Source: Cyclobacteriaceae bacterium (GTDB lineage Bacteria > Bacteroidota > Bacteroidia > Cytophagales > Cyclobacteriaceae). Taken from it: 64,000 nucleotides of DNA. A program made the position numbers and the translations under genes. Below, piece by piece: positions 1 through 64,000 of this stretch. The stretch lies in assembly GCA_016787725.1 (NCBI GenBank), contig JAEUTZ010000023.1, positions 1-64,000 of the forward strand. The letters are read 5' to 3'. The notes under the pieces are model-generated. The model worked only from the letters and a program-made list of their open reading frames with translations. It made no database searches and was not told the DNA's origin. Every line of letters begins with the position of its first letter. Position 1 is the first letter of the stretch.

Positions 1-1
1 C

Positions 2-271
2 TACAATGCCGTTTCGCCCAACAACGATGGAAAGAATGAGTTCTTTGATATTCGCTACATCGATCTGCTGCCCGACACCCAGGAAAACAAAGTTACCATT
101 TACAACCGGTGGGGCACCGTTGTGTTTGAAGTGGAAAACTATAATGAAGCAAACGCTTTCCGCGGGCTCACTTCCAGTGGAAACGAAGTGCCTTCCGGTA
201 CCTACTTCTATAAAATTGAGTTCACCAACGGTCGTTCATCGATTACAGGGTACTTAAGTCTGAAACGGTAG
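2..271 (+). CDS. C-terminal end of a T9SS type B sorting-domain (CHU_C) protein, 5' partial
   Basis: Only the last 89 residues are in the window, read in the frame starting at base 2 and ending at the TAG at 269-271. They form a complete gliding-motility-associated CHU_C (TIGR04131) domain: the SPNNDGKN start, the central NRWGT motif and the GTYFYKIEF strand are all present, ending in a Lys-Arg. In this family the domain directs secretion through the type IX system and cell-surface attachment. It is strikingly similar to the C-terminus of the next gene (for example NRWGTxVFEVENY), so the two are tandem paralogues. What the rest of the protein is cannot be seen. Confidence 0.9.
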   Translation, partial: YNAVSPNNDGKNEFFDIRYIDLLPDTQENKVTIYNRWGTVVFEVENYNEANAFRGLTSSGNEVPSGTYFYKIEFTNGRSSITGYLSLKR

Positions 272-319
272 TATCCATGTTAATGAAATCCTTTAAATTT
301 CCTGTTGCAATGGTCCACT

Positions 320-3034
320 ATGAGATTACTGGCTGTATTCGGAATCCTTTTGCTATTGTCTTCGCACACTTTTGCACAAATTGTGAGCACCTTCAACGTC
401 AATGCCGAAGGTTGGACAACCCCCAATGATGCTGATGGCACTATCACCTATGTTGCTACGGGTGGCAATCCCGGAGGTTTTGTTTCTGGTTCTCCTTTTG
501 TCTTTGTAGGAGGAGCCGGTACTTTTTACATTCCATTCAATTTTGTAGCCCCTGCAGCCTACCTGGGTAACCGTAGCGCCTATTACAATGGCACGCTGCG
601 ATATGACATTCAGCAAAGTTCAACCGGTGCCCCAAATGTATATGCAGAAGTAACCATCGCCAACAATTTGGGAATTCTTCTCTACTATTTTCCAACAATC
701 CCTAATCAGCCGGTAGCACCACCGGGCTGGTCAACTTTCTCAGTTACCTTAAATAATGCATTAGGTTTTTGGAAAACCACCAACAGTGCCACGGGTCCTG
801 TTGCCACGGAAGCCCAACTGCTTGGTGTACTTTCTGATCTCGCAGCCCTGGAGATACGCGGCTTGTATCGCAATGCCAATACCATCAACCGGTTAGACAA
901 TGTTTCGATGCGGCCACCCATAGTAGTCACTACGCAACCTGCCTCCTCCACGGTATGCGATGGAGTAACAACCACACTCACAACGGCTGCCACCGGCAAT
1001 CCATCCATCACGTATCAATGGCAACGCGAAACCAGCCCTTCGGTATGGACGAACGTAACCAATACCGGGGGCTATAGCGGAGCAACCACAGCTACACTAA
1101 CCATTAACACAACCGGAAATTTCGGAGCCGGTAATTACCGGTGTCGGATTTCGGGTATCGGAGTGGATGACGCCTTGACGGCAACCGCAGTGGTCACTAT
1201 TAATCCGCTACCCTCTGCTCCAACCACAACAGGAGGTACCACCTGTTCAGCATCAAGTTTTTTTCTTACGGCCTCCGGTGGAACGGCCGGACAATACCGG
1301 TGGTACACCGTTCCTACAGGTGGAACTCCTATCGCTGGGCAAACCAATTTTTCCTATACAACGCCTGTATTATCCGTAACGACAACATATTACGTTGCGA
1401 TCAATAATGGTACCTGTGAAAGTACCCGTACCGCGGTAACGGCTACGATCGCTACTCCACCAACCGCCCCCTCAACAACCAGTGGGTCTTCCTGCGCAAC
1501 TTCCAGCTTCACACTTTCAGCATCCGGTGGAACGGCAGGTCAATATCGCTGGTACACCGTTTCAACAGGAGGAACCGCTCTTGCCGGAGAAACCAATGCT
1601 ACGTATACCACACCTGTTCTTACAACCACCACCACTTACTATGTAGCGATTAACAACGGGATCTGCGAAAGTTCACGTACATCAGTAACCGCCACGATCA
1701 ACACCCCCCCAATGGCACCCACCACCAGTGGAAGTTCGGCCTGCGGAGATGCGAGCGTCACCTTGAGTGCATCCGGTGGAACGGCAGGTCAATATCGCTG
1801 GTACACCGTTTCAACAGGAGGATCCGCTCTAGCCGGAGAAACCAATGCTACGTATACCACACCTGTCCTTTCGACCACCACCACTTACTATGTAGCGATT
1901 AACAACGGGATCTGCGAAAGTTCACGCACATCAGTAACCGCCACGATCAACACCCCCCCAATGCCACCCACCACCAGTGGAAGTTCGGCCTGCGGAGATG
2001 CGAGCGTCACCTTGAGTGCATCCGGTGGAACGGCAGGTCAATATCGCTGGTACACCGTTTCAACAGGAGGAACCGCTTTAGCAGGACAAACAAATGATAC
2101 CTATACTACTCCCACCCTTACCAGCACCACCTCTTATTATGTAGCCATTCATGATGGCACGTGTGAAAGTGCCCGTACCATTGTGACAGCCACCATCAAT
2201 CCCATACCAGTCGCACCCACAACAACCGGAAGTTCTTCCTGCCTTCCGGGGAGCGTAACGGTAAGTGCATCCGGAGGTACCGCGGGTCAATATCGATGGT
2301 ATACCACACCGACAGGCGGAACGGCCTTGCCTGGAGAAACCAATAGCACATTGATAACACCGTTGCTCAGTACAACTACCACGTATTATGTTTCCATCCA
2401 CGATGGCACCTGCGAAAGCGCGCGTTCGCCTGTTACGGCAACCATTGCCACCCCGGGCTGTAACAACGCTCCCCCGGCTATACAACCCGTTCCGGTTTCA
2501 ACGCAGATAGGGGGCACCATTACCCTAAATCTGGTCGCACTGATCAGTGATCCGGATAATAACCTTGATCTTTCTACTTTGACTATCGTTACTCCCCCTT
2601 CCAGTGGAGCCCAGGCAACTATTGACGCAAGTTTTAATCTGGTGCTGGACTACGCAGGAATCCCATTCTCTGGAATTGAAACCATAACGATCCGGGTTTG
2701 TGATATTTTCTCCGCTTGCACCAACCAGGTATTTTCAATTGAAGTAATCGGTGAAATAGAAATTTACAATGCCGTTTCCCCCAACAACGATGGCAAGAAT
2801 GACTTCTTTGATATCCGATACATCGACAAACTACCCGAAACGCAAAATAATAAAGTCACCATCTTCAACCGGTGGGGCACCAAGGTATTTGAAGTGGAAA
2901 ACTATTCCGAATCAAAAGCCTTCCGTGGAATTAGCAGCCAGGGCAATGAATTACCGGCAGGCACTTACTTCTATAAAATCGAGTTTTCGGGTGGCCGTGC
3001 TGGCGCTTCCGGATACCTGATATTGAAACGCTGA
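320..3034 (+). CDS. T9SS type B cargo protein with five tandem Ig-like (Ig_7) repeats
   Basis: A 904-residue secreted protein. I place the start at the ATG at 320 because it opens directly onto a signal peptide (MRLLAVFG...SHTFAQ); an in-frame TTG at 305 is less likely. Order: signal peptide, an N-terminal jelly-roll-like region (about residues 25-200), an Ig-like domain (about 205-300), five 83-residue CHU_C-associated Ig-like repeats (about 300-714, each with the GGTAGQYRWYT core and paired cysteines), a cadherin-like stalk (about 720-810), and a C-terminal CHU_C sorting domain. Such proteins are exported by the type IX system and act as surface adhesins or enzymes; no catalytic domain is recognised, so adhesin or matrix role is inference. 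It lies 48 bases after a paralogous cargo gene. Confidence 0.88.
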   Translation: MRLLAVFGILLLLSSHTFAQIVSTFNVNAEGWTTPNDADGTITYVATGGNPGGFVSGSPFVFVGGAGTFYIPFNFVAPAAYLGNRSAYYNGTLRYDIQQSSTGAPNVYAEVTIANNLGILLYYFPTIPNQPVAPPGWSTFSVTLNNALGFWKTTNSATGPVATEAQLLGVLSDLAALEIRGLYRNANTINRLDNVSMRPPIVVTTQPASSTVCDGVTTTLTTAATGNPSITYQWQRETSPSVWTNVTNTGGYSGATTATLTINTTGNFGAGNYRCRISGIGVDDALTATAVVTINPLPSAPTTTGGTTCSASSFFLTASGGTAGQYRWYTVPTGGTPIAGQTNFSYTTPVLSVTTTYYVAINNGTCESTRTAVTATIATPPTAPSTTSGSSCATSSFTLSASGGTAGQYRWYTVSTGGTALAGETNATYTTPVLTTTTTYYVAINNGICESSRTSVTATINTPPMAPTTSGSSACGDASVTLSASGGTAGQYRWYTVSTGGSALAGETNATYTTPVLSTTTTYYVAINNGICESSRTSVTATINTPPMPPTTSGSSACGDASVTLSASGGTAGQYRWYTVSTGGTALAGQTNDTYTTPTLTSTTSYYVAIHDGTCESARTIVTATINPIPVAPTTTGSSSCLPGSVTVSASGGTAGQYRWYTTPTGGTALPGETNSTLITPLLSTTTTYYVSIHDGTCESARSPVTATIATPGCNNAPPAIQPVPVSTQIGGTITLNLVALISDPDNNLDLSTLTIVTPPSSGAQATIDASFNLVLDYAGIPFSGIETITIRVCDIFSACTNQVFSIEVIGEIEIYNAVSPNNDGKNDFFDIRYIDKLPETQNNKVTIFNRWGTKVFEVENYSESKAFRGISSQGNELPAGTYFYKIEFSGGRAGASGYLILKR
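1217..2461 (+). repeat. Five tandem 249-bp coding repeats
   Basis: The core A/SGGTAGQYRW recurs at exactly 249-bp steps (anchor bases 1272, 1521, 1770, 2019, 2268), giving units 1217-1465, 1466-1714, 1715-1963, 1964-2212 and 2213-2461. From about 1521 to 2090 the units are almost identical at the nucleotide level, including silent positions, whereas units 1 and 5 have diverged. This points to recent unequal crossing-over or gene conversion inside the gene. Confidence 0.9.
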
Positions 3035-3039
3035 GCATC

Positions 3040-3058
3040 CTCCGAAACGGGGTTTTTT
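3040..3058 (+). terminator. Weak intrinsic terminator after the cargo gene
   Basis: A short five-base-pair stem (3040-3044 with 3048-3052, AAA loop) is followed by six T residues at 3053-3058. It lies 6 bases after the stop of the cargo gene and before the oligopeptidase gene. The stem is short, so efficiency is uncertain. Confidence 0.45.
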
Positions 3059-3099
3059 CCGCACCAAAAAGCCTCTATCTTGTCATTAAAATTAATCTC

Positions 3100-5256
3100 A
3101 TGAAACCTATCTACGCCTTTCTTTGCATTGCCTTTTTAATAATATGCTTATCAGCATGTAATTCTGAGAAACAAAACACAGCTGATGATATTGCCCCTCC
3201 GGTTGCAGAGAAAGCTCCTACTGAACTCACCGGCAATCGTATCGATAATTACTATTGGATGAAATTATCCGATGAGCAAAAAAATGCGGAACAAAAAGAT
3301 GAACAGACGCAAAAGGTAATCAACTACCTGAATGCAGAGAACGACTATCTTAAAACAAAATTGCAGCATACGGAAGTCCTGCAGAAAAAAATCTACGATG
3401 AAATTGTAAGTCGCATAAAACAAACTGATGAATCGGTACCCTATAAAGACAATGGCTATTGGTACTATACCCGGTACGAGCAGGGTCAGGAATATCCGAT
3501 CTATTGCAGAAAGAAAGCAACGTTGGAAGCCCCCGAGGAAATCCTGTTGAATGTAAACGAGATGGCGAAAGGTCATGACTACTATTCCATTGTTGGGTTG
3601 AGAGTAAGTGAGGACAATAATTTTCTGGCGTATGCAGAAGATTCCGTGAGCCGGAGACGGTATACAATCTATGTAAAAGATCTTCGCACCGGTAACCTGG
3701 TGGAAGAACCCGTACCGAACACGGAAGGCGGAGTTACCTGGGCCAATGATAATAAAACTTACTTCTACACGCGCAAAGATTCCGCCACCCTCCGGTCACG
3801 TTGGATTATCAAACACAAGGTAGGCACCTCTTATAAAAATGATCTCATTGTCTCCGAAGAAGCGGATGAAACATTTTATACCGGTATTTATAAAACCAAA
3901 TCAAACAAATACCTGGTCATTTGGGCCGGCAGCACGCTCACCAATCACTATCAGATCCTGGACGCCAATACACCCGATGGTAAATTCAAAGAATTCAGTC
4001 CTCGCGAACGTGGGCTGGAATACTCGATTGATCATTACGGTGATAAGTTCTATGTAGTAACGAATCTGGATGCGCAAAATTTCCGGCTGATGGAAACTCC
4101 CGCTTCCAAAACAGAAAAATCAAACTGGAAAGAGAAAATCGCCCACCGCCAGGACACCCTATTGCAAGGCATTGAAATTTTTAAAGACTACCTGGTATTA
4201 AGCGAACGGGCCAATGCCAATACACTGATGCGCATCATTGATCAGAAATCCGGCAAAAAACACTACCTCGATTTTGGCGAACCAGCCTACACCATTTACC
4301 CTTCCATCAATCTTGATTTTGAAACGGATCTTTTGCGGTATGGATATACTTCGTTAACCACACCTAATTCAACCTACGATTATAACATGAAAACCCGCGA
4401 ACGGACGCTCCTGAAGCAAACCGAAGTAGTGGGTGGATACAACTCTTCCGACTATATAACCGAAAGGCAATGGGCCACCGCTGATGATGGCACACTGGTT
4501 CCCTTGTCCATTGTCTATAAAAAGGGGATGCAAAAGGATGGAAACAACCCAACCCTTCTTTATGGCTACGGCTCGTATGGCGCCAGTATGGATCCTACGT
4601 TCTCCATAACCCGGTTAAGTTTATTGGATCGGGGGTTTGTCTATGCCATTGCCCACATTCGCGGGGGCCAGGAAATGGGCCGCCAATGGTATGAAGACGG
4701 TAAGATGTTCAAGAAGAAAAACACCTTCACGGACTTTATTGATTGTGCGGAATATTTGATTGAGGAAAAATATACACAACCCGAAAAACTCTTCGCTTCT
4801 GGCGGCAGTGCCGGTGGGTTGCTGATGGGTGCTGTGGTGAACATGCGACCCGATTTATTTAAAGGCGTCATTGCCAAGGTTCCTTTCGTAGATGTTGTTA
4901 CCACCATGGAAGATGAATCCATCCCGCTAACCACCGGTGAATTTGATGAGTGGGGCAATCCAAAAAATCCTGAGTCGTATATGTATATGCTGGAATATTC
5001 ACCGTACGACCAGGTGAAGCCACAAAACTATCCAAACATGTTAGTGACCACGGGTTTTCACGATTCGCAGGTCCAGTACTGGGAACCCGCCAAGTGGGTG
5101 GCTAAACTGCGCGAGTTGAAAACCGATAACAATACCCTGTTGCTTCGTACCAACATGGAAACAGGCCATGGCGGTACAACCGGCCGCTTTAAAGTGTATG
5201 AAGAGATTGCGCAGGAGTATGCGTTTATTCTTGACCTGGCGGGAGTTCAAGAGTAA
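3100..5256 (+). CDS. ptrB: Oligopeptidase B (S9A family), predicted lipoprotein
   Basis: A 718-residue serine peptidase of the prolyl oligopeptidase family that would cleave peptides after basic residues. The N-terminal beta-propeller (about residues 40-440) caps an alpha/beta-hydrolase domain. The triad can be placed at Ser570 (GGSAGG), Asp655 (GFHDSQVQYW) and His690 (ETGHGG); the spacings of 85 and 35 residues equal those I recall for the E. coli enzyme. Unlike the cytoplasmic enterobacterial enzyme it begins with a lipoprotein signal (lipobox LSAC, Cys20), so it should sit in the periplasm or on a membrane. It is monocistronic, with a strong terminator 28 bases downstream. Confidence 0.92.
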   Translation: MKPIYAFLCIAFLIICLSACNSEKQNTADDIAPPVAEKAPTELTGNRIDNYYWMKLSDEQKNAEQKDEQTQKVINYLNAENDYLKTKLQHTEVLQKKIYDEIVSRIKQTDESVPYKDNGYWYYTRYEQGQEYPIYCRKKATLEAPEEILLNVNEMAKGHDYYSIVGLRVSEDNNFLAYAEDSVSRRRYTIYVKDLRTGNLVEEPVPNTEGGVTWANDNKTYFYTRKDSATLRSRWIIKHKVGTSYKNDLIVSEEADETFYTGIYKTKSNKYLVIWAGSTLTNHYQILDANTPDGKFKEFSPRERGLEYSIDHYGDKFYVVTNLDAQNFRLMETPASKTEKSNWKEKIAHRQDTLLQGIEIFKDYLVLSERANANTLMRIIDQKSGKKHYLDFGEPAYTIYPSINLDFETDLLRYGYTSLTTPNSTYDYNMKTRERTLLKQTEVVGGYNSSDYITERQWATADDGTLVPLSIVYKKGMQKDGNNPTLLYGYGSYGASMDPTFSITRLSLLDRGFVYAIAHIRGGQEMGRQWYEDGKMFKKKNTFTDFIDCAEYLIEEKYTQPEKLFASGGSAGGLLMGAVVNMRPDLFKGVIAKVPFVDVVTTMEDESIPLTTGEFDEWGNPKNPESYMYMLEYSPYDQVKPQNYPNMLVTTGFHDSQVQYWEPAKWVAKLRELKTDNNTLLLRTNMETGHGGTTGRFKVYEEIAQEYAFILDLAGVQE

Positions 5257-5283
5257 AAGAATAAAACAGATCTGTTACAAAAG

Positions 5284-5325
5284 AAAAAGGCCCTATGAAT
5301 TAGTTTATAGGGCCTTTTTCTTTTT
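5284..5325 (+). terminator. Bidirectional intrinsic terminator between ptrB and ssrA
   Basis: A perfect 13-bp inverted repeat (AAAAAGGCCCTAT at 5284-5296 with its complement at 5307-5319) is followed on the plus strand by TTTTTCTTTTT and on the minus strand by TTTTTCTTTT. It can end ptrB transcripts from the left and tmRNA transcripts from the right. Confidence 0.88.
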
Positions 5326-5329
5326 AAAG

Positions 5330-5722
5330 TGGAGCTGCAGGGAATCGAACCCTGGTCCAGAGAAGATGAACGTGTACGTTCTACATGCTTAGTTGACTTT
5401 GATTGTCGGGAAGTGCAAGGCAGGCAACAGCCTAAACCCTTCCGTAGTTACTGTTGTCTTAATTCTGTTACGTAACCATAACAGAATCCAGTTTATGCTT
5501 TCGACACTGCGGTTCCGGCACCGCTAAACAGAGCACCGGGCAATGATGGCCTCCACCGATCTTATCAGCGGATAAGCTAACCTAACATACTGTCAGATTA
5601 AGCAGCCATGGCGTAAGTATTCTCGCCACTTAAATTGGTAGGACTATCTTTTAAGGCTCTCACCCCATGAGCCTGCATGCTGGCATACACCTCCACGCAT
5701 CCTGTCAAAACCGGTCAGCCCC
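5330..5722 (-). ncRNA. ssrA: Transfer-messenger RNA (tmRNA)
   Basis: Read on the minus strand the 5' end is GGGGCTGACCGG (5722 downward) and the 3' end is a TpsiC arm (GGTTCGATTCC) closing the tRNA-like acceptor with CAGCTCC plus A at 5330; CCA is not encoded. The tag frame at 5627-5598 reads GENTYAMAA then TAA, a Bacteroidota-type tag with an alanine-rich end for proteolysis. tmRNA rescues stalled ribosomes with SmpB and marks nascent chains. The mature 5' end lies just downstream of a long hairpin and a TACCTTTG -7 box, suggesting a processed precursor. Confidence 0.95.
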
Positions 5723-5727
5723 AAAAA

Positions 5728-5763
5728 CAATTTCAAATTCCCTGTTTTTTGAATTTGAAATTG
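5728..5763 (-). other. Hairpin in the tmRNA precursor leader
   Basis: A perfect 13-bp inverted repeat (CAATTTCAAATTC at 5728-5740 and its complement at 5751-5763, 10-base loop) ends 6 bases before the mature 5' end of tmRNA. On the minus strand it is followed by TTTTTGGGG. It could be a processing signal for the 5' end or an attenuator-like element; the sequence alone does not decide. Confidence 0.6.
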
Positions 5764-5793
5764 GTTGGTATTCAAAGAACAACAACCGGATGA

Positions 5794-5801
5794 CAAAGGT
5801 A
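5794..5801 (-). promoter_or_regulatory. Bacteroidota -7 box for pre-tmRNA
   Basis: TACCTTTG on the minus strand matches the TAnnTTTG -7 consensus of Bacteroidota sigma factor promoters and lies about 70 bases upstream of the mature tmRNA 5' end. No clear TTTG -33 element is seen at the usual 19-21 base spacing. Confidence 0.4.
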
Positions 5802-5866
5802 CAGGAAAAATAGTTCTAGAGAAGTCAGGATTTTGGTACCTTTCTGTACGCTAACCCAAAAAAACC

Positions 5867-6340
5867 ATGAAGAAAATAACCTCGCTCCTGCTGCTGGTAC
5901 TGGCCGCCTGCGGTGCCAACTCTGTACAACAAGATTTGATCACCTACATCAATGTGGAAATGGACAAAGTGGCCGAACTGGAAGCGAAAGCCGTTGAAGC
6001 CTATGCCAGCGTGAGTGGTGAAAACTATCAGAACGACTCGATCATGTATGCCGTGATCAGCGAAACGGTAGTCCCTACCTACGAAGAATTTTATAACACA
6101 CTATCCGCCATTAAACCGGCCACCGAAGAAGTGGCTGCCCTGCACAAAGAATATGTGCGCGCAGCAGCCGACCAGATGGAGGCCTTTAAACTTATTCTCG
6201 AAGCCATCGAAAAACAAGATGTCGCCATCATCGACCAGGCTAATGAAGACCTGGACGAAGCCCGGGCCTTGTTACGATTGTGGCGCGAAGACCTGGATTC
6301 GGCTTGTGTGAAACACAATGTGGTGTTTGAAGAAAACTGA
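5867..6340 (+). CDS. Small hypothetical lipoprotein
   Basis: A 157-residue protein with a short lipoprotein signal (lipobox LAAC, Cys15) followed by a highly acidic, mainly alpha-helical body rich in Glu, Ala and Asp. This suggests a helical bundle anchored to the outer or inner membrane. I do not recognise a family. It stands alone, divergent from tmRNA and convergent with the glycosyltransferase operon, from which it is separated by a long inverted repeat. Confidence 0.8.
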   Translation: MKKITSLLLLVLAACGANSVQQDLITYINVEMDKVAELEAKAVEAYASVSGENYQNDSIMYAVISETVVPTYEEFYNTLSAIKPATEEVAALHKEYVRAAADQMEAFKLILEAIEKQDVAIIDQANEDLDEARALLRLWREDLDSACVKHNVVFEEN

Positions 6341-6342
6341 AG

Positions 6343-6405
6343 AAAAAGTTGAAAGTTGAAAGTAAAAAGTAGAAAGCACCGATGGCTTTAAACTTTCAAC
6401 TTTTT
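6343..6405. terminator. Inverted repeat between convergent genes
   Basis: AAAAAGTTGAAAGTT at 6343-6357 is perfectly complementary to 6391-6405, with a 33-base loop. The right arm overlaps the last codons and stop of the glycosyltransferase gene. The stem is AT-rich but has T-runs on both strands, so it may terminate transcripts of both converging genes. Confidence 0.5.
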
Positions 6406-7377
6406 ACTCTTCACTTCGTCCATCCCTATTTGATCAATCACCAGGTATTTCTTTTTGGAGACTGATTGCCGGGCCAGCAATTCCGCCAGGAAGCCCGTCA
6501 GGAATAATTGCACCCCGATCACCAGGGCTACTAACGCCAGGTAGAAAACGGGTTGCTCGGTTACATCGCGCTTCAGGGGGACTTTTGAAATGAAGACGGA
6601 GTCTACCTTATCGTAAAGGATCTTTATCGTAAAGCCCAGGCCGAATAAAAAAGAAATAATTCCCCAAGTGCCAAAAAAGTGCATCGGGCGCTGGGCAAAC
6701 CTTCCGATAAACGTAATCGAAAGTAAATCGAGAAAACCGCGCAGAAAACGTTCCCATCCAAACTTGCTGCGGCCGTATTTTCGTTCGCGATGCTCCACCA
6801 CTTTTTCCGTGATCTTAGTGAACCCCGCCCACTTGGCAATCACGGGTATATAGCGATGCATTTCGCCATACACAGAAATGTTTTTTACTACCTGATGATG
6901 GTAGGCCTTGAGCCCGCAATTAAAATCATGGAGTTTAATTCCGGAGATTCTCCGCGTAACGAAATTGAAAAACCGGGAGGGGATCGTTTTCGAAATCGGA
7001 TCATGCCGCTTCTTCTTCCAGCCACTGACCAGATGATGTCCCTCGGATTTGATCAACCGGTACAATTCCGGAATCTCATCGGGGCTATCTTGCAAATCAG
7101 CATCCATGGTGATGACTACATCCCCAACAGCCAACTTAAACGCGGTATGCAATGCGGCTGACTTGCCAAAATTGCGGTTGAATTTGACACCCTTAAATGC
7201 CGGGTTGATCAGATTTACCTTCTGAATCGCATCCCAGGTATTGTCGGTACTGCCATCATCAACAAAAATAACTTCATAAGAAAAGCCGTGTTGTTCCATA
7301 ACACGGCTAATCCATTGACTCAATTCAGGTATAGACTCCTGCTCGTCTTTGGCAGGGATGACTACAGAAATATCCAT
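6388..7377 (-). CDS. Family 2 glycosyltransferase, polyprenyl-phosphate type
   Basis: A 329-residue GT-A glycosyltransferase resembling dolichyl-phosphate mannosyltransferase and the GtrB/ArnC group, which move a sugar from a nucleotide donor to a polyprenyl phosphate at the inner membrane. Visible are the nucleotide-binding start VVIPAKDE, VDDGSTD (about residue 40) and the metal-binding MDADLQD (about 91-97), then two C-terminal transmembrane helices (about 233-255 and 275-300). Its start overlaps the stop of the upstream DUF4199 gene by one base, so it is the last gene of the 12295-6388 operon. The sugar and the acceptor cannot be told. Confidence 0.9.
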   Translation of the reverse strand: MDISVVIPAKDEQESIPELSQWISRVMEQHGFSYEVIFVDDGSTDNTWDAIQKVNLINPAFKGVKFNRNFGKSAALHTAFKLAVGDVVITMDADLQDSPDEIPELYRLIKSEGHHLVSGWKKKRHDPISKTIPSRFFNFVTRRISGIKLHDFNCGLKAYHHQVVKNISVYGEMHRYIPVIAKWAGFTKITEKVVEHRERKYGRSKFGWERFLRGFLDLLSITFIGRFAQRPMHFFGTWGIISFLFGLGFTIKILYDKVDSVFISKVPLKRDVTEQPVFYLALVALVIGVQLFLTGFLAELLARQSVSKKKYLVIDQIGMDEVKSKKLKV

Positions 7378-7934
7378 CAGATCACATCCTCGGGCGGATT
7401 CTTTCTTACAAAGATCGAGGTAATTAGGGAAAGTACCGCGTAAATAATCAGCCCGATGCCATAGCCCATGGCTAAGCCCTGTGCTGAAAACTGGTTCTCA
7501 GAACGCTTGCGTGCGTCTTCCATGGCCTGATCCATCTGATCTTCCGGCATTCCAAAACTTTCCATCATTGCCTGAGCATTTTCCAACGACACTTCCGTTA
7601 ATTTTTCCGGAAGTTCAGGATCAATGGCGGTGTAAAGCGCCAGCGTGAAAATGGTCGAAATTAATCCTGATACAGCCATGGTTATCCAACCATGTTGAAA
7701 GGCCTTTCCATAGGCGAGAAACCCTCCAATCTCACCCCGGTAATTAATACCAGCGTAGATGGTGAATCCTATAAAGATGACAAAAACGGCAATTCCAAAT
7801 TTCCAGTTTGCCAGCATGGCATAGTCAATGGCATAGGCAACTGCGGTTAAGGCAATGCTGATGCCACCCAGAATTAAGCCCCACTTCAGTGCATGTTGAA
7901 AAAGAGTCGGTTGCGATGTGGTTTGGTCTTCCAT
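7377..7934 (-). CDS. DUF4199 membrane protein (third of three)
   Basis: A 185-residue membrane protein of the DUF4199 family, with four hydrophobic segments: two near the N-terminus (about residues 15-35 and 40-62), one at about 80-105 and one at the C-terminus (about 150-175). A soluble helical region rich in Glu, Met and Gln lies between the last two, followed by a charged tail. Function is unknown. It is one of three consecutive members and its TGA overlaps the glycosyltransferase start codon by one base, indicating translational coupling. Confidence 0.82.
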   Translation of the reverse strand: MEDQTTSQPTLFQHALKWGLILGGISIALTAVAYAIDYAMLANWKFGIAVFVIFIGFTIYAGINYRGEIGGFLAYGKAFQHGWITMAVSGLISTIFTLALYTAIDPELPEKLTEVSLENAQAMMESFGMPEDQMDQAMEDARKRSENQFSAQGLAMGYGIGLIIYAVLSLITSIFVRKNPPEDVI

Positions 7935-7984
7935 GATAATCGGTTTTGGGTTATAGAATTTAAATCGTTAATCCAATCGGATCA

Positions 7985-8506
7985 TTAATATGTTTGTTCA
8001 GCTGTTTTCTTCTGTGTGAAAATTGTAACAATCATTGCCAGTACGACCCCACCAACAATACCGGCCAGCGCATAGATAGGCCAGAACAAGTTTTTCGTCC
8101 AGGTCATGGCCATCTCAATGCCCTCCTCCGGAGTTCCCTGTTCCTCCATGTTATATCGGGTTTCTTCCAGAAATAAATCGAAAGGTGCAGGATCAATGAA
8201 TGTGATATAAATATAGACAAAACCACCTCCCAGAACAGTTCCAATTAAGGAAATCCAGAATCCTATACCGACCCCCTGGCCAAAGGACATAAAGCCATCG
8301 CCCTCATCCTTGAAATATTTATGACCAAATACAAATAAAGCAATGGTAACCGGAACCCCAATCCAGTTCCAGACTCCCTGAAATGGATTCTGTCCGATTA
8401 ATGCAGGTACTAAAAAAAGGACGATGGCAATTCCTGCGGAATAGAGGCCATAGCGAATGCCTGCATCTCTTGTTGAAACATTTGAAGTCTCTTCCTGCGG
8501 TTCCAT
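7985..8506 (-). CDS. DUF4199 membrane protein (second of three)
   Basis: A 173-residue protein with the same architecture as its neighbours: hydrophobic segments at about residues 18-38, 43-62, 73-102 and 138-162, and a short acidic extracytoplasmic loop. The soluble stretch with EEQGTPEEG resembles the MPEDQMD stretch of the next gene. Four bases separate it from the preceding gene and 50 from the next one. No function is assigned to the family. Confidence 0.82.
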   Translation of the reverse strand: MEPQEETSNVSTRDAGIRYGLYSAGIAIVLFLVPALIGQNPFQGVWNWIGVPVTIALFVFGHKYFKDEGDGFMSFGQGVGIGFWISLIGTVLGGGFVYIYITFIDPAPFDLFLEETRYNMEEQGTPEEGIEMAMTWTKNLFWPIYALAGIVGGVVLAMIVTIFTQKKTAEQTY

Positions 8507-8510
8507 GGTG

Positions 8511-9044
8511 TTAGCTTTTGGGTTGCTTTCTTAAAATTACGGATAATATCATGCTTATAAAAAAACTGATAATAAAACTCTTCACCAGGTAATCCAAGGC
8601 GAGATCACTTCCATGAGTCGCTGGTAAAGCCTGTAAATTACGTTCATATACATCTTTTCCCAACTGCTCAATTACCTGAGGTTCAATGGATTTAATTTGC
8701 TCGATGGCCGTATGAATATAATCGCTGAGAAATTTAGGATGCAGCATGCAAATAGTCCAGATCAGAGTCGCGGCAAGCGTGGAAAACACGATCGTGAATA
8801 ACAAATTGGTCATCATGCCCTGTCCAAAGGAAAGTTCTCCCTGCTGGTAATCATCCCGCAGTTCTTTCAGGCCCAATACCATAAAGACTGTAAACAGAAC
8901 AATCCTAAAATCGAAGTATACCGGAAAGAGAAACGGATGCTTCCCCAGAAAATATAAGGCGATCAAAAAAACAAACCCAAGGGCTGCGGCAAGACTGCCA
9001 TTGCGAATTGAGATAACAACCAGTCGGGGAAGCGGCTTAGGCAT
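8511..9044 (-). CDS. DUF4199 membrane protein (first of three)
   Basis: A 177-residue four-helix membrane protein, more diverged than the other two members but with the same layout: N-terminal basic stretch, paired helices (about 15-55), a third at about 75-100, and a C-terminal helix ending in a basic tail. Its start overlaps the end of the dihydroorotase-like gene by 8 bases, so the two are likely co-translated. Function unknown. Confidence 0.78.
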   Translation of the reverse strand: MPKPLPRLVVISIRNGSLAAALGFVFLIALYFLGKHPFLFPVYFDFRIVLFTVFMVLGLKELRDDYQQGELSFGQGMMTNLLFTIVFSTLAATLIWTICMLHPKFLSDYIHTAIEQIKSIEPQVIEQLGKDVYERNLQALPATHGSDLALDYLVKSFIISFFISMILSVILRKQPKS

Positions 9045-10299
9045 CCAGCCACTGCTTTGTGTTGTTGAACACCGCTACCACTTTACCTTGCAGGGTTTGG
9101 CCAAGCCAGGGCGAGTTTTTTGATTTGGAAAAATTGTTAGCCGGTGTAAACAGCCACTGGCGATTCGGATCCAACAAGGTTAAATTGGCTTTTGTATCCG
9201 GTTCAATCACCACCGCAGGCAGTTTTAATAGCGCGCGCGGGGCATCCGTAACTTTTTGAATCAACTCCTCCATTTCCACCAATTTTGAAAGTGACACCAA
9301 CTGGCTGGCGAAGGTCTGCAGATTAATCATTCCGAATTCCGATAAATCAAATTCAAGAAACTTGCTTTCATCCTCATGAGGTACATGATTGCTCACCAGC
9401 ACATCTATGGTGCCGTCCTTCAATCCTTTTATCAAGGCATCCTGATCGGCTTTTTCGCGCAGGGGAGGATTTACCTTAAAGTTGGTATCAAAATCTGCGA
9501 GCTCTTCATCCCCGAACAGAGGTTGATACGCAGCCACATCGCAGGTCACCTGCAAGCCCTTCTTCTTTGCACTCCGCACCAGGTCAATCGATTTGGCGGT
9601 AGAGAGTTTAGCAAAATGCAATCGTCCTCCCGCATAATTCAGCAATTCCAGATTTTTGCTTACCGCCACTTCCTCCGCAATGCGTGGCATCCCTTTAAGT
9701 CCAAGCATGGTGCTTTGTGGGCCTTCATGCATCTGACCGAATAAATTCAACCATGTATCTTCCGGGTGATCAATCAATAACCCATCGAACTTTTGCAGAT
9801 ACTGGAGTGATTTAAGAAAAATATCCGTATGCCACACAGGTTTGAGTCCATCGGTAAATGCAATGGCACCGGCCGCATGCAGGTCAATCATTTCCGTTAA
9901 CTCCTCGCCCTTGCAGTTTTTTGTAACGGCCGCCAGGGCATGAATTTGAACCAGCCGGCTTTCATTATTGCCCGTGACGTAACTGATTTCGTTTTTGGTT
10001 TGAATGGTGGGGTACGTGTTGGGAAGTACGGCCACTTCGGTAAAACCTCCGGCTGCGGCAGCCTTGCACAACGATTGAAGATCTTCCTTCTGTTCATGAC
10101 CCGGATCGCCTACTGAAGCTCCGACATCCACCCACCCTGCAGAGAGAATCATTCCATCCGCTTCAATTACCCGGTCGGCTGCGTAATTCTTGTCTCCGAT
10201 TTCTTCAATGCGGCCGTTCTGAAGCAGCACATTCTTTTGTTTTTTATGAAAAGATGACCCCGGAGAGAGTATTTGGGCTGACCGGATAAGTATTTTCAC
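9037..10299 (-). CDS. Dihydroorotase-like protein, probably non-catalytic
   Basis: A 420-residue amidohydrolase-fold protein clearly related to type I dihydroorotase (the PGHEQKED, GGFTEVAVLPNT and NPPLR regions are recognisable). The residues that make the enzyme work are missing: the HxH after strand 1 is replaced in VDVGASVGDPG, the histidine pair of TPHHL is AAYQPL, and the catalytic aspartate of TDHAPH is Asn in SNHVPH. It is therefore likely a structural or regulatory homologue, like the inactive PyrC-type partners of aspartate transcarbamoylase known in other bacteria. Its place in a membrane-protein operon rather than with pyrimidine genes supports another role. Confidence 0.85.
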   Translation of the reverse strand: MKILIRSAQILSPGSSFHKKQKNVLLQNGRIEEIGDKNYAADRVIEADGMILSAGWVDVGASVGDPGHEQKEDLQSLCKAAAAGGFTEVAVLPNTYPTIQTKNEISYVTGNNESRLVQIHALAAVTKNCKGEELTEMIDLHAAGAIAFTDGLKPVWHTDIFLKSLQYLQKFDGLLIDHPEDTWLNLFGQMHEGPQSTMLGLKGMPRIAEEVAVSKNLELLNYAGGRLHFAKLSTAKSIDLVRSAKKKGLQVTCDVAAYQPLFGDEELADFDTNFKVNPPLREKADQDALIKGLKDGTIDVLVSNHVPHEDESKFLEFDLSEFGMINLQTFASQLVSLSKLVEMEELIQKVTDAPRALLKLPAVVIEPDTKANLTLLDPNRQWLFTPANNFSKSKNSPWLGQTLQGKVVAVFNNTKQWLDA

Positions 10300-10321
10300 A
10301 GGCTTCGGTTTTTGCGGTCAC

Positions 10322-12295
10322 TCATTTAAAGAACCTGATTAACAGGACTTCTGCCAACAGGAATACTAAAGCCAGAATCAAGGCGTATTTCCACAAAGGC
10401 GTGCCCAAATATCTTGCTTTTATTTCGTTACTGAAAGCTTCCGGTGAAGTGGCTGTAAAAATGGAAATCTGCTCGCCTCCGCCCAGCAGCGTTTTAACCT
10501 CTTCCCCGCCATACTGAATTAAACTGGATTCCGCTTTCTCCAGATTAAAGGCAAGTAAATCGAGGGTATCGCGGCCGTGCGTAACATAATAAAACCCCTG
10601 ATTGACAGAATACTTAGGTATCTCAAGCAACAACCGATCGCCCACGTTACGTTGCGCGGGTACCAACTCCTGCTCCCCTTTCATCCGCGCGGGTTCCTCA
10701 CCTTCCAGGCTATCGGCTGGAATGGTAACGAGTGAATTGGACAGATAATAATAAGGCTTACGCTCCGCCTTCTTGCCACTGGCTGCGATCCGGTACATCA
10801 CCGGCACAAAGATGGCGTGCGTGGACAGATCCGTAAACTCCCGATCAAGGGAGCTGGCCAGGAGATAGGTATTGTCAAGTTTGGATAAGTAAGGTTGTCC
10901 ATTCTTAAAACGCAAAATGGCCGACCGGTCCGGCCCCCAATCCAACACTTTCTGTGCAGCCGGCATAGCCATGGCTGCAGACCGCTCTTCAAAGACGTTT
11001 TCAAAAAACGGATTTTGGAAATCGGGCTTTTCAAGCTCCAATCGTTCCGGCTTTTCAATCTTGACCAATGCGGGCAAGGCTAATAAATTTTGATAGGATG
11101 ACCGGTCGGGTTGCGAGCCGGGAATCACCAACAGTTTACCCGCCTGGTTGCGATAGAGTTGTAGCGCAGCATTCAGGGCATTGTCAATTTTATCCAGTCC
11201 ATTCAATACCACCAGATCCGCAGCGGATAAAATACTGTAGTCTACATTGGTAACGGAGTAACTTCTGAAATCAAACAACGTGCGGTTTCCATAAACGTTC
11301 TCTACATTGGTAATCCGGGCATCCGGTTTAATTTCCACCACCCGTAACCGGCCCGTGTAATTGAGCGTAAAATAAAATTCATTATCAAAACTTACCGGAT
11401 AATCGCTGAAGCTGAAGATCACCGGATTGTAGCCCGTCAGCCCGCCCGACAAATCAAAGGTGGTTTCCACCAGGCTGTTGGGTTCCATCGTAACGGAGGA
11501 GGTTGCGGCCTGCACTCCGTTAATGGTAAGTTTAGTCACCAATCCATCCAATGCTTTCGGACCTTGATTGTGCAACCGTACCCGGATTGAGTTTTTCTCG
11601 CCACCAATAATAAAAGGATTATCCAGCCATACCGAATCAACAAACACATTGGAAACCTGTGGATATTCGATCGGAACCAAACGTACTTGCCAGGCCGAGT
11701 CCAATTCAGTCTCTGCACCAAATGTGGACTTTTGAAAATCTGAAATCCAGAACACCGTGTTGCTGGGATCACCAATGCGTTTTATAACTTCATTAAAGGA
11801 CCTACTTACGGGTGATAAACGAACCTGAGAAAGTTGATCCAGAATCTCAGATTTTGACTTAAAGGAATTGGAGAAGGGTGCAAAATCGTTGGTTAATAAC
11901 TTGTACCGGGTTTCTGCCGGAAATAATTCAACAATATCGCGGACATAACTTGTGGCAGCATCCAAGGCTCTAAGTTTTTCACCAACCGGAGTTGCCATGC
12001 TATACGAATTATCCAAGTAGAGGACCAGACTCCGTTGGGTACTGATTTGCTCGCGGGCCGGTAAAAAAGGTTGTGCAAACGCCAACACCAGAAACAACAG
12101 GAATAACAACCGCGAAGCCAGCACCAGGTATTGCTTCAGTTTTCGCTTTTGGGTAGTCTCCTGCTTTACTTGTCTCAGAAACCGGGTATTGGAAAAAAAT
12201 AAGCGGGTGGTTCTGCGAAAGTTGAAGAGGTGGATGATGATGGGAATAGCAAGAACTCCAAGCGCCCAAAGAAATTGCGGATAGTTAAAACTCAT
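10322..12295 (-). CDS. BatA-domain vWA membrane protein
   Basis: A 657-residue protein starting with the BatA N-terminal membrane domain: a helix at about residues 7-24 ending in IHLFNFRR, then a second helix at about 56-78. A von Willebrand A-like domain follows, with a MIDAS motif DNSYS at about 91-95. The long middle is predicted beta-rich, and a transmembrane helix (about 635-655) with a short basic tail ends the protein. Bat/BatA-like proteins are linked to aerotolerance and envelope assembly, but the exact role here is unknown. It is the first gene of the six-gene operon that includes the dihydroorotase-like and DUF4199 genes. Confidence 0.82.
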   Translation of the reverse strand: MSFNYPQFLWALGVLAIPIIIHLFNFRRTTRLFFSNTRFLRQVKQETTQKRKLKQYLVLASRLLFLLFLVLAFAQPFLPAREQISTQRSLVLYLDNSYSMATPVGEKLRALDAATSYVRDIVELFPAETRYKLLTNDFAPFSNSFKSKSEILDQLSQVRLSPVSRSFNEVIKRIGDPSNTVFWISDFQKSTFGAETELDSAWQVRLVPIEYPQVSNVFVDSVWLDNPFIIGGEKNSIRVRLHNQGPKALDGLVTKLTINGVQAATSSVTMEPNSLVETTFDLSGGLTGYNPVIFSFSDYPVSFDNEFYFTLNYTGRLRVVEIKPDARITNVENVYGNRTLFDFRSYSVTNVDYSILSAADLVVLNGLDKIDNALNAALQLYRNQAGKLLVIPGSQPDRSSYQNLLALPALVKIEKPERLELEKPDFQNPFFENVFEERSAAMAMPAAQKVLDWGPDRSAILRFKNGQPYLSKLDNTYLLASSLDREFTDLSTHAIFVPVMYRIAASGKKAERKPYYYLSNSLVTIPADSLEGEEPARMKGEQELVPAQRNVGDRLLLEIPKYSVNQGFYYVTHGRDTLDLLAFNLEKAESSLIQYGGEEVKTLLGGGEQISIFTATSPEAFSNEIKARYLGTPLWKYALILALVFLLAEVLLIRFFK

Positions 12296-12423
12296 TCTTG
12301 CAAAATTAATGAATCAACCGCGATTTAGGTTGGCCGATAAAAAGGAAAGGATGCCCCCAACTGCGGGATATGCACCTTAAATGAATGTGTTTCGAAAGTA
12401 AAGACAACCCTTTCCATTTTTGC

Positions 12424-13356
12424 TTAAAATTTAACGATGATCTTCCCCTTTGCCCTTTTTGTTTCGCTATACTGGTGCGCTGCAGCAATTTGTTCTATTG
12501 GATATTCCTTATCAAGAATCACTTTCAGTTTTTTTTCATATACAAGGGTTGATAAATAGTCAATTTTTTGAATCGTGGGTTTGGCGAAGACAGTCTTTAC
12601 CTTCTTACCACCTTTTGTTGAAATGAGTTGATAGAACATAGTGAGGGGGGAAGGAAGTGTTGCAATATAGGTTCCATGTCTATTGAGCAAATGCTTAACA
12701 TTACCAAACTTCAGCACACTGGGTGTATCAAAAATGATGTCAAACTTCATGTTCAATGTTCGGAAGTCGGTAGTTGTATAGTCAATAACCTCATCCGCAC
12801 CCAAAGCCTTAACTCCGGATAGGTTAGAGGTACTGCATACTCCGGTAACATGAGCTGCCGCTAGTTTTGCAAGTTGAACAGCAAACGAACCAACCGAACC
12901 GGAAGCACCATAAATCAATATGTTTTGTCCGGATTGTATGTTCCCCAGTTCATGCAGTGCATCATAAGCGGTACTACCCGCTATGGGTAGGGATGCTCCT
13001 TCACTAAAGTTCACCGATTCGGGAAGCCCGGTAACCATCCCTTCTGTTACAGCAAGGTATTCCGCATAGGCATTTCTTCGACCTGTACAGACAATAACCT
13101 GATCACCAGCTTTGAATTGCTTAACTTTCTTCCCCACTTCTTTGACGATTCCTGCCGACTCACAACCCAGGATTTTTGGAAAGCGAAATCCCTCCATAAA
13201 CCACATGGCACCACTTCGCACCATGCAATCATATGGATTTACAGCTGCAACCACGTTCTGAACCAATAGCTCATTTGGTTGAATTTTGGGCTTTGGCAGG
13301 TCAACCAATGTGAGGTTCTCCGGCCTTCCATATTGATAAACATGAACCGCTTTCAA
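12424..13356 (-). CDS. Zinc-independent MDR family NAD(P)H:quinone oxidoreductase-like protein
   Basis: A 310-residue medium-chain dehydrogenase/reductase. The N-terminal GroES-like domain has the PNELLVQN and VNPYDCMVRSG elements; the Rossmann domain contains GASGSVGSFAVQLAK (about residues 147-161) for NADPH binding. Structural and catalytic zinc cysteines are absent, as in quinone oxidoreductases and enoyl reductases. It is divergent from an AraC-type regulator with about 70 bases between them, which suggests that the regulator controls it. The substrate is unknown. Confidence 0.87.
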   Translation of the reverse strand: MKAVHVYQYGRPENLTLVDLPKPKIQPNELLVQNVVAAVNPYDCMVRSGAMWFMEGFRFPKILGCESAGIVKEVGKKVKQFKAGDQVIVCTGRRNAYAEYLAVTEGMVTGLPESVNFSEGASLPIAGSTAYDALHELGNIQSGQNILIYGASGSVGSFAVQLAKLAAAHVTGVCSTSNLSGVKALGADEVIDYTTTDFRTLNMKFDIIFDTPSVLKFGNVKHLLNRHGTYIATLPSPLTMFYQLISTKGGKKVKTVFAKPTIQKIDYLSTLVYEKKLKVILDKEYPIEQIAAAHQYSETKRAKGKIIVKF

Positions 13357-13389
13357 CTGTAAAAAAATTAATTAGTCGATTGAGAAACT

Positions 13390-13402
13390 AGACTAAAAGT
13401 CT
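13390..13402. promoter_or_regulatory. Possible operator in a divergent promoter region
   Basis: AGACT-AAA-AGTCT forms a short palindrome in the 71-base gap between the oxidoreductase and the AraC-type gene, next to a looser TAGTC/GACTA repeat (13373-13395). Its position fits a regulator-binding site, but the arms are only 5 bp. Confidence 0.25.
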
Positions 13403-13427
13403 TAAATTACTTTACCATCCCCAAACC

Positions 13428-14282
13428 ATGGCACTGCTTGCTGAACTAATTCAACAAACCGTAAAGCAGTTTGCCACCCAGGCTGAGCATGATAACATTG
13501 CGCTAACATTCCAGCCCCCCAAAGGTATTCCGAACGTCAAGTTTGAAAGCAATGCCATTTCACATGATGTAACCCATCTGCTTAATCACTTGTTTTCATT
13601 CACGCCTGAATTTGGAGAAATTAATCTTGCCTTTGTTCTGAAAGAAAATAATAATTGGGTTTTATCGGTCTCAAATTCGGGTATTGATTTACATGCCTAC
13701 ACCGGAGTACTGAAAGGGTTTCTGCTCCCCGCCCAGGTTTTTAAGCAGGGACCAAACGGTACCCGGTTCGAAATCCAGCTTGGTAAAGCACTGAATGGGT
13801 CTGTGGTTGAGACCGTTCCGCAAAAGAATCTGTCTGATAATAATTTCTACCTTGAGATCCAACATCGCTTGCGATCGCATTTCAACAAAACAGAAAACCT
13901 GTTGGATGCATTGAAGAGTAATCCCATTGAAGCAGCATTTTTGACGCGTGTGAATCGCATCATTCATGAAAATATGTCCAACGTAAAGTTTGATGTAAAC
14001 CGACTGGCCGAGTTAATGAACATGAGCCGAACACAACTCTTTCGCAGGCTCAAACCCATCATCCGACAATCTGCATCCGGCTATATCCGTTCCTTGCGGT
14101 TGCAGAAAGCAAAGCAATTGCTGGAAACAACCGAACATCGCGTGAGTGAGGTAGCCTATATGACAGGATTTGAAACACCCTCCAACTTCACCAAAGTATT
14201 TGTTAAAGCCTTTGGTATGAAGCCTTCTTCAATTTCACGTTACAAACCTCCTGAAACAAACGGACAAAAGAATGCAACATAA
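13428..14282 (+). CDS. AraC-type regulator with a degenerate histidine-kinase-like N-terminal domain
   Basis: A 284-residue protein. The C-terminal third (about residues 175-275) is an AraC/XylS DNA-binding domain: two helix-turn-helices, with LAELMNMSRTQLFRRLK and the signature VSEVAYMTGFETPSNFTKVF. The N-terminal part looks like a GHKL ATPase (HATPase_c) from a sensor kinase, ending in GPNGTRFEIQLG, but lacks a clear N-box and phospho-acceptor region. It resembles the tail of a Bacteroidota hybrid two-component protein cut free of its receiver. Neighbours suggest control of the oxidoreductase and/or the SnoaL gene array downstream. Confidence 0.8.
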   Translation: MALLAELIQQTVKQFATQAEHDNIALTFQPPKGIPNVKFESNAISHDVTHLLNHLFSFTPEFGEINLAFVLKENNNWVLSVSNSGIDLHAYTGVLKGFLLPAQVFKQGPNGTRFEIQLGKALNGSVVETVPQKNLSDNNFYLEIQHRLRSHFNKTENLLDALKSNPIEAAFLTRVNRIIHENMSNVKFDVNRLAELMNMSRTQLFRRLKPIIRQSASGYIRSLRLQKAKQLLETTEHRVSEVAYMTGFETPSNFTKVFVKAFGMKPSSISRYKPPETNGQKNAT

Positions 14283-14323
14283 CAGATACTAGCTACCAAT
14301 TGGAAAAGCTAATTTTGAATATC

Positions 14324-14695
14324 ATGGCAACCACTAAACTAAATAAAGAATTGATCATACGGTTCGTGAATGAACTAAACGCGGTAAAAAAGGAACGCCA
14401 TCACATTGAACAATTTGTAGCCGATGAAGTGCTCGTTCAACACTTTCTTTTTTTTGATCACCTCTTTCCCGGCAATGAACTCCTGATTGATGAACTTACG
14501 GCAGAGGGAAACCGTGTGATTTTACGCACCCGGATGAAAGGCAGGCATGATGGCACCCTTAAAGGAATTTCAGCAACCCATCGGTCCATTGAATACCCGA
14601 TGGTGTTCGGATTTGAAATTGAGAGAAAGAAAATTATTCACCACTGGTTGTTGGCAGACCAGGCGAAGCTGTTGGAACAATTGCGCATGACCTGA
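14324..14695 (+). CDS. SnoaL/NTF2-like protein, copy 1 of 5
   Basis: About 123 residues when started at the ATG at 14324; an in-frame TTG at 14300 would add eight residues that the paralogues lack. The SnoaL-like (NTF2 fold) cone is shown by the family pattern F..HLFPGNELLIDELTAEGNRVILRTRMKGRHDG, then the IEYPMVFGFEIERKKIIHHW strand pair. The fold is used by polyketide cyclases, ester cyclases and many small-molecule enzymes; the substrate is unknown. It follows the AraC-type gene by about 40 bases and heads five tandem paralogues. Confidence 0.82.
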   Translation: MATTKLNKELIIRFVNELNAVKKERHHIEQFVADEVLVQHFLFFDHLFPGNELLIDELTAEGNRVILRTRMKGRHDGTLKGISATHRSIEYPMVFGFEIERKKIIHHWLLADQAKLLEQLRMT

Positions 14696-14715
14696 AACAC
14701 CCTAAACTTAAAACA

Positions 14716-15099
14716 ATGGATAAAACTAAAAAAAACAAACAGTTTTTTATTCGTTATACCAATGCCATGAGTGGCAACCCTAAAACGCGCGAACTTATCG
14801 AACAATACGTTGCCGACCCGGCCTTAATTAATCACATCCTTTTTTTTGAAAGCGTATTTCCGTGCTACTCTGGTGAAATTGAGGAGTTAACCGCGGAAGA
14901 AAATCGGGTCATTGCTAAATTAAAAATGAAGTGCAAACACGAAGGCTGGCTCAATGGCATTCCGCCAACACATCGGGAATTTGAAACGTCCGCAGTTGTT
15001 GGTTATGAAATAGAAAATGAAAAAATTATCAAGACCTGGCTGATTTCAGACCAACTTAATATTATGAAACTCCTGGGGCTTGAGAAAGAGGCTAGCTGA
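14716..15099 (+). CDS. SnoaL/NTF2-like protein, copy 2 of 5
   Basis: A 127-residue paralogue of its neighbours, starting MDKTKKNKQFFIRYTNAMSG; the shared N-terminal pattern (KNKxFIIxYxNAMSG) supports this start. The core ENRVIAKLKMKCKHEGWLNGIPPTH matches the array consensus. Unlike copy 1 it has a Cys in place of the usual Lys after the FPxY motif (VFPCYSGEIEEL). It lies 20 bases after copy 1. Likely co-transcribed; function unknown. Confidence 0.82.
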   Translation: MDKTKKNKQFFIRYTNAMSGNPKTRELIEQYVADPALINHILFFESVFPCYSGEIEELTAEENRVIAKLKMKCKHEGWLNGIPPTHREFETSAVVGYEIENEKIIKTWLISDQLNIMKLLGLEKEAS

Positions 15100-15103
15100 A
15101 TGC

Positions 15104-15499
15104 ATGAATCAACTCAAAAATAACAAAGCATTTATAATCGAGTATTTCAATGCGTTGAGCGGGCAGGAAAAAACCCGTGATAAACTAGAGCCCTATGTAG
15201 CAGATCACCGCCTGATCGACTATGTGATGTTTATTGATTCTGTCTTCCCGAAATATGAAGTGTATGTAGAAGAACTACTGGCAGAAGACGATAAAGTAAT
15301 CGTACGCGTTCGCTTTCGCGGAATGCACAAAGGGGTAATCATGGGCTTTCCGCCTACAAATAAGTGGGTTGAATACCCGTTTGTAGTGCGCTATCAGATT
15401 AAGGACAACAAAATCGTACACAGTTGGGTGATAGCCGACAACCTGGTGCTGGCAGAAGCGGTGGGCATGAAGGGAGTGCCCCCCAAGACTAAAATTTAG
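15104..15499 (+). CDS. SnoaL/NTF2-like protein, copy 3 of 5
   Basis: Started at the ATG at 15104 (131 residues), 4 bases after the stop of copy 2, because MNQLKNNKAFIIEYFNALSG aligns with the other copies; the longer frame from 15080 would overlap the previous gene and add non-conserved residues. The core is DDKVIVRVRFRGMHKGVIMGFPPTNK, with WVIADNLVLAEAVGM at the end. It carries a short basic tail. A 187-base gap with no convincing gene separates it from copy 4. Confidence 0.82.
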   Translation: MNQLKNNKAFIIEYFNALSGQEKTRDKLEPYVADHRLIDYVMFIDSVFPKYEVYVEELLAEDDKVIVRVRFRGMHKGVIMGFPPTNKWVEYPFVVRYQIKDNKIVHSWVIADNLVLAEAVGMKGVPPKTKI

Positions 15500-15686
15500 C
15501 CCGGGGTTTCAAACCACGCAACAAATGAACCACTAAACGCAACATCTGCGATACCGCCAGCTCGATTCACGGAAGTACATTTGATTAACAATGAAGGGGC
15601 CGGCTGGTTGCCAATTGGTGATTGCTTAATCATTCGTTAGACCAACTGCGTGTATCGGTGATTTATAAAAATAAATTCCTCTGGAT

Positions 15687-16073
15687 ATGAACCAAGTCAA
15701 GAAAAACAAAGAATTCATCATCGGATACTTCAACGCCATCAGTGGTGTGATCAAAAGCCGCGAACTCTGTGAACAATACATTACCGATGAGCAGCTCACA
15801 CAACATATTCTTTTTTTTGACGGTGCCTTTCCTAAGTACGAAATGTTTATTGATGAGATTACAGGAGAAGAAAATAGAATCGTTGTTCGTGGGCGATTCA
15901 AAGGAAGGCATGAGGGTGAGCTGAATGGCATACCGCCAACACACAAGGAAGTATTCTTCCCTTTTGTAATTGGGTATGAAATTGAAAAGAACAAAATCAT
16001 AAGCCATTGGCTGATTGCCGATCAGATGAAGCTGATGGAACAATTGGGGGTGATGAAGCAAACCGCTCAATAA
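15687..16073 (+). CDS. SnoaL/NTF2-like protein, copy 4 of 5
   Basis: A 128-residue paralogue (MNQVKKNKEFIIGYFNAISG start). It shares with copy 1 the end HWLIADQMKLMEQL and with copy 5 the FPKYEM/VxIDEIxxEENR core, so the array seems to have grown by successive duplication. Its TAA overlaps the ATG of copy 5 by one base (TAATG), showing translational coupling. The enzymatic role is not known. Confidence 0.83.
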   Translation: MNQVKKNKEFIIGYFNAISGVIKSRELCEQYITDEQLTQHILFFDGAFPKYEMFIDEITGEENRIVVRGRFKGRHEGELNGIPPTHKEVFFPFVIGYEIEKNKIISHWLIADQMKLMEQLGVMKQTAQ

Positions 16074-16462
16074 TGAATCAGCTCAAAAAAAATAAAGAAT
16101 TTATTATCAAGTACATCAATGCCATGAGTGGAAATTTAAAAACCCGCGAGTTACTTGAAAAATACAATGCCGACTCAGCATTGGTGGATAACATCCTCTT
16201 TATGGATAGCGTGTTTCCAAAATATGAGGTATTGATCGATGAAATTCTGGCCGAGGGTGACCGGGTGATGGTGCGAGCCCGGTTAAAAGGTAAGCACGAA
16301 GGTGACTTTTTAGGGATACCCGCCACCCATAAAGAAGTGGAGACTCCTTATGTAGTGCGGTATGAAGTACATAATAACAAGATTACCAATAGTTGGCTCA
16401 TTTCTGATAGTTTATCACTAGTTCAACAGCTGGAAGTAAGGGGAATGCCTACAAAGGGTTAA
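16073..16462 (+). CDS. SnoaL/NTF2-like protein, copy 5 of 5
   Basis: Started at the ATG at 16073 inside the TAATG junction, giving 129 residues that align end to end with the other copies (MNQLKKNKEFIIKYINAMSG). A longer frame from 16007 lies within copy 4 and is not supported. The core is GDRVMVRARLKGKHEGDFLGIPATHK. The SDR gene begins 40 bases later, so this is probably the end of one transcription unit feeding into it. Confidence 0.83.
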   Translation: MNQLKKNKEFIIKYINAMSGNLKTRELLEKYNADSALVDNILFMDSVFPKYEVLIDEILAEGDRVMVRARLKGKHEGDFLGIPATHKEVETPYVVRYEVHNNKITNSWLISDSLSLVQQLEVRGMPTKG

Positions 16463-16501
16463 CTAAATGTAAAATAGAACAATCATCTTAAAAGACAAGC
16501 A

Positions 16502-17419
16502 ATGAAAAACTCAGCAGCAGAATCTCGGATCCTGGTGGTAGGCGCCACCGGATTTTTAGGAATGGAAATTTGTCGCCAGTTAATGGCGGCTAACAAAATT
16601 GTAACGGGACTGGTCCGAAAAACCTCCTCTGAAGAAAAAGTGAAAGCTCTAAAACAATTAGGCGTTCAGTTGATAGAAGGTGACCTCAAAGACCGGACAT
16701 CCGTTAAGAAAGCGCTTCAGGGAATAGCCATCGTCATTTCAACAGCGTCCTCCACTTTCTCGCGGCAGGAAGGAGACTCCATACAAACCGTGGATAATGA
16801 CGGGCAAACGAATTTGGCAGAAGAAGCAATTGCGGCCCGAGTTCAACAATTCATCTACATTTCATTTCCTTCTATGCCGGGCGAATTTCCGTTGCAGGAT
16901 GCCAAGCGAAGAGTAGAAAATAAACTCCTCGCCAGCAAAATGACCTTCACCATTCTGCAACCTACCTTCTTTGCGGAAGCGTGGCTGAGTCCTGCTGTTG
17001 GCTTTGATTTTCCCAATGCAAAGGCAACGATTTATGGAGAAGGAAAAAACAAAATCAGTTGGATCGCTATTCAAGATGTAGCTGCCTTTGCTGTGGGCTC
17101 CGTAGATAATCCGGCAACAAAAAATAAAATCTTTGAATTAGGCGGACCCGAAGCGTTGAGCCCGCTGGAAGTGGTTACGCTATTTGAAAAAGCAGGCGGT
17201 AAAAAATTTGAACTCCAACATGTGCCGGTAGAAGCCCTTCAAGCGCAAAAGAATACTGCTCCAGATGATTTAGGTAAATCCTTTGTCAGCCTGATGCTGG
17301 TCTATGCTGCAGGGAATGAAATTAGTATGCAGCAAACGTTGAAGGCTATCCCTGTAACATTGAGTTCAGTGAATGACCTTGCAAAGCGGGTGATGCAGGT
17401 AAATCAACCTGTATACTAG
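16502..17419 (+). CDS. NmrA-like SDR / NAD(P)H-binding protein
   Basis: A 305-residue atypical short-chain dehydrogenase. The N-terminal VVGATGFLGMEICRQL is the GxxGxxG dinucleotide-binding loop, followed by LVRKTSSEEK, which favours NADP(H). There is no clear YxxxK catalytic pair in the usual place, placing it with NmrA-like sensors and isoflavone-reductase-like enzymes. It ends the run that starts with the AraC-type gene and the SnoaL paralogues, so a shared small-molecule pathway or detoxification role is plausible but not shown. Confidence 0.85.
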   Translation: MKNSAAESRILVVGATGFLGMEICRQLMAANKIVTGLVRKTSSEEKVKALKQLGVQLIEGDLKDRTSVKKALQGIAIVISTASSTFSRQEGDSIQTVDNDGQTNLAEEAIAARVQQFIYISFPSMPGEFPLQDAKRRVENKLLASKMTFTILQPTFFAEAWLSPAVGFDFPNAKATIYGEGKNKISWIAIQDVAAFAVGSVDNPATKNKIFELGGPEALSPLEVVTLFEKAGGKKFELQHVPVEALQAQKNTAPDDLGKSFVSLMLVYAAGNEISMQQTLKAIPVTLSSVNDLAKRVMQVNQPVY

Positions 17420-17754
17420 GTTAAATTGTTATATTTTTTAGTGCATTATCAGAAGTTGAAGCCTTGCGTGAACTGTTCGTAAGGGCGCTTACAGGAGCTT
17501 AATTCGCAGAGCAGAAATCCAAATGATCAGGAAATGAAATTTTTGAGGCAGATAACTGCCATTGGAAAAACTATGCCAAAAAAGAACCTTCATGTATGCA
17601 ACAAATGAAGTAGAGAATGCAACAGCTAGTGTACTGCCAGGGCTGGTATCAAAACTAACTTTGGTAAAGAAATAGATGAACGGGATAAGAGCACATTAAA
17701 TTGTAGACATAGGTATATCTATACGACATTGAACTAACTCAAAAAATAAACACT
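17420..17754. other. 335-base gap with no supported gene
   Basis: No convincing reading frame, RNA gene or strong terminator is visible between the SDR gene and the T9SS operon. The last 60 bases are AT-rich and probably hold the promoter of the operon starting at 17755. Confidence 0.5.
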
Positions 17755-18882
17755 ATGAAATTTGTAATTCTCTATCTGATTGCATTTACATCTACCATCA
17801 CCTTTGCCCAAACCATCCGCATTGCGGATAACAATGCAAACGCTCCGACAGGGGCGAATATTTATACCACACTACAAGCAGCCATTGACGCGGCAGTCGC
17901 TGACGATATTGTATACATAACGCCAAGCGTTACCAGTTACGGAAATGCAACCGTTGGGAAAAGAATTACCATCAAAGGTGTTGGCTTTGGTATTACTGAA
18001 ATAGCACCCCGCGGTTCGTCAGTAGGCATACTTACAATTGTAAACAGTTCTAACGGCACAGATAACATCTCCGGCTTGATACTCACCGGGTTTTCTTTTT
18101 CGACAATTACTTTTGCTGCCGGAACAGGTAGTAGCCCCTACAACAACATTGTGGCGGATAATATAACAGGCGGAAGTTTTAACCACACCGCTTGCCTCCC
18201 GAGTGCAACAGATAATCTGACAATTAGAAATTCCTTGATTAATGCCATTAATCTTGGCTTTTGTACGGGTACAAGCAACGTTAAAATTTACAGAAACATA
18301 AACAATGTTTCGTTTGATATTAGAAATAGCTCAAATGCACTATTTTCCAATAACTTATTTATATCCACCGCTCAGTTTAACACTGAAGGGACGAGTGCAG
18401 GTATTCGGATTGAGAACAATATTTTCTCAGGAAGCGGAGATTCGTTCTATAGACTAGTTGATGCCTTAGTCATCAACAACATTTTTTACGGCAAGACTCC
18501 AAATGGTGCCACTTCCCCATTTCATTCAAATACTTTCAGTAATAACCTTGTATTAAATGCATTCACATTTCCTCCCACTGCATCTGGAGGCCCGGTAAAT
18601 TCCGGTGTAAATAATATTACAGGAACCGGCCCGCTCTTTACAAGTGCGCCAGTAACGCCAGCATACAACTCTACTTATGATTATACGCTTCAAGCAGGCT
18701 CTCCCTGCATTGGGGCAGCTACTACAGGCGAAAATATCGGCCCTTCGGGCGGACTATATCCATGGACGGGCAACCTCACGTTGAAGCCGAGTAATGTTCC
18801 GGTTATTACAGAGTTTGGCAATTCGGGTGTGGTGCCGCAAAACCAACCGTTGAAAAGTAACATTAAAGCGAAGAGCAACTAA
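17755..18882 (+). CDS. Secreted beta-helix (pectin-lyase-like) protein
   Basis: A 375-residue protein with a signal peptide ending near TFAQ (about residue 19), then a right-handed parallel beta-helix. Evidence is the opening NIYTTLQAAIDAA (typical of pectin-lyase-fold proteins), repeated short strands with Asn ladders (for example NNLFIS, ENNIFSG, INNIFYG) and a terminal SPCIGAATTG motif. No catalytic residues of a polysaccharide lyase stand out. It is 2 bases upstream of a similar gene and shares an operon with a large CHU_C protein, so a surface or matrix role is likely. Confidence 0.78.
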   Translation: MKFVILYLIAFTSTITFAQTIRIADNNANAPTGANIYTTLQAAIDAAVADDIVYITPSVTSYGNATVGKRITIKGVGFGITEIAPRGSSVGILTIVNSSNGTDNISGLILTGFSFSTITFAAGTGSSPYNNIVADNITGGSFNHTACLPSATDNLTIRNSLINAINLGFCTGTSNVKIYRNINNVSFDIRNSSNALFSNNLFISTAQFNTEGTSAGIRIENNIFSGSGDSFYRLVDALVINNIFYGKTPNGATSPFHSNTFSNNLVLNAFTFPPTASGGPVNSGVNNITGTGPLFTSAPVTPAYNSTYDYTLQAGSPCIGAATTGENIGPSGGLYPWTGNLTLKPSNVPVITEFGNSGVVPQNQPLKSNIKAKSN

Positions 18883-18884
18883 CT

Positions 18885-19862
18885 ATGAAAACGCTAATCA
18901 TACTCTTTCTCGCAATCGCATCTGTAAGTGCGCAAACTGTGCTGCGGGTAAATAACACGCCTGGTGTTAATGCTCCTTACACCACCATTGCAGCAGCGGT
19001 TGCCGCGGCTGGGGCTAATGATGTTATTATAGTGGAGGGCTCTTCAATTCAATATGCCGGGATTACTGTCGATAAAAAAGTGACGATTGTCGGACCAGGT
19101 TACTTCCTCAACGAAAACACGGGAATACAAGCCAACTTGTTCCCAGCAACAATCGATTTTATAGATTTATACGGGGGAGCGAGTGGATCTAGTATATCGG
19201 GTGTCACAACGGGTGCTGGACTTGGGGGAGGCGTGGGGTTTCGAGTCGTTGGTATCAATAATCTTTCAATAATTGGTAACAACACCTATGGACTTCAGTT
19301 GATGGGAAGCTCAAACAACATTCTTGTTAAGGGGAACTATATTAATGATGTTAATGCAACTGGATGCTCTTGCTCCAACACTTTATTTGTCAATAATCTT
19401 GTTCTTTCAACCGTAAACGCCCAGAATACTTCTTCTACATTAACTTTTGCAAATAACACACTATTAGGTTCTGTACAGTTTATCCATTATTCTTCTATTT
19501 CAAACAACATTTTCTACGCCCCTACAAACGTTAGCTTTTGGTTTGCAAATTCTACCGTCACTAAAAATGTATTTGTAGCTACCAGCGCAGCAGATGCAAC
19601 CAACTTACAAGGTGTTGCGGCTGCATCTTTGTTTGTTGGATTGACGGGAAATACTACTGACACGCAATACAGGTTAAAGATAGGTTCACCTGCAATAGGC
19701 GCTGGCATTGGGGGAATTGATTGTGGCATGTACGGTGGAGCCACTCCTTACAAACCTTCCGGCATTGCCACTGGGCAGCACACCGTAAACAACCTGCTAG
19801 TTCCGGTAACGGTCATTCAAAACGGAACGCTGAATGTGAAGGTGAGCGCAAAAGTGAACTAA
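18885..19862 (+). CDS. Secreted beta-helix protein, paralogue of the preceding gene
   Basis: A 325-residue protein with a signal peptide (to about residue 17, ending VSAQ) and the same plan as the gene before it: APYTTIAAAVAAAGANDVIIV at the start, Asn-rich coils such as FVNNLV, FANNTL and ISNNIFYA, and SPAIGAGIGG near the end. Gaps of 2 bases before and 1 base after it show a tight operon with the beta-helix paralogue and the 1635-residue CHU_C protein. Neither beta-helix gene has its own CHU_C or type A sorting domain. Confidence 0.77.
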   Translation: MKTLIILFLAIASVSAQTVLRVNNTPGVNAPYTTIAAAVAAAGANDVIIVEGSSIQYAGITVDKKVTIVGPGYFLNENTGIQANLFPATIDFIDLYGGASGSSISGVTTGAGLGGGVGFRVVGINNLSIIGNNTYGLQLMGSSNNILVKGNYINDVNATGCSCSNTLFVNNLVLSTVNAQNTSSTLTFANNTLLGSVQFIHYSSISNNIFYAPTNVSFWFANSTVTKNVFVATSAADATNLQGVAAASLFVGLTGNTTDTQYRLKIGSPAIGAGIGGIDCGMYGGATPYKPSGIATGQHTVNNLLVPVTVIQNGTLNVKVSAKVN

Positions 19863-19863
19863 C

Positions 19864-22800
19864 ATGAAACTACAGCTCCTTCACATATTCCCTGCTGTCA
19901 TTCAATCGAAATGCAGATTTTGTCTGCTGATTGTATTGTTGTTCACGAGCGTGTATGGTTATTCTCAAAACATCACCAAGTTTGAATACTTCATCGATAC
20001 CGATCCGGGTGTAGGATTGGGTACACAAGTCAATGTTACACCCACCACTTCTATAACGGATTTTAATATTCCGGTTTCAACCAGCGCACTAACTCCTGGC
20101 TTTCACACACTCTACATTCGTTCACAAAATGAACTGGGTAACTGGACGCATACACATTATCGAACCTTCTTTATTGATAATACCATTATTCCACCGACTA
20201 TCTCAACATTTAATCCTTCATCAGGTTTAGTAGGCAGTACGGTGGTGATTACGGGTACTAACTTCTCCACCGTGCCAGCCAATAACACTGTACGCTTTAA
20301 CGGCACACCGGCCACGGTAACGCTTGCCTCCGCAACCAGTTTAACAGTAACCGTACCAGCAGGGGCTACCACGGGGCTGATCAGTGTGGTGGTAGGTGGT
20401 TTAACTGCCAACAGCGGCACCAGCTTTACAGTATCATCCCCTAACATTACCGCAGCCGAATACTTCTTCAACACCGACCCTGGACCTGGCAATGGAACGG
20501 CTATTTCAATCACGCCCGGCACCACCATCGATCTCACCAACATCAACATTCCTACCACTTCATTGGCTGTTGGGTGGCATACCGTACACGTGCGTGCCCG
20601 CGATGCCAACAACGTGTGGGGATTTTATGAGAGTCGGCAAATCTATGTTCGGGAAATTCCACCTGTTATTCCTCCAACTCCACCTACCAACATTACCGCC
20701 CTTGAGTTTTTCTACGATAATGATCCAGGGCCAGGTGTTGGGAATTCCATACCCATCACGGCAGGGTTAACCATTGATCTTGTAAACAGCAACCTGGCGA
20801 ACACCCTGCCATTAGGCTGGCACACCGTACATGTGCGCGCTCAAAATTCATACGGTTGGGGTAATTATGAGAGTCGGCAGATATTTGTACGCGGTGCACC
20901 TGAACCGCCAGATCCATGCCCCTCGCCCATTGTTGAATTGGAATATTTTGTTGACAGCGACCCAGGTGCAGGGTTAAGTACTACCAAAAAAACCATCACT
21001 CCCTCTTTCTTGAACATCGACTTAGTGGATGAGCCGCTCGATGTAGGTACGCAACCGTTAGGTGCTCATAAAATTTACATTCGTGCCAAAAATGATGCGG
21101 GCGAGTGGAGCATGAGCGAAGCAGCCAACTTCACGGTAATCGCCCCGTGCGCCATTATCAATGCACCAACCGCTACGGGGGTAAACCGCTGCGATCCGGG
21201 ACCCGTAACGCTAACGGCTGCGGATGCCGCTGTTGGTGAAACCTATCGCTGGTATGCCACCGAAACTTCATTGACACCCCTGTTTACCGGGAACCCGTTC
21301 ATAACACCTTCACTTTCGGTAAACACCACCTATTATGTTACGGCCTACAACCCCACCACCTATTGCGAAAGTGGCCGCACTCCGGTAACGGCTTCCATCT
21401 CCGGCATTGATAAACCGGTGCTAAGCATTTCCGGTTCACTATCGGTGTGCGAAGGAACAACCCAAACCATCACGGCTCCCAATGGCTTTGTATCCTATAC
21501 GTGGAGCAATGGACTAACAACCCAACAAATTACAGCCACCACCACGGGCAGCTATTCAGTCGTAGTCAATAATGGAATCTGCTCGAGTCCGCCCTCGGAT
21601 GCATTTGTCTTCACGGTTAACGCCAGGCCTGCCAAGCCCACGATTTCCGCTACAGGCGGTGGTTCCCTTTGCGGCACCGGAACGGTTACCCTCTCAGCAC
21701 CCATTGGATTTTCCGCCTATAGTTGGTCGAGCGGAGAAACTACGGCCAGCATTGACGTAACTAATATTGGAGCGTATACCGTTATTGTCTCTAATGCTTC
21801 CGGCTGTCAAAGCCCGCCATCGGATGCCCTGAGTGTTACCGCAGCGGCATTGTCCAAGCCTGCCATTACAGTAACCGGTAATCCCTCACTCTGCGATGGC
21901 AGCACGGTTTTATTGGAAGCCCCAGCCGGCTTTTCAGGGTATGCCTGGTCGAACGGGGCCACCACCCAACAAATAACCGTAAGTGCAGCCGGCAATTACT
22001 CCGTGATCGTATCGAGTGGCAGTTGTACAAGCCCTTCATCGGATGGTGTTTCCGTTACTACTACAACCCAGCCGGCACAACCTACGGTTTCAGTTTCGGG
22101 TACGACAACATTATGTAACGGAGCATTAGTGGTATTAACCGCTCCTGCAGGATTCAGCACCTATGCCTGGTCGAATGGAGAAACCACACGTCAACTGGTT
22201 GTGGATGCAGCGGGAACGTTTACTGTACAAACGGGCAATGCTCCCAATTGCCTGAGCATCGCTTCTGCTCCTGTAGTAGTAACAACAACAGGCCTTCCTT
22301 GCTCGGGCATTCCAGGCACGCCTTCCGTTAGCAACGCATCTCGTTGTGAATCGGGTACCCTAGTATTAACGGCAAGTGGTGCAACCGGAGGGTTGGAATA
22401 TCGCTGGTACGATGTGCCTGCAGGGGGTTCCGTATTGTTCACTGGATCCGCCTTCACAACACCCGATCTTGCAAGTACTACTACCTATTATGTTTCACTG
22501 TATGACGCAGTCAATCTGGTAGAAGGAAATCGGGCCGCGGCAACGGCTACCATCATCACCATCGCAAAACCAGCGATCAGTCCTGCCGGTCCCATCACCC
22601 TTTGTCAAGGAAGCAGCACCTTGCTGTCGGCACCGGTTGGCTTTACAACCTACCTATGGTCGAATGGCGCCATCACACAACAAATTTCAGTGAGTAGTGC
22701 CGGAACCTACTCCGTGCAAACGGGGAATGGTACGTGTGTAAGTCCCGCTTCGGACAACGTGACGATTACAGTCGCACCGGCACTCGCCAAACCCGAAATC

Positions 22801-24771
22801 AGTGTTACTGGCAACACCGCACTCTGCAACAGTGAATCCGTGGAGCTATCCGCACCCGGTGGTTTTACTGAATACACCTGGAGTACCGGGGCTACCTCAC
22901 AAGCCATTACCGTAACGAGTGCGGGAACCTATTTTGTTAGTGTTGGCAACGGCACCTGCACCAGCCTGCCCTCCGACAACACGATAATCTCATCGGTGGT
23001 TTCGCCCGCCAAACCAACCATAACCATTACGGGCAGCACTACCTTATGCAACGGTGCATTTACCGTGCTATCAGCCCCGACTGGTTTTACTACTTATGTG
23101 TGGTCAACCGGGGAAACAACCCGTCAGATTGTAGTCTCCGCTGCCGGAACGTTCTTTGTGCAAACCGGTACTGCTGCAAGTTGTCTAAGTCCGGCTTCCG
23201 ATAATGTTGTAATCGTAGCCAACGGCCTACCCTGCTCCGGAAGTATTCCTCCCACTGCGCCAACAACCACTAACGTGACTCGATGCGGTGCGGGAACCGT
23301 AACACTGACGGCCTCCGGAGGCGGAACAGGTTTGGAATATCGCTGGTATGATGCAGCCACGGGCGGTACCGTATTATCAACTGACAATCCGTTTACAACC
23401 GTTTCTTTGACATCGTCCACCGATTTTTACGCAGCGCTTTACGATCCGTTGACGCTGCTGGAAAGCACACGCACGAAAGCAACCGTCACCATCATTAACT
23501 TTAGTAAACCGGTATTGACACCGGCAGGTACTGCAGCTGTTTGCTCAGGCTCAACGCTGGTGGTGGATGCCCCCGCAGGTTTTGCCAGCTACCGATGGAG
23601 CAAAGATGGCAACACGCTTGCTTTCACTTCGCAACAGATTTTGGTGACCCAGGCCGGAACTTATTCCGTAGAAACCGGGGATGGCACCTGCTTCAGTTCT
23701 CCCTCCGATGCACTCGTTGTTTCGGTAGACATCGTTCCTGATAGACCTGCTATCAGTGGTCTTTCCACAGTGTGTGGAACCGGGACTGTGACGCTTACTT
23801 CCTCAGGTACCGGACCTTATTTATGGTCCACCACTGAAACTACGCAGTCGATTACCGTGGGTGCTGGCACATATTCTGTAACCGTTAGCAATGGTGCCTG
23901 CTCCAGCGCTTCAGAAGAGTTCATTGTTAATACCGTACCGATTCCTACAAAACCTATTATTACTCGTATCGGTAAAGAAGTGATTTGTGTGGGGGCCGTA
24001 GTGGCACTATCTGCACCCGCAGGATTTACACATTATGTTTGGTCGACTGGTGAAACTACCCAAACCATAGTGGTAACATCAACAGGTTCTTATACAGTGC
24101 AAACCGGAAATGCAGCCAATTGCCTGAGTGCATTTTCCGATCCAGTTGAGGTTCGCGAGGGGACATCAGCCGAATGTGGCCTGGTGCAAACACCCGACAA
24201 CGATGCGCCTGAAATCGATGCGGCTTCCTTTGGAGTAAAGATTCAATCGGAGGCTACCCATTCGCTACTCCCCTACATTCGCGATGAAGATGACAACCTG
24301 GATATTACAACTCTCCGGATTATCACTGGTCCGAGTCAGAGTGATGGAAAGGCCGACATTGATGGAGATCAGAATCTGCTGTTAGACTATCGCAACGTCA
24401 ACTTTGCCGGCACCGATTATATCACCTTGCAAGTGTGCGATACGCAAGGGCTCTGTACCCAGCAGCAGGTTTCCATTGATGTGGTGGGTGAAGTAAAGGT
24501 ATATAATGGGGTAACGCCCGATGGCGATGGCATTAATGATTTCATGTTTATTCAATTCATCGACATCATTGAAGGCGCCCGGAGCAACCGGGTGACGATT
24601 ATGAACCGCTGGGGCGATATCATATTTGAACTCGAGAATTACGACAATGCCACCCGCGTATTCAGCGGCAACGGAACGAATGGAAAAGAGTTGCCGAATG
24701 GTACGTACCTGTACAAAGTGGATTTATCCTCCGGACAAACCTATAGTGGATTTGTAACCTTAAAGCGATAG
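19864..24771 (+). CDS. Giant T9SS type B cargo protein with IPT and Ig-like repeats
   Basis: A 1635-residue secreted protein with the signal peptide at about residues 1-35. It has four roughly 80-residue modules with the FEYFIDTDPGVG / EYFFNTDPGPG pattern (about 37, 197, 280, 358), one IPT/TIG domain between the first two (about 97-190), about ten Ig-like repeats with LCxG...APxGFxxYxWSxGxTT, two Ig_7 units with YRWYD, a cadherin-like stalk, and a C-terminal CHU_C domain (MNRWGDIIFELENY). This is typical of T9SS-exported adhesins or matrix scaffolds. It lies between beta-helix genes and a SprF-like gene, its probable secretion and anchoring partner. Confidence 0.88.
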   Translation: MKLQLLHIFPAVIQSKCRFCLLIVLLFTSVYGYSQNITKFEYFIDTDPGVGLGTQVNVTPTTSITDFNIPVSTSALTPGFHTLYIRSQNELGNWTHTHYRTFFIDNTIIPPTISTFNPSSGLVGSTVVITGTNFSTVPANNTVRFNGTPATVTLASATSLTVTVPAGATTGLISVVVGGLTANSGTSFTVSSPNITAAEYFFNTDPGPGNGTAISITPGTTIDLTNINIPTTSLAVGWHTVHVRARDANNVWGFYESRQIYVREIPPVIPPTPPTNITALEFFYDNDPGPGVGNSIPITAGLTIDLVNSNLANTLPLGWHTVHVRAQNSYGWGNYESRQIFVRGAPEPPDPCPSPIVELEYFVDSDPGAGLSTTKKTITPSFLNIDLVDEPLDVGTQPLGAHKIYIRAKNDAGEWSMSEAANFTVIAPCAIINAPTATGVNRCDPGPVTLTAADAAVGETYRWYATETSLTPLFTGNPFITPSLSVNTTYYVTAYNPTTYCESGRTPVTASISGIDKPVLSISGSLSVCEGTTQTITAPNGFVSYTWSNGLTTQQITATTTGSYSVVVNNGICSSPPSDAFVFTVNARPAKPTISATGGGSLCGTGTVTLSAPIGFSAYSWSSGETTASIDVTNIGAYTVIVSNASGCQSPPSDALSVTAAALSKPAITVTGNPSLCDGSTVLLEAPAGFSGYAWSNGATTQQITVSAAGNYSVIVSSGSCTSPSSDGVSVTTTTQPAQPTVSVSGTTTLCNGALVVLTAPAGFSTYAWSNGETTRQLVVDAAGTFTVQTGNAPNCLSIASAPVVVTTTGLPCSGIPGTPSVSNASRCESGTLVLTASGATGGLEYRWYDVPAGGSVLFTGSAFTTPDLASTTTYYVSLYDAVNLVEGNRAAATATIITIAKPAISPAGPITLCQGSSTLLSAPVGFTTYLWSNGAITQQISVSSAGTYSVQTGNGTCVSPASDNVTITVAPALAKPEISVTGNTALCNSESVELSAPGGFTEYTWSTGATSQAITVTSAGTYFVSVGNGTCTSLPSDNTIISSVVSPAKPTITITGSTTLCNGAFTVLSAPTGFTTYVWSTGETTRQIVVSAAGTFFVQTGTAASCLSPASDNVVIVANGLPCSGSIPPTAPTTTNVTRCGAGTVTLTASGGGTGLEYRWYDAATGGTVLSTDNPFTTVSLTSSTDFYAALYDPLTLLESTRTKATVTIINFSKPVLTPAGTAAVCSGSTLVVDAPAGFASYRWSKDGNTLAFTSQQILVTQAGTYSVETGDGTCFSSPSDALVVSVDIVPDRPAISGLSTVCGTGTVTLTSSGTGPYLWSTTETTQSITVGAGTYSVTVSNGACSSASEEFIVNTVPIPTKPIITRIGKEVICVGAVVALSAPAGFTHYVWSTGETTQTIVVTSTGSYTVQTGNAANCLSAFSDPVEVREGTSAECGLVQTPDNDAPEIDAASFGVKIQSEATHSLLPYIRDEDDNLDITTLRIITGPSQSDGKADIDGDQNLLLDYRNVNFAGTDYITLQVCDTQGLCTQQQVSIDVVGEVKVYNGVTPDGDGINDFMFIQFIDIIEGARSNRVTIMNRWGDIIFELENYDNATRVFSGNGTNGKELPNGTYLYKVDLSSGQTYSGFVTLKR

Positions 24772-24795
24772 CACCGTGCTTAACAATAATCCCAC

Positions 24796-25692
24796 ATGAA
24801 AAAAATCATCATCCTGTGTATGCTCTTGACCATTCAAAAGGTTCAGGCGCAGATGGACCCGCTGCAGGCGCAGTATGTAAATACGCCCATGGTTATCAAT
24901 CCAGCCTATGCCGGATTAACGCGCGATCTTAACCTGGCTGTCGATTACCGGAAACAATGGGCCGGTTTTGATGGCAGCCCGCGAACCTTCAGCGCGTCCG
25001 GGCATATGGCCATCAATAAAAACAAGATGGGGTTAGGTCTCCTGGCAGTGCAAGACCATGTCGGTTCCAATACCACAACGGAAATGGAAGCGATTTACAG
25101 CTACCACCTGCCTGTAAATAATGAAACAACCTTATCCTTTGGGTTGCAGTTTGGAGCCATCAACTACCAAACGGATTACAGCGAACTGATTGTTGCTCCC
25201 AACGATCCAAAACTGGAAACCGCGAACGAATGGCAACCGAATTTTGGAGCCGGACTGATTCTCACAAACGATGTATACTTTCTTTCCTTTTCCTTGCCCA
25301 AAATGTTAAAGCCGTCCACCGAAACCGCATCGCAAGGTTTATATAATCGAAGTCTTTATCTGATGGGGGGGTATAATTTTACACTTTCATCACGCTTACG
25401 TCTTAAACCGTATGCCTTGCTCCGGGCTGCTACGGATACCAAAAGCTCATACGATGTTGGAATTAATTTATTGGGCGATGACAGCTATGTTGTTGGTGCC
25501 TTTACCCGGAGCTTTCATACGTATGGATTAATGGCTCAACTCCGGTTGGATGAGTTGCTACGGGTTGGATATGTATTCGAATTGCCGACCAACCAATCGG
25601 CCGGCACACAATACACTACTCATGAACTGCAATTAATCATGCGGCTCCGCATGACCGAATTTCACGATTTAACGCGAGTAAGAAGTTTTTAA
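24796..25692 (+). CDS. PorP/SprF family type IX secretion membrane protein
   Basis: A 298-residue outer-membrane beta-barrel protein: signal peptide (about 1-18), the family start MDPLQAQYVNTPMVINPAYAGL, YRKQWAGFDGSPRTF, and alternating strands to the end. In gliding Bacteroidota, SprF-like proteins are needed for export or surface attachment of the CHU_C-bearing partner encoded just upstream. The gene starts 24 bases after the 1635-residue cargo gene, which fits this pairing. The cargo assignment is inference from position. Confidence 0.92.
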   Translation: MKKIIILCMLLTIQKVQAQMDPLQAQYVNTPMVINPAYAGLTRDLNLAVDYRKQWAGFDGSPRTFSASGHMAINKNKMGLGLLAVQDHVGSNTTTEMEAIYSYHLPVNNETTLSFGLQFGAINYQTDYSELIVAPNDPKLETANEWQPNFGAGLILTNDVYFLSFSLPKMLKPSTETASQGLYNRSLYLMGGYNFTLSSRLRLKPYALLRAATDTKSSYDVGINLLGDDSYVVGAFTRSFHTYGLMAQLRLDELLRVGYVFELPTNQSAGTQYTTHELQLIMRLRMTEFHDLTRVRSF

Positions 25693-25761
25693 AGATCCTG
25701 AAAATGAGCAAGGATGGTTTAAAAGAAAGGGAACCATGAAATAAACCGAAAACCAAACCCC

Positions 25762-27351
25762 ATGAACACCTATAAACCCTCCGGCAAGTTCTCTCTTCTC
25801 AGCATACTCTATTTAGGGGTTGCGTCCATCACCATCATACCGTTTTTCGCCTGGCTTTACGCAAAAGCTACGATCGGACTACTCTCGGTTGGTGTTGTCT
25901 TTTATTACCTCAATTTTATTGTCACACTGATTTTCGGGGTATTGGTGGGTGCACTGGTTATGGACAAGGCGGTGGTGGAATGGGGCAAGGTGCGCAACGT
26001 TACTGCAGCAACCCTTTTAGGATTGGTGGCCGGTTCAGTTGCTTATTACTGGCAATGGATTTTCTGGCTTCAGGCACGATACTATACGGAAGATACGGTA
26101 GTAACCCTCGTCACCTATCCGGCTGCCGTGTTTGCAGCCGTTGGCGATTTACTTGCAACAGGCACCTTTACACTAGAAAAAAATGTTGTCAACGGATTTT
26201 GGCTTTTTTTGATTTGGTTGATTGAAGCCGCACTCATCCTCTTTTCCACGACTTTCCTGCCCCGGCTAAGGGCTTCCAAACCCTTTAGTGAAAAAAGAAA
26301 GAAGTGGGCCAAGGAAATTAAGCTCTCACCCTTCCACTACATAGAACCCGAAGAAGCAGAAAAACTAAAGGCTGGTGATTTTACATCTTTACTGTCTTTG
26401 CAAGCCGCTAGTGAACAAAGTCATCATAGCACGGTAACCTTGTATGATAGTTATGATGATGTTTGGTATGTCTCCATTGAAGATCACTTTGGAACAGAGG
26501 ACAAAAAAGGAAAAGTAAAGTTTGAAGAAATAAAACTGTTGGAATACGTGCAGGTAGATGCGACTGTCGCCAAGTACCTCCAGAATCCTGACACGCCCAT
26601 GTTAGCATCGGACGCCCCAGTTAACCAAGAATCAAATGGCAAACAACAGGATGCCTATCACCAACTATATGATACTCAAAAAACAAAAATTGTTGTCGAA
26701 CTGCTTACGGTGCCTCCCAATCAACGAAATGATGACTGGGATAAACAGTTTTATGATAATATTCTACAGGCGTCATTTACCTGTGGCAACCCGCAAGTGG
26801 TACAGGGTCCGGATGGGTTACCTTACTTCATGCTACAATACCCGGAATCGAAAAAACCCTTTAATCCGTTTTCTCTGATCAGCATCAAGGACCACGTACT
26901 AAAAAACGGATTTGGCGTGGCGCTTAGCCCCGATGGTCAACAAGTGATCTGGAGCATCCCACACGGGGCCATGGTAAACTTACACCTGAATGGGAAGTTG
27001 TTTACGCAAGCTGACCACACGAATTTGCCGGAACGGGAAGTGCTGAAGGAAAAGACTGAAGTATTTTATGGTCAGCCGTCCGAAGAGCATCTCCCTGCCA
27101 CCACGCGGGAAGTACTGAAAGACTTTTTGCAAACGCAAGGTATTGCTGAACCCAAAATGGCGCTGATGATGCGCGAACGGCCGGAAGGTCCCTCCCTGGA
27201 ATTAGTATTCAATATCCATGCAGAGGAGTTTGAATCTGAACAACAATTTGAGGCGCTTATGAAAATGGTACAATGGTTTTTACCAAGACACTATGTGATA
27301 ACGGTGCTGCCAAAGAAACCGGAGTATATTGAACATTTACAACCCCTTTAA
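25762..27351 (+). CDS. Hypothetical membrane protein with large soluble C-terminus
   Basis: A 529-residue protein with four hydrophobic segments in the first 170 residues (about 15-35, 45-72, 80-100 and 140-165), then a long soluble part of about 360 residues. I recognise no family. The soluble region is acidic and has no obvious catalytic motif. A small membrane protein starts 11 bases later and two DUF3592 genes follow on the same strand, so they may be one unit. Confidence 0.75.
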   Translation: MNTYKPSGKFSLLSILYLGVASITIIPFFAWLYAKATIGLLSVGVVFYYLNFIVTLIFGVLVGALVMDKAVVEWGKVRNVTAATLLGLVAGSVAYYWQWIFWLQARYYTEDTVVTLVTYPAAVFAAVGDLLATGTFTLEKNVVNGFWLFLIWLIEAALILFSTTFLPRLRASKPFSEKRKKWAKEIKLSPFHYIEPEEAEKLKAGDFTSLLSLQAASEQSHHSTVTLYDSYDDVWYVSIEDHFGTEDKKGKVKFEEIKLLEYVQVDATVAKYLQNPDTPMLASDAPVNQESNGKQQDAYHQLYDTQKTKIVVELLTVPPNQRNDDWDKQFYDNILQASFTCGNPQVVQGPDGLPYFMLQYPESKKPFNPFSLISIKDHVLKNGFGVALSPDGQQVIWSIPHGAMVNLHLNGKLFTQADHTNLPEREVLKEKTEVFYGQPSEEHLPATTREVLKDFLQTQGIAEPKMALMMRERPEGPSLELVFNIHAEEFESEQQFEALMKMVQWFLPRHYVITVLPKKPEYIEHLQPL

Positions 27352-27362
27352 CTTCACTACGC

Positions 27363-27593
27363 ATGACAACACAACAAATCGTTTTTCTTTCTGTAGGGTT
27401 ATTCTCTATTGGCCTGGGTTATCTTTTCAAAACCAAACCAAGCTTTGTGGAGTGGGCGCTTAGCTTTGGAAGTGGTGAAAAACTGGTGGAGCGAGTAGGG
27501 AAAGTACGGGCTACAAAAACGACACGGAACTTTTTCGGGCCGTTGCTGATGGTGTTCGGGGTTCTTCTCCTTCTCATGACCATGGCATCTTGA
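27363..27593 (+). CDS. Small two-helix membrane protein
   Basis: A 76-residue protein with hydrophobic segments at about residues 5-22 and 56-75 and a basic, soluble middle (VERVGKVRATKTTRN). No family is recognised. Its 11-base distance from the preceding membrane gene, same strand and sensible codon use support it as real. Confidence 0.65.
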   Translation: MTTQQIVFLSVGLFSIGLGYLFKTKPSFVEWALSFGSGEKLVERVGKVRATKTTRNFFGPLLMVFGVLLLLMTMAS

Positions 27594-27647
27594 TGATAAG
27601 ATAGGCGTCCACGCTTCTGTAACGAAAGCCAGAGACATTAAAAACTC

Positions 27648-28823
27648 ATGAAAAGGCATTTCAGACTGTTGGGATATCTAATTGGCTTTTTTCTTATCTG
27701 CGGTGGGTTAGTTCGCATATGGAATACATTTACTGCTTTTGCCAACCTTGAGGAAGCTGAAGGCGTGATCATTAACTTTCATACACATGAGGGTGATCCG
27801 GATATTTATCATCCGAATGTCTCCTTCCTGTATAGGGGAGACACATTACTTGTAGAGGGTACCAAAGATGAGGAAGGAGAATTTACCGGAAAGAGGGTAA
27901 CTGTAATTTTCCCGCCTGGCAAACCCGATGAGGCAAAAATAAAATCAGTACCCTGGTTTATTTCAGCGCTTTTAATTCTAGCAGGGATTTGGTGCGTTGG
28001 GCTTGTAGGCTTTATAAGCCTCCTGGAGCGAGAAAATGTACAGCGACAAATTTCAGAAAAGATATCGGCTCCAGAATATGAAAGTAAGATTCCGAAGTTG
28101 GTACTATTTGGGTTTTTAGCTGCGCTGTTAATAGGCCTTACTTATCACTTCACCGCAGAGAAAATAAAGAACCCGGGCAACAGCACTGAAATTGGAGGGT
28201 TGATTCTTCTGGGCTTTCTAGCCTTCATCTTCACAGCGGTTGTACTGCTAAATCTCTTCAGCTTGATTATTGAGTCGAAACTAATACCCGTTGACGCAGA
28301 ATTCAGCAAACTTCTAGGCCCTTTCAGGGAATTGTCTGCCTCGGGTGAAGTCACCTATTATTGGCGCATCCAATGCAAATGGCTCCACCCGGAGACTAAT
28401 CAGTGGATTACATTCACAAGTAGTCTAATTAGCGGAGTGGAATTATATTATCCACAACCCTTTATTCGAGTTGAGGCACACCGCAAAATGCCGGCAAAAT
28501 ATTATACGGTTAATCTTGCTTTAGTATCCAAAACGCCTGCCTCGGGTATAACCTTGCTGGATGCGGAAACCATGAGTCGATGGCGCGAAAAGGAAGCGCA
28601 ATGGAAAGAAGCTGTAAAGCGCAAATTTCAACGATCCCTACGTGCTAAAATTGGACGACTGTTAAATTGCCTGCTAAATTTTTTGAAACGTAATGAGAAA
28701 GCCGTCCGGGGTGTTAGCATTGTTTTGGTTCTGCTTGGAATTATTCACGTAGGTCGAGATCGGGAGGATCCATCTGAAAATGATATAAGTGACGATGATA
28801 ATGATACTGATACTGATGTATAA
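27648..28823 (+). CDS. DUF3592-type membrane protein
   Basis: A 391-residue protein. The first hydrophobic segment (about 8-30) is followed by an extracytoplasmic stretch with FHTHEGDPDIYHPNVSFLYRGD and VTVIFPPGKPDEAKI, the DUF3592 pattern, then segments at about 105-128, 146-168 and 178-206, and one near 350. The very acidic Asp-rich tail is unusual. Function unknown. The next gene, 14 bases away, has the same domain. Confidence 0.68.
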   Translation: MKRHFRLLGYLIGFFLICGGLVRIWNTFTAFANLEEAEGVIINFHTHEGDPDIYHPNVSFLYRGDTLLVEGTKDEEGEFTGKRVTVIFPPGKPDEAKIKSVPWFISALLILAGIWCVGLVGFISLLERENVQRQISEKISAPEYESKIPKLVLFGFLAALLIGLTYHFTAEKIKNPGNSTEIGGLILLGFLAFIFTAVVLLNLFSLIIESKLIPVDAEFSKLLGPFRELSASGEVTYYWRIQCKWLHPETNQWITFTSSLISGVELYYPQPFIRVEAHRKMPAKYYTVNLALVSKTPASGITLLDAETMSRWREKEAQWKEAVKRKFQRSLRAKIGRLLNCLLNFLKRNEKAVRGVSIVLVLLGIIHVGRDREDPSENDISDDDNDTDTDV

Positions 28824-28837
28824 TACGGCAAATTGTT

Positions 28838-29947
28838 ATGCCTGAGTACGTTTTTTGGTTAATTCCCTTTTGGGCCATTGGTATTTTACCGTACGCATGG
28901 TCTTTGCCCAAGCTCGTAGCATCGTTCAGGCGATCTTTCTGGAAAGTTGAGACCACTGTGATTTCCAAACATTATGATGAAGACAATCTTCCACACTTCA
29001 CATACACATTGGCTGGAGAAATACTGTCTTCCACGCATCTTTCAGACCTTTTTGCAGATGGTGATCAACTAACGTTTACCTATCCTAAAGGCAATCCTGA
29101 AAAAGCAGAGTTAAAGAACATGGGAAGTGATTGGGGATTTCCGCTGGCTATTTTCCTCTTCGGGTGCTTATGGTGTGGCATGCTTACCTGGATGACGGTA
29201 GATGAAATCGAAGCAGAACAAAGGAGAGAAGCGAAGCAATCATTAAAGATTATAGGGGAAAAATTGGTTTTACCTACTGAACAAGCTTCTGTGGTGGAAG
29301 AGCAAGGGGATAAAGATCATGCCATCTATTATCGGATAAAGGCATTCTCAAAGGATACAGCAAAAGGAGATACCAGCTTTTTCTATAGTCGATTTTTTAC
29401 TTTTGACCCATATGAGGAACTTGCCAAACTTACCGAGTTAACAATTTATGTAAGTCCATCTGATAAAAGTTTCTACTTGATGGAAGTACCTATTCAAGCT
29501 CCAAAAATAATCGTGAACCAAAAGGCAACGGAAGAAGAGTCAGTAGAAAAAAAAGGGTGGATATTGTTTCTGTTTGGCTTTGTGGTGTTGGCGGGCTCTG
29601 GTTATTTTATTTATCGCGAATATTATTTAGCAAAAAACGGTATGAAGGCGCGCGCCAGAGTGCTTCATCACGTATCCCATTACGAAGAACGATTTGGATA
29701 CCGCTATCATCCTTTTGTGCAGTTTTCTAAGCCCAATGGTGATCATGTTCGCATGGAACTTCCGGAGGGAAGCAATCCGCCTGCATATCAAGTCGGGGAT
29801 CTCATCACTGTCTTTTACGAAATGCTACCTACGGGTGAAATAAGTGAAATCAGTTCGCTTAATGTTGCTATAACCATAATGGTCTTTGGTTTTGCATTTG
29901 TGGGGGCTTTACTGATGATGGCAGGAGTATACTTCTTTCTCTTGTAA
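28838..29947 (+). CDS. DUF3592-type membrane protein
   Basis: A 369-residue protein similar in plan to the gene before it: N-terminal membrane helix, a DUF3592-like stretch (HYDEDNLPHFTYTLAGE, LTFTYPKGNPEKAEL), a second helix (about 105-125), a soluble region, then a helix at about 237-257 and a second DUF3592-like unit (GYRYHPFVQFSKPNGD, GDLITVFYE) before a C-terminal helix. Two DUF3592 units in one protein suggest internal duplication. Function unknown; convergent with pyrD. Confidence 0.68.
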   Translation: MPEYVFWLIPFWAIGILPYAWSLPKLVASFRRSFWKVETTVISKHYDEDNLPHFTYTLAGEILSSTHLSDLFADGDQLTFTYPKGNPEKAELKNMGSDWGFPLAIFLFGCLWCGMLTWMTVDEIEAEQRREAKQSLKIIGEKLVLPTEQASVVEEQGDKDHAIYYRIKAFSKDTAKGDTSFFYSRFFTFDPYEELAKLTELTIYVSPSDKSFYLMEVPIQAPKIIVNQKATEEESVEKKGWILFLFGFVVLAGSGYFIYREYYLAKNGMKARARVLHHVSHYEERFGYRYHPFVQFSKPNGDHVRMELPEGSNPPAYQVGDLITVFYEMLPTGEISEISSLNVAITIMVFGFAFVGALLMMAGVYFFLL

Positions 29948-30003
29948 AATGGTGTGAAAAAACAGATGGGATCTGTAGTGGGCAAAGGGATCGGCACTAC
30001 TAA

Positions 30004-31038
30004 TCAGGTGTTCGCAGCAATTTTCCGAATAATTCGCTTTACAAACCCCGGCCCTTCGTACACAAACCCGGTATAAACCTGAATCAGATTAGCTCCGGCT
30101 TTTATTTTTTCCAGCGCATCCTCTGCAGTCATAATACCCCCTACCCCAATAATGGGAAAGGCTGGACCCAATCTCGCCCGCAGAAATGAGATTACCTCGG
30201 TAGCCCGATTGGTCAGCGGTTTGCCACTGAGGCCTCCGTTTCCGATCGCTGTAATGCGGTCTGAACTAGTACGCAATCCTTCCCGTGCGATGGTCGTGTT
30301 GGTAGCAATGACACCGTCCGTTTTCGTCTCCTGAAGAATTTCTACCACGTCCAGCAATTGGGCCTCATTCAGATCAGGAGCAATTTTTAAAAGTACCGGC
30401 TTGGGAACGGGTTGCTTTTCATTCAGCGCGCGAACGCCATTCAATAACTGCTTCAACGGCTCTTTCTCCTGTAGCGCACGCAGGTTGGGGGTGTTGGGTG
30501 AGCTCACATTCACCACAAAGTAATCGACATACGGATACAACGCTTCAAAACAAATCTTGTAATCGTCCAGCGCTTGTTCGTTCGGTGTGATTTTATTCTT
30601 GCCAATGTTTCCCCCTACGATCACAGGAGATTTTCGTTGCTTCAACCGTGTCACCGCAGCCTCCACGCCCTCATTGTTGAATCCCATACGGTTAATCAAC
30701 GCCTGATCGGCCGGCAGGCGAAACAGTCTGGGTTTATCATTTCCGGGTTGTGCTCTCGGGGTGAGGGTTCCAATTTCAATAAAACCAAAGCCCAAAGTGG
30801 CCAGCTCATCAATTAATCGGGCATCTTTATCAAAACCGGCAGCCAGCCCCACCGGATTGGGAAACCGAATGCCAAACAAGGTTTGCTCAAGTTGTTTATC
30901 CGATACCGAATAACAACGTCTTAACAACGTAGCAACACCCGGCAGATAGTTTACGAGTTTTAAAAGCCGAAAAGTAAGGTGGTGAATGAATTCAGGCGGG
31001 AAGAGAAAGAGGATAGGCCTGATTAAAAATCGATACAT
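30004..31038 (-). CDS. pyrD: Dihydroorotate dehydrogenase (quinone), class 2
   Basis: A 344-residue flavoenzyme that oxidises dihydroorotate to orotate in pyrimidine synthesis and passes electrons to quinone at the inner membrane. I start it at the ATG at 31038 ([16 protein letters not shown]), which gives the N-terminal membrane-binding helices of class 2; the longer frame from 31161 lies within the upstream DUF4136 gene. Motifs: [18 protein letters not shown], the catalytic serine in [12 protein letters not shown], and the phosphate-binding IGVGGI near the end. It starts 2 bases after the DUF4136 stop. Confidence 0.95.
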
Positions 31039-31040
31039 TA

Positions 31041-31565
31041 TTACTTCTTCTTTTTCTGCTTGACCGGTTTGGCGAACTTTTGAAATCCCTTTTGCACAAT
31101 GGTTTGAATCAGTAACTCGCCTTCCGTGGCGGTCATATTGGTCGTGGCATTCACCCGCCACACCATGAGGTTCTGCCGGTCGTTCAGATCGATAATGAGA
31201 CTTCCCTGAGTGTAGTCATTCATGTAGGTACGCTCGGTGGATCCCGGAGTGAGCCCCATCGGGCCGAGGTTTCCGGCATCGCTGCGCGCAAGGGTTCCCA
31301 CGGCATACGATACGATCAAATCTGCCGCAGAGTCGACCTGCTTTAATCCTTTCAATTCAAGTTCTTTGGCAACCGCATTTCGAACCCAGCCATGAACCGT
31401 CTGATCACTCACTTGCCGCTGATCCTTCGGTGTGATTACTTCGCCCTCACCAAACCGAAACGTTTTGTATTGTGTGAAGTCGTGGTTCTTATCATACTCC
31501 ACCTTAATGTCCTGTGCAAATACGGCACCGGAACAAAACAGGAAAAAAATGAATACCCGGTTCAT
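31041..31565 (-). CDS. DUF4136 secreted protein
   Basis: A 174-residue protein with a signal peptide (cleaved after VFAQ, about residue 18), then the DUF4136 pattern: [24 protein letters not shown] and a terminal beta region with [20 protein letters not shown] Lys-rich tail (KQKKKK) ends it. The family's function is unknown and members are usually lipoproteins or periplasmic. It precedes pyrD by 2 bases, so both are probably on one transcript. Confidence 0.82.
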
Positions 31566-31586
31566 GCCTCAAAGGTAAACAATTTC

Positions 31587-32489
31587 TTAGCTGCGGGGGT
31601 GAAATTCCTGGATAACCTGCCGCAGGTAATCGCGGTCGAGATGGGTATAAATTTCGGTGGTAGTGATTGATTCATGGCCTAGCATTTCCTGCACGGCCCG
31701 CAGATCGGCCCCGCCTTCAATCAAATGCGTAGCAAACGAATGCCGGAAGGTATGCGGACTGATAACTTTCCTTAACCCGATGGCGGCCGCCAGGCTTTTG
31801 ATGAACAGGAACACCATCACCCGCGTGAGCTTCTTTCCTCTGCGATTCAAAAATACGTGGCTTTCAAAACCCTTCTGAACAGGAACGTGTATTCGAATTT
31901 CATTCAGGTAGATTTTCAAATACTTCATGGCATCTTTCCCAATGGGTACCAGACGTTCTTTATTGCCTTTGCCAACCACGCGTAAAAAACCGGCATCGAA
32001 ATACACCTGGCCGATTTTCAATTCCACCAGTTCCGAAACCCGCAGGCCGGAACTGTATAAAATCTCAAGTATGGCCCGGTTGCGGCCGCCTTCCGGCTTG
32101 CTAAGATCGATGGCTTCCAGCAGGGCCACTATTTCATCATAGTCTAGGGTGTCGGGAAGCTTTCGACCTAACTTGGGTCCCTCAATGAGGCTGGTAGGAT
32201 CCTTTTCAATCAACTCTTCAAACAGAAGATATTTATAGAATGCTTTTATACCCGAGAGAATGCGCGCCTGGCTGAAGGCACTCATCCCCAACTCGTTGAT
32301 GTACTGAAGAAAGCCTTGCAGATGTTTGGCCGTAATGACCAATGGGCTGATCCCTTTAAACTTCATTTCAATGAACTGCGCCAGTTTCTCCACATCGCGC
32401 ACGTAGGCTTCGATGGAATTGACAGAAAGTGAACGCTCCAGCTTGAGGTAACTGCCAAAGTGCTTGATGTGCGTTTCCCAGTTTTTCAT
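31587..32489 (-). CDS. xerD: Site-specific tyrosine recombinase XerD
   Basis: A 300-residue recombinase that resolves chromosome dimers at dif with its XerC partner and FtsK. I use the ATG at 32489 (MKNWETHIKHF) rather than the longer frame from 32531. The N-terminal SAM-like DNA-binding domain covers about 1-95, with the catalytic domain after it. Catalytic residues are Arg in SSGLRVSELVEL, HTFRHSFATHLIEGGA, LGHESI, and the nucleophile Tyr281 (TTEIYTH). Full length for the family and next to housekeeping genes, so it is the chromosomal copy rather than a mobile integrase. Confidence 0.9.
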   Translation of the reverse strand: MKNWETHIKHFGSYLKLERSLSVNSIEAYVRDVEKLAQFIEMKFKGISPLVITAKHLQGFLQYINELGMSAFSQARILSGIKAFYKYLLFEELIEKDPTSLIEGPKLGRKLPDTLDYDEIVALLEAIDLSKPEGGRNRAILEILYSSGLRVSELVELKIGQVYFDAGFLRVVGKGNKERLVPIGKDAMKYLKIYLNEIRIHVPVQKGFESHVFLNRRGKKLTRVMVFLFIKSLAAAIGLRKVISPHTFRHSFATHLIEGGADLRAVQEMLGHESITTTEIYTHLDRDYLRQVIQEFHPRS

Positions 32490-32550
32490 GAAGGGTTGCC
32501 TGAACGGGTTCAGGTGTCTGCAAATGTGCAAATTATTTTAACTTCGAGGC

Positions 32551-32973
32551 ATGAAGATCCAGATCATCAACGGACCCAACCTGAACCTGCTGGGCACCCG
32601 CGAACCCCAAACGTATGGCACGCAGTCGTTTGAAGCGTTTTTTGAAAAATTGAAAAACCGATTTCCTCAAGCCGAACTAAGTTCCTATCAGTCGAATGTG
32701 GAAGGAGAATTGATCAATAAACTACATGCCGTTGGATTTTCGTATGAAGGAATTGTACTAAATGCCGGAGCCTACACCCATACCTCCGTAGCCATTCACG
32801 ATGCCATTGCCGCCATCAAAACCCCGGTGGTGGAGGTTCACATCTCCAACGTGTATGCCCGCGAAGAATTCCGGCACAAAAGTCTGATTACTTCCAAATG
32901 CGCAGGATTAATTACCGGATTTGGCATGGAAGGATACGCCCTGGCGATACAGTATCTCCTCACCCGGTATTAA
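32551..32973 (+). CDS. aroQ: 3-dehydroquinate dehydratase, type II
   Basis: A 140-residue enzyme of the shikimate pathway converting 3-dehydroquinate to 3-dehydroshikimate. The family start INGPNLNLLGTREPQTYG contains the catalytic Tyr22 and flexible-loop Arg17; LNAGAYTHTSVAIHDA and VEVHISNVYAREEFRHKS carry the substrate Asn and catalytic His. Length is normal. It is divergent from xerD, with about 60 bases between them, and its stop is only 3 bases from the stop of the convergent GH43 gene. Confidence 0.95.
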   Translation: MKIQIINGPNLNLLGTREPQTYGTQSFEAFFEKLKNRFPQAELSSYQSNVEGELINKLHAVGFSYEGIVLNAGAYTHTSVAIHDAIAAIKTPVVEVHISNVYAREEFRHKSLITSKCAGLITGFGMEGYALAIQYLLTRY

Positions 32974-32976
32974 TTT

Positions 32977-34716
32977 CTATTGAACAGTAAGTGTATTTGA
33001 TTTTATACTAGTGCCATTTTCATTCACGGCCTCAATGGTAAAATAATAGGTCTTCATCCGGTCCATGGTTTTAAGCCAGTATTCGTTGTTTCCATGAACC
33101 ATAATGCAGGTATAGAGTTTATCCGGAGCAACTCCATAATATATATTGTAGGCATAGGCATTTTCTACAGGCCGCCACTTCAAAAAAGCACTGCGCTTAT
33201 CTTTTTCGGTACGCAATACAATAAAATCCCTGACCGCATCGGGCTCTGATCCGGGGCCAGTACCGAAAACACGCAACCCGCTCACCGCAAACTTGCCGGT
33301 TGGCATGTGTACATTTTCCAATTTAATGTAACGGGCCTCCACCGGTTTGGATAACTCTACATACTCATGCGGAACATCTGTCTTGTTGTTGCTCTTGTCC
33401 ACCAGCACCGTCCATTTCTTCCCATCCACAGAAGAATACAGTTTGTATTGATGAAATTGATCGGTTCGCTTGCCCAACCGGTTGGTGTCCACATCCTGAT
33501 CGGCATAGTTGACCTGAACCGCTTGCACGGTACTGACAATCCCCAAGTCACTTTGTATCCACTCCCCCGGGTTTCCGGTGGCTGCACTCCAATAGGTTTT
33601 CAGATCTTCATCCACCGCTTTGTTGGCTGTGTAACCACCCAACATGGAGGATACCTGAACCGGCTTATCATAATTCAATAACATCCACCCCGTGAACGCC
33701 CCTGGAGTTTCGGTACCCGGCAAGTAATGCGGGTAATCGCCAAAGGCTGTGTTGCACCACATCACATCATCGTTGTCAAAACCAGCGGGCCAGATTCCCA
33801 ACCTGCGCTCGAAGGTATTTTTAACCGAAAGCATGATTGTGCTTACATGCCAATAGTGTTTTTGGTTATCCTGAAACGTTGCGCCATGGCCGGCCCCGCG
33901 CGCAAACCCACCCAACTTCATGCTCAACGGATCCGACTGCGGAGTAAACGGCCCCAAGGGAGTAGTGCCCACAACAACCCCATCGGAATAGCCGCTGAAC
34001 TCCGTGCCCGGTGCACCATATTGCAGATAATATTTGCCGTTGTGCTTAGTTACATGAGCCCCTTCAATGAAGGGATCCAAAAACGTGTTATCCATGTGCT
34101 CGCCAAAGCGCTGCCACCCGTACCGGTCGGGCTCCAATAAATACATTTCCTTTCTTGTACCGAGCGGTTGTAGCGTTTTGCGATTCAACTCCACGCCATA
34201 CAAAGGAAACTTATTACTGCTGCCGTTATACATATAAAGTCGTCCATCGGTATCGGTAAAGAAATCGGGATCCCACCCACCGATGTCAAACTTTTCAACA
34301 AGCTTACTCCATTCATTTCCTTTCGGATTCGTGCTCATCCAAATGCTGAAATCGCGGGCATAGGTAGAGCCCATCACCAACACCGTATCGCCAATAATGC
34401 CGACAGCCGGGGCACACAGTTCGTCATACACTTTATTCCACGGATTGAGAAACAACCTGGAATAGAATTTCCAGTTCAACAGATCACTGCTCATCCAATA
34501 GCCCCACTGGTTCGTGCTGAATAAAAGATAGTCTCCTTTGTAGTTAACAATTACCGGATCGGCTGTGGCCCGATGACGACCCCACTCGCTGAAATTGGGA
34601 ATGGGCGTATATCCGTAGTCGAGGTTGATGGGATTGCAGTACGTTTTCTGTTGCGCCAGACCTTCGAGTGTGCAAAGCAATAAAAGCAGGGTAGAAAGGA
34701 AATAGTTTGTACGCAT
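32977..34716 (-). CDS. GH43 family glycoside hydrolase with F5/8-type C domain
   Basis: A 579-residue secreted enzyme. Order: signal peptide (to about 21), five-bladed propeller of GH43 (about 25-330), a discoidin/F5-8C carbohydrate-binding domain (about 345-490, DLGIVSTVQAVQVNYADQD), and a fibronectin III-like end (about 495-579). The expected acid residues can be seen: Asp in TADPVIVNY, Asp in GGWDPDFFTD, and the general-acid Glu in DPFIEGAHV. Substrates of the family are arabinans, xylans or galactans; which applies here is unknown. No polysaccharide utilisation locus surrounds it. Confidence 0.87.
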   Translation of the reverse strand: MRTNYFLSTLLLLLCTLEGLAQQKTYCNPINLDYGYTPIPNFSEWGRHRATADPVIVNYKGDYLLFSTNQWGYWMSSDLLNWKFYSRLFLNPWNKVYDELCAPAVGIIGDTVLVMGSTYARDFSIWMSTNPKGNEWSKLVEKFDIGGWDPDFFTDTDGRLYMYNGSSNKFPLYGVELNRKTLQPLGTRKEMYLLEPDRYGWQRFGEHMDNTFLDPFIEGAHVTKHNGKYYLQYGAPGTEFSGYSDGVVVGTTPLGPFTPQSDPLSMKLGGFARGAGHGATFQDNQKHYWHVSTIMLSVKNTFERRLGIWPAGFDNDDVMWCNTAFGDYPHYLPGTETPGAFTGWMLLNYDKPVQVSSMLGGYTANKAVDEDLKTYWSAATGNPGEWIQSDLGIVSTVQAVQVNYADQDVDTNRLGKRTDQFHQYKLYSSVDGKKWTVLVDKSNNKTDVPHEYVELSKPVEARYIKLENVHMPTGKFAVSGLRVFGTGPGSEPDAVRDFIVLRTEKDKRSAFLKWRPVENAYAYNIYYGVAPDKLYTCIMVHGNNEYWLKTMDRMKTYYFTIEAVNENGTSIKSNTLTVQ

Positions 34717-34729
34717 AGAAATAGATTAA

Positions 34730-34771
34730 AAAACGAAAATGCCTGTCCGGTTAAGAGTTCACCAGACAGGC
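34730..34771 (-). terminator. Intrinsic terminator
   Basis: On the minus strand a stem of 11 base pairs with one G-T wobble (GCCTGTCTGGT at 34771-34761 with 34751-34741) is followed by ATTTTCGTTTTTT. It ends the transcript of the gene at 34791-35258 before the GH43 gene. Confidence 0.8.
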
Positions 34772-34790
34772 AAGGTACACGAAAGCAACA

Positions 34791-35258
34791 TTATTTAGGT
34801 CCATCCACCGTGCTGCTGCCCGGCTGACTGGTTTTTGGCAGCCAACTGCCTTCAAATTTGAATTTTATCTTACCCACATAGTCGCTGCAATAATACGCCA
34901 CCCGATCCAGTGTGGCATTCACTTCATTCTGATCAAGGTCGGCCGCTTCCCGCAACATCATCACATACGTCCATTCATTCTTCTTGCAAATCCAGGAACC
35001 ATACAAGGTGTGATTAATCTCCAGCAGATTCTGGAAAAAGGCTTCCTTGTTTTTGTCAGGCACCTCTACCAGGGGGCTCATGACCTGGAAATACCAGCGC
35101 TCCGGATTATTTTGAAAATTGAAAACATCAATCCAGATGGTGGCGCCCTTATAAATGAGCGACCACTGACCCGGCTTTTGGCCACGGCAGGCAACCGGAT
35201 CAACTTTTAAGCCGGCAATACTAGCTTCAACTAGGGCGGACGTTTGATTCAGATCCAT
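34791..35258 (-). CDS. Hypothetical YbjN/secretion-chaperone-like protein
   Basis: A 155-residue cytoplasmic protein. The pattern of a central beta-sheet with IWIDVFNFQNNPERWYFQVMSPLVEVP followed by NLLEINHTLYGSWICKKNEWTYVMMLREA resembles the YbjN / type III secretion chaperone fold. That is a weak fold-level match, not a confident family call. It ends in a short Ser/Pro-rich tail. No signal or membrane segment. It has its own terminator. Confidence 0.7.
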   Translation of the reverse strand: MDLNQTSALVEASIAGLKVDPVACRGQKPGQWSLIYKGATIWIDVFNFQNNPERWYFQVMSPLVEVPDKNKEAFFQNLLEINHTLYGSWICKKNEWTYVMMLREAADLDQNEVNATLDRVAYYCSDYVGKIKFKFEGSWLPKTSQPGSSTVDGPK

Positions 35259-35333
35259 ATTGTTGGGATTTGGTTGTGAGATTAGGACAGGTGTCGAAAA
35301 TAAAGAATTGAGAAATTTCTTCCAATGGAAATT

Positions 35334-36221
35334 TCATCTCTCTGAGTACCACTCACCACCGGGCGTGCTATGCATAAAATTGAGAATGGCCTCCGCAACG
35401 ACCTCGGGTTGTTCTTCCTGTGGAAAATGACCGGCTGTCTCCACTCTGATAACCTCCGCTTGTGGAAACCCTGATTGAAATTTTTGAAGATTACCTGGTT
35501 TGATCACCGGATCCTTCATTCCCCAGATTAATAACATCGGTTTGGATGCCAGGATCGCTCGTCTGGACCAAAGGCTTTCAAACCAATCCTGATCATGAAT
35601 CAGGGATTTCAAAAACCCGAGAGTACCATGGCGTTCACTTCGCTTTGAGAATGGTTTTGTGTACTGCAAAAGGAGTTTCTTCGAGAGCTTGTGATCTCCA
35701 AAAGAACCGGGAAGAATAAAGCGAGCTGAAAAATTCAATGAATATAACCAGTGCATAATCGGGCATTTCAAAATTCGTCTCAATTTGATAAACTCCGGGT
35801 CCGACTCACTACTCCACAGCCAGGAATTCAGGATCACAATCCGTTGAATAAGATGCGGATATTGCATGGCTACCTGCATGCCAATCGGGCCGCCAAAATC
35901 ATGCAGAATAAGGGTAAGATTGGAGAGTTGGAGGTCCACAATAAATTTTGCCAGGGTAGCTGCGTGCTGCCGGGTAGTGTAATCGTACTGCTCAGGTTTA
36001 TCCGACAATCCAAAACCAATGTGGTCAATGGCCAGGCAGCGAAAATCAGGCTTCAGACGCTTAATAACATTGCGAAAATCAAAACTCCAGGAAGGCGTGC
36101 CGTGCGCGAATAAGATCGGTTCACCCTTCCCTTCATCCAAGTAATGTAGCGAATGACCGTTTATTGCATAATAATTCGAGTGAAAGGGGTATTCATTACG
36201 ATCCAGCCAGGCGAGTTGCAT
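35334..36221 (-). CDS. Alpha/beta hydrolase, haloalkane-dehalogenase-like
   Basis: A 295-residue alpha/beta hydrolase. HGTPSWSFDFR forms the oxyanion region and LILHDFGGPIG puts an aspartate nucleophile (Asp108) at the elbow, with GMKDPVIKP for the acid and TAGHFPQEE for the histidine. An Asp nucleophile excludes esterases and points to haloalkane dehalogenase or epoxide hydrolase. The usual halide-stabilising Asn of HGNP is Thr here, whereas the Trp after the nucleophile is Phe; so activity on halides is uncertain. A cap domain is inserted at about residues 130-215. Confidence 0.8.
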   Translation of the reverse strand: MQLAWLDRNEYPFHSNYYAINGHSLHYLDEGKGEPILFAHGTPSWSFDFRNVIKRLKPDFRCLAIDHIGFGLSDKPEQYDYTTRQHAATLAKFIVDLQLSNLTLILHDFGGPIGMQVAMQYPHLIQRIVILNSWLWSSESDPEFIKLRRILKCPIMHWLYSLNFSARFILPGSFGDHKLSKKLLLQYTKPFSKRSERHGTLGFLKSLIHDQDWFESLWSRRAILASKPMLLIWGMKDPVIKPGNLQKFQSGFPQAEVIRVETAGHFPQEEQPEVVAEAILNFMHSTPGGEWYSER

Positions 36222-36282
36222 TGTATTTTCTTTTCACCAAAATTGAGCGACTAAAAAAAATTCAATCTTGGTGCAGACCAAC

Positions 36283-36849
36283 CTAAATGCGGACGGAATT
36301 GAAGAGTTTGCTGAAATTAGTGGGGTCAATGCCCAGATAGGAGGCGAGGTATTTGTGTGGAACTTCCTTGAGCAAGTGTGGGCTTCGTTTACAAAAAGCT
36401 TTGAATCGCTCTTCCATGGTTAAGCTGTGCAATTCAACATGGCGGGTTATTATGCCGGCCAGAATTTTCTCGGTCATCCTGCGAAACAATCGCTCCAGGG
36501 CAGGCGACTGATCAAAGAGTGTTTGCAAGTCCACATACGTGAGGGAATCAACTTCACTGGCAGTAATCGCCACCAGCCGGAAATGGGAGGGTGTTTGAAA
36601 GGAAAATGAATCCGGAATAGCACAGAGATCCGGGCACTGGGTAAATGCCATTACATAGTCCTTCTCTAATGAATTGAAATAGGCCATTTGAATACCGCTT
36701 TTAATAAAATAGAGTTCGCGTTGAACCGCCCCCACCTCGACAAGAGGGGCACCCTTTTTAAAAGACTTTGGCTTTAGTTTTTTAATCAGTAAGTGTAAAT
36801 CATTCTCAGGCAACGATCGGAAAAGGACTAAATGCACAGCAGGGCCCAC
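36283..36849 (-). CDS. Crp/Fnr-family transcriptional regulator
   Basis: A 188-residue protein with an N-terminal cyclic-nucleotide-binding-like beta-barrel (about 20-110) and a C-terminal winged helix (ERFKAFCKRSPHLLKEVPHKYLASYLGIDPTNFSKL). The start is a GTG at 36849, immediately next to the stop of the VOC gene; no better start is visible. The phosphate-binding cassette of cAMP-binding members is not present, as in many Bacteroidota members, so it may sense something else or nothing. Lies directly after the VOC gene. Confidence 0.83.
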   Translation of the reverse strand: MGPAVHLVLFRSLPENDLHLLIKKLKPKSFKKGAPLVEVGAVQRELYFIKSGIQMAYFNSLEKDYVMAFTQCPDLCAIPDSFSFQTPSHFRLVAITASEVDSLTYVDLQTLFDQSPALERLFRRMTEKILAGIITRHVELHSLTMEERFKAFCKRSPHLLKEVPHKYLASYLGIDPTNFSKLFNSVRI

Positions 36850-37215
36850 CTACTCCTCAACTTTAAAATCCGGGTTATAGATTAACCCAATACAGTTTCC
36901 CCAGGGATCTTTCACGGTAGCCACCTCAATTTCGCCACCCACATTATGTGGGGCTTCATGCCCGGTAGCACCAGCCTGTACCAACCGGTTGTATTCCTTT
37001 TGAATATCAGTAACACCCCAATAGGCGATTACATGATCACCACGATTCCCGCTCTCACCTTCCTCCGGAAGGAGCCCTAACTCATAGCCGCCAATATTAA
37101 AGCCTACATAAAACGGCTCGTCAAAGTAGGGACCCACCTTGAACGCTTTTTCATACCAGGCTTTGGCGCGCGGAAGGTCGGGTACTTTGTAAATGGTGGT
37201 TCGTAGTCCTAGCAT
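36850..37215 (-). CDS. VOC-family (glyoxalase-fold) protein
   Basis: A 121-residue vicinal-oxygen-chelate protein: DLPRAKAWYEKAF, GFNIGGYELGLLPEE and VATVKDPWGNCIGLIYNP are the paired beta-alpha-beta-beta-beta motifs. The metal ligand His is not obvious at the first site, although the C-terminal Glu-type position (DPWGN) is. Substrate unknown. The Crp-type gene follows without a gap; the DinB-type gene lies 11 bases upstream. Confidence 0.85.
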   Translation of the reverse strand: MLGLRTTIYKVPDLPRAKAWYEKAFKVGPYFDEPFYVGFNIGGYELGLLPEEGESGNRGDHVIAYWGVTDIQKEYNRLVQAGATGHEAPHNVGGEIEVATVKDPWGNCIGLIYNPDFKVEE

Positions 37216-37225
37216 AATTATGTTT

Positions 37226-37870
37226 CTATTCCTTTCCTGGTGTTGCGCCTGGCAACCTTCCTTTCAACCAGGCAATTTGGCCCCGGTGGTTCGCTTCATG
37301 TTCGCAAACATGAAACCATTTCCAATACGTATTAAAGGTCTCTTCTTTCGACCATACCGGGTCCACCGCCAGCAACCAGGGATCATCCTTCTTTTTTAGT
37401 TCGGCCAACGTCTTCGCCCGCACTTCGGTGATTTTATCAAGGTAATAGTTCACATCTTGTCCTTTAATGCTTTTACGGCCCTCCTCCCCTAAATTCATAG
37501 CGGCACCCCACTCCTTTTTTTCGGCATCATTTAAATCCTGCCGGCCCTCAAACGTATTGACCTGATAAAATTTTTCTGTTGCCCCCAGATGCATCACCAG
37601 CGCTCCTATGGTGTTTGCATTTTTGTCGTGCAGATAATCCAGCTCAGCCACCGTCAGGGACTTAACCATTTGCACGATGGTATGGCGATTGTAATTTAAC
37701 ATGGATACCAGCGTACCAATCTGGGGCGAATACCCTTCCATCGGACCTATGAAATATACGCTTGATTTTGCTGGGGTCTCGGCCTGAAGCGAAGTCAGTG
37801 GCACCACCCCGGTCGTGATTGCGATACCGGTTTTCAGAAAATTTCTGCGATTAAGGGATCTCGTATTCAT
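37226..37870 (-). CDS. DinB-family protein with Tat signal
   Basis: A 214-residue protein with a twin-arginine signal (RRNFLKTGIAI, about residues 8-18), followed by a DinB-like four-helix bundle. Metal-binding histidines are seen in VMHLGATEKFY and in the C-terminal HVCEHEANHRGQIAWLKG. DinB-type proteins bind a metal and act as nucleases or thiol transferases, mostly unknown. Export by the Tat pathway is unusual for the superfamily but common in Bacteroidota paralogues. It shares a direction and short spacing with the VOC gene. Confidence 0.85.
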   Translation of the reverse strand: MNTRSLNRRNFLKTGIAITTGVVPLTSLQAETPAKSSVYFIGPMEGYSPQIGTLVSMLNYNRHTIVQMVKSLTVAELDYLHDKNANTIGALVMHLGATEKFYQVNTFEGRQDLNDAEKKEWGAAMNLGEEGRKSIKGQDVNYYLDKITEVRAKTLAELKKKDDPWLLAVDPVWSKEETFNTYWKWFHVCEHEANHRGQIAWLKGRLPGATPGKE

Positions 37871-37930
37871 AGCCTCGGGTTAAGGCGATGAAGATACAAA
37901 ATTCCGGTGGGTGCTAACTTGGCTTTAGGA

Positions 37931-38446
37931 TTAGTTCTTCTTTACCTCCGGTTTTTCTCTGTAAAAAGTAAGCGATACACTATTTACACAATAGCGCTTC
38001 CCGGTTAGCGTGGGGCCGTCATCAAATACATGGCCCAGGTGTGAACCGCAATTCGCACACATGATTTCGGTGCGCACCCAACCATAGGCGCGATCCACCT
38101 CATATTTTATTTTTCCGCCCTCCAGGGCGCGATCGAAACTCGGCCACCCGCAATCCGAATCAAACTTCATATCGCTGGTAAACAACTCAGCATTGCAGGC
38201 TGCACAGGAGTACACCCCCTTGTCGTTTGTCTTATAATACTTCCCGGTAAATGGGGCTTCCGTACCCTTTTCCCGCAATACTTGGTACTGCTCCGGAGTT
38301 AGTAGTTTTCGCCATTCTGCTTCCGTGCGGACTATTTTCTGCTCCGCAACCGCGGGCTTCTCTTTTTCAACAATTTTGGATTTCATATCCTGACCATAGT
38401 TGGTACACGCTTGAAGGAATAAGAATAGTAATACGGCTAGTCGCAT
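37931..38446 (-). CDS. msrB: Peptide-methionine (R)-S-oxide reductase, lipoprotein
   Basis: A 171-residue protein with a lipoprotein signal (LFLQAC, Cys14) and a complete MsrB domain (about 45-165). It contains the two zinc-binding pairs CAAC and CANC, CGWPSF for the substrate site, and the catalytic cysteine in RYCVNSVSLTF. It repairs oxidised methionine in proteins, here in the periplasm. Monocistronic, with the DinB-type gene 60 bases downstream. Confidence 0.95.
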   Translation of the reverse strand: MRLAVLLFLFLQACTNYGQDMKSKIVEKEKPAVAEQKIVRTEAEWRKLLTPEQYQVLREKGTEAPFTGKYYKTNDKGVYSCAACNAELFTSDMKFDSDCGWPSFDRALEGGKIKYEVDRAYGWVRTEIMCANCGSHLGHVFDDGPTLTGKRYCVNSVSLTFYREKPEVKKN

Positions 38447-38873
38447 AAGGTAGTTTTAAGCTTTAAACAAGAAAAGGATGGCTTGAGTTTCATGAAAAAA
38501 CCCATGTGTCTTGCCCGTGACCATAATAAAATATCCCCACACCGTTCCGAGCATTGCAATTGAACCGGTATATTCTGGAAAAAACCAGTGGATCCACCAA
38601 TTTCCATGGTGGTTCAGGAGCAGGCCAGCCCTTTCCTGGAAGAATCATCCCTTTTAAACTGAACGTGAATGCAAGCGATCGGAGCCGACCCAGATAAAAT
38701 AGCGTCTTCTCAGCGCGACCACGATCCAATTCGGTGTACTCTCGTTCCTGCTCAGTCCTCTCCGGCCTCTGCAAATCCAACTTCGGGCTGCCAATCTTTC
38801 TTGTCCTCTTCAAAAAGTGTCAGGTCTTTGATCCCTGCAGACCCTTTCGCTGCTTTCCTCTAACCCACCTCTT
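38447..38873. other. Gap of 427 bases with no supported gene
   Basis: Two open frames (38490-38813 minus, 107 residues; 38669-38863 plus, 64 residues) lie here but look like chance frames: neither shows a recognisable domain or a sensible start context. No RNA gene is evident. The promoter of the aminotransferase gene is at the right end. Confidence 0.5.
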
Positions 38874-38881
38874 TATATTTG
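38874..38881 (+). promoter_or_regulatory. -7 box for the aminotransferase gene
   Basis: TATATTTG fits TAnnTTTG and ends 4 bases before the ATG at 38886. Transcription would start at or near the ATG, so the mRNA may be leaderless. No exact -33 element is seen. Confidence 0.4.
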
Positions 38882-38885
38882 TACT

Positions 38886-39944
38886 ATGATCTCCTTTTAT
38901 CCAGGACCCTCTCGGGTATATGAATCCTTGCCCAAACACATGGAGGAAGCCTACCGAACCGGGGTGCTCAGCATGAACCATCGCAGTCGGGAGTGCATGC
39001 ACTTGGTGAAGGAAACTACCCGGGAACTGAAGAAAAAGCTCAGGATTCCTGCCAATTATAAGGTGTTATTCTTATCCTCGGCTACGGAATGCTGGGAGGT
39101 GATCGCTCAATCGCTGGTAAAGGGAAATAGCATCCATCTTTTTAATGGGGCCTTTGGCAAAAAGTGGTTTTCATATACCCAGGCACTCAGGCCACAGGCA
39201 AGAGGGGTTGCCTTCGACCTGAATCAACCCCTTCCTGTTAACATCTATATGACCGAAATGATCTGCATCACTCAAAACGAAACCAGCAACGGCACGCAGG
39301 TAACCATGCCCCTCCTCCGGCACCTTCGCGACCTTAATCCTGATTGCCTTTTTGCCGTGGATGCAACTTCCTCGATGGGCGGTATCCGGCTCGATTTTTC
39401 CCTGGCCGATGTTTGGTTTGCGTCCGTACAAAAGTGTTTTGGCTTACCAGCCGGGTTGGCCGTGATGGTGTGTTCGCCTCGCGCTGTAACGCGAGCATTT
39501 GAATTGAATAAGCACGCCCACTACAATAGCCTGGTTAATCAACTTTTGTATGCTGAAAAGCATCAAACTACACACACCCCGAATGTGCTGGATATCTATT
39601 TACTGAATAAAACTTTACACAACGCTCCTGCCATTGGCATTACACATAAACGGTTGCTGGCACAAGCCAAGGCATGGTATGCCTTGTTGCAGCAATCTGG
39701 AAAATATAAACCGTTGTGTACCGATACGGCACTGCAATCGCACACGGTGATTGCTGTTACTGCCCCCGCATCCCGGGTGAAGCAAGTGAAAACCAGGGCT
39801 GCGAATGCTGGATTTTTGTTAGGGGAAGGCTATGGTGACTTGCAATCAACAACGTTCAGGATTGCCAATTTCCCGGCCCTTAAACCGAAGGAGATTCTTG
39901 CATTGCAAGAGTTTCTGAAAAAAGAGCTTCAGGCATCCCCCTAA
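38886..39944 (+). CDS. Class V aminotransferase (SerC-like)
   Basis: A 352-residue PLP enzyme. The start MISFYPGPSRVYESLP is the class V opening; HRSRECMHLVKET, SSATECWEVIAQSL, FAVDATSSMGG (Asp binding PLP nitrogen) and the lysine in FASVQKCFGLPAG, which should form the Schiff base, are all present. It most resembles phosphoserine aminotransferase or alanine-glyoxylate-type enzymes; which substrate applies is not certain. Convergent with sucD, separated by a terminator. Confidence 0.87.
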   Translation: MISFYPGPSRVYESLPKHMEEAYRTGVLSMNHRSRECMHLVKETTRELKKKLRIPANYKVLFLSSATECWEVIAQSLVKGNSIHLFNGAFGKKWFSYTQALRPQARGVAFDLNQPLPVNIYMTEMICITQNETSNGTQVTMPLLRHLRDLNPDCLFAVDATSSMGGIRLDFSLADVWFASVQKCFGLPAGLAVMVCSPRAVTRAFELNKHAHYNSLVNQLLYAEKHQTTHTPNVLDIYLLNKTLHNAPAIGITHKRLLAQAKAWYALLQQSGKYKPLCTDTALQSHTVIAVTAPASRVKQVKTRAANAGFLLGEGYGDLQSTTFRIANFPALKPKEILALQEFLKKELQASP

Positions 39945-39970
39945 AAATAAAAAAGGAGGCCTCTGCCTCC
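39945..39970 (-). terminator. Terminator of sucD
   Basis: GGAGGC-CTCT-GCCTCC (39955-39970) is a 6-bp stem. On the minus strand it is followed by TTTTTTATTTTT, so it ends sucD. Confidence 0.8.
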
Positions 39971-39992
39971 CATACTAAAATGTCAATTGGCG

Positions 39993-40868
39993 CTATTTCT
40001 TAAGAACCTTTTGCATCGTCTCGCCAATCAAGGCCGGAGACTCAACCACATGCACACCGCATTCGCGCATGATTTTCATTTTAGCAGTGGCGGTATCTTC
40101 CGCGCCCCCGATAATGGCTCCGGCATGGCCCATCCTGCGGCCTGGGGGTGCCGTTTGACCGGCAATAAATCCTACCACCGGCTTCTTGTTTCCGTTTTCT
40201 TTAATCCAACGCGCAGCCACCGGTTCGTAATTGCCACCAATTTCACCAATCATGACGATGGCATCCGTCTCGGGGTCATTCATTAGTAATTCGACTGCCT
40301 CTTTGGTTGGGGTACCAATGATAGGATCACCTCCAATACCAATGGCGGTAGATACACCCAGGCCTGCCTTCACAATCTGATCAGCAGCCTCATAGGTTAG
40401 GGTACCGGATTTAGAAACGATTCCGATTCTTCCTTTCTTAAAAACAAATCCAGGCATGATGCCCACCTTGGCTTCGCCTGGAGTAATGACCCCGGGGCAA
40501 TTGGGTCCTACTAACGTGGCGCCTTTTTCTTTCACATATTTCTTGGCAATCATCATGTCCTTGACGGGAATACCCTCGGTAATGGCCACGATTACCCTGA
40601 TGCCGGCATCCGCAGCTTCCATAATAGAGTCAGCAGCAAAGGCAGGGGGCACAAAAATGATCGAAACATCCGCACCGGTTTTTTCAACGGCTTCTTTTAC
40701 TGTATTAAACACAGGACGTCCTAAATGCACCTGGCCGCCTTTGGCTGGAGTTACTCCCCCGACCACATTCGTACCATATTCAATCATTTGGCCGGCATGA
40801 AATGTACCTTCCGAACCGGTAAACCCTTGAACAATAATTCGGGAGTTCTTATTGACTAAAACACTCAT
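39993..40868 (-). CDS. sucD: Succinyl-CoA synthetase, alpha subunit
   Basis: A 291-residue subunit that binds CoA and carries the phosphohistidine of the TCA-cycle enzyme making succinate from succinyl-CoA with ATP or GTP formation. The N-terminal CoA-binding Rossmann fold starts with [20 protein letters not shown]. The catalytic histidine is His248 in [13 protein letters not shown]. Length is normal. The beta subunit gene is not in the window, so the two are unlinked here. It has a near-consensus promoter and its own terminator. Confidence 0.96.
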
Positions 40869-40887
40869 ACAGCATCAGGTTAGCGTA

Positions 40888-40918
40888 CAAAATTAGGAGA
40901 ATAATGTTGTCGGCCAAA
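40888..40918 (-). promoter_or_regulatory. Consensus Bacteroidota promoter of sucD
   Basis: On the minus strand TTTG (40918-40915), a 19-base spacer and TAATTTTG (40895-40888) match the TTTG-N19-21-TAnnTTTG primary promoter of Bacteroidota exactly. The ATG of sucD follows 19 bases later. Confidence 0.8.
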
Positions 40919-40944
40919 TGCAACTGCTACGAACAGGTACTAAC

Positions 40945-40970
40945 AAAAAGACCCGGTTAAAAACCGGGTC
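40945..40970 (-). terminator. Terminator after the FecR-like gene
   Basis: GACCCGGTT (40950-40958) pairs with AACCGGGTC (40962-40970). On the minus strand TTTTTG follows, giving an intrinsic terminator for the gene ending at 40992. Confidence 0.85.
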
Positions 40971-40991
40971 ATCTGTTAAATTTCATAACGG

Positions 40992-41888
40992 CTACTTAAT
41001 CTCCACTTTCAACTTATTCCGCAACAAAAATTCGTCATAATACTCGCGGTAGGTGGGATTGGTAGGGTCTAATTTGATCACTTGTTCATAGGCCGATATG
41101 GCATCAATGATCAGCTTATTTTGCTCATAATACGATGCCAGGTACAACTTGCCCAATTCCGAATCCAGGGTAACTTCTTTTGAGAGTTCGTTTACGCCAG
41201 CGATGATCTTTTCACGTTCTTTTTCCGGCAGACGCTTAATGATGTACCGTTCATCCGCCTTTGCTCCGGTAGATTTCGATTGAATCTCAACTAAAATCTC
41301 GGGTTCGCTGGCAAGTTTAGGGTTGTTTAAGTCAACGACCAACGAAGTTTCAGGGGTCTCTTGCTTCAACAAAGTCTCCCCAAACATATTCTGAAGCAAA
41401 ATCGTGTACGGTCCTTTCTCCTTATTGTCCCACCCAATATACACTTCGTTGTTTAAAACATTGGCCAGCTTGCTTTCCGGCAAGAAAATCTTGATACCTA
41501 CACCGCGGTGCGCTGCTCCCGTTGCATTCAACCGGTTTTTCTTTTCTTCAGCTGAATTTTTACTGAGCATGAAGTCTGCGTACTTGTTTAAAACGCCCGC
41601 CTCGCCCTGAACACGTCCGGCCAGGTCTTCGACTTTGTAAACGCCAGGTTTCTTCTCTTCCAATGGCTTGCCCGATTGATGCACTAATCCAATGGATGCG
41701 TTTTCTGAGATCTTTAACTCATCACCCATATTGAGGCTCGTTCCGGTTTTCACAGGCTGCCAGGTATCGCCCGATTTGACTTCGTTAGCCCCTTTATTGG
41801 CCAACACCCTGAAGACATACGATTGCGCATTGGCTGCCGAATAAACAGCTGCCAATCCCAACACCATCACTAGTTTTAGACTTTTCAT
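40992..41888 (-). CDS. FecR/SH3-like secreted protein with C-terminal TPR-like helices (paralogue 2)
   Basis: A 298-residue protein with a signal peptide (about 1-21), then a FecR-like beta domain (about 25-110: ANKGANEVKSGDTWQPVKTG, VYKVEDLAGRVQGEAGVLNKYADF) and a C-terminal helical repeat (KLIIDAISAYEQVIKLDPTNPTYREYYDEF) of TPR type. The middle (about 130-215) is another beta domain. Closely related to the next gene over its whole length. FecR-like domains usually sense or transmit signals at the membrane; no TonB receptor is next to it. Follows paralogue 1 and the CHASE2 gene on the same strand. Confidence 0.75.
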   Translation of the reverse strand: MKSLKLVMVLGLAAVYSAANAQSYVFRVLANKGANEVKSGDTWQPVKTGTSLNMGDELKISENASIGLVHQSGKPLEEKKPGVYKVEDLAGRVQGEAGVLNKYADFMLSKNSAEEKKNRLNATGAAHRGVGIKIFLPESKLANVLNNEVYIGWDNKEKGPYTILLQNMFGETLLKQETPETSLVVDLNNPKLASEPEILVEIQSKSTGAKADERYIIKRLPEKEREKIIAGVNELSKEVTLDSELGKLYLASYYEQNKLIIDAISAYEQVIKLDPTNPTYREYYDEFLLRNKLKVEIK

Positions 41889-41965
41889 TTTCGTTGAAAT
41901 TTGAATCGTTGACTATCCGAAATTCTAACTTGAGGTGTTCGAAGATTCTGAACTACCTCTGAACA

Positions 41966-42862
41966 TTACTTACTTTCGGTTTTCAGTTTATTTCGCAGTA
42001 AGAACTCCTCGTAATACTCCTTGTAGGTGGGATTATCGGGGGCCACGGAAATCACCTGCTCGTAGGCGGTGATGGCATCGATAATCAATTTGTTCTGCTC
42101 ATAGAACGAAGCGAAGTACAACTTACCCATCTCCGATTCAGGCGTGATTTCTTTGGTAAGCTCCGTAATACCGGAGGCAATCTTTTCACGCTCGCCCGGA
42201 GACAGTCGTTTAATCAGGTACCGCTCGTCCGACTTCGCCCCGGTAGGTTTCGCTTCAATTTCCACTAAAATTGCAGATTCATTAATGAACTTCGGATCAT
42301 TCAGGTCGATGGAAACCTTGTTGGTGGAGGATTCCAACTGCAGCAACAGATCATCAAACATGTTGAGGAAAGAAACCTTATAGGGACCTTTCTCTTTATT
42401 ATCCCAACTGATAAACACAACGTTGTTATACACGCTGGCAAATTGATTATTCGGCAAAAAGACTTTGATACCCAACCCCCGGTGTGCAGCTCCCGTTGCA
42501 TTCAATCGGTTTTTCTTGGCTTCGGCCGAGTTGCTGCTCAACATAAAGTCAGCATATTTATTCAGCACTCCGGCTTCGCCCTGAACACGCGCTGCCAGAT
42601 CGGCCACTTTATAAACTCCCGGTTTTTTCTCTTCCAGGGGCTTTCCCGATTTATGTACCAACCCCACGGTTGCATTCTCGGTGATTTTCAGTTCATCCCC
42701 AATATTTAAACTGGCCCCCGTTTTTACGGGTTGCCAGGTATCACCCACCCTAATTTCATTCGCGCCCTTATTCGTTAAAACCCGGAAGGTATAATTCTGG
42801 GCTTGCGAAAAGAGGGTGCACGCCAAGAGGCCAACAATAAATAAAATTCTGCCTTTTTTCAT
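41966..42862 (-). CDS. FecR/SH3-like secreted protein with C-terminal TPR-like helices (paralogue 1)
   Basis: A 298-residue protein of the same length and layout as its neighbour, showing tandem duplication; the stretch GKPLEEKKPGVYKV is identical in both. Signal peptide about 1-21 (cleavage near SQAQ). Differences gather in the middle domain and the C-terminal helices, suggesting different partners. It lies 53 bases downstream of the CHASE2 gene and may be read on the same transcript. The function is not known. Confidence 0.75.
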   Translation of the reverse strand: MKKGRILFIVGLLACTLFSQAQNYTFRVLTNKGANEIRVGDTWQPVKTGASLNIGDELKITENATVGLVHKSGKPLEEKKPGVYKVADLAARVQGEAGVLNKYADFMLSSNSAEAKKNRLNATGAAHRGLGIKVFLPNNQFASVYNNVVFISWDNKEKGPYKVSFLNMFDDLLLQLESSTNKVSIDLNDPKFINESAILVEIEAKPTGAKSDERYLIKRLSPGEREKIASGITELTKEITPESEMGKLYFASFYEQNKLIIDAITAYEQVISVAPDNPTYKEYYEEFLLRNKLKTESK

Positions 42863-42915
42863 GGTTTTAATGGATTTGCAGCACCAAATTACTAAAAAAT
42901 CGTGCCAATCTTTGG

Positions 42916-44238
42916 TTACTCATTTAATACCTCCACCGACTTTTTGGTAAGCTGCCATTTTCGGATTTGGTTCTGGAATCCTTTAAAGATGTCATAACTG
43001 GGGCCAACCAGGGCCGATGCTGCCAAGGTGAGGGAAAGGTCCAATTTCAGAGAGGCGTAGCTAAACGAATAAACTATCAATCCGGATGTGGCCAGAATCA
43101 GAAAGACCTGAATTATAACGGAAAGTGTGTCGAACCACAAGGGTAAGTTTCGATCAATAATAATGAAAAGTACAACGGTCAAATAACACACAATAATGGC
43201 AATCGCATTCAACTGCCAGGGAGCTAACTCATCAATGTAATCTTCATTCAAAATCATGGCCACCACGTTGGCGTGTACAACCAGACCAAACATATCCGGG
43301 TTGGCACGACCGGCTACCTTTTTGTTTAGGGGTGTGAAAAACTTGTCCTCCCAACTGGGGTCTCCAAAGTAGTCGCCCATGATACCGATCATGACAATAC
43401 TTCCTTCGAAAATATCTTTGATGTATTCATCCTGCAACAACTTATCCCAGTCAATGGCATAGAACATGATGGGATACTTGGTGGTGGAAAGATCGGCTGA
43501 ATTTAAACCGCTGAGCCGATAGTCCTGGATCTCCACATTGCCGCGGTAGTTAATGATCTCCTCTTTCTTATTTCGGGCAAGAAATCGCCTGGCCTTCATC
43601 GAATCATACAACATGGCAATCTGAACACTAAAGGCCAGTTCCTCATTGCCGTTTACTTCCATGCGGGGAAAAACAGACCGGCATAGTTTCACATCTTCCT
43701 GATGCGAAGCGTTGGTGGGCAAGCTGGCGAAGGCATTGTAGGCATACCGTTTGAACATCTCATCGGAATACTCGATCGAATCATAAACATCGATGTCCCC
43801 CTGGCTGGCCAGCGCCTTTGTTTGCATGAGCTTACTCACTAGCACCACATTACCAGCTTCCTGAATAGCATTGCTGAGCATGAGGTTCCCCAGCGTGTCC
43901 AGCAATTGGGGGCAGTTGAGTGTATCGTATAATCCACCTTCACAATTAAAAAAACTATCAATGCCGATCACCTTGGGTTTGTGTTGACTGATCTTCATGA
44001 CTTGCTGTGCAATGAGCGCTCGGTTCGGGGCCAGGTTAACCAATACGATTCGCTGGTCAACATCAGGATCCAACCGCATGTTGGAAAAGGCATAATCCGT
44101 TAACTCAAAATCAGTAAGAGCCTGCGAGATAGGATCAAACGCGCTGAAAAATTTCAAGTCGGCCAATTTGCTTACTCCCCACATCAATACGAAGACGAAG
44201 ACGGTGATTGCAAGACTTTGCAGTGAGATTTTCTTCAT
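42916..44238 (-). CDS. CHASE2-domain membrane protein without an effector domain
   Basis: A 440-residue protein: an N-terminal membrane helix (about 10-25), an extracytoplasmic CHASE2 sensor domain (about 40-340, with RIVLVNLAPNRALIAQ, VIGIDSFF and GSIVMIGIMGDYFGD), then three C-terminal membrane helices (about 340-420) and a short tail. CHASE2 domains usually sit in front of adenylate cyclases, kinases or diguanylate cyclases; here nothing follows, so the signal would have to pass to a partner. The two FecR-like genes next to it are obvious candidates. Confidence 0.85.
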   Translation of the reverse strand: MKKISLQSLAITVFVFVLMWGVSKLADLKFFSAFDPISQALTDFELTDYAFSNMRLDPDVDQRIVLVNLAPNRALIAQQVMKISQHKPKVIGIDSFFNCEGGLYDTLNCPQLLDTLGNLMLSNAIQEAGNVVLVSKLMQTKALASQGDIDVYDSIEYSDEMFKRYAYNAFASLPTNASHQEDVKLCRSVFPRMEVNGNEELAFSVQIAMLYDSMKARRFLARNKKEEIINYRGNVEIQDYRLSGLNSADLSTTKYPIMFYAIDWDKLLQDEYIKDIFEGSIVMIGIMGDYFGDPSWEDKFFTPLNKKVAGRANPDMFGLVVHANVVAMILNEDYIDELAPWQLNAIAIIVCYLTVVLFIIIDRNLPLWFDTLSVIIQVFLILATSGLIVYSFSYASLKLDLSLTLAASALVGPSYDIFKGFQNQIRKWQLTKKSVEVLNE

Positions 44239-44293
44239 ATATAAAGTAAGTTCAATATAAATTTAGAAATTTAACCGATCAATCAATACACCT

Positions 44294-45292
44294 GTGAAGA
44301 ACTCCGCACCGAATCGTCCTTCCCTTGATGACTTTCGGAAACAGATCATCAACGGAAACCGCGTGGTATTGGCACAGGCCATTACCTTGGTGGAAAGTCA
44401 GCGGGTTGAGGATATTCAAATCGCCAATCAGTTGGTAGAAGCGCTATTGCCCCATACCGGAAAATCGATGCGGATCGCGATCACGGGAGTACCGGGTGTT
44501 GGAAAAAGTACGTTCATTGAAACCTTCGGCAAGTACCTCACCGCCCAAACAAAAAAAATTGCCGTACTCGCAATTGATCCCTCCAGCTATAAAACCAAGG
44601 GGAGTATCCTGGGTGATAAAACCCGCATGGAAGAGCTGGCCAAAGATCCGCTGGCGTTTATTCGACCCACGGCAACCGGTGCAACCTTAGGAGGTGTTGC
44701 TGACCGCACGCGCGAAGCCATTCTGCTATGTGAAGCAGCCGGCTTCGAAATCGTAATCGTTGAGACGGTGGGCGTGGGCCAATCGGAAGTGGCCGTTCGC
44801 AACCTGGTTGACTTTTTTTTGCTGTTGATGCTGGCCGGTGCCGGTGACGAATTGCAGGGAATAAAAAAAGGAATCATGGAGATGGCCGATGCCATTGTCA
44901 TCACCAAAGCCGATGGTGACAATGTGAAGCCTGCTAATCAGGCGAAGGCCGACTATCAGCATGCGTTGCATTTATTTTCTGAAAACACCGCAGGCTGGCG
45001 ACCCCGGGTGATAACCTCTTCCGCTTTGGAAAACAAGGGGATTGAAGAAACCTGGACCCTGATCCAAGACTACTTTAACGTTATTCACTCAAATAACAGC
45101 TTTAAAGAACTCCGGAAACAACAGAACCTGGTGTGGTTTCACGACAGCATCCAGCAACATGTGCGGCAACACTTGCTGGAATCCGTTAAAGTAAAAACTC
45201 ACATTCAGAATCTTGAAAAACAGATTGCCGAGAATAGAATTCTCCCTTCACGCGCTGCGCAATTGATTATTCAGGACTTTTTTCAGACCTAG
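44294..45292 (+). CDS. meaB: Methylmalonyl-CoA mutase-associated GTPase
   Basis: A 332-residue G3E-type P-loop GTPase (ArgK/MeaB). GVPGVGKST (about 63-71) is the Walker A; LAIDPSSYKTKGSILGDKTRM and ETVGVGQSEV are Walker B/switch signatures; ITKADGDN supplies base specificity. It chaperones B12 loading and protects adenosylcobalamin-dependent methylmalonyl-CoA mutase. No mutase gene is in the window, but a riboswitch-controlled B12 receptor and binding protein lie within 3.5 kb. Its 3' end overlaps an antisense small gene. Confidence 0.93.
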   Translation: MKNSAPNRPSLDDFRKQIINGNRVVLAQAITLVESQRVEDIQIANQLVEALLPHTGKSMRIAITGVPGVGKSTFIETFGKYLTAQTKKIAVLAIDPSSYKTKGSILGDKTRMEELAKDPLAFIRPTATGATLGGVADRTREAILLCEAAGFEIVIVETVGVGQSEVAVRNLVDFFLLLMLAGAGDELQGIKKGIMEMADAIVITKADGDNVKPANQAKADYQHALHLFSENTAGWRPRVITSSALENKGIEETWTLIQDYFNVIHSNNSFKELRKQQNLVWFHDSIQQHVRQHLLESVKVKTHIQNLEKQIAENRILPSRAAQLIIQDFFQT

Positions 45293-45443
45293 TTTTATGC
45301 GCTTTAAATCCATAAGGGCAATGCCGGCAACTCCGCTTACAACACGAGTTGCGTTTCTTAAGATAGACAGCCGTGAAGACCATTAGGCCGTTTTCCCAAT
45401 AGTAATCCTCACCCTCTCGTAATAAAGCTGACTGAATCTTCAA
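45267..45443 (-). CDS. DUF5522 small cysteine-rich protein
   Basis: A 58-residue frame in the space between the TonB receptor and meaB. It contains the DUF5522 signature: DYYWENGLMVFTAVYLKKRN then CC, RSCRHCPYGF, which forms a likely metal or cluster site with five cysteines and a histidine. It starts at a TTG at 45443 preceded by AAGGAGGGG, and an in-frame TAA lies 9 bases upstream, so no longer form exists. It begins 12 bases after the receptor stop, so it should be on the same transcript, and its last 26 bases run antisense to the end of meaB. Function unknown. Confidence 0.8.
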   Translation of the reverse strand: MKIQSALLREGEDYYWENGLMVFTAVYLKKRNSCCKRSCRHCPYGFKAHKTRSEKSPE

Positions 45444-45455
45444 GGCCCCTCCTTA

Positions 45456-47339
45456 TCAGAAACTAAGTTTCACACCTCCGGTAACAGTACTACCCAAGGT
45501 ATTGTAGCCATATACCTCCTCGTACGAAGCATTGAACAAATTTCTACCTTCCACATAGGTCGTCAGGAATTTGGCCATCCGATATTCAATATACAGATCA
45601 AATAAAGAAAAGGCTTGTAACGTGGCAGGCTGATTGGTGAATGTATTCATATCAAAGTACAAATCATCTCGCTGGCCAACGACCTGCAGGTTAGCGCTTA
45701 TGTGTAAGCGTCTGGTTACCTGATACGAAGCATTTGCACTGGCGGAATGCCTGGGTCTGCGAATCAGATTATAATAAGTAGTATCGCCTGATGCACCGCG
45801 CGTGGTAACTGCCCCAGTAACGAAGGCATAAAATGTCTTAATCGTAAACCGCTCGCCTGGCATAACGGAAAGCTCTACTTCGAACCCGTAATCATCCTGG
45901 CGATCCAGGTTCAAATTGGCAGGGTACTGATAAACGATCACATCTTCGATTTTTCTCGTAAAGAAAATACCGCGCCACGCCAGCTTCTTATCCAATAATC
46001 CGGAAGCCCCCATTTCAAAACTTTGACTGCGCTCAGGCTTCAAATCCGGATTGGCCCCGTACAGTCCGAATAACTGATAAAGAGAGGGTGCTTTAAAACC
46101 CGTGGAGAAATTCAAAAATAACTTGGTATTGCCCAAACGATAATACGGGTTGATGCTATAGGTTGCATTACTACCAAATTTGGTATGATGATTAAACCGG
46201 CCACCCACTTCCAAGTTCAGATTATTCCACGATCCAGTGAGGGTGGCGTAGGGGCTTGTTATCACAACTGAAGGATCTGCTTCGGTTGCTGTTTTATCGA
46301 TCATCTTATATTCCTGATTAGCAATCCCCATCATGGCCACTAAATTCTCATTGAAACTATAGTTTCCAAAAATTTCGGCATGGTTAAACCTACCCGAATA
46401 CTGTGTAGGGCCATAGGTGCCCTCGTATAACCGGTTGGTTTCGCTATAGCTATAATTTGCAAAGAGGGAGCCCCTTGTAAATCCGTACTGAGCAATCAGC
46501 CCTGTATTAAGCAAATCACCGGTGTAGCTGCTGGCGGTGTCATCGGTATAGGCACCGGCATCATAATCCCCGGCAAACCGGTTAAACCGAAAGAATGGTT
46601 TAATTGATATGTTCCGATTTGGAGTAATGGACAGTTGGCCCTGAAAAGTTTCCTGTTGAGATCCATCCTTATCAAAAGGGGTTGAACCTGTTTCTTTTGC
46701 CTCGCTGATGCCATCGGTTGAAAATCTTGAATACCCTGCGTTATAAGAAATTGTCTTTAACTGACCCTGCAAACCTGCCGTTGCCCGCCAGGTATTATAA
46801 GTACCCAGGCTGAAGGAAGCATCGGCTTCAACGGGTTTCTCGTTTATGTTTTTGGTAATAATATTAATCACTCCGGCAATGGCATCGCTACCGTACAAGG
46901 TTGACTGGCTGCCTTTTAAAATCTCAATTCGCTCCACCTGATCCAGCGACAACAGCCTGAGGTCAAAAGCGCCACCGGTGACCCCCGATGGGTCGGATAC
47001 CGGAATGCCGTCAACCATCACAAGGGTATACTCATTCTTGGCCCCTTGTAAATACACTGATTTATCTTTACCCGGATTGCTGTTGGCTCCATTTACCACC
47101 AGACCCACCTGTTCATTTAATACCTGAGACAGGTCTTTACCTGCTGATCGGTTCAATTGACCGCGATCAATAATTGTTAAGACTTTGCCAGTTTCGCTTT
47201 TGTTTTTAGGATACTTCGTTGCCGTAATTACCACCGTATCCAATTGCAGTGCACGTACCGTGTCTTGCTGGGCTTGAAGATCGGGAACCAGCCACCCGAG
47301 GACAATGAAGAATGCCCAGACTTTTCTCTCTTTTTTCAT
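45456..47339 (-). CDS. btuB: TonB-dependent receptor, probably for cobalamin
   Basis: A 627-residue outer-membrane receptor with a signal peptide (about 1-23), a TonB box (DTVVITAT), a plug domain (about 40-150: MVDGIPVSDPSG, LLSLDQVERIEILKGSQSTLYGSDAIAGVINI), and a 22-strand barrel ending in Phe. It imports a ligand using TonB-ExbBD energy. The substrate is inferred from the cobalamin riboswitch in its leader and the BtuF-like gene opposite; the receptor itself is short, like known BtuB proteins. Confidence 0.88.
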   Translation of the reverse strand: MKKERKVWAFFIVLGWLVPDLQAQQDTVRALQLDTVVITATKYPKNKSETGKVLTIIDRGQLNRSAGKDLSQVLNEQVGLVVNGANSNPGKDKSVYLQGAKNEYTLVMVDGIPVSDPSGVTGGAFDLRLLSLDQVERIEILKGSQSTLYGSDAIAGVINIITKNINEKPVEADASFSLGTYNTWRATAGLQGQLKTISYNAGYSRFSTDGISEAKETGSTPFDKDGSQQETFQGQLSITPNRNISIKPFFRFNRFAGDYDAGAYTDDTASSYTGDLLNTGLIAQYGFTRGSLFANYSYSETNRLYEGTYGPTQYSGRFNHAEIFGNYSFNENLVAMMGIANQEYKMIDKTATEADPSVVITSPYATLTGSWNNLNLEVGGRFNHHTKFGSNATYSINPYYRLGNTKLFLNFSTGFKAPSLYQLFGLYGANPDLKPERSQSFEMGASGLLDKKLAWRGIFFTRKIEDVIVYQYPANLNLDRQDDYGFEVELSVMPGERFTIKTFYAFVTGAVTTRGASGDTTYYNLIRRPRHSASANASYQVTRRLHISANLQVVGQRDDLYFDMNTFTNQPATLQAFSLFDLYIEYRMAKFLTTYVEGRNLFNASYEEVYGYNTLGSTVTGGVKLSF

Positions 47340-47459
47340 TATAGAAAAAGGTTAAAGGTTTGAAAAAAGAGTAAAAGGCTGAATGGAAAGGATGATCAGA
47401 AGAACACGTACGATCATCAAATCGCAGTCGCTTTTTACCCGAAGCACTGTTTTTAGTTG

Positions 47460-47640
47460 TATTACGGCAGGTCTCCTGACTCTCCTGTTAGTCGCTCACC
47501 TTCTCATCCCAACTTGAAGGACAATGGTCTTGAGCGTATTCCTTGCGTTACACAAGGCAGGATTACAGTTGCGGGAACAGTCTCCGATTTTCACGGAATT
47601 CCCTTTTAACTTCAACACTTAGTTGTTGAAGACCGCACTA
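47460..47640 (-). ncRNA. Cobalamin riboswitch
   Basis: On the minus strand, the leader of the receptor gene contains the B12 box AGTCAGGAGACCTGCCGT (47481-47464) and the upstream core AAAAGGGAA / CCCGCAACTGTAA (about 47610-47560), the conserved parts of the adenosylcobalamin riboswitch family. A TATGTTTG -7 box at 47654-47647 would start transcription just upstream. High cobalamin should lower expression of the receptor, by sequestering its translation start or ending transcription. The gap from the box to the receptor start is about 120 bases. Confidence 0.92.
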
Positions 47641-47677
47641 CAGCTACAAACATAATTAAATTCTTTAAACTTGCCGG

Positions 47678-48808
47678 ATGAAAAGAGATACAGGGTATTT
47701 GATTGCCGCCTGGTTGATTGCTTTTGGCGCGTGTACCCCAGAAAAGAAACCGGATGCAGAACCGGGTGCAACCACCTTGAAGTATGCTACCGGTTTTACG
47801 GTAACACAGGAAGGAAATTTGAAACGAATTACCATCACCACCCCATATCCTGGCGCTAAAGAAGAAATTACATACCTGCTGGTTGCTCAAGACGAGTCAG
47901 CTCCCTTGTCCGATGCCAATACCCAGGTTATTCATGTGCCGATTCAAAGTATAGTATGTACTTCCACCACCCACATTCCCTTACTGGACTACCTGGATGA
48001 GACAAACTCCCTGATCGGATTCCCCACCACGGATTACATCAGTTCAAAAAAAATGAGGTCGCGGATCGACCGGGAGGAAATCACCGATTTGGGAATCGAT
48101 AAGGGGATGAATCTTGAATTGCTCTACTCGTTGAAACCTGACCTGGTCATGAGTTATACTATGACCGGGGATCTTGGTCAGTTGAATAAACTAAAAGAAC
48201 TTGGCATTCCGGTTGTGGTGAATGCCGAATACCTGGAAACACATCCTCTCGGAAGGGCCGAGTGGATTAAATTCATGGCCCTTTTTTTCAATAAAGAGCG
48301 GGAAGCCGACTCTGTTTTCAATGAAATAGAACGTGAATACCTGGCCACACAACAACGTGTTGCTCAAGCAGCACAACGACCAACGGTATTGAGTGGAATT
48401 GTTTACGGAGATACCTGGTTTATGCCGGGCGGGAAAAATTATGCTGCGCGTTTGCTGGCAGACGCGGGTACGAACTACCTCTGGCGCGAAACCGATTCGA
48501 ATAGTTTTCTGGAACTAAGTTTTGAATCGGTTTATGACAAAGCTAAGAACGCAGATTTTTGGATTGGCGTTGGATCTTTTAACTCACTGGCAGAAATACA
48601 AGCCGCGGATTCCAGGTATGCGTTGTTTAAACCCTTTCAGCAAGGAAGTGTCTACACCTACAACGTCCGTAAGGGAGCCAAGGGAGGCAGCGAATTTTTA
48701 GAACTGGGCTACCTACGACCGGATTGGATCTTGAAAGACCTGGTGAAGATTGCCCATCCTGAATTGTTGCCGGATTACGAGCTTTATTTTCATGCCCAAT
48801 TAAAATAG
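47678..48808 (+). CDS. BtuF-like periplasmic-binding lipoprotein
   Basis: A 376-residue substrate-binding protein with a lipoprotein signal (lipobox FGAC, Cys19). The BtuF/FhuD-type fold shows in STTHIPLLDYLDETNSLIGFPT, LYSLKPDLVMSYT, LKELGIPVVVNAEYLETHPLGRAEWIKFMAL, and the terminal LGYLRPDWILKDLVKIAHPELLP. It would hand a chelated metal or cobalamin to an ABC importer; no permease or ATPase gene is near it. Divergent from the riboswitch-controlled receptor, so cobalamin is likely but siderophore is possible. Confidence 0.85.
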   Translation: MKRDTGYLIAAWLIAFGACTPEKKPDAEPGATTLKYATGFTVTQEGNLKRITITTPYPGAKEEITYLLVAQDESAPLSDANTQVIHVPIQSIVCTSTTHIPLLDYLDETNSLIGFPTTDYISSKKMRSRIDREEITDLGIDKGMNLELLYSLKPDLVMSYTMTGDLGQLNKLKELGIPVVVNAEYLETHPLGRAEWIKFMALFFNKEREADSVFNEIEREYLATQQRVAQAAQRPTVLSGIVYGDTWFMPGGKNYAARLLADAGTNYLWRETDSNSFLELSFESVYDKAKNADFWIGVGSFNSLAEIQAADSRYALFKPFQQGSVYTYNVRKGAKGGSEFLELGYLRPDWILKDLVKIAHPELLPDYELYFHAQLK

Positions 48809-48827
48809 TTTACGACAACAATTCGTA

Positions 48828-49559
48828 TTAATTGGTTGCTTTCCTTAAATAAACATTTCCATACTTCGATTCGAAACTATACCGGGGGCCAGTGCCGGGC
48901 TTAACGGAAACCTGGGTATGGAAATCCCGCTCCTCCAGTCCGCTGAACTTCAACTCCAGGTTGGTGTAGATCTGGCCATAACTCGTCTCCGCAATTAGTT
49001 CTCCGGTGGTCTTTTCCTGCACGGCCACATCCACACCGCCATAGGTTGCATCCACGGATAAAGGGCCATTGAAATTCCTTACCTCGGCCATTCCGTAAAC
49101 ACACTCAAGCTTGGTCTCTACATTTCTGGGTACTTTCACCTCCAATACAATATCCATGTCCACGCCCATTGACCTGATATTGTAATCATGACCGGTTTCT
49201 TCGCAATATTTCCGATAGTCGGCCTTGGATTTGAAAGTGATTTTCTCAGAGCCACGGGTAATCGTAATGCGGTGCGGCAATTCTTTCAACCCATTGATTC
49301 TATTCTCAATAAACATCGTATTGCCGGATGCGGATTGATTAAGTTCGAAAGCACGGTCGTTTTCACCACCATTGATACTTACCGTGCCCGTGATTGAGAT
49401 TTCATTTCGATCCCAGGTGCTTATTCGTACCAACTCCGGGTAATCAAACCGGAGTGAAATCCGGTTACCTGCTTTTACTTCATAACTCTTGTTTACCGGA
49501 GTCTGGGCCATCAGAACTCCGGTAATCATTATCATCAAAAGCGTACTGATCGATCTCAT
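48828..49559 (-). CDS. DUF4097-like secreted protein
   Basis: A 243-residue protein with a signal peptide (to about residue 19), followed by beta-rich repeats with the pattern VDATYGGVDVAV, AETSYGQIYTNL and ESKYGNVYLRK, as in the DUF4097 beta-helix-like family. Its ATG overlaps the TGA of the next gene (ATGA). Members usually accompany ECF sigma/anti-sigma pairs. Function unknown; probably periplasmic or surface. Confidence 0.8.
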   Translation of the reverse strand: MRSISTLLMIMITGVLMAQTPVNKSYEVKAGNRISLRFDYPELVRISTWDRNEISITGTVSINGGENDRAFELNQSASGNTMFIENRINGLKELPHRITITRGSEKITFKSKADYRKYCEETGHDYNIRSMGVDMDIVLEVKVPRNVETKLECVYGMAEVRNFNGPLSVDATYGGVDVAVQEKTTGELIAETSYGQIYTNLELKFSGLEERDFHTQVSVKPGTGPRYSFESKYGNVYLRKATN

Positions 49560-50314
49560 TTTTTGCGCAGGTAAATTTTGCTGTAATCCGACCGAAGGGT
49601 TACATTCATTCCACCCCCATTTAGCTTTCCGCTAACCTTATCGCTGTACTGCACAAATTCACCCGTTTTGTCCACCTCGATCTTATATTCAGGTGCCACT
49701 AGTATTTCCCCATACGATGTGCTCAGTTTAAGATTCGCCTTCAGTGTTAAGGGAAGGGTTACGTCCACATACCCGTAAATGGAAACCAGTGAAAGCGGAC
49801 CTTTAACATTGGCATTGAAATCGGCTTCAATGTGACCGTAAATTGTTTTAGCGGTAATCGGACCGGTAATGTTCTCCAATTCAATGCTGTTGTAGGTGGC
49901 GGATATCTCAATTTCATTTTCGATGTTTTTGAATACCGCTTTACCACCATATTGCGATTCGTGCGAAAAGGAAACAATGACGCCTTTGGGTACCAGAATC
50001 TTGACATCCGGGGCATTCATCTTTTTCAATTGATAGACCTGGATGATATCCCCCTTATCCGTTACATTAATCCCCAGGCCGGTATTGTCCTCTAACCCCA
50101 GGCTGTTAATGGCGCGCAACCCTTCGGCCCGTTCATCTTTGCCTTCTGAGCGATCGCGGGACGAGAAGATAATCTCGTTTCCAGCATGACCCTCTACTGT
50201 CACCCGGCCAATATTCAATTCTAAGCGGCCTGTACTTTTCGCCACCTTATACTCCTGGGCGAAGCCCGCGGTGCCCAGCATCAAAAACAATGTGATTACA
50301 AAAATTCGTTTCAT
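49556..50314 (-). CDS. DUF4097-like secreted protein (paralogue)
   Basis: A 252-residue protein when started at the ATG at 50314 (MKRIFVITLFLMLGTAGFAQ), the true signal-peptide start; a frame from 50344 would put 10 charged residues before it. It has the same beta repeats as its neighbour (SATYNSIELENI, KTIYGHIEADF, STSYGEILVAPE, RSDYSKIYLRKK). ATGA overlap with the next gene shows coupling. It is the third gene after the sigma factor. Confidence 0.8.
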   Translation of the reverse strand: MKRIFVITLFLMLGTAGFAQEYKVAKSTGRLELNIGRVTVEGHAGNEIIFSSRDRSEGKDERAEGLRAINSLGLEDNTGLGINVTDKGDIIQVYQLKKMNAPDVKILVPKGVIVSFSHESQYGGKAVFKNIENEIEISATYNSIELENITGPITAKTIYGHIEADFNANVKGPLSLVSIYGYVDVTLPLTLKANLKLSTSYGEILVAPEYKIEVDKTGEFVQYSDKVSGKLNGGGMNVTLRSDYSKIYLRKK

Positions 50315-50397
50315 GGTTATTCTTTTAATTTTTTCAGTTTTCATTTATCTATTTTCATTCTCCTCACGATCGGTTTTCCTGCAGTGAACCGGACCGG

Positions 50398-51171
50398 CTA
50401 AGAGAGTTTTAATATTCCTGCATACGCTTCGTCCTTAACCGCTTTCATGGTACGTGCATCTTTTGTCATTTGCTCCAGTTGCTTAACCACTCCCTTTTCC
50501 TTCATCGTCACCAGTAGTTGAATCAGGGCAATCTGTACCACCGGGTCTTTTTGAATACTCAACGATTGAATTAAGGATTCCCGAACCTGTGTCTCGTTAC
50601 TGAACTTCCCCAATGCTTCCAAAGCCGCCAACCGAACATTGCTATTGGCATCTTCATTCATCGTCTTCACGAGAACTTTTACAATCTCATCATCCGCCTG
50701 CTCCAATTCATTGGCTACAGAAACGCCTACCATGCGCTGGCTGGCGGATTGCTGATTATCAAGCATGGCCATCATCAGCCGTCTGTTCGTTTCTACCTGT
50801 TCTTTTAGTTCGGCCAATTCCCGCTCCTGAACCTGATCCTTGTTAATCCAATACCCGATACCCAACCCCGCCATCAGCAACACAAAGCCAGCCGCAATTC
50901 GGTACACCACAGGGGAAAAGAAAACCGTCTTTGTTTTCGTTTGGGCTGCGATTTCCGATTGCAAGGCGCGCTCAAACGCCACTTTCAATTTACCCGAAGG
51001 CTCCAATACCGGCACGTTCCGCATGACCTGCATGACTTCACTAAGTTGGTTATGGAGTTTGCGAAATTCATCATTGCTGACAAGCTCACGCTCCACTTCC
51101 GCTTTTTCAGTTTCCGATAATTGACCATCGAGGTAATCGATGATCCGGCTTTCCCACTGTTCTTTATTCAT
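50398..51171 (-). CDS. Anti-sigma-like protein with HEAT repeats
   Basis: A 257-residue membrane protein. The N-terminal 70 residues (SRIIDYLDGQLSETEKAEVERELVSNDEFRKLHNQL) look like the cytoplasmic anti-sigma domain but without zinc cysteines. One membrane helix (about 88-106) follows, then a coiled-coil (about 110-135) and three HEAT-type helical repeats (about 155-257). It starts 2 bases after the sigma factor gene, so it most likely holds the sigma factor at the membrane. Confidence 0.85.
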   Translation of the reverse strand: MNKEQWESRIIDYLDGQLSETEKAEVERELVSNDEFRKLHNQLSEVMQVMRNVPVLEPSGKLKVAFERALQSEIAAQTKTKTVFFSPVVYRIAAGFVLLMAGLGIGYWINKDQVQERELAELKEQVETNRRLMMAMLDNQQSASQRMVGVSVANELEQADDEIVKVLVKTMNEDANSNVRLAALEALGKFSNETQVRESLIQSLSIQKDPVVQIALIQLLVTMKEKGVVKQLEQMTKDARTMKAVKDEAYAGILKLS

Positions 51172-51173
51172 CG

Positions 51174-51713
51174 TTATGAATTTTCAAGTTCAAAATAATT
51201 TTCGCGCAGCTGCCCAATGGCCCGGTGTACTTTTACCTTCACGTTTGAGACTGTCATATTCAAGAAACCCGCCACTTCTTCATATTTCAAATGCTGAAAG
51301 CGGGTAAGCACCAGCAGCTCACGGTAGTCGTCTGGTAATTTTGCCAATGCCCGGATCAACCGTTTTTCAGTTTCTTCCTGTTCCAGGGCTTCCTGCAGAT
51401 CGGGTAAGTTTTCCTCTAGCTTCTCCACTTCCATATACGCAGGCTTTTGCTGTTTTATTTTCTGGTAATGATCTGCAAAGGCATTGCGTGCCATTTGGTA
51501 GATCCAGGACTGAAATTTCATTTCCGGATTATAGGTATGGCGATATTTCAGCAGCCGAAGGAATACATTTTGTGTAAGATCTTCCGCAACCTCACGGTCG
51601 CCCGTCATACGCGCCAGGAAATTGAAAATCCGCTTATGGAACCGATCGAAAAGTAGGGAGGCTTGTTGAAGGTTGCCGTTTTTCACGGCTTCCATGATTA
51701 GTTCATCACTCAT
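51174..51713 (-). CDS. ECF RNA polymerase sigma factor
   Basis: A 179-residue sigma-70 family ECF factor. Region 2 (FLARMTGDREVAEDLTQNVFLRLL) and region 4 (LPDDYRELLVLTRFQHLKYEEVAGFLNMTVSNVKVKVHRAIGQL) are complete. It leads an operon with an anti-sigma-like and two DUF4097-like genes, which are probably both its targets and its partners. Its gene is divergent from tRNA-Pro and is the last core gene before the mobile element. Confidence 0.93.
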   Translation of the reverse strand: MSDELIMEAVKNGNLQQASLLFDRFHKRIFNFLARMTGDREVAEDLTQNVFLRLLKYRHTYNPEMKFQSWIYQMARNAFADHYQKIKQQKPAYMEVEKLEENLPDLQEALEQEETEKRLIRALAKLPDDYRELLVLTRFQHLKYEEVAGFLNMTVSNVKVKVHRAIGQLRENYFELENS

Positions 51714-51822
51714 CCTCTCAATGCTTTTTATCAGGGTTCGGCTTATTTACCAGAAGGGGCAATAAAGGTTACAAATGAAAATAAGAAAGCTTATAATAAT
51801 ATCAGAATCGGATTGAATCGTA

Positions 51823-51830
51823 TAAATTTG
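51823..51830 (+). promoter_or_regulatory. -7 box of tRNA-Pro
   Basis: TAAATTTG fits TAnnTTTG and ends 8 bases before the tRNA 5' end at 51839, as expected for a short leader. No exact -33 element is seen. Confidence 0.45.
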
Positions 51831-51838
51831 CGCAAAAT

Positions 51839-51913
51839 CGGGATGTAGCACAGCCCGGCTAGTGCGCTACGTTCGGGACGTAGAGGTCGCTGGTTCGAAT
51901 CCAGTCATCCCGA
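51839..51913 (+). tRNA. tRNA-Pro (anticodon CGG)
   Basis: Cloverleaf: acceptor CGGGATG pairs with CATCCCG, anticodon stem CTACG/CGTAG surrounds loop TTCGGGA (anticodon CGG), and the T arm has GGTTCGAATCC. The discriminator is A; CCA is not encoded. The 3' half doubles as the end of the recombinase frame on the other strand, so it was probably rebuilt by an integrated element. Confidence 0.95.
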
Positions 51914-53429
51914 CCTGAGCGGTAGCAAGTAATTTTTTTTTACTGCTACCGCTTTTTTTTTGACCTAAATCACTGTGATTCAAGCCCATTAATACCACCG
52001 CTTCATTGAGCCTTTTGGTTCGAAAATGATTTTTTTCAAAAGTCAATTTTTCGGGAAACACCGAACCAATGATTAATTGCTTTTCACTTAATGAGGCCTT
52101 TTGATATATCAAGTCCATATCTTTTATAAAAGCCGCGCTTAACTTTAAATACTCCCTGTAATCTTCATGGCCCGATGAAAGATTAGCCTTCTTCCTCATT
52201 AGTTCATCATTAGCTTCTAAAATTTTCACCTTTATCTCCTTGTAGTCATTTGCGGTAATCTCTGCATCCAACATCAAATGTTGAGCATTCTGTAGCCTTT
52301 GATTATTCCGTCCAATTTCCTCGTCAATCTTCAGAAGTTCATTTCGGTCATTCTTCGTCTTGGTGTTGAAATTATCCAAAAGAACATCGTAGTTCATATC
52401 AAGCGTCATTGCATTGGGCTTAATCATTTTAAGGTATTCCAGAAAGCTCTTATTGGTTTCCTCAGCCCGAAATCTTTCATTACAACCACATGTACAGTGA
52501 TAGTAAAAATACTTGCCACCATTGCCACGAGAGGCACTGCCAGAAATATTTTTACCGCACAAACGGCATTCGAGGAAGCCTCGCAAAGGAAGCTGTTCTT
52601 TCATCGTGTTCTTTGTTGGCCTACTAGGAGTCCTACCGTCCAATATGTCCTGAACTTGAAAAAATAGCTCATCGCTAATTAATGGTTCATGTAGTGCCTT
52701 GGCATAATAGGAGGGTTCATCCTTGTAAGCCGCGACAAAAATCTTCCCAATGTATGCTCTATTCCGAAGCATTTTAGGAAATCGGGAGCGTTCAATGTTT
52801 AAGCCCTTTTCAAAAAGCTTATGTCGTAACTCCTCCATTCCAAAAGCGCCACTTGCAAACTTCTTAAATGCGTCTCGTACAATATCAGCTTGCTTGCTTG
52901 GGATAATCATAGCTCTACCATCTTCAGTTCGAATATTCTTGTAACCGATTGGGGCAAGAGTTGTCCAGCGCCCTTCTTTTTTTGCCCGATAAATTCCTGA
53001 CTTAACATTAATCGATCTTCTGTCATTTTCAACCTCTGGCGAAGCCAGGTAAAACGCCAGCATCATCTTGTTCTCTGGAACTTTTAAATCCAAAGGTTGC
53101 TCAATGGCCTGTGGTTCTATTTCCAGTTTATTGAGTTGTTTTATGATGCCATAGGAATCACCGGCATTGCGGCCAAAACGACTCCAGTTTATAAATAAAA
53201 GTAAATCAACTTCACCTGGATTTTTCTTACAGAAGTTCATCAACTTGTTAAACTCAGGTCGATCAAAAGTCTTCGCGGAATAATCTTCTTTATAATGTAC
53301 AACAATACTGATATCCCTGTTCGCACAATATTTGCGCAATTGTTCTTCTTGATATTGCAAACTATATCCCTTCTCAGCTTGCTCGTCTGATGACACCCTC
53401 GTATAGATTATCGCTCTTCTTTCTTTCAT
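51867..53429 (-). CDS. Large serine recombinase (integrase of the element)
   Basis: A 520-residue serine recombinase. The catalytic domain starts IIYTRVSSDEQ with nucleophile Ser13; the recombinase domain (about 155-260), a zinc ribbon with CRLCG and CTCGC (about 290-325) and a coiled-coil (about 350-430) follow. These enzymes integrate elements at a specific site. The last 15 residues are coded by the antisense strand of tRNA-Pro and the stop (TAG, 51869-51867) is within the tRNA, so the native C-terminus depends on integration. Its first 56 bases overlap the preceding small gene. Confidence 0.93.
   Translation of the reverse strand: MKERRAIIYTRVSSDEQAEKGYSLQYQEEQLRKYCANRDISIVVHYKEDYSAKTFDRPEFNKLMNFCKKNPGEVDLLLFINWSRFGRNAGDSYGIIKQLNKLEIEPQAIEQPLDLKVPENKMMLAFYLASPEVENDRRSINVKSGIYRAKKEGRWTTLAPIGYKNIRTEDGRAMIIPSKQADIVRDAFKKFASGAFGMEELRHKLFEKGLNIERSRFPKMLRNRAYIGKIFVAAYKDEPSYYAKALHEPLISDELFFQVQDILDGRTPSRPTKNTMKEQLPLRGFLECRLCGKNISGSASRGNGGKYFYYHCTCGCNERFRAEETNKSFLEYLKMIKPNAMTLDMNYDVLLDNFNTKTKNDRNELLKIDEEIGRNNQRLQNAQHLMLDAEITANDYKEIKVKILEANDELMRKKANLSSGHEDYREYLKLSAAFIKDMDLIYQKASLSEKQLIIGSVFPEKLTFEKNHFRTKRLNEAVVLMGLNHSDLGQKKSGSSKKKLLATAQVGMTGFEPATSTSRT
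51870..51913. other. Probable attachment site core (attL-type) at tRNA-Pro
   Basis: The minus-strand recombinase frame continues into the tRNA gene and takes its last residues (VGMTGFEPATSTSRT) from the antisense of the tRNA 3' half. Left of the tRNA are core genes, right of it mobile genes. The crossover must lie in or next to this stretch, but its exact base and the other end of the element are outside what I can see. Confidence 0.6.
51918..51961 (+). terminator. Intrinsic terminator after tRNA-Pro
   Basis: GCGGTAGCaAGTAA (51919-51932) pairs with TTACTGCTACCGC (51940-51952, one bulge), followed by nine T residues. It sits just inside the element, where it would end the tRNA transcript. Confidence 0.8.
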
Positions 53430-53565
53430 CCTTTTCTCTTTGATAAATGTTGTACTGTATCTCTGCTAGTTGATAAAGAAAATCTCTAATCTTAAGTAAC
53501 TCATCATCCGTATAATTGTAGCCATGCTTTTTGGCTAGCTCCCTGCACCTCGCCAACGACACCAT
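53374..53565 (-). CDS. Small protein overlapping the recombinase start
   Basis: A 63-residue protein (MVSLARCRELAKKHGYNYTDDELLKIRDFLYQL...). It ends inside the recombinase gene, overlapping it by 56 bases in another frame. The helical pattern with TDDELLKIRDFLYQLAEIQYNIY resembles small proteins I have seen next to recombinases in Bacteroidota elements. Its role is not known; translational coupling or an accessory factor are possible. Confidence 0.6.
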   Translation of the reverse strand: MVSLARCRELAKKHGYNYTDDELLKIRDFLYQLAEIQYNIYQREKDERKKSDNLYEGVIRRAS

Positions 53566-53596
53566 TCTTCAATAAGGTTAACAGGAACATAGTTTG

Positions 53597-53657
53597 GTTA
53601 ATTGGTCGGTTTCTACTTATCATAATATGTGCCAAAAAGAACTGACCCAATTAACCT
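53597..53657. other. Long inverted repeat between holin and recombinase genes
   Basis: GGTTAATTGG (53597-53606) is perfectly complementary to 53648-53657, and the match extends inward to about 17 of 19 bases with one bulge. The loop is about 25-41 bases. There is no T-run on either side, so it is not a standard terminator. It could be an operator or a recombinase/directionality-factor site. Confidence 0.4.
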
Positions 53658-53701
53658 ATCCTTACGCTCCTTAAATATATACTTACAAACTCTCTCTAAA
53701 A

Positions 53702-54184
53702 CTATTTTTTCTTTTTTCTCACATTATAAAGCACTGGCCCCAGGTTCTCACTAATCTTCTCAAGGGATCGACCTGCGACATAACCTCCAACGCCCAAATC
53801 CATCATTGTCCAGATGTGATCATCGAGTGTTGTTACTGGTAAATTGAAGTACGGCACCAGCACATAATTGTTGAAGACAATAAACATGCAGATGCACATA
53901 AGTACAGGTCGCCAGTTTCTCTGAAGCCAACTCTCCCCCTTTGTTTCTGATTCAATGATTTTCGTCTTGTTCTCCAGGAGTTTGCTTTCATAATCAATAC
54001 AAGCTCCCTCCATATTCAGGAGAAGTTCTTTGTACTTCAATTGAAGTTCAAGCTTCTCATCTGACTTGTCTATTTTGTCGATTGCGTTTCCTATGGAATC
54101 GACTGTCTCTTTCACTCCAGCTCCGAGAACTTTAGACAAAAATCCTCCTATGCCTGCCTTGGTACCAACTTCACTTGCCTCCAT
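53702..54184 (-). CDS. GTA/phage holin (3TM type)
   Basis: A 160-residue membrane protein matching the three-helix gene-transfer-agent holin pattern: an amphipathic coiled region (about 40-85), then ESWLQRNWRPVLMCICMFIVFNNYVLVPYFNLP and a terminal LGVGGYVAGRSLEK. Holins form pores in the inner membrane at lysis, but no endolysin is in the window. It shows phage ancestry for the element or a reuse of the domain. Confidence 0.82.
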   Translation of the reverse strand: MEASEVGTKAGIGGFLSKVLGAGVKETVDSIGNAIDKIDKSDEKLELQLKYKELLLNMEGACIDYESKLLENKTKIIESETKGESWLQRNWRPVLMCICMFIVFNNYVLVPYFNLPVTTLDDHIWTMMDLGVGGYVAGRSLEKISENLGPVLYNVRKKKK

Positions 54185-54224
54185 GTCTGTCTGTTTAAAT
54201 TGTTAATAATTCTTTTGATTTATT

Positions 54225-55799
54225 TTAGCTCTTGCTTTGTGGTTCCTGCCATTGGATTCCAAATTGTCTGAAGAAATCCAGTGTGCTTTTGGGCGCATAT
54301 CGGTTTTTAGTTACCGTCACCACCCCTTTATAAACTTCTCCTGCTATCTCTGCGATGTGCTCCCAATCTTTTCCACCTTTGAAGTCTCCCGCTTTTGTGT
54401 GTTGAAGTATGAAAATGAAAGCCGTATCTGGATGCTCTTTTCGCATCTCCTTGTACTGATTGATCTTTAACCCCAAATCATTCACTGAATCAAGGATGAT
54501 GAACTGATAATCCGAAAGATTAGGGTCTTGCAAGTTTTCAGCAAAATGTAATCGCGCAGGTAAAGGATTCAAAAACTCATTTACCTTCTTGGTCATCGTA
54601 GGTGACGCAAACTCTTCCGATGACACATAAAGAACATCTCCAAAATTCTCAGCCAGGTATTGTGCGAGCTTCAATAGGAAAATAGTTTTTCCGTTATGAG
54701 GCTCACCATGAAACATCATCGTGAAGTTTTTGGCCGGATTTCCGAATAGGGATTGCCAGAATGAAAAGAAGCTAAGGAGGTCAAGTTTACGGTTAGCCAT
54801 TTCCTTGGCAGTAAGCACTCCGCTTAATCCCTTGTTGTGCGAACAAGCTCCACGGCTTGCATCCGAATACGTCTTCCTTTTGCATGGCCTAAGTTTCTTT
54901 CCTCCTGTATCGTAAATCCTTCCAACGCCATCCTTGCATCCACATGCTTTTACAATTCCTTCCAGGCCGTTCAACTCCGCTTTGGAAATTGAAATCTTGC
55001 TACTTGTTCTTTGCTTAAGGCTCTTGTAGATGGCATTGACCTTATCCGAGTAGGGATCATCTTTTAAGATTTCCTTTTTTGCCACCAGATTCTCCAGTTG
55101 TTTAAGAAAGCCATTTATTTTTTTCTCATCGTCTTGCCCCTGCAATCCGATAAAGCGCTTGATCACCATAATGGAAGGATAAACCTTTTCCCCTCCAGCA
55201 ATGGCAACCAGGTGATTCAGGTCCTTGTCATTGATGGCGAATGATTCTTCTCCCTTCATCTTGTTGTACGCCTGAACAAGCTTATTCTGAATCATTTCAA
55301 TTTCCTCTGCCAAGGGTGAGGTTTTACGGATGAGCTTTTGAACGATGGACCGTTGCAAGGCCTTGATGAATGAAAGGATCGCATTAGGAGATTTCACCTT
55401 GTTATGCAATCCAACGTACCTTTTGATGTATTTTACCTCCTCTCGGATATGCTCAACATGCTTTACGTGCTTGGGCTCTTTCTTCTCCTTTACCTTTTTG
55501 GTAGCAGTCTTACGTTCGACCTTGATTTTTTCTTTGGCAGACTTCTTTTTGGGTTCCGGGGTAGTCTTAGCTTTAGGTGACTGAGGTTCCCTGGGTTTTA
55601 AAGTAGAAGCGAAGTCATTCAGCTTTTGAAAGTATAGGTCAATGACCTTCTTGATACCTTCACTACTTTGATAGGTAGCCCAATTCGCTCCATTGGATGT
55701 ACTCTTCACCACCAGGTCATGACCTTTCTGTAGCGTTTCCGGCAATGTATTTACACCGATTCGCTCCACTTCAATAAAATAATTACTAGCCGTTATCAT
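54225..55799 (-). CDS. RecA-like ATPase of the element
   Basis: A 524-residue protein. Residues 65-120 are strongly basic and Lys-rich; a helical region (about 125-285) leads to a short Cys-containing segment (CGCKDGVGRIYDTGGKKLRPC, about 286-306), then a RecA/DnaB-like ATPase domain from about 340. Walker A is GEPHNGKT (365-372), Walker B FIILDSVND, with ILQHTKAGDF after. Its start overlaps the stop of the helicase gene (TAATG), so the two are made together. It may load the methylase-helicase or act as a replication or packaging ATPase; unknown. Confidence 0.75.
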   Translation of the reverse strand: MITASNYFIEVERIGVNTLPETLQKGHDLVVKSTSNGANWATYQSSEGIKKVIDLYFQKLNDFASTLKPREPQSPKAKTTPEPKKKSAKEKIKVERKTATKKVKEKKEPKHVKHVEHIREEVKYIKRYVGLHNKVKSPNAILSFIKALQRSIVQKLIRKTSPLAEEIEMIQNKLVQAYNKMKGEESFAINDKDLNHLVAIAGGEKVYPSIMVIKRFIGLQGQDDEKKINGFLKQLENLVAKKEILKDDPYSDKVNAIYKSLKQRTSSKISISKAELNGLEGIVKACGCKDGVGRIYDTGGKKLRPCKRKTYSDASRGACSHNKGLSGVLTAKEMANRKLDLLSFFSFWQSLFGNPAKNFTMMFHGEPHNGKTIFLLKLAQYLAENFGDVLYVSSEEFASPTMTKKVNEFLNPLPARLHFAENLQDPNLSDYQFIILDSVNDLGLKINQYKEMRKEHPDTAFIFILQHTKAGDFKGGKDWEHIAEIAGEVYKGVVTVTKNRYAPKSTLDFFRQFGIQWQEPQSKS

Positions 55800-58700
55800 T
55801 ACGCTGCAAAGTTTAATAGTTCTAATTCGAGTTCCAGAGCAAGAGCTTCAAGCTCCATTTGAGATTGTGATTGTTTTGGTAGGACGACCATGATAGGTTT
55901 TGCCCTGCTTTCTCTCTTAGGGATTTCTCCCTTGATCAATTCATATTGCGGAGGACTCAGTGAAACACTATCATTGAACTTCTCCTGTAATACCTGGACA
56001 AACTCATCTATTCTGTTTTCATCCACGGAAGCAGTCATCCGATCCGAAATCTTTTCAAAGTTGTTTCGATCAACGATATTCAAAAGATCAGGATCAAGGT
56101 AGGTGTCACCACCTTTCGACCTGGCAGCGGAGACCACTAATTTGAATTTCCCAGGTTGCCTGAAAATGGAGACTCCATTTTTAGTGGTGATGCTTGACCC
56201 AATGGTCAAAGACCGAATGATTTTCATTGCCCTGGAAATGGGAACCACGGTCTTTTGCTGAACATCATTTTTAGGCTCCCAATATTCCGGCATGAGAATG
56301 CCTTTCTTGATTCCACCATCAATGGTCGTGTAGCTCACCAGTTTTCCTTTAAAGGCACTGAATGCCTGAAGCACATTTCCGGTAATGATGTGGCGAATCT
56401 TCCTATCTACGGTACTCTCTTTAATTGAAGCTTCCCACTTGGCTAATAGTGAATCTTTGTCTAGGTTTGGTAATCCCACACTGGCTCCGATAATGGCCCG
56501 GACATCTTGGGCATAGCTTGCAGGAATAGCGATGTACTTGTTACTGCTTGCAAGGGCAAAGCGCAACCGCATCGAGCTTGGTGCATAGGGATTCTTCTTT
56601 TTCCTGTCGATGATGAATCCCAGGAAAACGGCAGGCGCTAACTCCTGGCCGCCATCATAGCTATTGACTGGATAGTTAAGATTTCGTCCTACATAGAAAG
56701 ATTCAAAAATGGATTCCAGGTATTGCCTCCGGTTATTGAAAGACCGTTTAATCTTTTCTTCGGAATCAGCCATTGCTTTGTGCAACTCGTTTGTCCTGGC
56801 TTTTATAACTTCCTGTGCTTCGGCTGAAGTACCTTTTTCAATAAGCTTCTGAATCTTCTTCTCTTGTGGAATCTTTTGAATCAGGTCTTCATAGTAGGTT
56901 ACATTCTCAGCGACTTCATGATTAAGCTGCTCACCCATATAACCCTCATACTCCAACTTCACTTCCTTTTGCAATTCTCGTCCCTCTTTGCCTTGAAGTG
57001 ATTCGACCAGGAGATTGTTTAGCTCCTGGCGTGAGAATGGTTTCTTCAAAACGTTCGCCATTACTGTTTCCAAAATGCTGTCATCGCCAAACTCACTTGT
57101 TCCACCTTTGCCCACGATAACAGCCCTGGAAGATTGAGTTTCTGTCTGGAGATCCATTGCTTCTACTTCAAGGTCATACTCACCGATCTGTTTGAGATAC
57201 TCTACATACTCATTGTATCGGTTGGATATTTCGTTGTAAAAGTCTTGCTGCATGGCTGTTGAAAGCACAGCTACTCTTCCTGAAACTCGATGGGCTGCAT
57301 CCTCCAGTTCTGCTCCATCTACTTCTCGTGTTGCCAGACCCAATGGATCATCCAATAAAGTGTTGACCTCCAAATTCTCTTTTAAATACTCCGCGACAAT
57401 GCGGTCTCCATACTTGTTAAGAAAATCTGGAACGTCCAGAATCTTTGTCGATGACTTCTGATTGGACGTGGTATTCGCGTCCAGCGATTTCAGTTTCTTT
57501 TGAAGCATCATCATCAATCGCTTCTCAGCGGGAATCGCAGAGTTGACATAATCGTAGATCGGTTTGTAAATCTGTCCGGTGCGGTTTATCCGGCCTCGTT
57601 TTTGAACCTCGGTGTTAATGTCAAGCTCCGCTTGCAATACAATCATAACTCGTTGCTTCACTTTTTCTTTGACAACCTTTGGAGTGATGATCGCGTGTGC
57701 CGATGCTCCGGTACTTCCTGATTGGTTGATGAGCAGAACGTCTACCTCGTTATTATTGAACTGACGAAACGCATCATTGGTATTCACTCGCTTACGAGTC
57801 ATGATGAGAGCCTTATTAGTCTTCGGATTAATTTGAAGCTCGTACTTGCGACCAGTAACCTCGGCCACTTTGTATCCCGCTTCCGTAATCTTTCGGACAA
57901 TCACATCAATAGGAGAAATGGTAATTCCAGTTGAGGCTTCTCTGATCCGATCACCTATTCTTAAATACTCAGCTTGTGCCTCCAGGGAAAAATCGGAGAT
58001 TTCAAATTTTTTGAAAATCTTCTCACCATCGGTGTCTGTCTCCGTATAGCGAAGGACTCCATCAAGACCTTTTTGAAGCACCAATGAAAAGTCTGCATTG
58101 ATCGTGTCACCATCGGAAACAGCTAGCCCAGCATCATTCTCCATTTGTTCGATGAAGCTTCCCATGGTACTCGCGAAAGCGATAACCGGTTTCTTCCCTT
58201 CCTTCAATCGCGCAATGGCTCGTTCAGCAACGGCTTCGGCCTTAATGCTGAAAAGCATTTGGTTAATTACATTAAAGACCTTGGAGAAGTATGGGAGGTT
58301 ATCGACTCCGGCTTGTGAAGTACCTTCCCGAATTTCGACTTGTTTTCCTTCGGCCACTGCGATGTCATCCAACTCATCAACAATCTCATCCACATAGGTT
58401 GTCTGAAATTTGATGATGTCGCGAATAATGGAGGTGACATTATCAGCAATGGCTCTATGCTCTTGCTCTTTTTGTTCGAGTGTGATGTAGTTCACTTCAA
58501 CACCTTCGAAGGAACGCTCTCTGCGAACCATCTGGCCTTCGGCTACAAGTTGACTCGCCAGGATTTCTTGCAAAGCCACTCCGCCTTTGGTGATCGCTTC
58601 AATCAAAGCATCCCTGGTCATGCTCGCATCACGAATGGAAGTCTTCATCGCATAGATGGGCATGTTATCAGGACGCTTGGCGAAGGTGGCTGAAAGGAAT

Positions 58701-60457
58701 ACTACGCCTCTTGTCTTGGACAAAGCGGATTGCATGAAGTTTCCGGTATTGCCAGAACCGGATGAATTGTGAGCTTCATCCATGATGACGATGTTATCCT
58801 CTGCTATTGCATTTAAGAAGGCAGGTTTAGTTGGCTTCTTTTCAGGGGAGTTGAACTGTGAGTAGGTGGCAACTGCGAAATGAAAGTTTCGTGGTATGCG
58901 TTGTCCTTCAAATATTCTGTTTTGGTCCGCGGTTGGAAGTGCCTGGTAAATGATGTTTCCATCTTCATCCTTGATGTCGGTTTTACTTTCACGACCATTG
59001 ACAATAAAAGGAATAAGGTGCGAAGAACCAATGGCAGACAAATCACGATATATGTCAGAGAACAGGTTTGCTTTTTCAGTAATGAAGATTGGCTGAACTC
59101 CTTGCTCCACGGCATAGCGGATGATAGAGGCAGCAATGCGTCCTTTACCAATTCCTGTTTGATCTCCAATGATCATCCCAACACCTCGTTCCTCAATGTT
59201 GTAAACTGACATGGCGACCGCATCAATCTGTTCGGCTGATAAAGCTTTGCACAACTCAACATTGGTTCTGTAGTTGAGTTTTATTCGAACATACTCGTCA
59301 ATATCTCCTCCAACGGCTTCCTTTATTCGTTGTAAAGCACTGTGGGTTTCAAAGCCCATCGAATCGGGTACTACGGTATTAAGAACAAAGCAGCTACTTG
59401 ATGCGGGTATGTAAGGCATACCAAGTTCATCAAAGCTCATCAGTTCAAGTTCCAGGGCAAGAGCCTGGGCTTCTAATTCTAGTCTTGTCATAGTTAAATT
59501 TTGTCTAGGCTTTGTTGCGCTGATTACACGATCAAATAGTTCTTCAAAGGAATCCACAACCTTATCACGTACTGAATCTTTTAATGGTGCCGCACCAGAA
59601 GGCTGCGCCTTGCGGCCATCAATGAGCATCAACCGTGTATCAAAAGAAGTACCTTGCCGGGAGTAGAGTTTTTTTCCATCAATGGGAATGATGTCAACTA
59701 CATGGTATCGGCTAAAGAGGTAATTAAAGAAAAAACGATTCTTTCCTTTTTGAATTCTTCCTTTCTTATCATATCGTGTATGTCCTCCGATAATGATCGC
59801 AGCTTTACCATTATCTTTCATGCAGTCAAGCGCACGTAAGGCCATCAGGTGATCGAGTACTTCAATGCTAAAGGTCTCGTACTTCACCTCCTTGTCTAAT
59901 AGTCCGAAGGGAGGATTCGTTATGACTGCATCAAACTTCTTTTCGAAACCTTTAAAGGAATTTGTGGCATCTTGATTTAATACTTGTCTGTACCCCTGGT
60001 CAGCTAAGTTCGATCTTCTTAGCTCATCAATTTCATTGACAATAACTCTGGATGGATTAGCGGCAATCGTAAGCAGACCATTTCCAGCGGACGGCTCAAA
60101 CACTGAAATGTTCTGCTCTGCATTGGTGAAAATTCCAGCAAGAAAGGAGATGGGAGCAGGGGTACTGTATTGTTGTAATAAGATACTCTGACTTGTGCGG
60201 TGAGAAATATTTACCTGGCTTTTGTAAAGCTCAACGATACTCCAATACTTATTTTCAATAACTAATGATGAAAGCGCAATGCTTCTTGCTTTCAGAACAA
60301 TAGCAAGTTCAGTGTATTCTTTAACTTCAGATTTATCAGTGATTCCGTAAGACGAGGCAATGCGCTCAATAGATTTTCTATTGTGCTTATTCTTTGCATC
60401 CAGCTCGTTGCGAACGTGCTGAAGAAATTGTGCCTTTATGATTGTTTTGTCCTTCAC
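55799..60457 (-). CDS. N6-adenine methyltransferase fused to Strawberry-notch-type helicase
   Basis: A 1552-residue polyvalent protein. An N-terminal Eco57I-like DNA methyltransferase has FEPSAGNG (about 104) and NPPFG (181-185). A Strawberry-notch SF2 helicase follows, with DQTGIGKGR (Walker A about 434-440), DEAH (560-563) and QKRGRINRTG (about 952). The last 500 residues are helical and have no clear domain. Related giant proteins in phages and ICEs, including P1 DarB, protect incoming DNA from restriction. The start is a GTG at 60457 covered by a perfect palindrome. A short peptide LELEAxALALELEL occurs after the methylase and again at the very C-terminus. Confidence 0.88.
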   Translation of the reverse strand: MKDKTIIKAQFLQHVRNELDAKNKHNRKSIERIASSYGITDKSEVKEYTELAIVLKARSIALSSLVIENKYWSIVELYKSQVNISHRTSQSILLQQYSTPAPISFLAGIFTNAEQNISVFEPSAGNGLLTIAANPSRVIVNEIDELRRSNLADQGYRQVLNQDATNSFKGFEKKFDAVITNPPFGLLDKEVKYETFSIEVLDHLMALRALDCMKDNGKAAIIIGGHTRYDKKGRIQKGKNRFFFNYLFSRYHVVDIIPIDGKKLYSRQGTSFDTRLMLIDGRKAQPSGAAPLKDSVRDKVVDSFEELFDRVISATKPRQNLTMTRLELEAQALALELELMSFDELGMPYIPASSSCFVLNTVVPDSMGFETHSALQRIKEAVGGDIDEYVRIKLNYRTNVELCKALSAEQIDAVAMSVYNIEERGVGMIIGDQTGIGKGRIAASIIRYAVEQGVQPIFITEKANLFSDIYRDLSAIGSSHLIPFIVNGRESKTDIKDEDGNIIYQALPTADQNRIFEGQRIPRNFHFAVATYSQFNSPEKKPTKPAFLNAIAEDNIVIMDEAHNSSGSGNTGNFMQSALSKTRGVVFLSATFAKRPDNMPIYAMKTSIRDASMTRDALIEAITKGGVALQEILASQLVAEGQMVRRERSFEGVEVNYITLEQKEQEHRAIADNVTSIIRDIIKFQTTYVDEIVDELDDIAVAEGKQVEIREGTSQAGVDNLPYFSKVFNVINQMLFSIKAEAVAERAIARLKEGKKPVIAFASTMGSFIEQMENDAGLAVSDGDTINADFSLVLQKGLDGVLRYTETDTDGEKIFKKFEISDFSLEAQAEYLRIGDRIREASTGITISPIDVIVRKITEAGYKVAEVTGRKYELQINPKTNKALIMTRKRVNTNDAFRQFNNNEVDVLLINQSGSTGASAHAIITPKVVKEKVKQRVMIVLQAELDINTEVQKRGRINRTGQIYKPIYDYVNSAIPAEKRLMMMLQKKLKSLDANTTSNQKSSTKILDVPDFLNKYGDRIVAEYLKENLEVNTLLDDPLGLATREVDGAELEDAAHRVSGRVAVLSTAMQQDFYNEISNRYNEYVEYLKQIGEYDLEVEAMDLQTETQSSRAVIVGKGGTSEFGDDSILETVMANVLKKPFSRQELNNLLVESLQGKEGRELQKEVKLEYEGYMGEQLNHEVAENVTYYEDLIQKIPQEKKIQKLIEKGTSAEAQEVIKARTNELHKAMADSEEKIKRSFNNRRQYLESIFESFYVGRNLNYPVNSYDGGQELAPAVFLGFIIDRKKKNPYAPSSMRLRFALASSNKYIAIPASYAQDVRAIIGASVGLPNLDKDSLLAKWEASIKESTVDRKIRHIITGNVLQAFSAFKGKLVSYTTIDGGIKKGILMPEYWEPKNDVQQKTVVPISRAMKIIRSLTIGSSITTKNGVSIFRQPGKFKLVVSAARSKGGDTYLDPDLLNIVDRNNFEKISDRMTASVDENRIDEFVQVLQEKFNDSVSLSPPQYELIKGEIPKRESRAKPIMVVLPKQSQSQMELEALALELELELLNFAA

Positions 60458-60478
60458 TCTGCCAAATGTAGAGTGAAG
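60452..60478 (-). promoter_or_regulatory. Palindromic operator over the methylase-helicase start
   Basis: CTTCACTCT (60452-60460) and AGAGTGAAG (60470-60478) are perfect inverted arms of 9 bases around a 9-base spacer. The spacer holds TACATTTG (minus 60470-60463), a -7 box, and the left arm contains the GTG start codon. A repressor here would block promoter and start together, and transcription could begin at the start codon. The -33 box is not seen. Confidence 0.55.
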
Positions 60479-60490
60479 AAAAAATGAGAG

Positions 60491-60540
60491 TTAAGGATTG
60501 TTAACGATGGTAAACGATTATGAATGATTTTGTTTGATTA
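60491..60540. repeat. Five 10-bp phased repeats (TtaaCGATtg type)
   Basis: GAT occurs at 60496, 60506, 60516, 60526 and 60536, each in a T/A-rich decamer (TTAAGGATTG, TTAACGATGG, TAAACGATTA, TGAATGATTT, TGTTTGATTA). The period equals one helical turn, so the bases face one side of the DNA. The array is directly upstream of the methylase-helicase promoter. Confidence 0.55.
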
Positions 60541-60581
60541 TATTCTAGAACAACCCTAGTTGATTAAAATTTGACCTTCCC

Positions 60582-60692
60582 TGAAATAACTATACACTGT
60601 TGATACTTATTACTGATATAACTATACACCTTTTTTTCTTATTACTGAAATCACTATACACTGAATTTTTTATCCCTGAAATAGCTATACAC
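60582..60692. repeat. Four direct repeats of a 16-bp IS end, 31-32 bp apart
   Basis: TGAAATAACTATACAC (60582), TGATATAACTATACAC (60614), TGAAATCACTATACAC (60646) and TGAAATAGCTATACAC (60677) are spaced 32, 32 and 31 bp. The last is identical to the inverted copy at 62246-62261, the other end of the IS3 element. The extra three copies lie outside the element that has perfect ends. Confidence 0.8.
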
Positions 60693-60706
60693 TATTGTCG
60701 TCATAA

Positions 60707-61696
60707 TTACTGATGTGGGTTTGTGGGAAACTCTTCCGGAGTTTTCCATGAATCCACATCAGACATAGCAACTGCGTTTCGCTCCGCATCATACATTTCC
60801 TCAAAAGTTCTTTTCTTAAAGTAAGTCTTCCATCTTCGCTTAAGTTCTCCGCTTTGCTGGTGTGCATTATTTGGAGTCAGGTAATCACAGCTTGAATGCA
60901 GACGGTGTTCGTTATAAATTCTTACTCCATCAGTCACTGCTTTCAAAGCGTCTTCATAACTGTCAAATTCCTTGTCAAGGAAAAATTCACCTTTCAGTAT
61001 TCCATTTAATCTTTCAGCAATAGCATTCTCGTAAGGATCGCCATTTTCAGTCATACTAATCTCAATGCTTCTTTCTCGCAGAAGTCCAACATATTCTCCG
61101 CAGCAATACTGAACTCCACGGTCTGAATGATGAAATAATTTACTGTGAGGATATGACCTTTGATTAAGTGCATTATTAAGAGCTTCAAGACATCCCAGGT
61201 GAGAGAGATCCTTGCTCAGGCAGTAGCCCATAATTTTGCGGGAATACGCATCTGTGATTAACGACAGATAGCAAAAATCATCCTTGAGCGTGAGATAAGT
61301 AATATCAGAAACCCAAACTTGTTCTGGTGATCTTATCTCCATATCCCTGATAAGGTTAGGATATTTTCTTAACCAATGCCTGGACATAGTAGTTTTAACT
61401 TTCCTCCGTTTCCTCTTGACTGTCAGACCATAGGAGTATAATAAATCGTGTAACTTATCTCTGCCCAACTTAATACCATGCTCTTGTAATGGGCCTTTGA
61501 TTGCTCTGTGAAGCTTAGGTGTCCCCAGCTTTTTCATCAACTTCCTTTGCTCTCCAACCAGTTTAAGGACCACAGCATATTCAATTGTTCTCTCTTCGAC
61601 TTGCCATTCTTTGTCATAGTAGGCATGACGTGTTTTACCAAACAGTCCGCAAAGCCTCTTAAGGCCAACGTGACAATCTCTTTTCATTATTTTCAC
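60707..61696 (-). CDS. IS3-family transposase OrfB (DDE integrase)
   Basis: A 329-residue DDE transposase with intact catalytic triad: Asp in WVSDITYLTL, Asp in FHHSDRGVQY, and Glu in NAIAERLNG. The N-terminal part is the HTH_21 region. It begins with a GTG in a GTGA overlap with OrfA's stop, but is likely made mainly as an OrfAB fusion by -1 slippage at the AAAAAAG at 61717-61711; the frame is open from there. Stop TAA at 60709-60707. Confidence 0.93.
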   Translation of the reverse strand: MKIMKRDCHVGLKRLCGLFGKTRHAYYDKEWQVEERTIEYAVVLKLVGEQRKLMKKLGTPKLHRAIKGPLQEHGIKLGRDKLHDLLYSYGLTVKRKRRKVKTTMSRHWLRKYPNLIRDMEIRSPEQVWVSDITYLTLKDDFCYLSLITDAYSRKIMGYCLSKDLSHLGCLEALNNALNQRSYPHSKLFHHSDRGVQYCCGEYVGLLRERSIEISMTENGDPYENAIAERLNGILKGEFFLDKEFDSYEDALKAVTDGVRIYNEHRLHSSCDYLTPNNAHQQSGELKRRWKTYFKKRTFEEMYDAERNAVAMSDVDSWKTPEEFPTNPHQ

Positions 61697-62229
61697 CGTT
61701 TGGTACCAGACTTTTTTCGGATGTCTATTTTGAGATCCTTTTCTGCAATGTTGATCATCGTTTCTAGTCCGATGATCTTAAGGTTTGCATCTTCGAGTGC
61801 TCGTTCGAGCTGGCGAATGCGGTTTTGATCAATAGGGCTTTTATCTTGCTTCTTTGGCACAAGCTCTTCATTTATATCAGCAAGTTGGCTGGAATATTTT
61901 TCAATCCACTTCTTGATTGAGCCTTTTGTTACGTTGTATTGTGTGGATGCTTGCTCAACCGTGTACGCTCTTGTGATAATGCCTCTGACAACTCTGAGTT
62001 TTAATTCTTCAGGACTCTGCGGTCTTATCTTTAGGTTCACACCATCGTATTTTCTTACCTGTCGCCTCCAACCATGCAAGGCGGGAATTGATATGTCCAA
62101 TCTCTGACAGAGTACTTGAGACGAGGACAGCCCCTTCTCATACTCTTCAACAGCTTGCTTCTTGACAGACATAGGGTGGACGTGGTACCCGCTCTTCTTT
62201 TTACTTTTTTTTGATTCTTGTTTATTCAT
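61693..62229 (-). CDS. IS3-family transposase OrfA
   Basis: A 178-residue DNA-binding protein when started at the ATG at 62229. Two helix-turn-helices are seen (MSVKKQAVEEYEKGLSSSQV and VEQASTQYNVTKGSIKKW), followed by a leucine-zipper-like C-terminus (RQLERALEDANLKIIGLETMI). It is longer than many OrfA proteins because it has two HTH modules. The AAAAAAG stretch near its end is a slippage site that joins it to OrfB. Stop TGA at 61695-61693. Confidence 0.92.
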   Translation of the reverse strand: MNKQESKKSKKKSGYHVHPMSVKKQAVEEYEKGLSSSQVLCQRLDISIPALHGWRRQVRKYDGVNLKIRPQSPEELKLRVVRGIITRAYTVEQASTQYNVTKGSIKKWIEKYSSQLADINEELVPKKQDKSPIDQNRIRQLERALEDANLKIIGLETMINIAEKDLKIDIRKKSGTKR

Positions 62230-62262
62230 GCTACACACGGTTTGTGTGTATAGCTATTTCAG

Positions 62263-62886
62263 TTAAAGACAATTTTGCCAATTCAATGGATCTCCATGAA
62301 TCCCTGTTTTAAAATTAGTCGTCACCCAATTTATAAAATCATTACCAATTTGTTCGTTTTCAAATTTTTTTTCGCCAATTCCAGAATGACAAATTTCAAT
62401 TAACTCATTTGGAATGGTTGGTGCTCTATCCCCAAAGTAATAGAAGTGTTCAGATATTAGAACATTTTCACCTCTAATATCCGTTTCAAGATGTTTTGGG
62501 TTGCAACTTCCATCTAGGTTGGAATGAGCAGAATTTTCTTGAATCCAGTTCCCATTTTCGTCTTTATGATAAAAGTTGTCACCAAACATCATAACTAGAG
62601 TTCCATTAATTACAGGTTTTTTGTATTGAAATCTCTGTTCGGTCCAATAGTGTTCAAATGAAATTCTTTCAGTTACTCTCATAGCATAAATCAATTTGTT
62701 TCTTAAATTAATTCTGCCTGATGAAACTTCAAGGGCTTTTGAACCCGTACCAACAACCCAATCCCCTAATTTCAGTTTACTACTCGCTCTAATTTTTGGT
62801 TTACATACTGCCAAAGTGCAATACCGACCAAATGGATTTGGAGCTAACCCTAAATCATGTTCAATTAGATAAGAGTAAACAACCAT
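62263..62886 (-). CDS. Nmad2-like protein (nucleotide modification associated domain 2)
   Basis: A 207-residue protein. The start VYSYLIEHDLGLAPNPFGRYCTLAVCKPKIR, then GDWVVGTGSK and the late FYYFGDRAPTIP, match the pattern I know for Nmad2, an all-beta domain found near DNA base-modification genes. No enzymatic activity is established. It is the last of three tightly packed genes (3-base gap to the TIR-like gene). Its TAA (62265-62263) lies one base from the IS, so the IS inserted right behind it. Confidence 0.78.
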   Translation of the reverse strand: MVVYSYLIEHDLGLAPNPFGRYCTLAVCKPKIRASSKLKLGDWVVGTGSKALEVSSGRINLRNKLIYAMRVTERISFEHYWTEQRFQYKKPVINGTLVMMFGDNFYHKDENGNWIQENSAHSNLDGSCNPKHLETDIRGENVLISEHFYYFGDRAPTIPNELIEICHSGIGEKKFENEQIGNDFINWVTTNFKTGIHGDPLNWQNCL

Positions 62887-62889
62887 AGC

Positions 62890-63372
62890 CTAACACTTCA
62901 CAGTTGTTCTGGGGTATAAAGGGTTGGCAACAGTTCCATCGGGATTTTCAGTTGGAACATTTTCACCAGTAATTATCTCTCCAAGTTTTTCAATAGAGTT
63001 CCATCCAATTATACTTGATGCATACTTTTTCAAGTTCTCAGGAAGTTCAGCGGTCTCTGCATATCCATGAGCATAAATACCTACTATTTTCTTTCCTTGT
63101 TCATGCGCCCATTTTATTTCGTCATTAACCCATTCACGTGTATGCGTTTTTGGACCAATCAAACAAATTAGGGTGCTTGACCATTTGATTCTCATTTTCA
63201 GTAGACGCTCAACAACTTCAGGTCTTGGAATGCGACCATCCTTGTGATTAGTGCTGTCAACTGAAAAATTCCGCACATTGTAGCCTTGTTCCTTCAACCT
63301 TGCTTTCAAAGATTGAACATGTTCATCGTCTTTACCATAGTGGCTGATGAAGATATTTTGTTGTTCTGCCAT
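62890..63372 (-). CDS. TIR-like (MTH538/DUF1863) protein
   Basis: A 160-residue single-domain protein. IFISHYGKDDEHVQSLKARLKEQGYNVRNF is a TIR start; SSTLICLIGPKTHTREWVNDEIKWAHEQGKKIVGIY is the ThsB/MTH538-like centre with Trp and Glu at the likely active site. Domains of this kind cut NAD or make cyclic ADP-ribose signals in Thoeris and related defence systems. Here it lies between a base-modification-type gene and Nmad2, with 7- and 3-base gaps, so all three are probably one unit. Confidence 0.85.
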   Translation of the reverse strand: MAEQQNIFISHYGKDDEHVQSLKARLKEQGYNVRNFSVDSTNHKDGRIPRPEVVERLLKMRIKWSSTLICLIGPKTHTREWVNDEIKWAHEQGKKIVGIYAHGYAETAELPENLKKYASSIIGWNSIEKLGEIITGENVPTENPDGTVANPLYPRTTVKC

Positions 63373-63379
63373 GATATGA

Positions 63380-64000
63380 TTATTTCGCTTTTATGATATT
63401 AATACCCCACTTAGGTGGAAAATAAAATTCAATTGGTTCACTTCCTTGATTTGTAAACTTTTGCTTAATTCTTGTTCTCTTAGAATATCCGCTTATTTCA
63501 GGATTTGCAACTCTTAAATACTTATCAACTTCACAAAAAATATTTTGACAGTCAATTAACTGCAAATTTCTTCCCCACAAGTTTCTAAAGTCAATATTTA
63601 ATCTGTCAAATTCTCGTTCTTGATTATCTGCCATTAGGCGAATAATATCCTCAAATGAATAGCCTCCAAAATCTTTAAAGCATTTTGCAATCCCATCTTT
63701 CGCACCAGGGCCTGCTTTTACAAACTCCATTTCACTATAGTTTGTTAGTGTGCTGTAATTTATATCCGTTACATATTGGTAAGCCAAAAAATCACCAATT
63801 GTGGAATAAGAATGTAAGAGGTGGTATGCCTCATTCATGGTTTTACAATATCTAAGTTGATTAGGAACATTTTCCTTAATCATCGATTCAATTAATTTCA
63901 AATGATTTTGGTGTTTCCTTGTATAACCGAAAGTTGACCTGCCTGACGCCATGATATAAGCAGCAGAGTAAATCGGAATTTTATTTCTCATTAGTTCTGA
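63380..64000 (-). CDS. HMUDK_hel / thymine-pyrophosphorylase-like protein, 5' partial
   Basis: At least 206 residues; the reading frame stays open to the window edge, so the ATG at 63991 is probably internal. IPIYSAAYIMASG, TIGDFLAYQYVTDINYS and EFVKAGPGAKDGIAKCF match the alpha-helical family called alpha-glutamyl/putrescinyl thymine pyrophosphorylase clade 3 or 5-hmdU DNA kinase helical domain, known from phage hypermodified DNA. It should bind or modify a base or nucleotide. First of three genes with TIR-like and Nmad2-like partners. The region is visibly AT-rich compared with the core, as expected for acquired DNA. Confidence 0.8.
   Translation of the reverse strand, partial: SELMRNKIPIYSAAYIMASGRSTFGYTRKHQNHLKLIESMIKENVPNQLRYCKTMNEAYHLLHSYSTIGDFLAYQYVTDINYSTLTNYSEMEFVKAGPGAKDGIAKCFKDFGGYSFEDIIRLMADNQEREFDRLNIDFRNLWGRNLQLIDCQNIFCEVDKYLRVANPEISGYSKRTRIKQKFTNQGSEPIEFYFPPKWGINIIKAK

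Follow-up and report, generated by a model that had tools for sequence, protein, structure and literature searches.

A Thoeris-like gene cassette joining TIR and SLOG proteins to Nmad2 and HMUDK_hel in a Cyclobacteriaceae bacterium

Introduction

To our knowledge, the way in which Thoeris-like TIR systems sense an infection has been worked out in few instances. In Thoeris itself, a ThsB-type TIR protein is accompanied by a ThsA effector (SIR2-SLOG or TM-macro), and the SLOG domain of ThsA is described, in the accessible part of the literature, as binding a cADPR signal. A different set of genes has been brought into view by DefensePredictor (Science 2026, PMC13092281). According to the accessible text of that paper, 94 E. 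coli transcription units were tested and 42 validated; 5-hydroxymethyluracil kinase and thymidylate synthase are among the newly validated domains, and a legend gives the components TS, dNMPk, 5hmdUk and NMAD. The same text offers no mechanism for this system, and the word TIR is absent from the main text. Its Fig. 6F presents, as predictions, systems with aGPT-Pplase, MazG, MazG-C, dUTPase, NMAD and UDG, with Burroughs et al. 2015 as the reference.

Other described systems touch on related chemistry. Brig1 (PMC11078745) is a DNA glycosylase that acts in defence against phage T4; its main text, as far as accessible, has no MazG and has TIR in a reference title only, whereas the cassette described here would add second-messenger signalling. 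Clover (PMC12265719) is likewise a defence tied to thymidine nucleotides, but consists of a dNTPase and a nucleotidyltransferase, with no TIR or SLOG named in the accessible text. The phage pathway of 5-hmdU DNA kinase and 5-PmdU glycinyltransferase shares with the cassette the HMUDK_hel family, probably the fold (judged from the model of a relative) and, in some loci, TS-like or kinase partners. In contrast, the cassette's protein has no kinase domain and is joined to TIR, SLOG and Nmad2. Among the matches listed in the literature searched, no other paper on this gene set was recognised.

The cassette was found through an initial annotation of the window (the whole 64,000-nucleotide stretch of DNA analysed), which knew of no characterised system with exactly these genes. 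That statement is now outdated, as the accessible text of PMC13092281 reports the validation of 5-hydroxymethyluracil kinase and thymidylate synthase in defence. With TS, dNMPk, 5hmdUk and NMAD validated in E. coli, the cassette is not wholly new; this copy is a variant marked by the split TIR-SLOG effector, the presence of two ThsB-type TIRs, and an HMUDK_hel protein without a kinase.

Cassette layout and genomic setting

The window comprises positions 1-64000 of contig C19, which has the same numbering, ends at position 78118 and belongs to a genome of 4.2 Mb. The minus-strand ORFs bear out the three adjacent genes, with gaps of 7 and 3 bases, that were originally described, and Pfam supports their assignment to HMUDK_hel, TIR and Nmad2 (PF18723, PF08937, PF18753). 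Extension along the contig to the right showed, however, that only three of seven genes had been visible. Four more, encoding TIRa, MazG_C, TIR2 and SLOG, had been missed and lie to the right of the window, up to C19:68016, so that a three-gene system is ruled out. All seven genes are on the minus strand in the order TIRa, MazG+MazG_C, TIR2, SLOG, HMUDK_hel, TIRb, Nmad2 (Table 1), with spacers, in gene order, of 10, 25, -17, 2, 7 and 3 bases. The part of HMUDK_hel inside the window matches PF18723 with E 3.7e-58. Nmad2 is complete (profile coverage 3-197 of 200) despite the adjoining transposase pair. MazG_C, Nmad2 and HMUDK_hel each have one match across the genome.

Table 1. Genes of the cassette and the adjoining transposase pair.
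Feature	Position	Strand	Evidence and remarks
TIRa	C19:67477-68016	-	ThsB_TIR E 1.2e-17; start picked by inspection
MazG+MazG_C	C19:66582-67466	-	MazG_C E 2.3e-67; start picked by inspection
TIR2	C19:65360-66556	-	TIR_2 E 9.9e-12
SLOG LD_cluster2	C19:64405-65376	-	PF18163 E 7.3e-85
HMUDK_hel, no kinase domain, 340 aa	C19:63380-64402 (63380-64000 inside window)	-	PF18723 E 7.3e-112 for the full protein
TIRb, ThsB-type TIR, 160 aa	62890-63372	-	PF08937 E 1.3e-18; PADLOC ThsB PDLC00418 E 9.8e-43
Nmad2, 207 aa, final cassette gene	62263-62886	-	PF18753 E 1.5e-69
Transposase gene pair, outside the system, abutting the Nmad2 end	60707-62238	-	rve and HTH_Tnp_1 domains

The G+C content is 0.34-0.37 at 62-68 kb, compared with 0.44-0.49 at 44-52 kb; at 70-78 kb it is 0.37-0.43. 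At window positions 51839-55799 a tRNA-Pro is overlapped by a large serine recombinase gene, which is followed by genes for 3-TM holin-type and ATPase-like proteins; this stretch is perhaps the left side of a mobile element bearing the cassette. A comparison of the serine recombinase/tRNA-Pro side with the right flank for att repeats gave a single 15-base AT-rich match, which was not accepted as att. The gene at positions 55799-60457 codes for a protein of 1552 aa that has helicase domains of the Strawberry-notch type and a stretch resembling a methyltransferase. To the right of the cassette, at C19:68108-69550 (L002:8109-9551), an XRE repressor-like gene lies between those of two similar 92-aa HTH proteins, and this trio is a possible regulatory switch of the element.

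Linkage of TIRb and Nmad2

Named genomes were scanned with an Nmad2 alignment, and the best 80 of at least 539 confirmed relatives were used as a linkage sample, in which neighbouring genes were called with profiles built from seed proteins. The query alignment was TIR-linked, so that these 80 loci are biased towards TIR-linked Nmad2; therefore a sample of the window's phylum (375 genomes) was also drawn with the Pfam model.

In 78 of the 80 loci, TIRb is found no more than 1.5 kb from Nmad2, scoring above 100 bits in 76 and weakly in two (L084, L104). The two loci with no TIRb near Nmad2 are L029, which is cut by a contig end, and L098, a Lokiarchaeota contig. L051 has its best Nmad2 on the minus strand and was omitted from the spacing analysis; of the remaining 79 cases, all on the plus strand, 74 have a TIRb above 100 bits whose end falls between 10 bases inside and 19 bases before the Nmad2 start (median 2), the five misses being L029, L045 (TIRb downstream), L084, L104 and L098. 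HMM placement and a linkage check thus agreed with the initial annotation: both genes flanking TIRb belong to the families it had named, and the TIR linkage recurs in other phyla. The linkage is real and not due to chance.

It is not a general property of Nmad2, however. In the phylum sample, Nmad2 was found in 13 of 375 genomes, with TIRb adjacent in 5 of the 13 and no TIRb in the 1.5-kb Nmad2 flanks of the other 8. On a profile of TIR-linked Nmad2, the 8 without adjacent TIRb score at most 168 bits, compared with 237-290. Because the phylum sample holds Nmad2 both with and without TIRb, TIR linkage marks one Nmad2 subfamily. In IMG/VR there are 7 Nmad2 loci, two of which have a strong TIRb. 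A second Nmad2 subfamily (L121-L123, from the 8 phylum genomes without adjacent TIRb) has no TIRb within 1.5 kb; in L121 Nmad2 pairs with Nmad3 (PF18754, Pfam), and the neighbour in L122 and L123 begins nearly identically. L018:2780-3373 and L020:4704-5426 are not Nmad2 and were left out of the alignment.

Families and folds of Nmad2 and HMUDK_hel

Nmad2 scores 234 bits against a Pfam gathering cut-off of 26.1 (PF18753). Its structure model, built from 73 rows (the window's sequence and 72 of 85 listed), has a pLDDT of 96.5 and a pTM of 0.91; the nearest folds are ASCH and YTH, with middling scores, which suggests a PUA-like fold. HMUDK_hel scores 373.8 bits against a cut-off of 25 (PF18723), and thus the helical domain of 5-hmdU DNA kinase is present. 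The P-loop motif of that enzyme's kinase domain was sought in the cassette protein and is absent, which argues against HMUDK_hel acting as a kinase there. Among the HMUDK_hel ORFs of the loci, 2 of 69 have a P-loop motif, and Pfam detects a thymidylate-kinase domain in L071, L076, L099 and L132. The model of a close relative in L065, made from 46 rows (45 listed, with L065 given its own start, and the window's part), has a pLDDT of 93.5, and its nearest fold is phage 5-PmdU glycinyltransferase, with a middling score. A sequence search of solved structures gave no usable match for the Nmad2 or HMUDK_hel profiles, SLOG or the UDG-like protein described below, and PADLOC none for HMUDK_hel or Nmad2.

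Both genes flanking TIRb had been thought to be known from phages. By tblastn, this is true of HMUDK_hel, with matches in 444 of 50,697 phage records, but not of the cassette Nmad2, with 0 matches in the same records at E 1e-5; this collection does not support Nmad2 as a phage protein. The phage relatives of HMUDK_hel and the mobile-looking region would also be compatible with a non-immune role, in which DNA base modification shields the mobile element and the TIR genes are incidental. The linkage of TIRb, the ThsA effectors of related loci (see below) and the validation of a probable E. coli relative as a defence system (accessible text of PMC13092281) make such a role very improbable.

Exchange of partners on one core

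Beside TIRb-Nmad2, HMUDK_hel is present in 55 of the 80 loci and a UDG-like gene with MazG_C in 18, whereas 7 have neither (six of these with a short flank on one side) and none has both within the stretches fetched around the loci. When only the 51 loci flanked by 6 kb or more in both directions are counted, TIRb occurs 50 times, HMUDK_hel 34, UDG 16, neither once, both never, and MazG_C 31 times. The hypergeometric probability of zero overlap is about 1e-12, which ignores relatedness and is a guide only. Four ORFs of three UDG loci fall in the HMUDK_hel cluster, but resemble only the thymidylate-kinase part of fusion proteins and not HMUDK_hel. The UDG-like consensus keeps GxD, LWN and HPS, which we take to be the UDG motifs. 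The HMUDK_hel/UDG label was mapped on a quick tree of 86 TIRb+Nmad2 rows, of which 82 carried a label; it requires 5 changes, and starred branches force 4 of these. Thus, the HMUDK_hel and UDG-like partners replace each other on one core.

In the phylum sample, HMUDK_hel was found in 7 of 375 genomes. Three of these have it in TIR-Nmad2 loci (the cassette, L134 and G063, the last counted by coordinates, with HMUDK_hel and Nmad2 1.9 kb apart); the other four are without Nmad2, three having TS-like matches and one MazG_C only. MazG_C was found in 5 of 296 genomes. Since HMUDK_hel with MazG_C or TS-like genes is also found without TIR-Nmad2, and gene orientation varies in some loci, the same islands might simply have collected two neighbouring systems, a TIR-SLOG set of Thoeris-like type and, independently of it, a nucleotide-metabolism module. 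We consider this improbable, given that HMUDK_hel or UDG stands beside TIRb-Nmad2 in 50 of the 51 well-flanked loci, and that the cassette's seven genes form one run with small gaps or overlaps.

A TIR-free set occurs on cyanobacterial, rhizobial and Streptomyces plasmids (L009-L013). It consists of a small protein (named ACP in L009 and L013), an HTH protein, an ImmA/IrrE peptidase, in some cases thymidylate synthase, HMUDK_hel and MazG_C, and is perhaps a separate defence or base-modification system. L019 is the UDG form of this set, with a MazG_C and UDG-like pair beside ImmA/IrrE and HTH genes, where the profiles detect no TIR.

Nucleotide enzymes and relatives of the whole cassette

Relatives of six genes (MazG, TIR2, SLOG, HMUDK_hel, TIRb and Nmad2; E <=1e-6) occur within the fetched stretch in 12 of the 80 loci. 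All seven genes are found in identical order in L040 (Chryseotalea), and plasmid pRHL1 of Rhodococcus jostii RHA1 carries the same six gene kinds in three runs with alternating strands. Members of the family occur across many groups of bacteria, and one (L045) lies on an archaeal MAG contig.

Among 89 loci, a TS-like cluster is present in 26, and dNMP-kinase-like, radical SAM and DCD-like clusters in 8 each; one or two representatives of each cluster were checked by Pfam. In three TIR-Nmad2 loci (L071, L076 and L099), HMUDK_hel and a thymidylate-kinase domain form one fused protein, and a separate protein like this domain is encoded in nine further loci, including the UDG loci L021, L051 and L062. 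These three UDG loci are two cassettes back to back, one with patatin and the other with MazG_C-UDG. In each, the thymidylate-kinase-like P-loop gene (L021 5787-6530, L051 8723-9424, L062 8776-9431) is flanked by two TIRb-Nmad2 sets; in L062 it is split over two ORFs. Radical SAM genes lie near TIR-Nmad2 in L015, L045, L046, L048, L050, L057, L067 and L075, with HMUDK_hel in 7 of these 8 and out of reach in one.

The TS-like, kinase and radical SAM genes give a gene content that, we assume, resembles phage thymine-hypermodification operons. The module could thus be biosynthetic: dUMP would be converted to a 5-substituted dUMP, phosphorylated and transferred, and Nmad2 would read the resulting hypermodified thymine nucleotide or DNA mark, which might serve as a tripwire or all-clear ligand whose change at infection releases TIRb. 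The frequencies of these three clusters and the kinase domain, whether fused or separate, fit such a pathway, and Clover is a precedent for an inhibitory thymidine nucleotide signal (accessible text of PMC12265719). Against it, the clusters used place no TS-like gene, kinase gene or radical SAM gene among the cassette's seven or in most UDG+MazG_C loci, and Pfam found no TS-like or dNMP kinase family among the seven proteins. A host or phage enzyme would therefore have to supply the precursor, and we regard this pathway as unlikely, if worth keeping in mind.

In E. coli, the form TS, dNMPk-like, HMUDK_hel, TIR, Nmad2 was found in 16 of 5,426 genomes; in the one record inspected, it lies near type IV secretion genes. 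This form is probably the system validated by DefensePredictor, which resembles the cassette in having HMUDK_hel and Nmad2, and the E. coli loci seen also include a TIR. It differs in its TS-like and dNMP-kinase-like genes and in a divergent HMUDK_hel (144 bits on the HMUDK_hel profile), whereas the cassette has MazG_C and its own SLOG/TIR2. The systems of Fig. 6F of PMC13092281, also predicted to be defensive, contain the same domain kinds as the cassette family, as compared by domain list and not by operon in the accessible text.

Effectors and the relation to Thoeris

In six loci (L029, L031, L032, L077 and L097 of the 80, and the plasmid locus L022) a SIR2-STALD protein gives a full-length PADLOC match to ThsA (E 6.8e-182 to 5.3e-204). 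Other effectors are TIR-LD_cluster2, TIR beside LD_cluster3, and patatin with an LD_cluster2 piece; the SLOG domain is the part common to ThsA, TIR-LD_cluster2, TIR + LD_cluster3 and the SLOG-bearing patatin effectors. The LD_cluster2, patatin and SIR2 labels were assigned with small profiles made for this analysis, weak matches included (patatin at 28-45 bits, for example), so that their counts are rough, while the ThsA claim is based on PADLOC. In the cassette, TIR2 beside the LD_cluster2 SLOG takes the place of SIR2, and nothing points more strongly to a Thoeris-like mechanism than this SLOG. The patatin phospholipase of L081 (13615-15267), in which a 60-residue piece matches SLOG LD_cluster2, is a candidate SLOG-gated phospholipase effector; L008 has a plain patatin without a SLOG match.

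Like Thoeris, the cassette has a ThsB-type TIR with a conserved Glu (PADLOC PDLC00418 E 9.8e-43; ThsB_TIR E 1.3e-18) and a SLOG-containing receptor/effector, and six related loci carry the full-length ThsA. Unlike Thoeris, it has no ThsA effector (SIR2-SLOG or TM-macro) at its locus, where SLOG gives a partial ThsA match (E 1.7e-7) and forms a split effector pair with TIR2, and it adds Nmad2, HMUDK_hel and MazG_C. Nor does it match Thoeris type III (ThcA/ThcB4, NCBIfam), SLOG reaching 21.8 bits against a cut-off of 110 and TIR2 35.7 against 220. With no ThsA at the locus, the cassette is therefore described as working like Thoeris and is not filed as standard Thoeris.

Glu85 of TIRb is present in 90 of 91 aligned sequences and aligns to a glutamate of solved ThsB; presumably it is the catalytic glutamate. 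Trp81 and Phe at position 8 are each present in 88 of the 91. TIRb is likely to be a signal maker, its product probably being an ADPR-type signal that SLOG reads. Alternatively, the co-substrate of TIRb might be a pyrimidine base or a deoxynucleotide that the module provides, and base exchange would yield a new adenine-pyrimidine dinucleotide or similar signal. According to the accessible literature, a ThsB TIR makes imidazole adenine dinucleotide in this way and some ThsB proteins have a deoxynucleotide-enzyme-like active site, and the partner proteins here belong to families of enzymes acting on uracil or thymine nucleotides. However, that ThsB TIR is described in the same sources as exchanging pyridines, imidazole, histamine and thiazole, but not adenine or histidine. 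In addition, Phe8 was taken, without a structure alignment, as an NADase-type residue and not that subfamily's Tyr, and the ThsA-bearing loci suggest a cADPR-type signal, all of which leaves base exchange with a small chance of being correct.

Proposed working of the cassette

The cassette family is real, widespread, mobile-looking and Thoeris-like. A defence role for it is likely; the probable immune role with TIR signalling seen by the initial annotation agrees with this, and its idea of modified bases or a nucleotide signal is reasonable. We see about an even chance that the cassette is a Thoeris-type, TIR-based anti-phage (abortive infection) system with a pyrimidine-base or nucleotide module. 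The basis for this is gene content, linkage, partner exchange, the exchange of SLOG-linked effectors including ThsA, the TIR glutamate and predicted folds, from which we infer a trigger, a signal, an order of events and a defence activity of this copy as follows.

HMUDK_hel (elsewhere the UDG-like protein) and Nmad2, with its suggested PUA-like fold, would detect or act on uracil or 5-substituted uracil, present either in DNA or in the pool of deoxynucleotides, which would change during infection. MazG_C would handle the matching nucleotides, a role that elsewhere may fall to a thymidylate-synthase-like enzyme, a kinase or a dCTP-deaminase-like protein. The base or nucleotide event would then license TIRb, which Nmad2 would bind or gate, to convert NAD+ to an ADP-ribose-type signal. 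SLOG would bind this signal and switch on TIR2, which would destroy NAD+, and the infected cell would stop.

More tentatively, TIR signalling might be gated by the C5 state of uracil. Here, Nmad2 as a reader and the base-handling HMUDK_hel or UDG-like protein would register uracil or hypermodified thymine, in DNA or as nucleotides. Phage DNA hypermodification or a disturbance of the dUTP/dTTP pool would then directly start a Thoeris-type second-messenger response, possibly with a pyrimidine-derived signal.

The family joins TIR-SLOG signalling to uracil/thymine base chemistry, with two unrelated partners of putative glycosylase type swapped on a single TIR-Nmad2 core. Should the base module be the sensor, phage base hypermodification would act as an alarm in addition to the shielding role in which it is usually seen, and a function could be assigned to Nmad2. 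The cassette offers a testable proposal for how defences of this kind may detect a phage.
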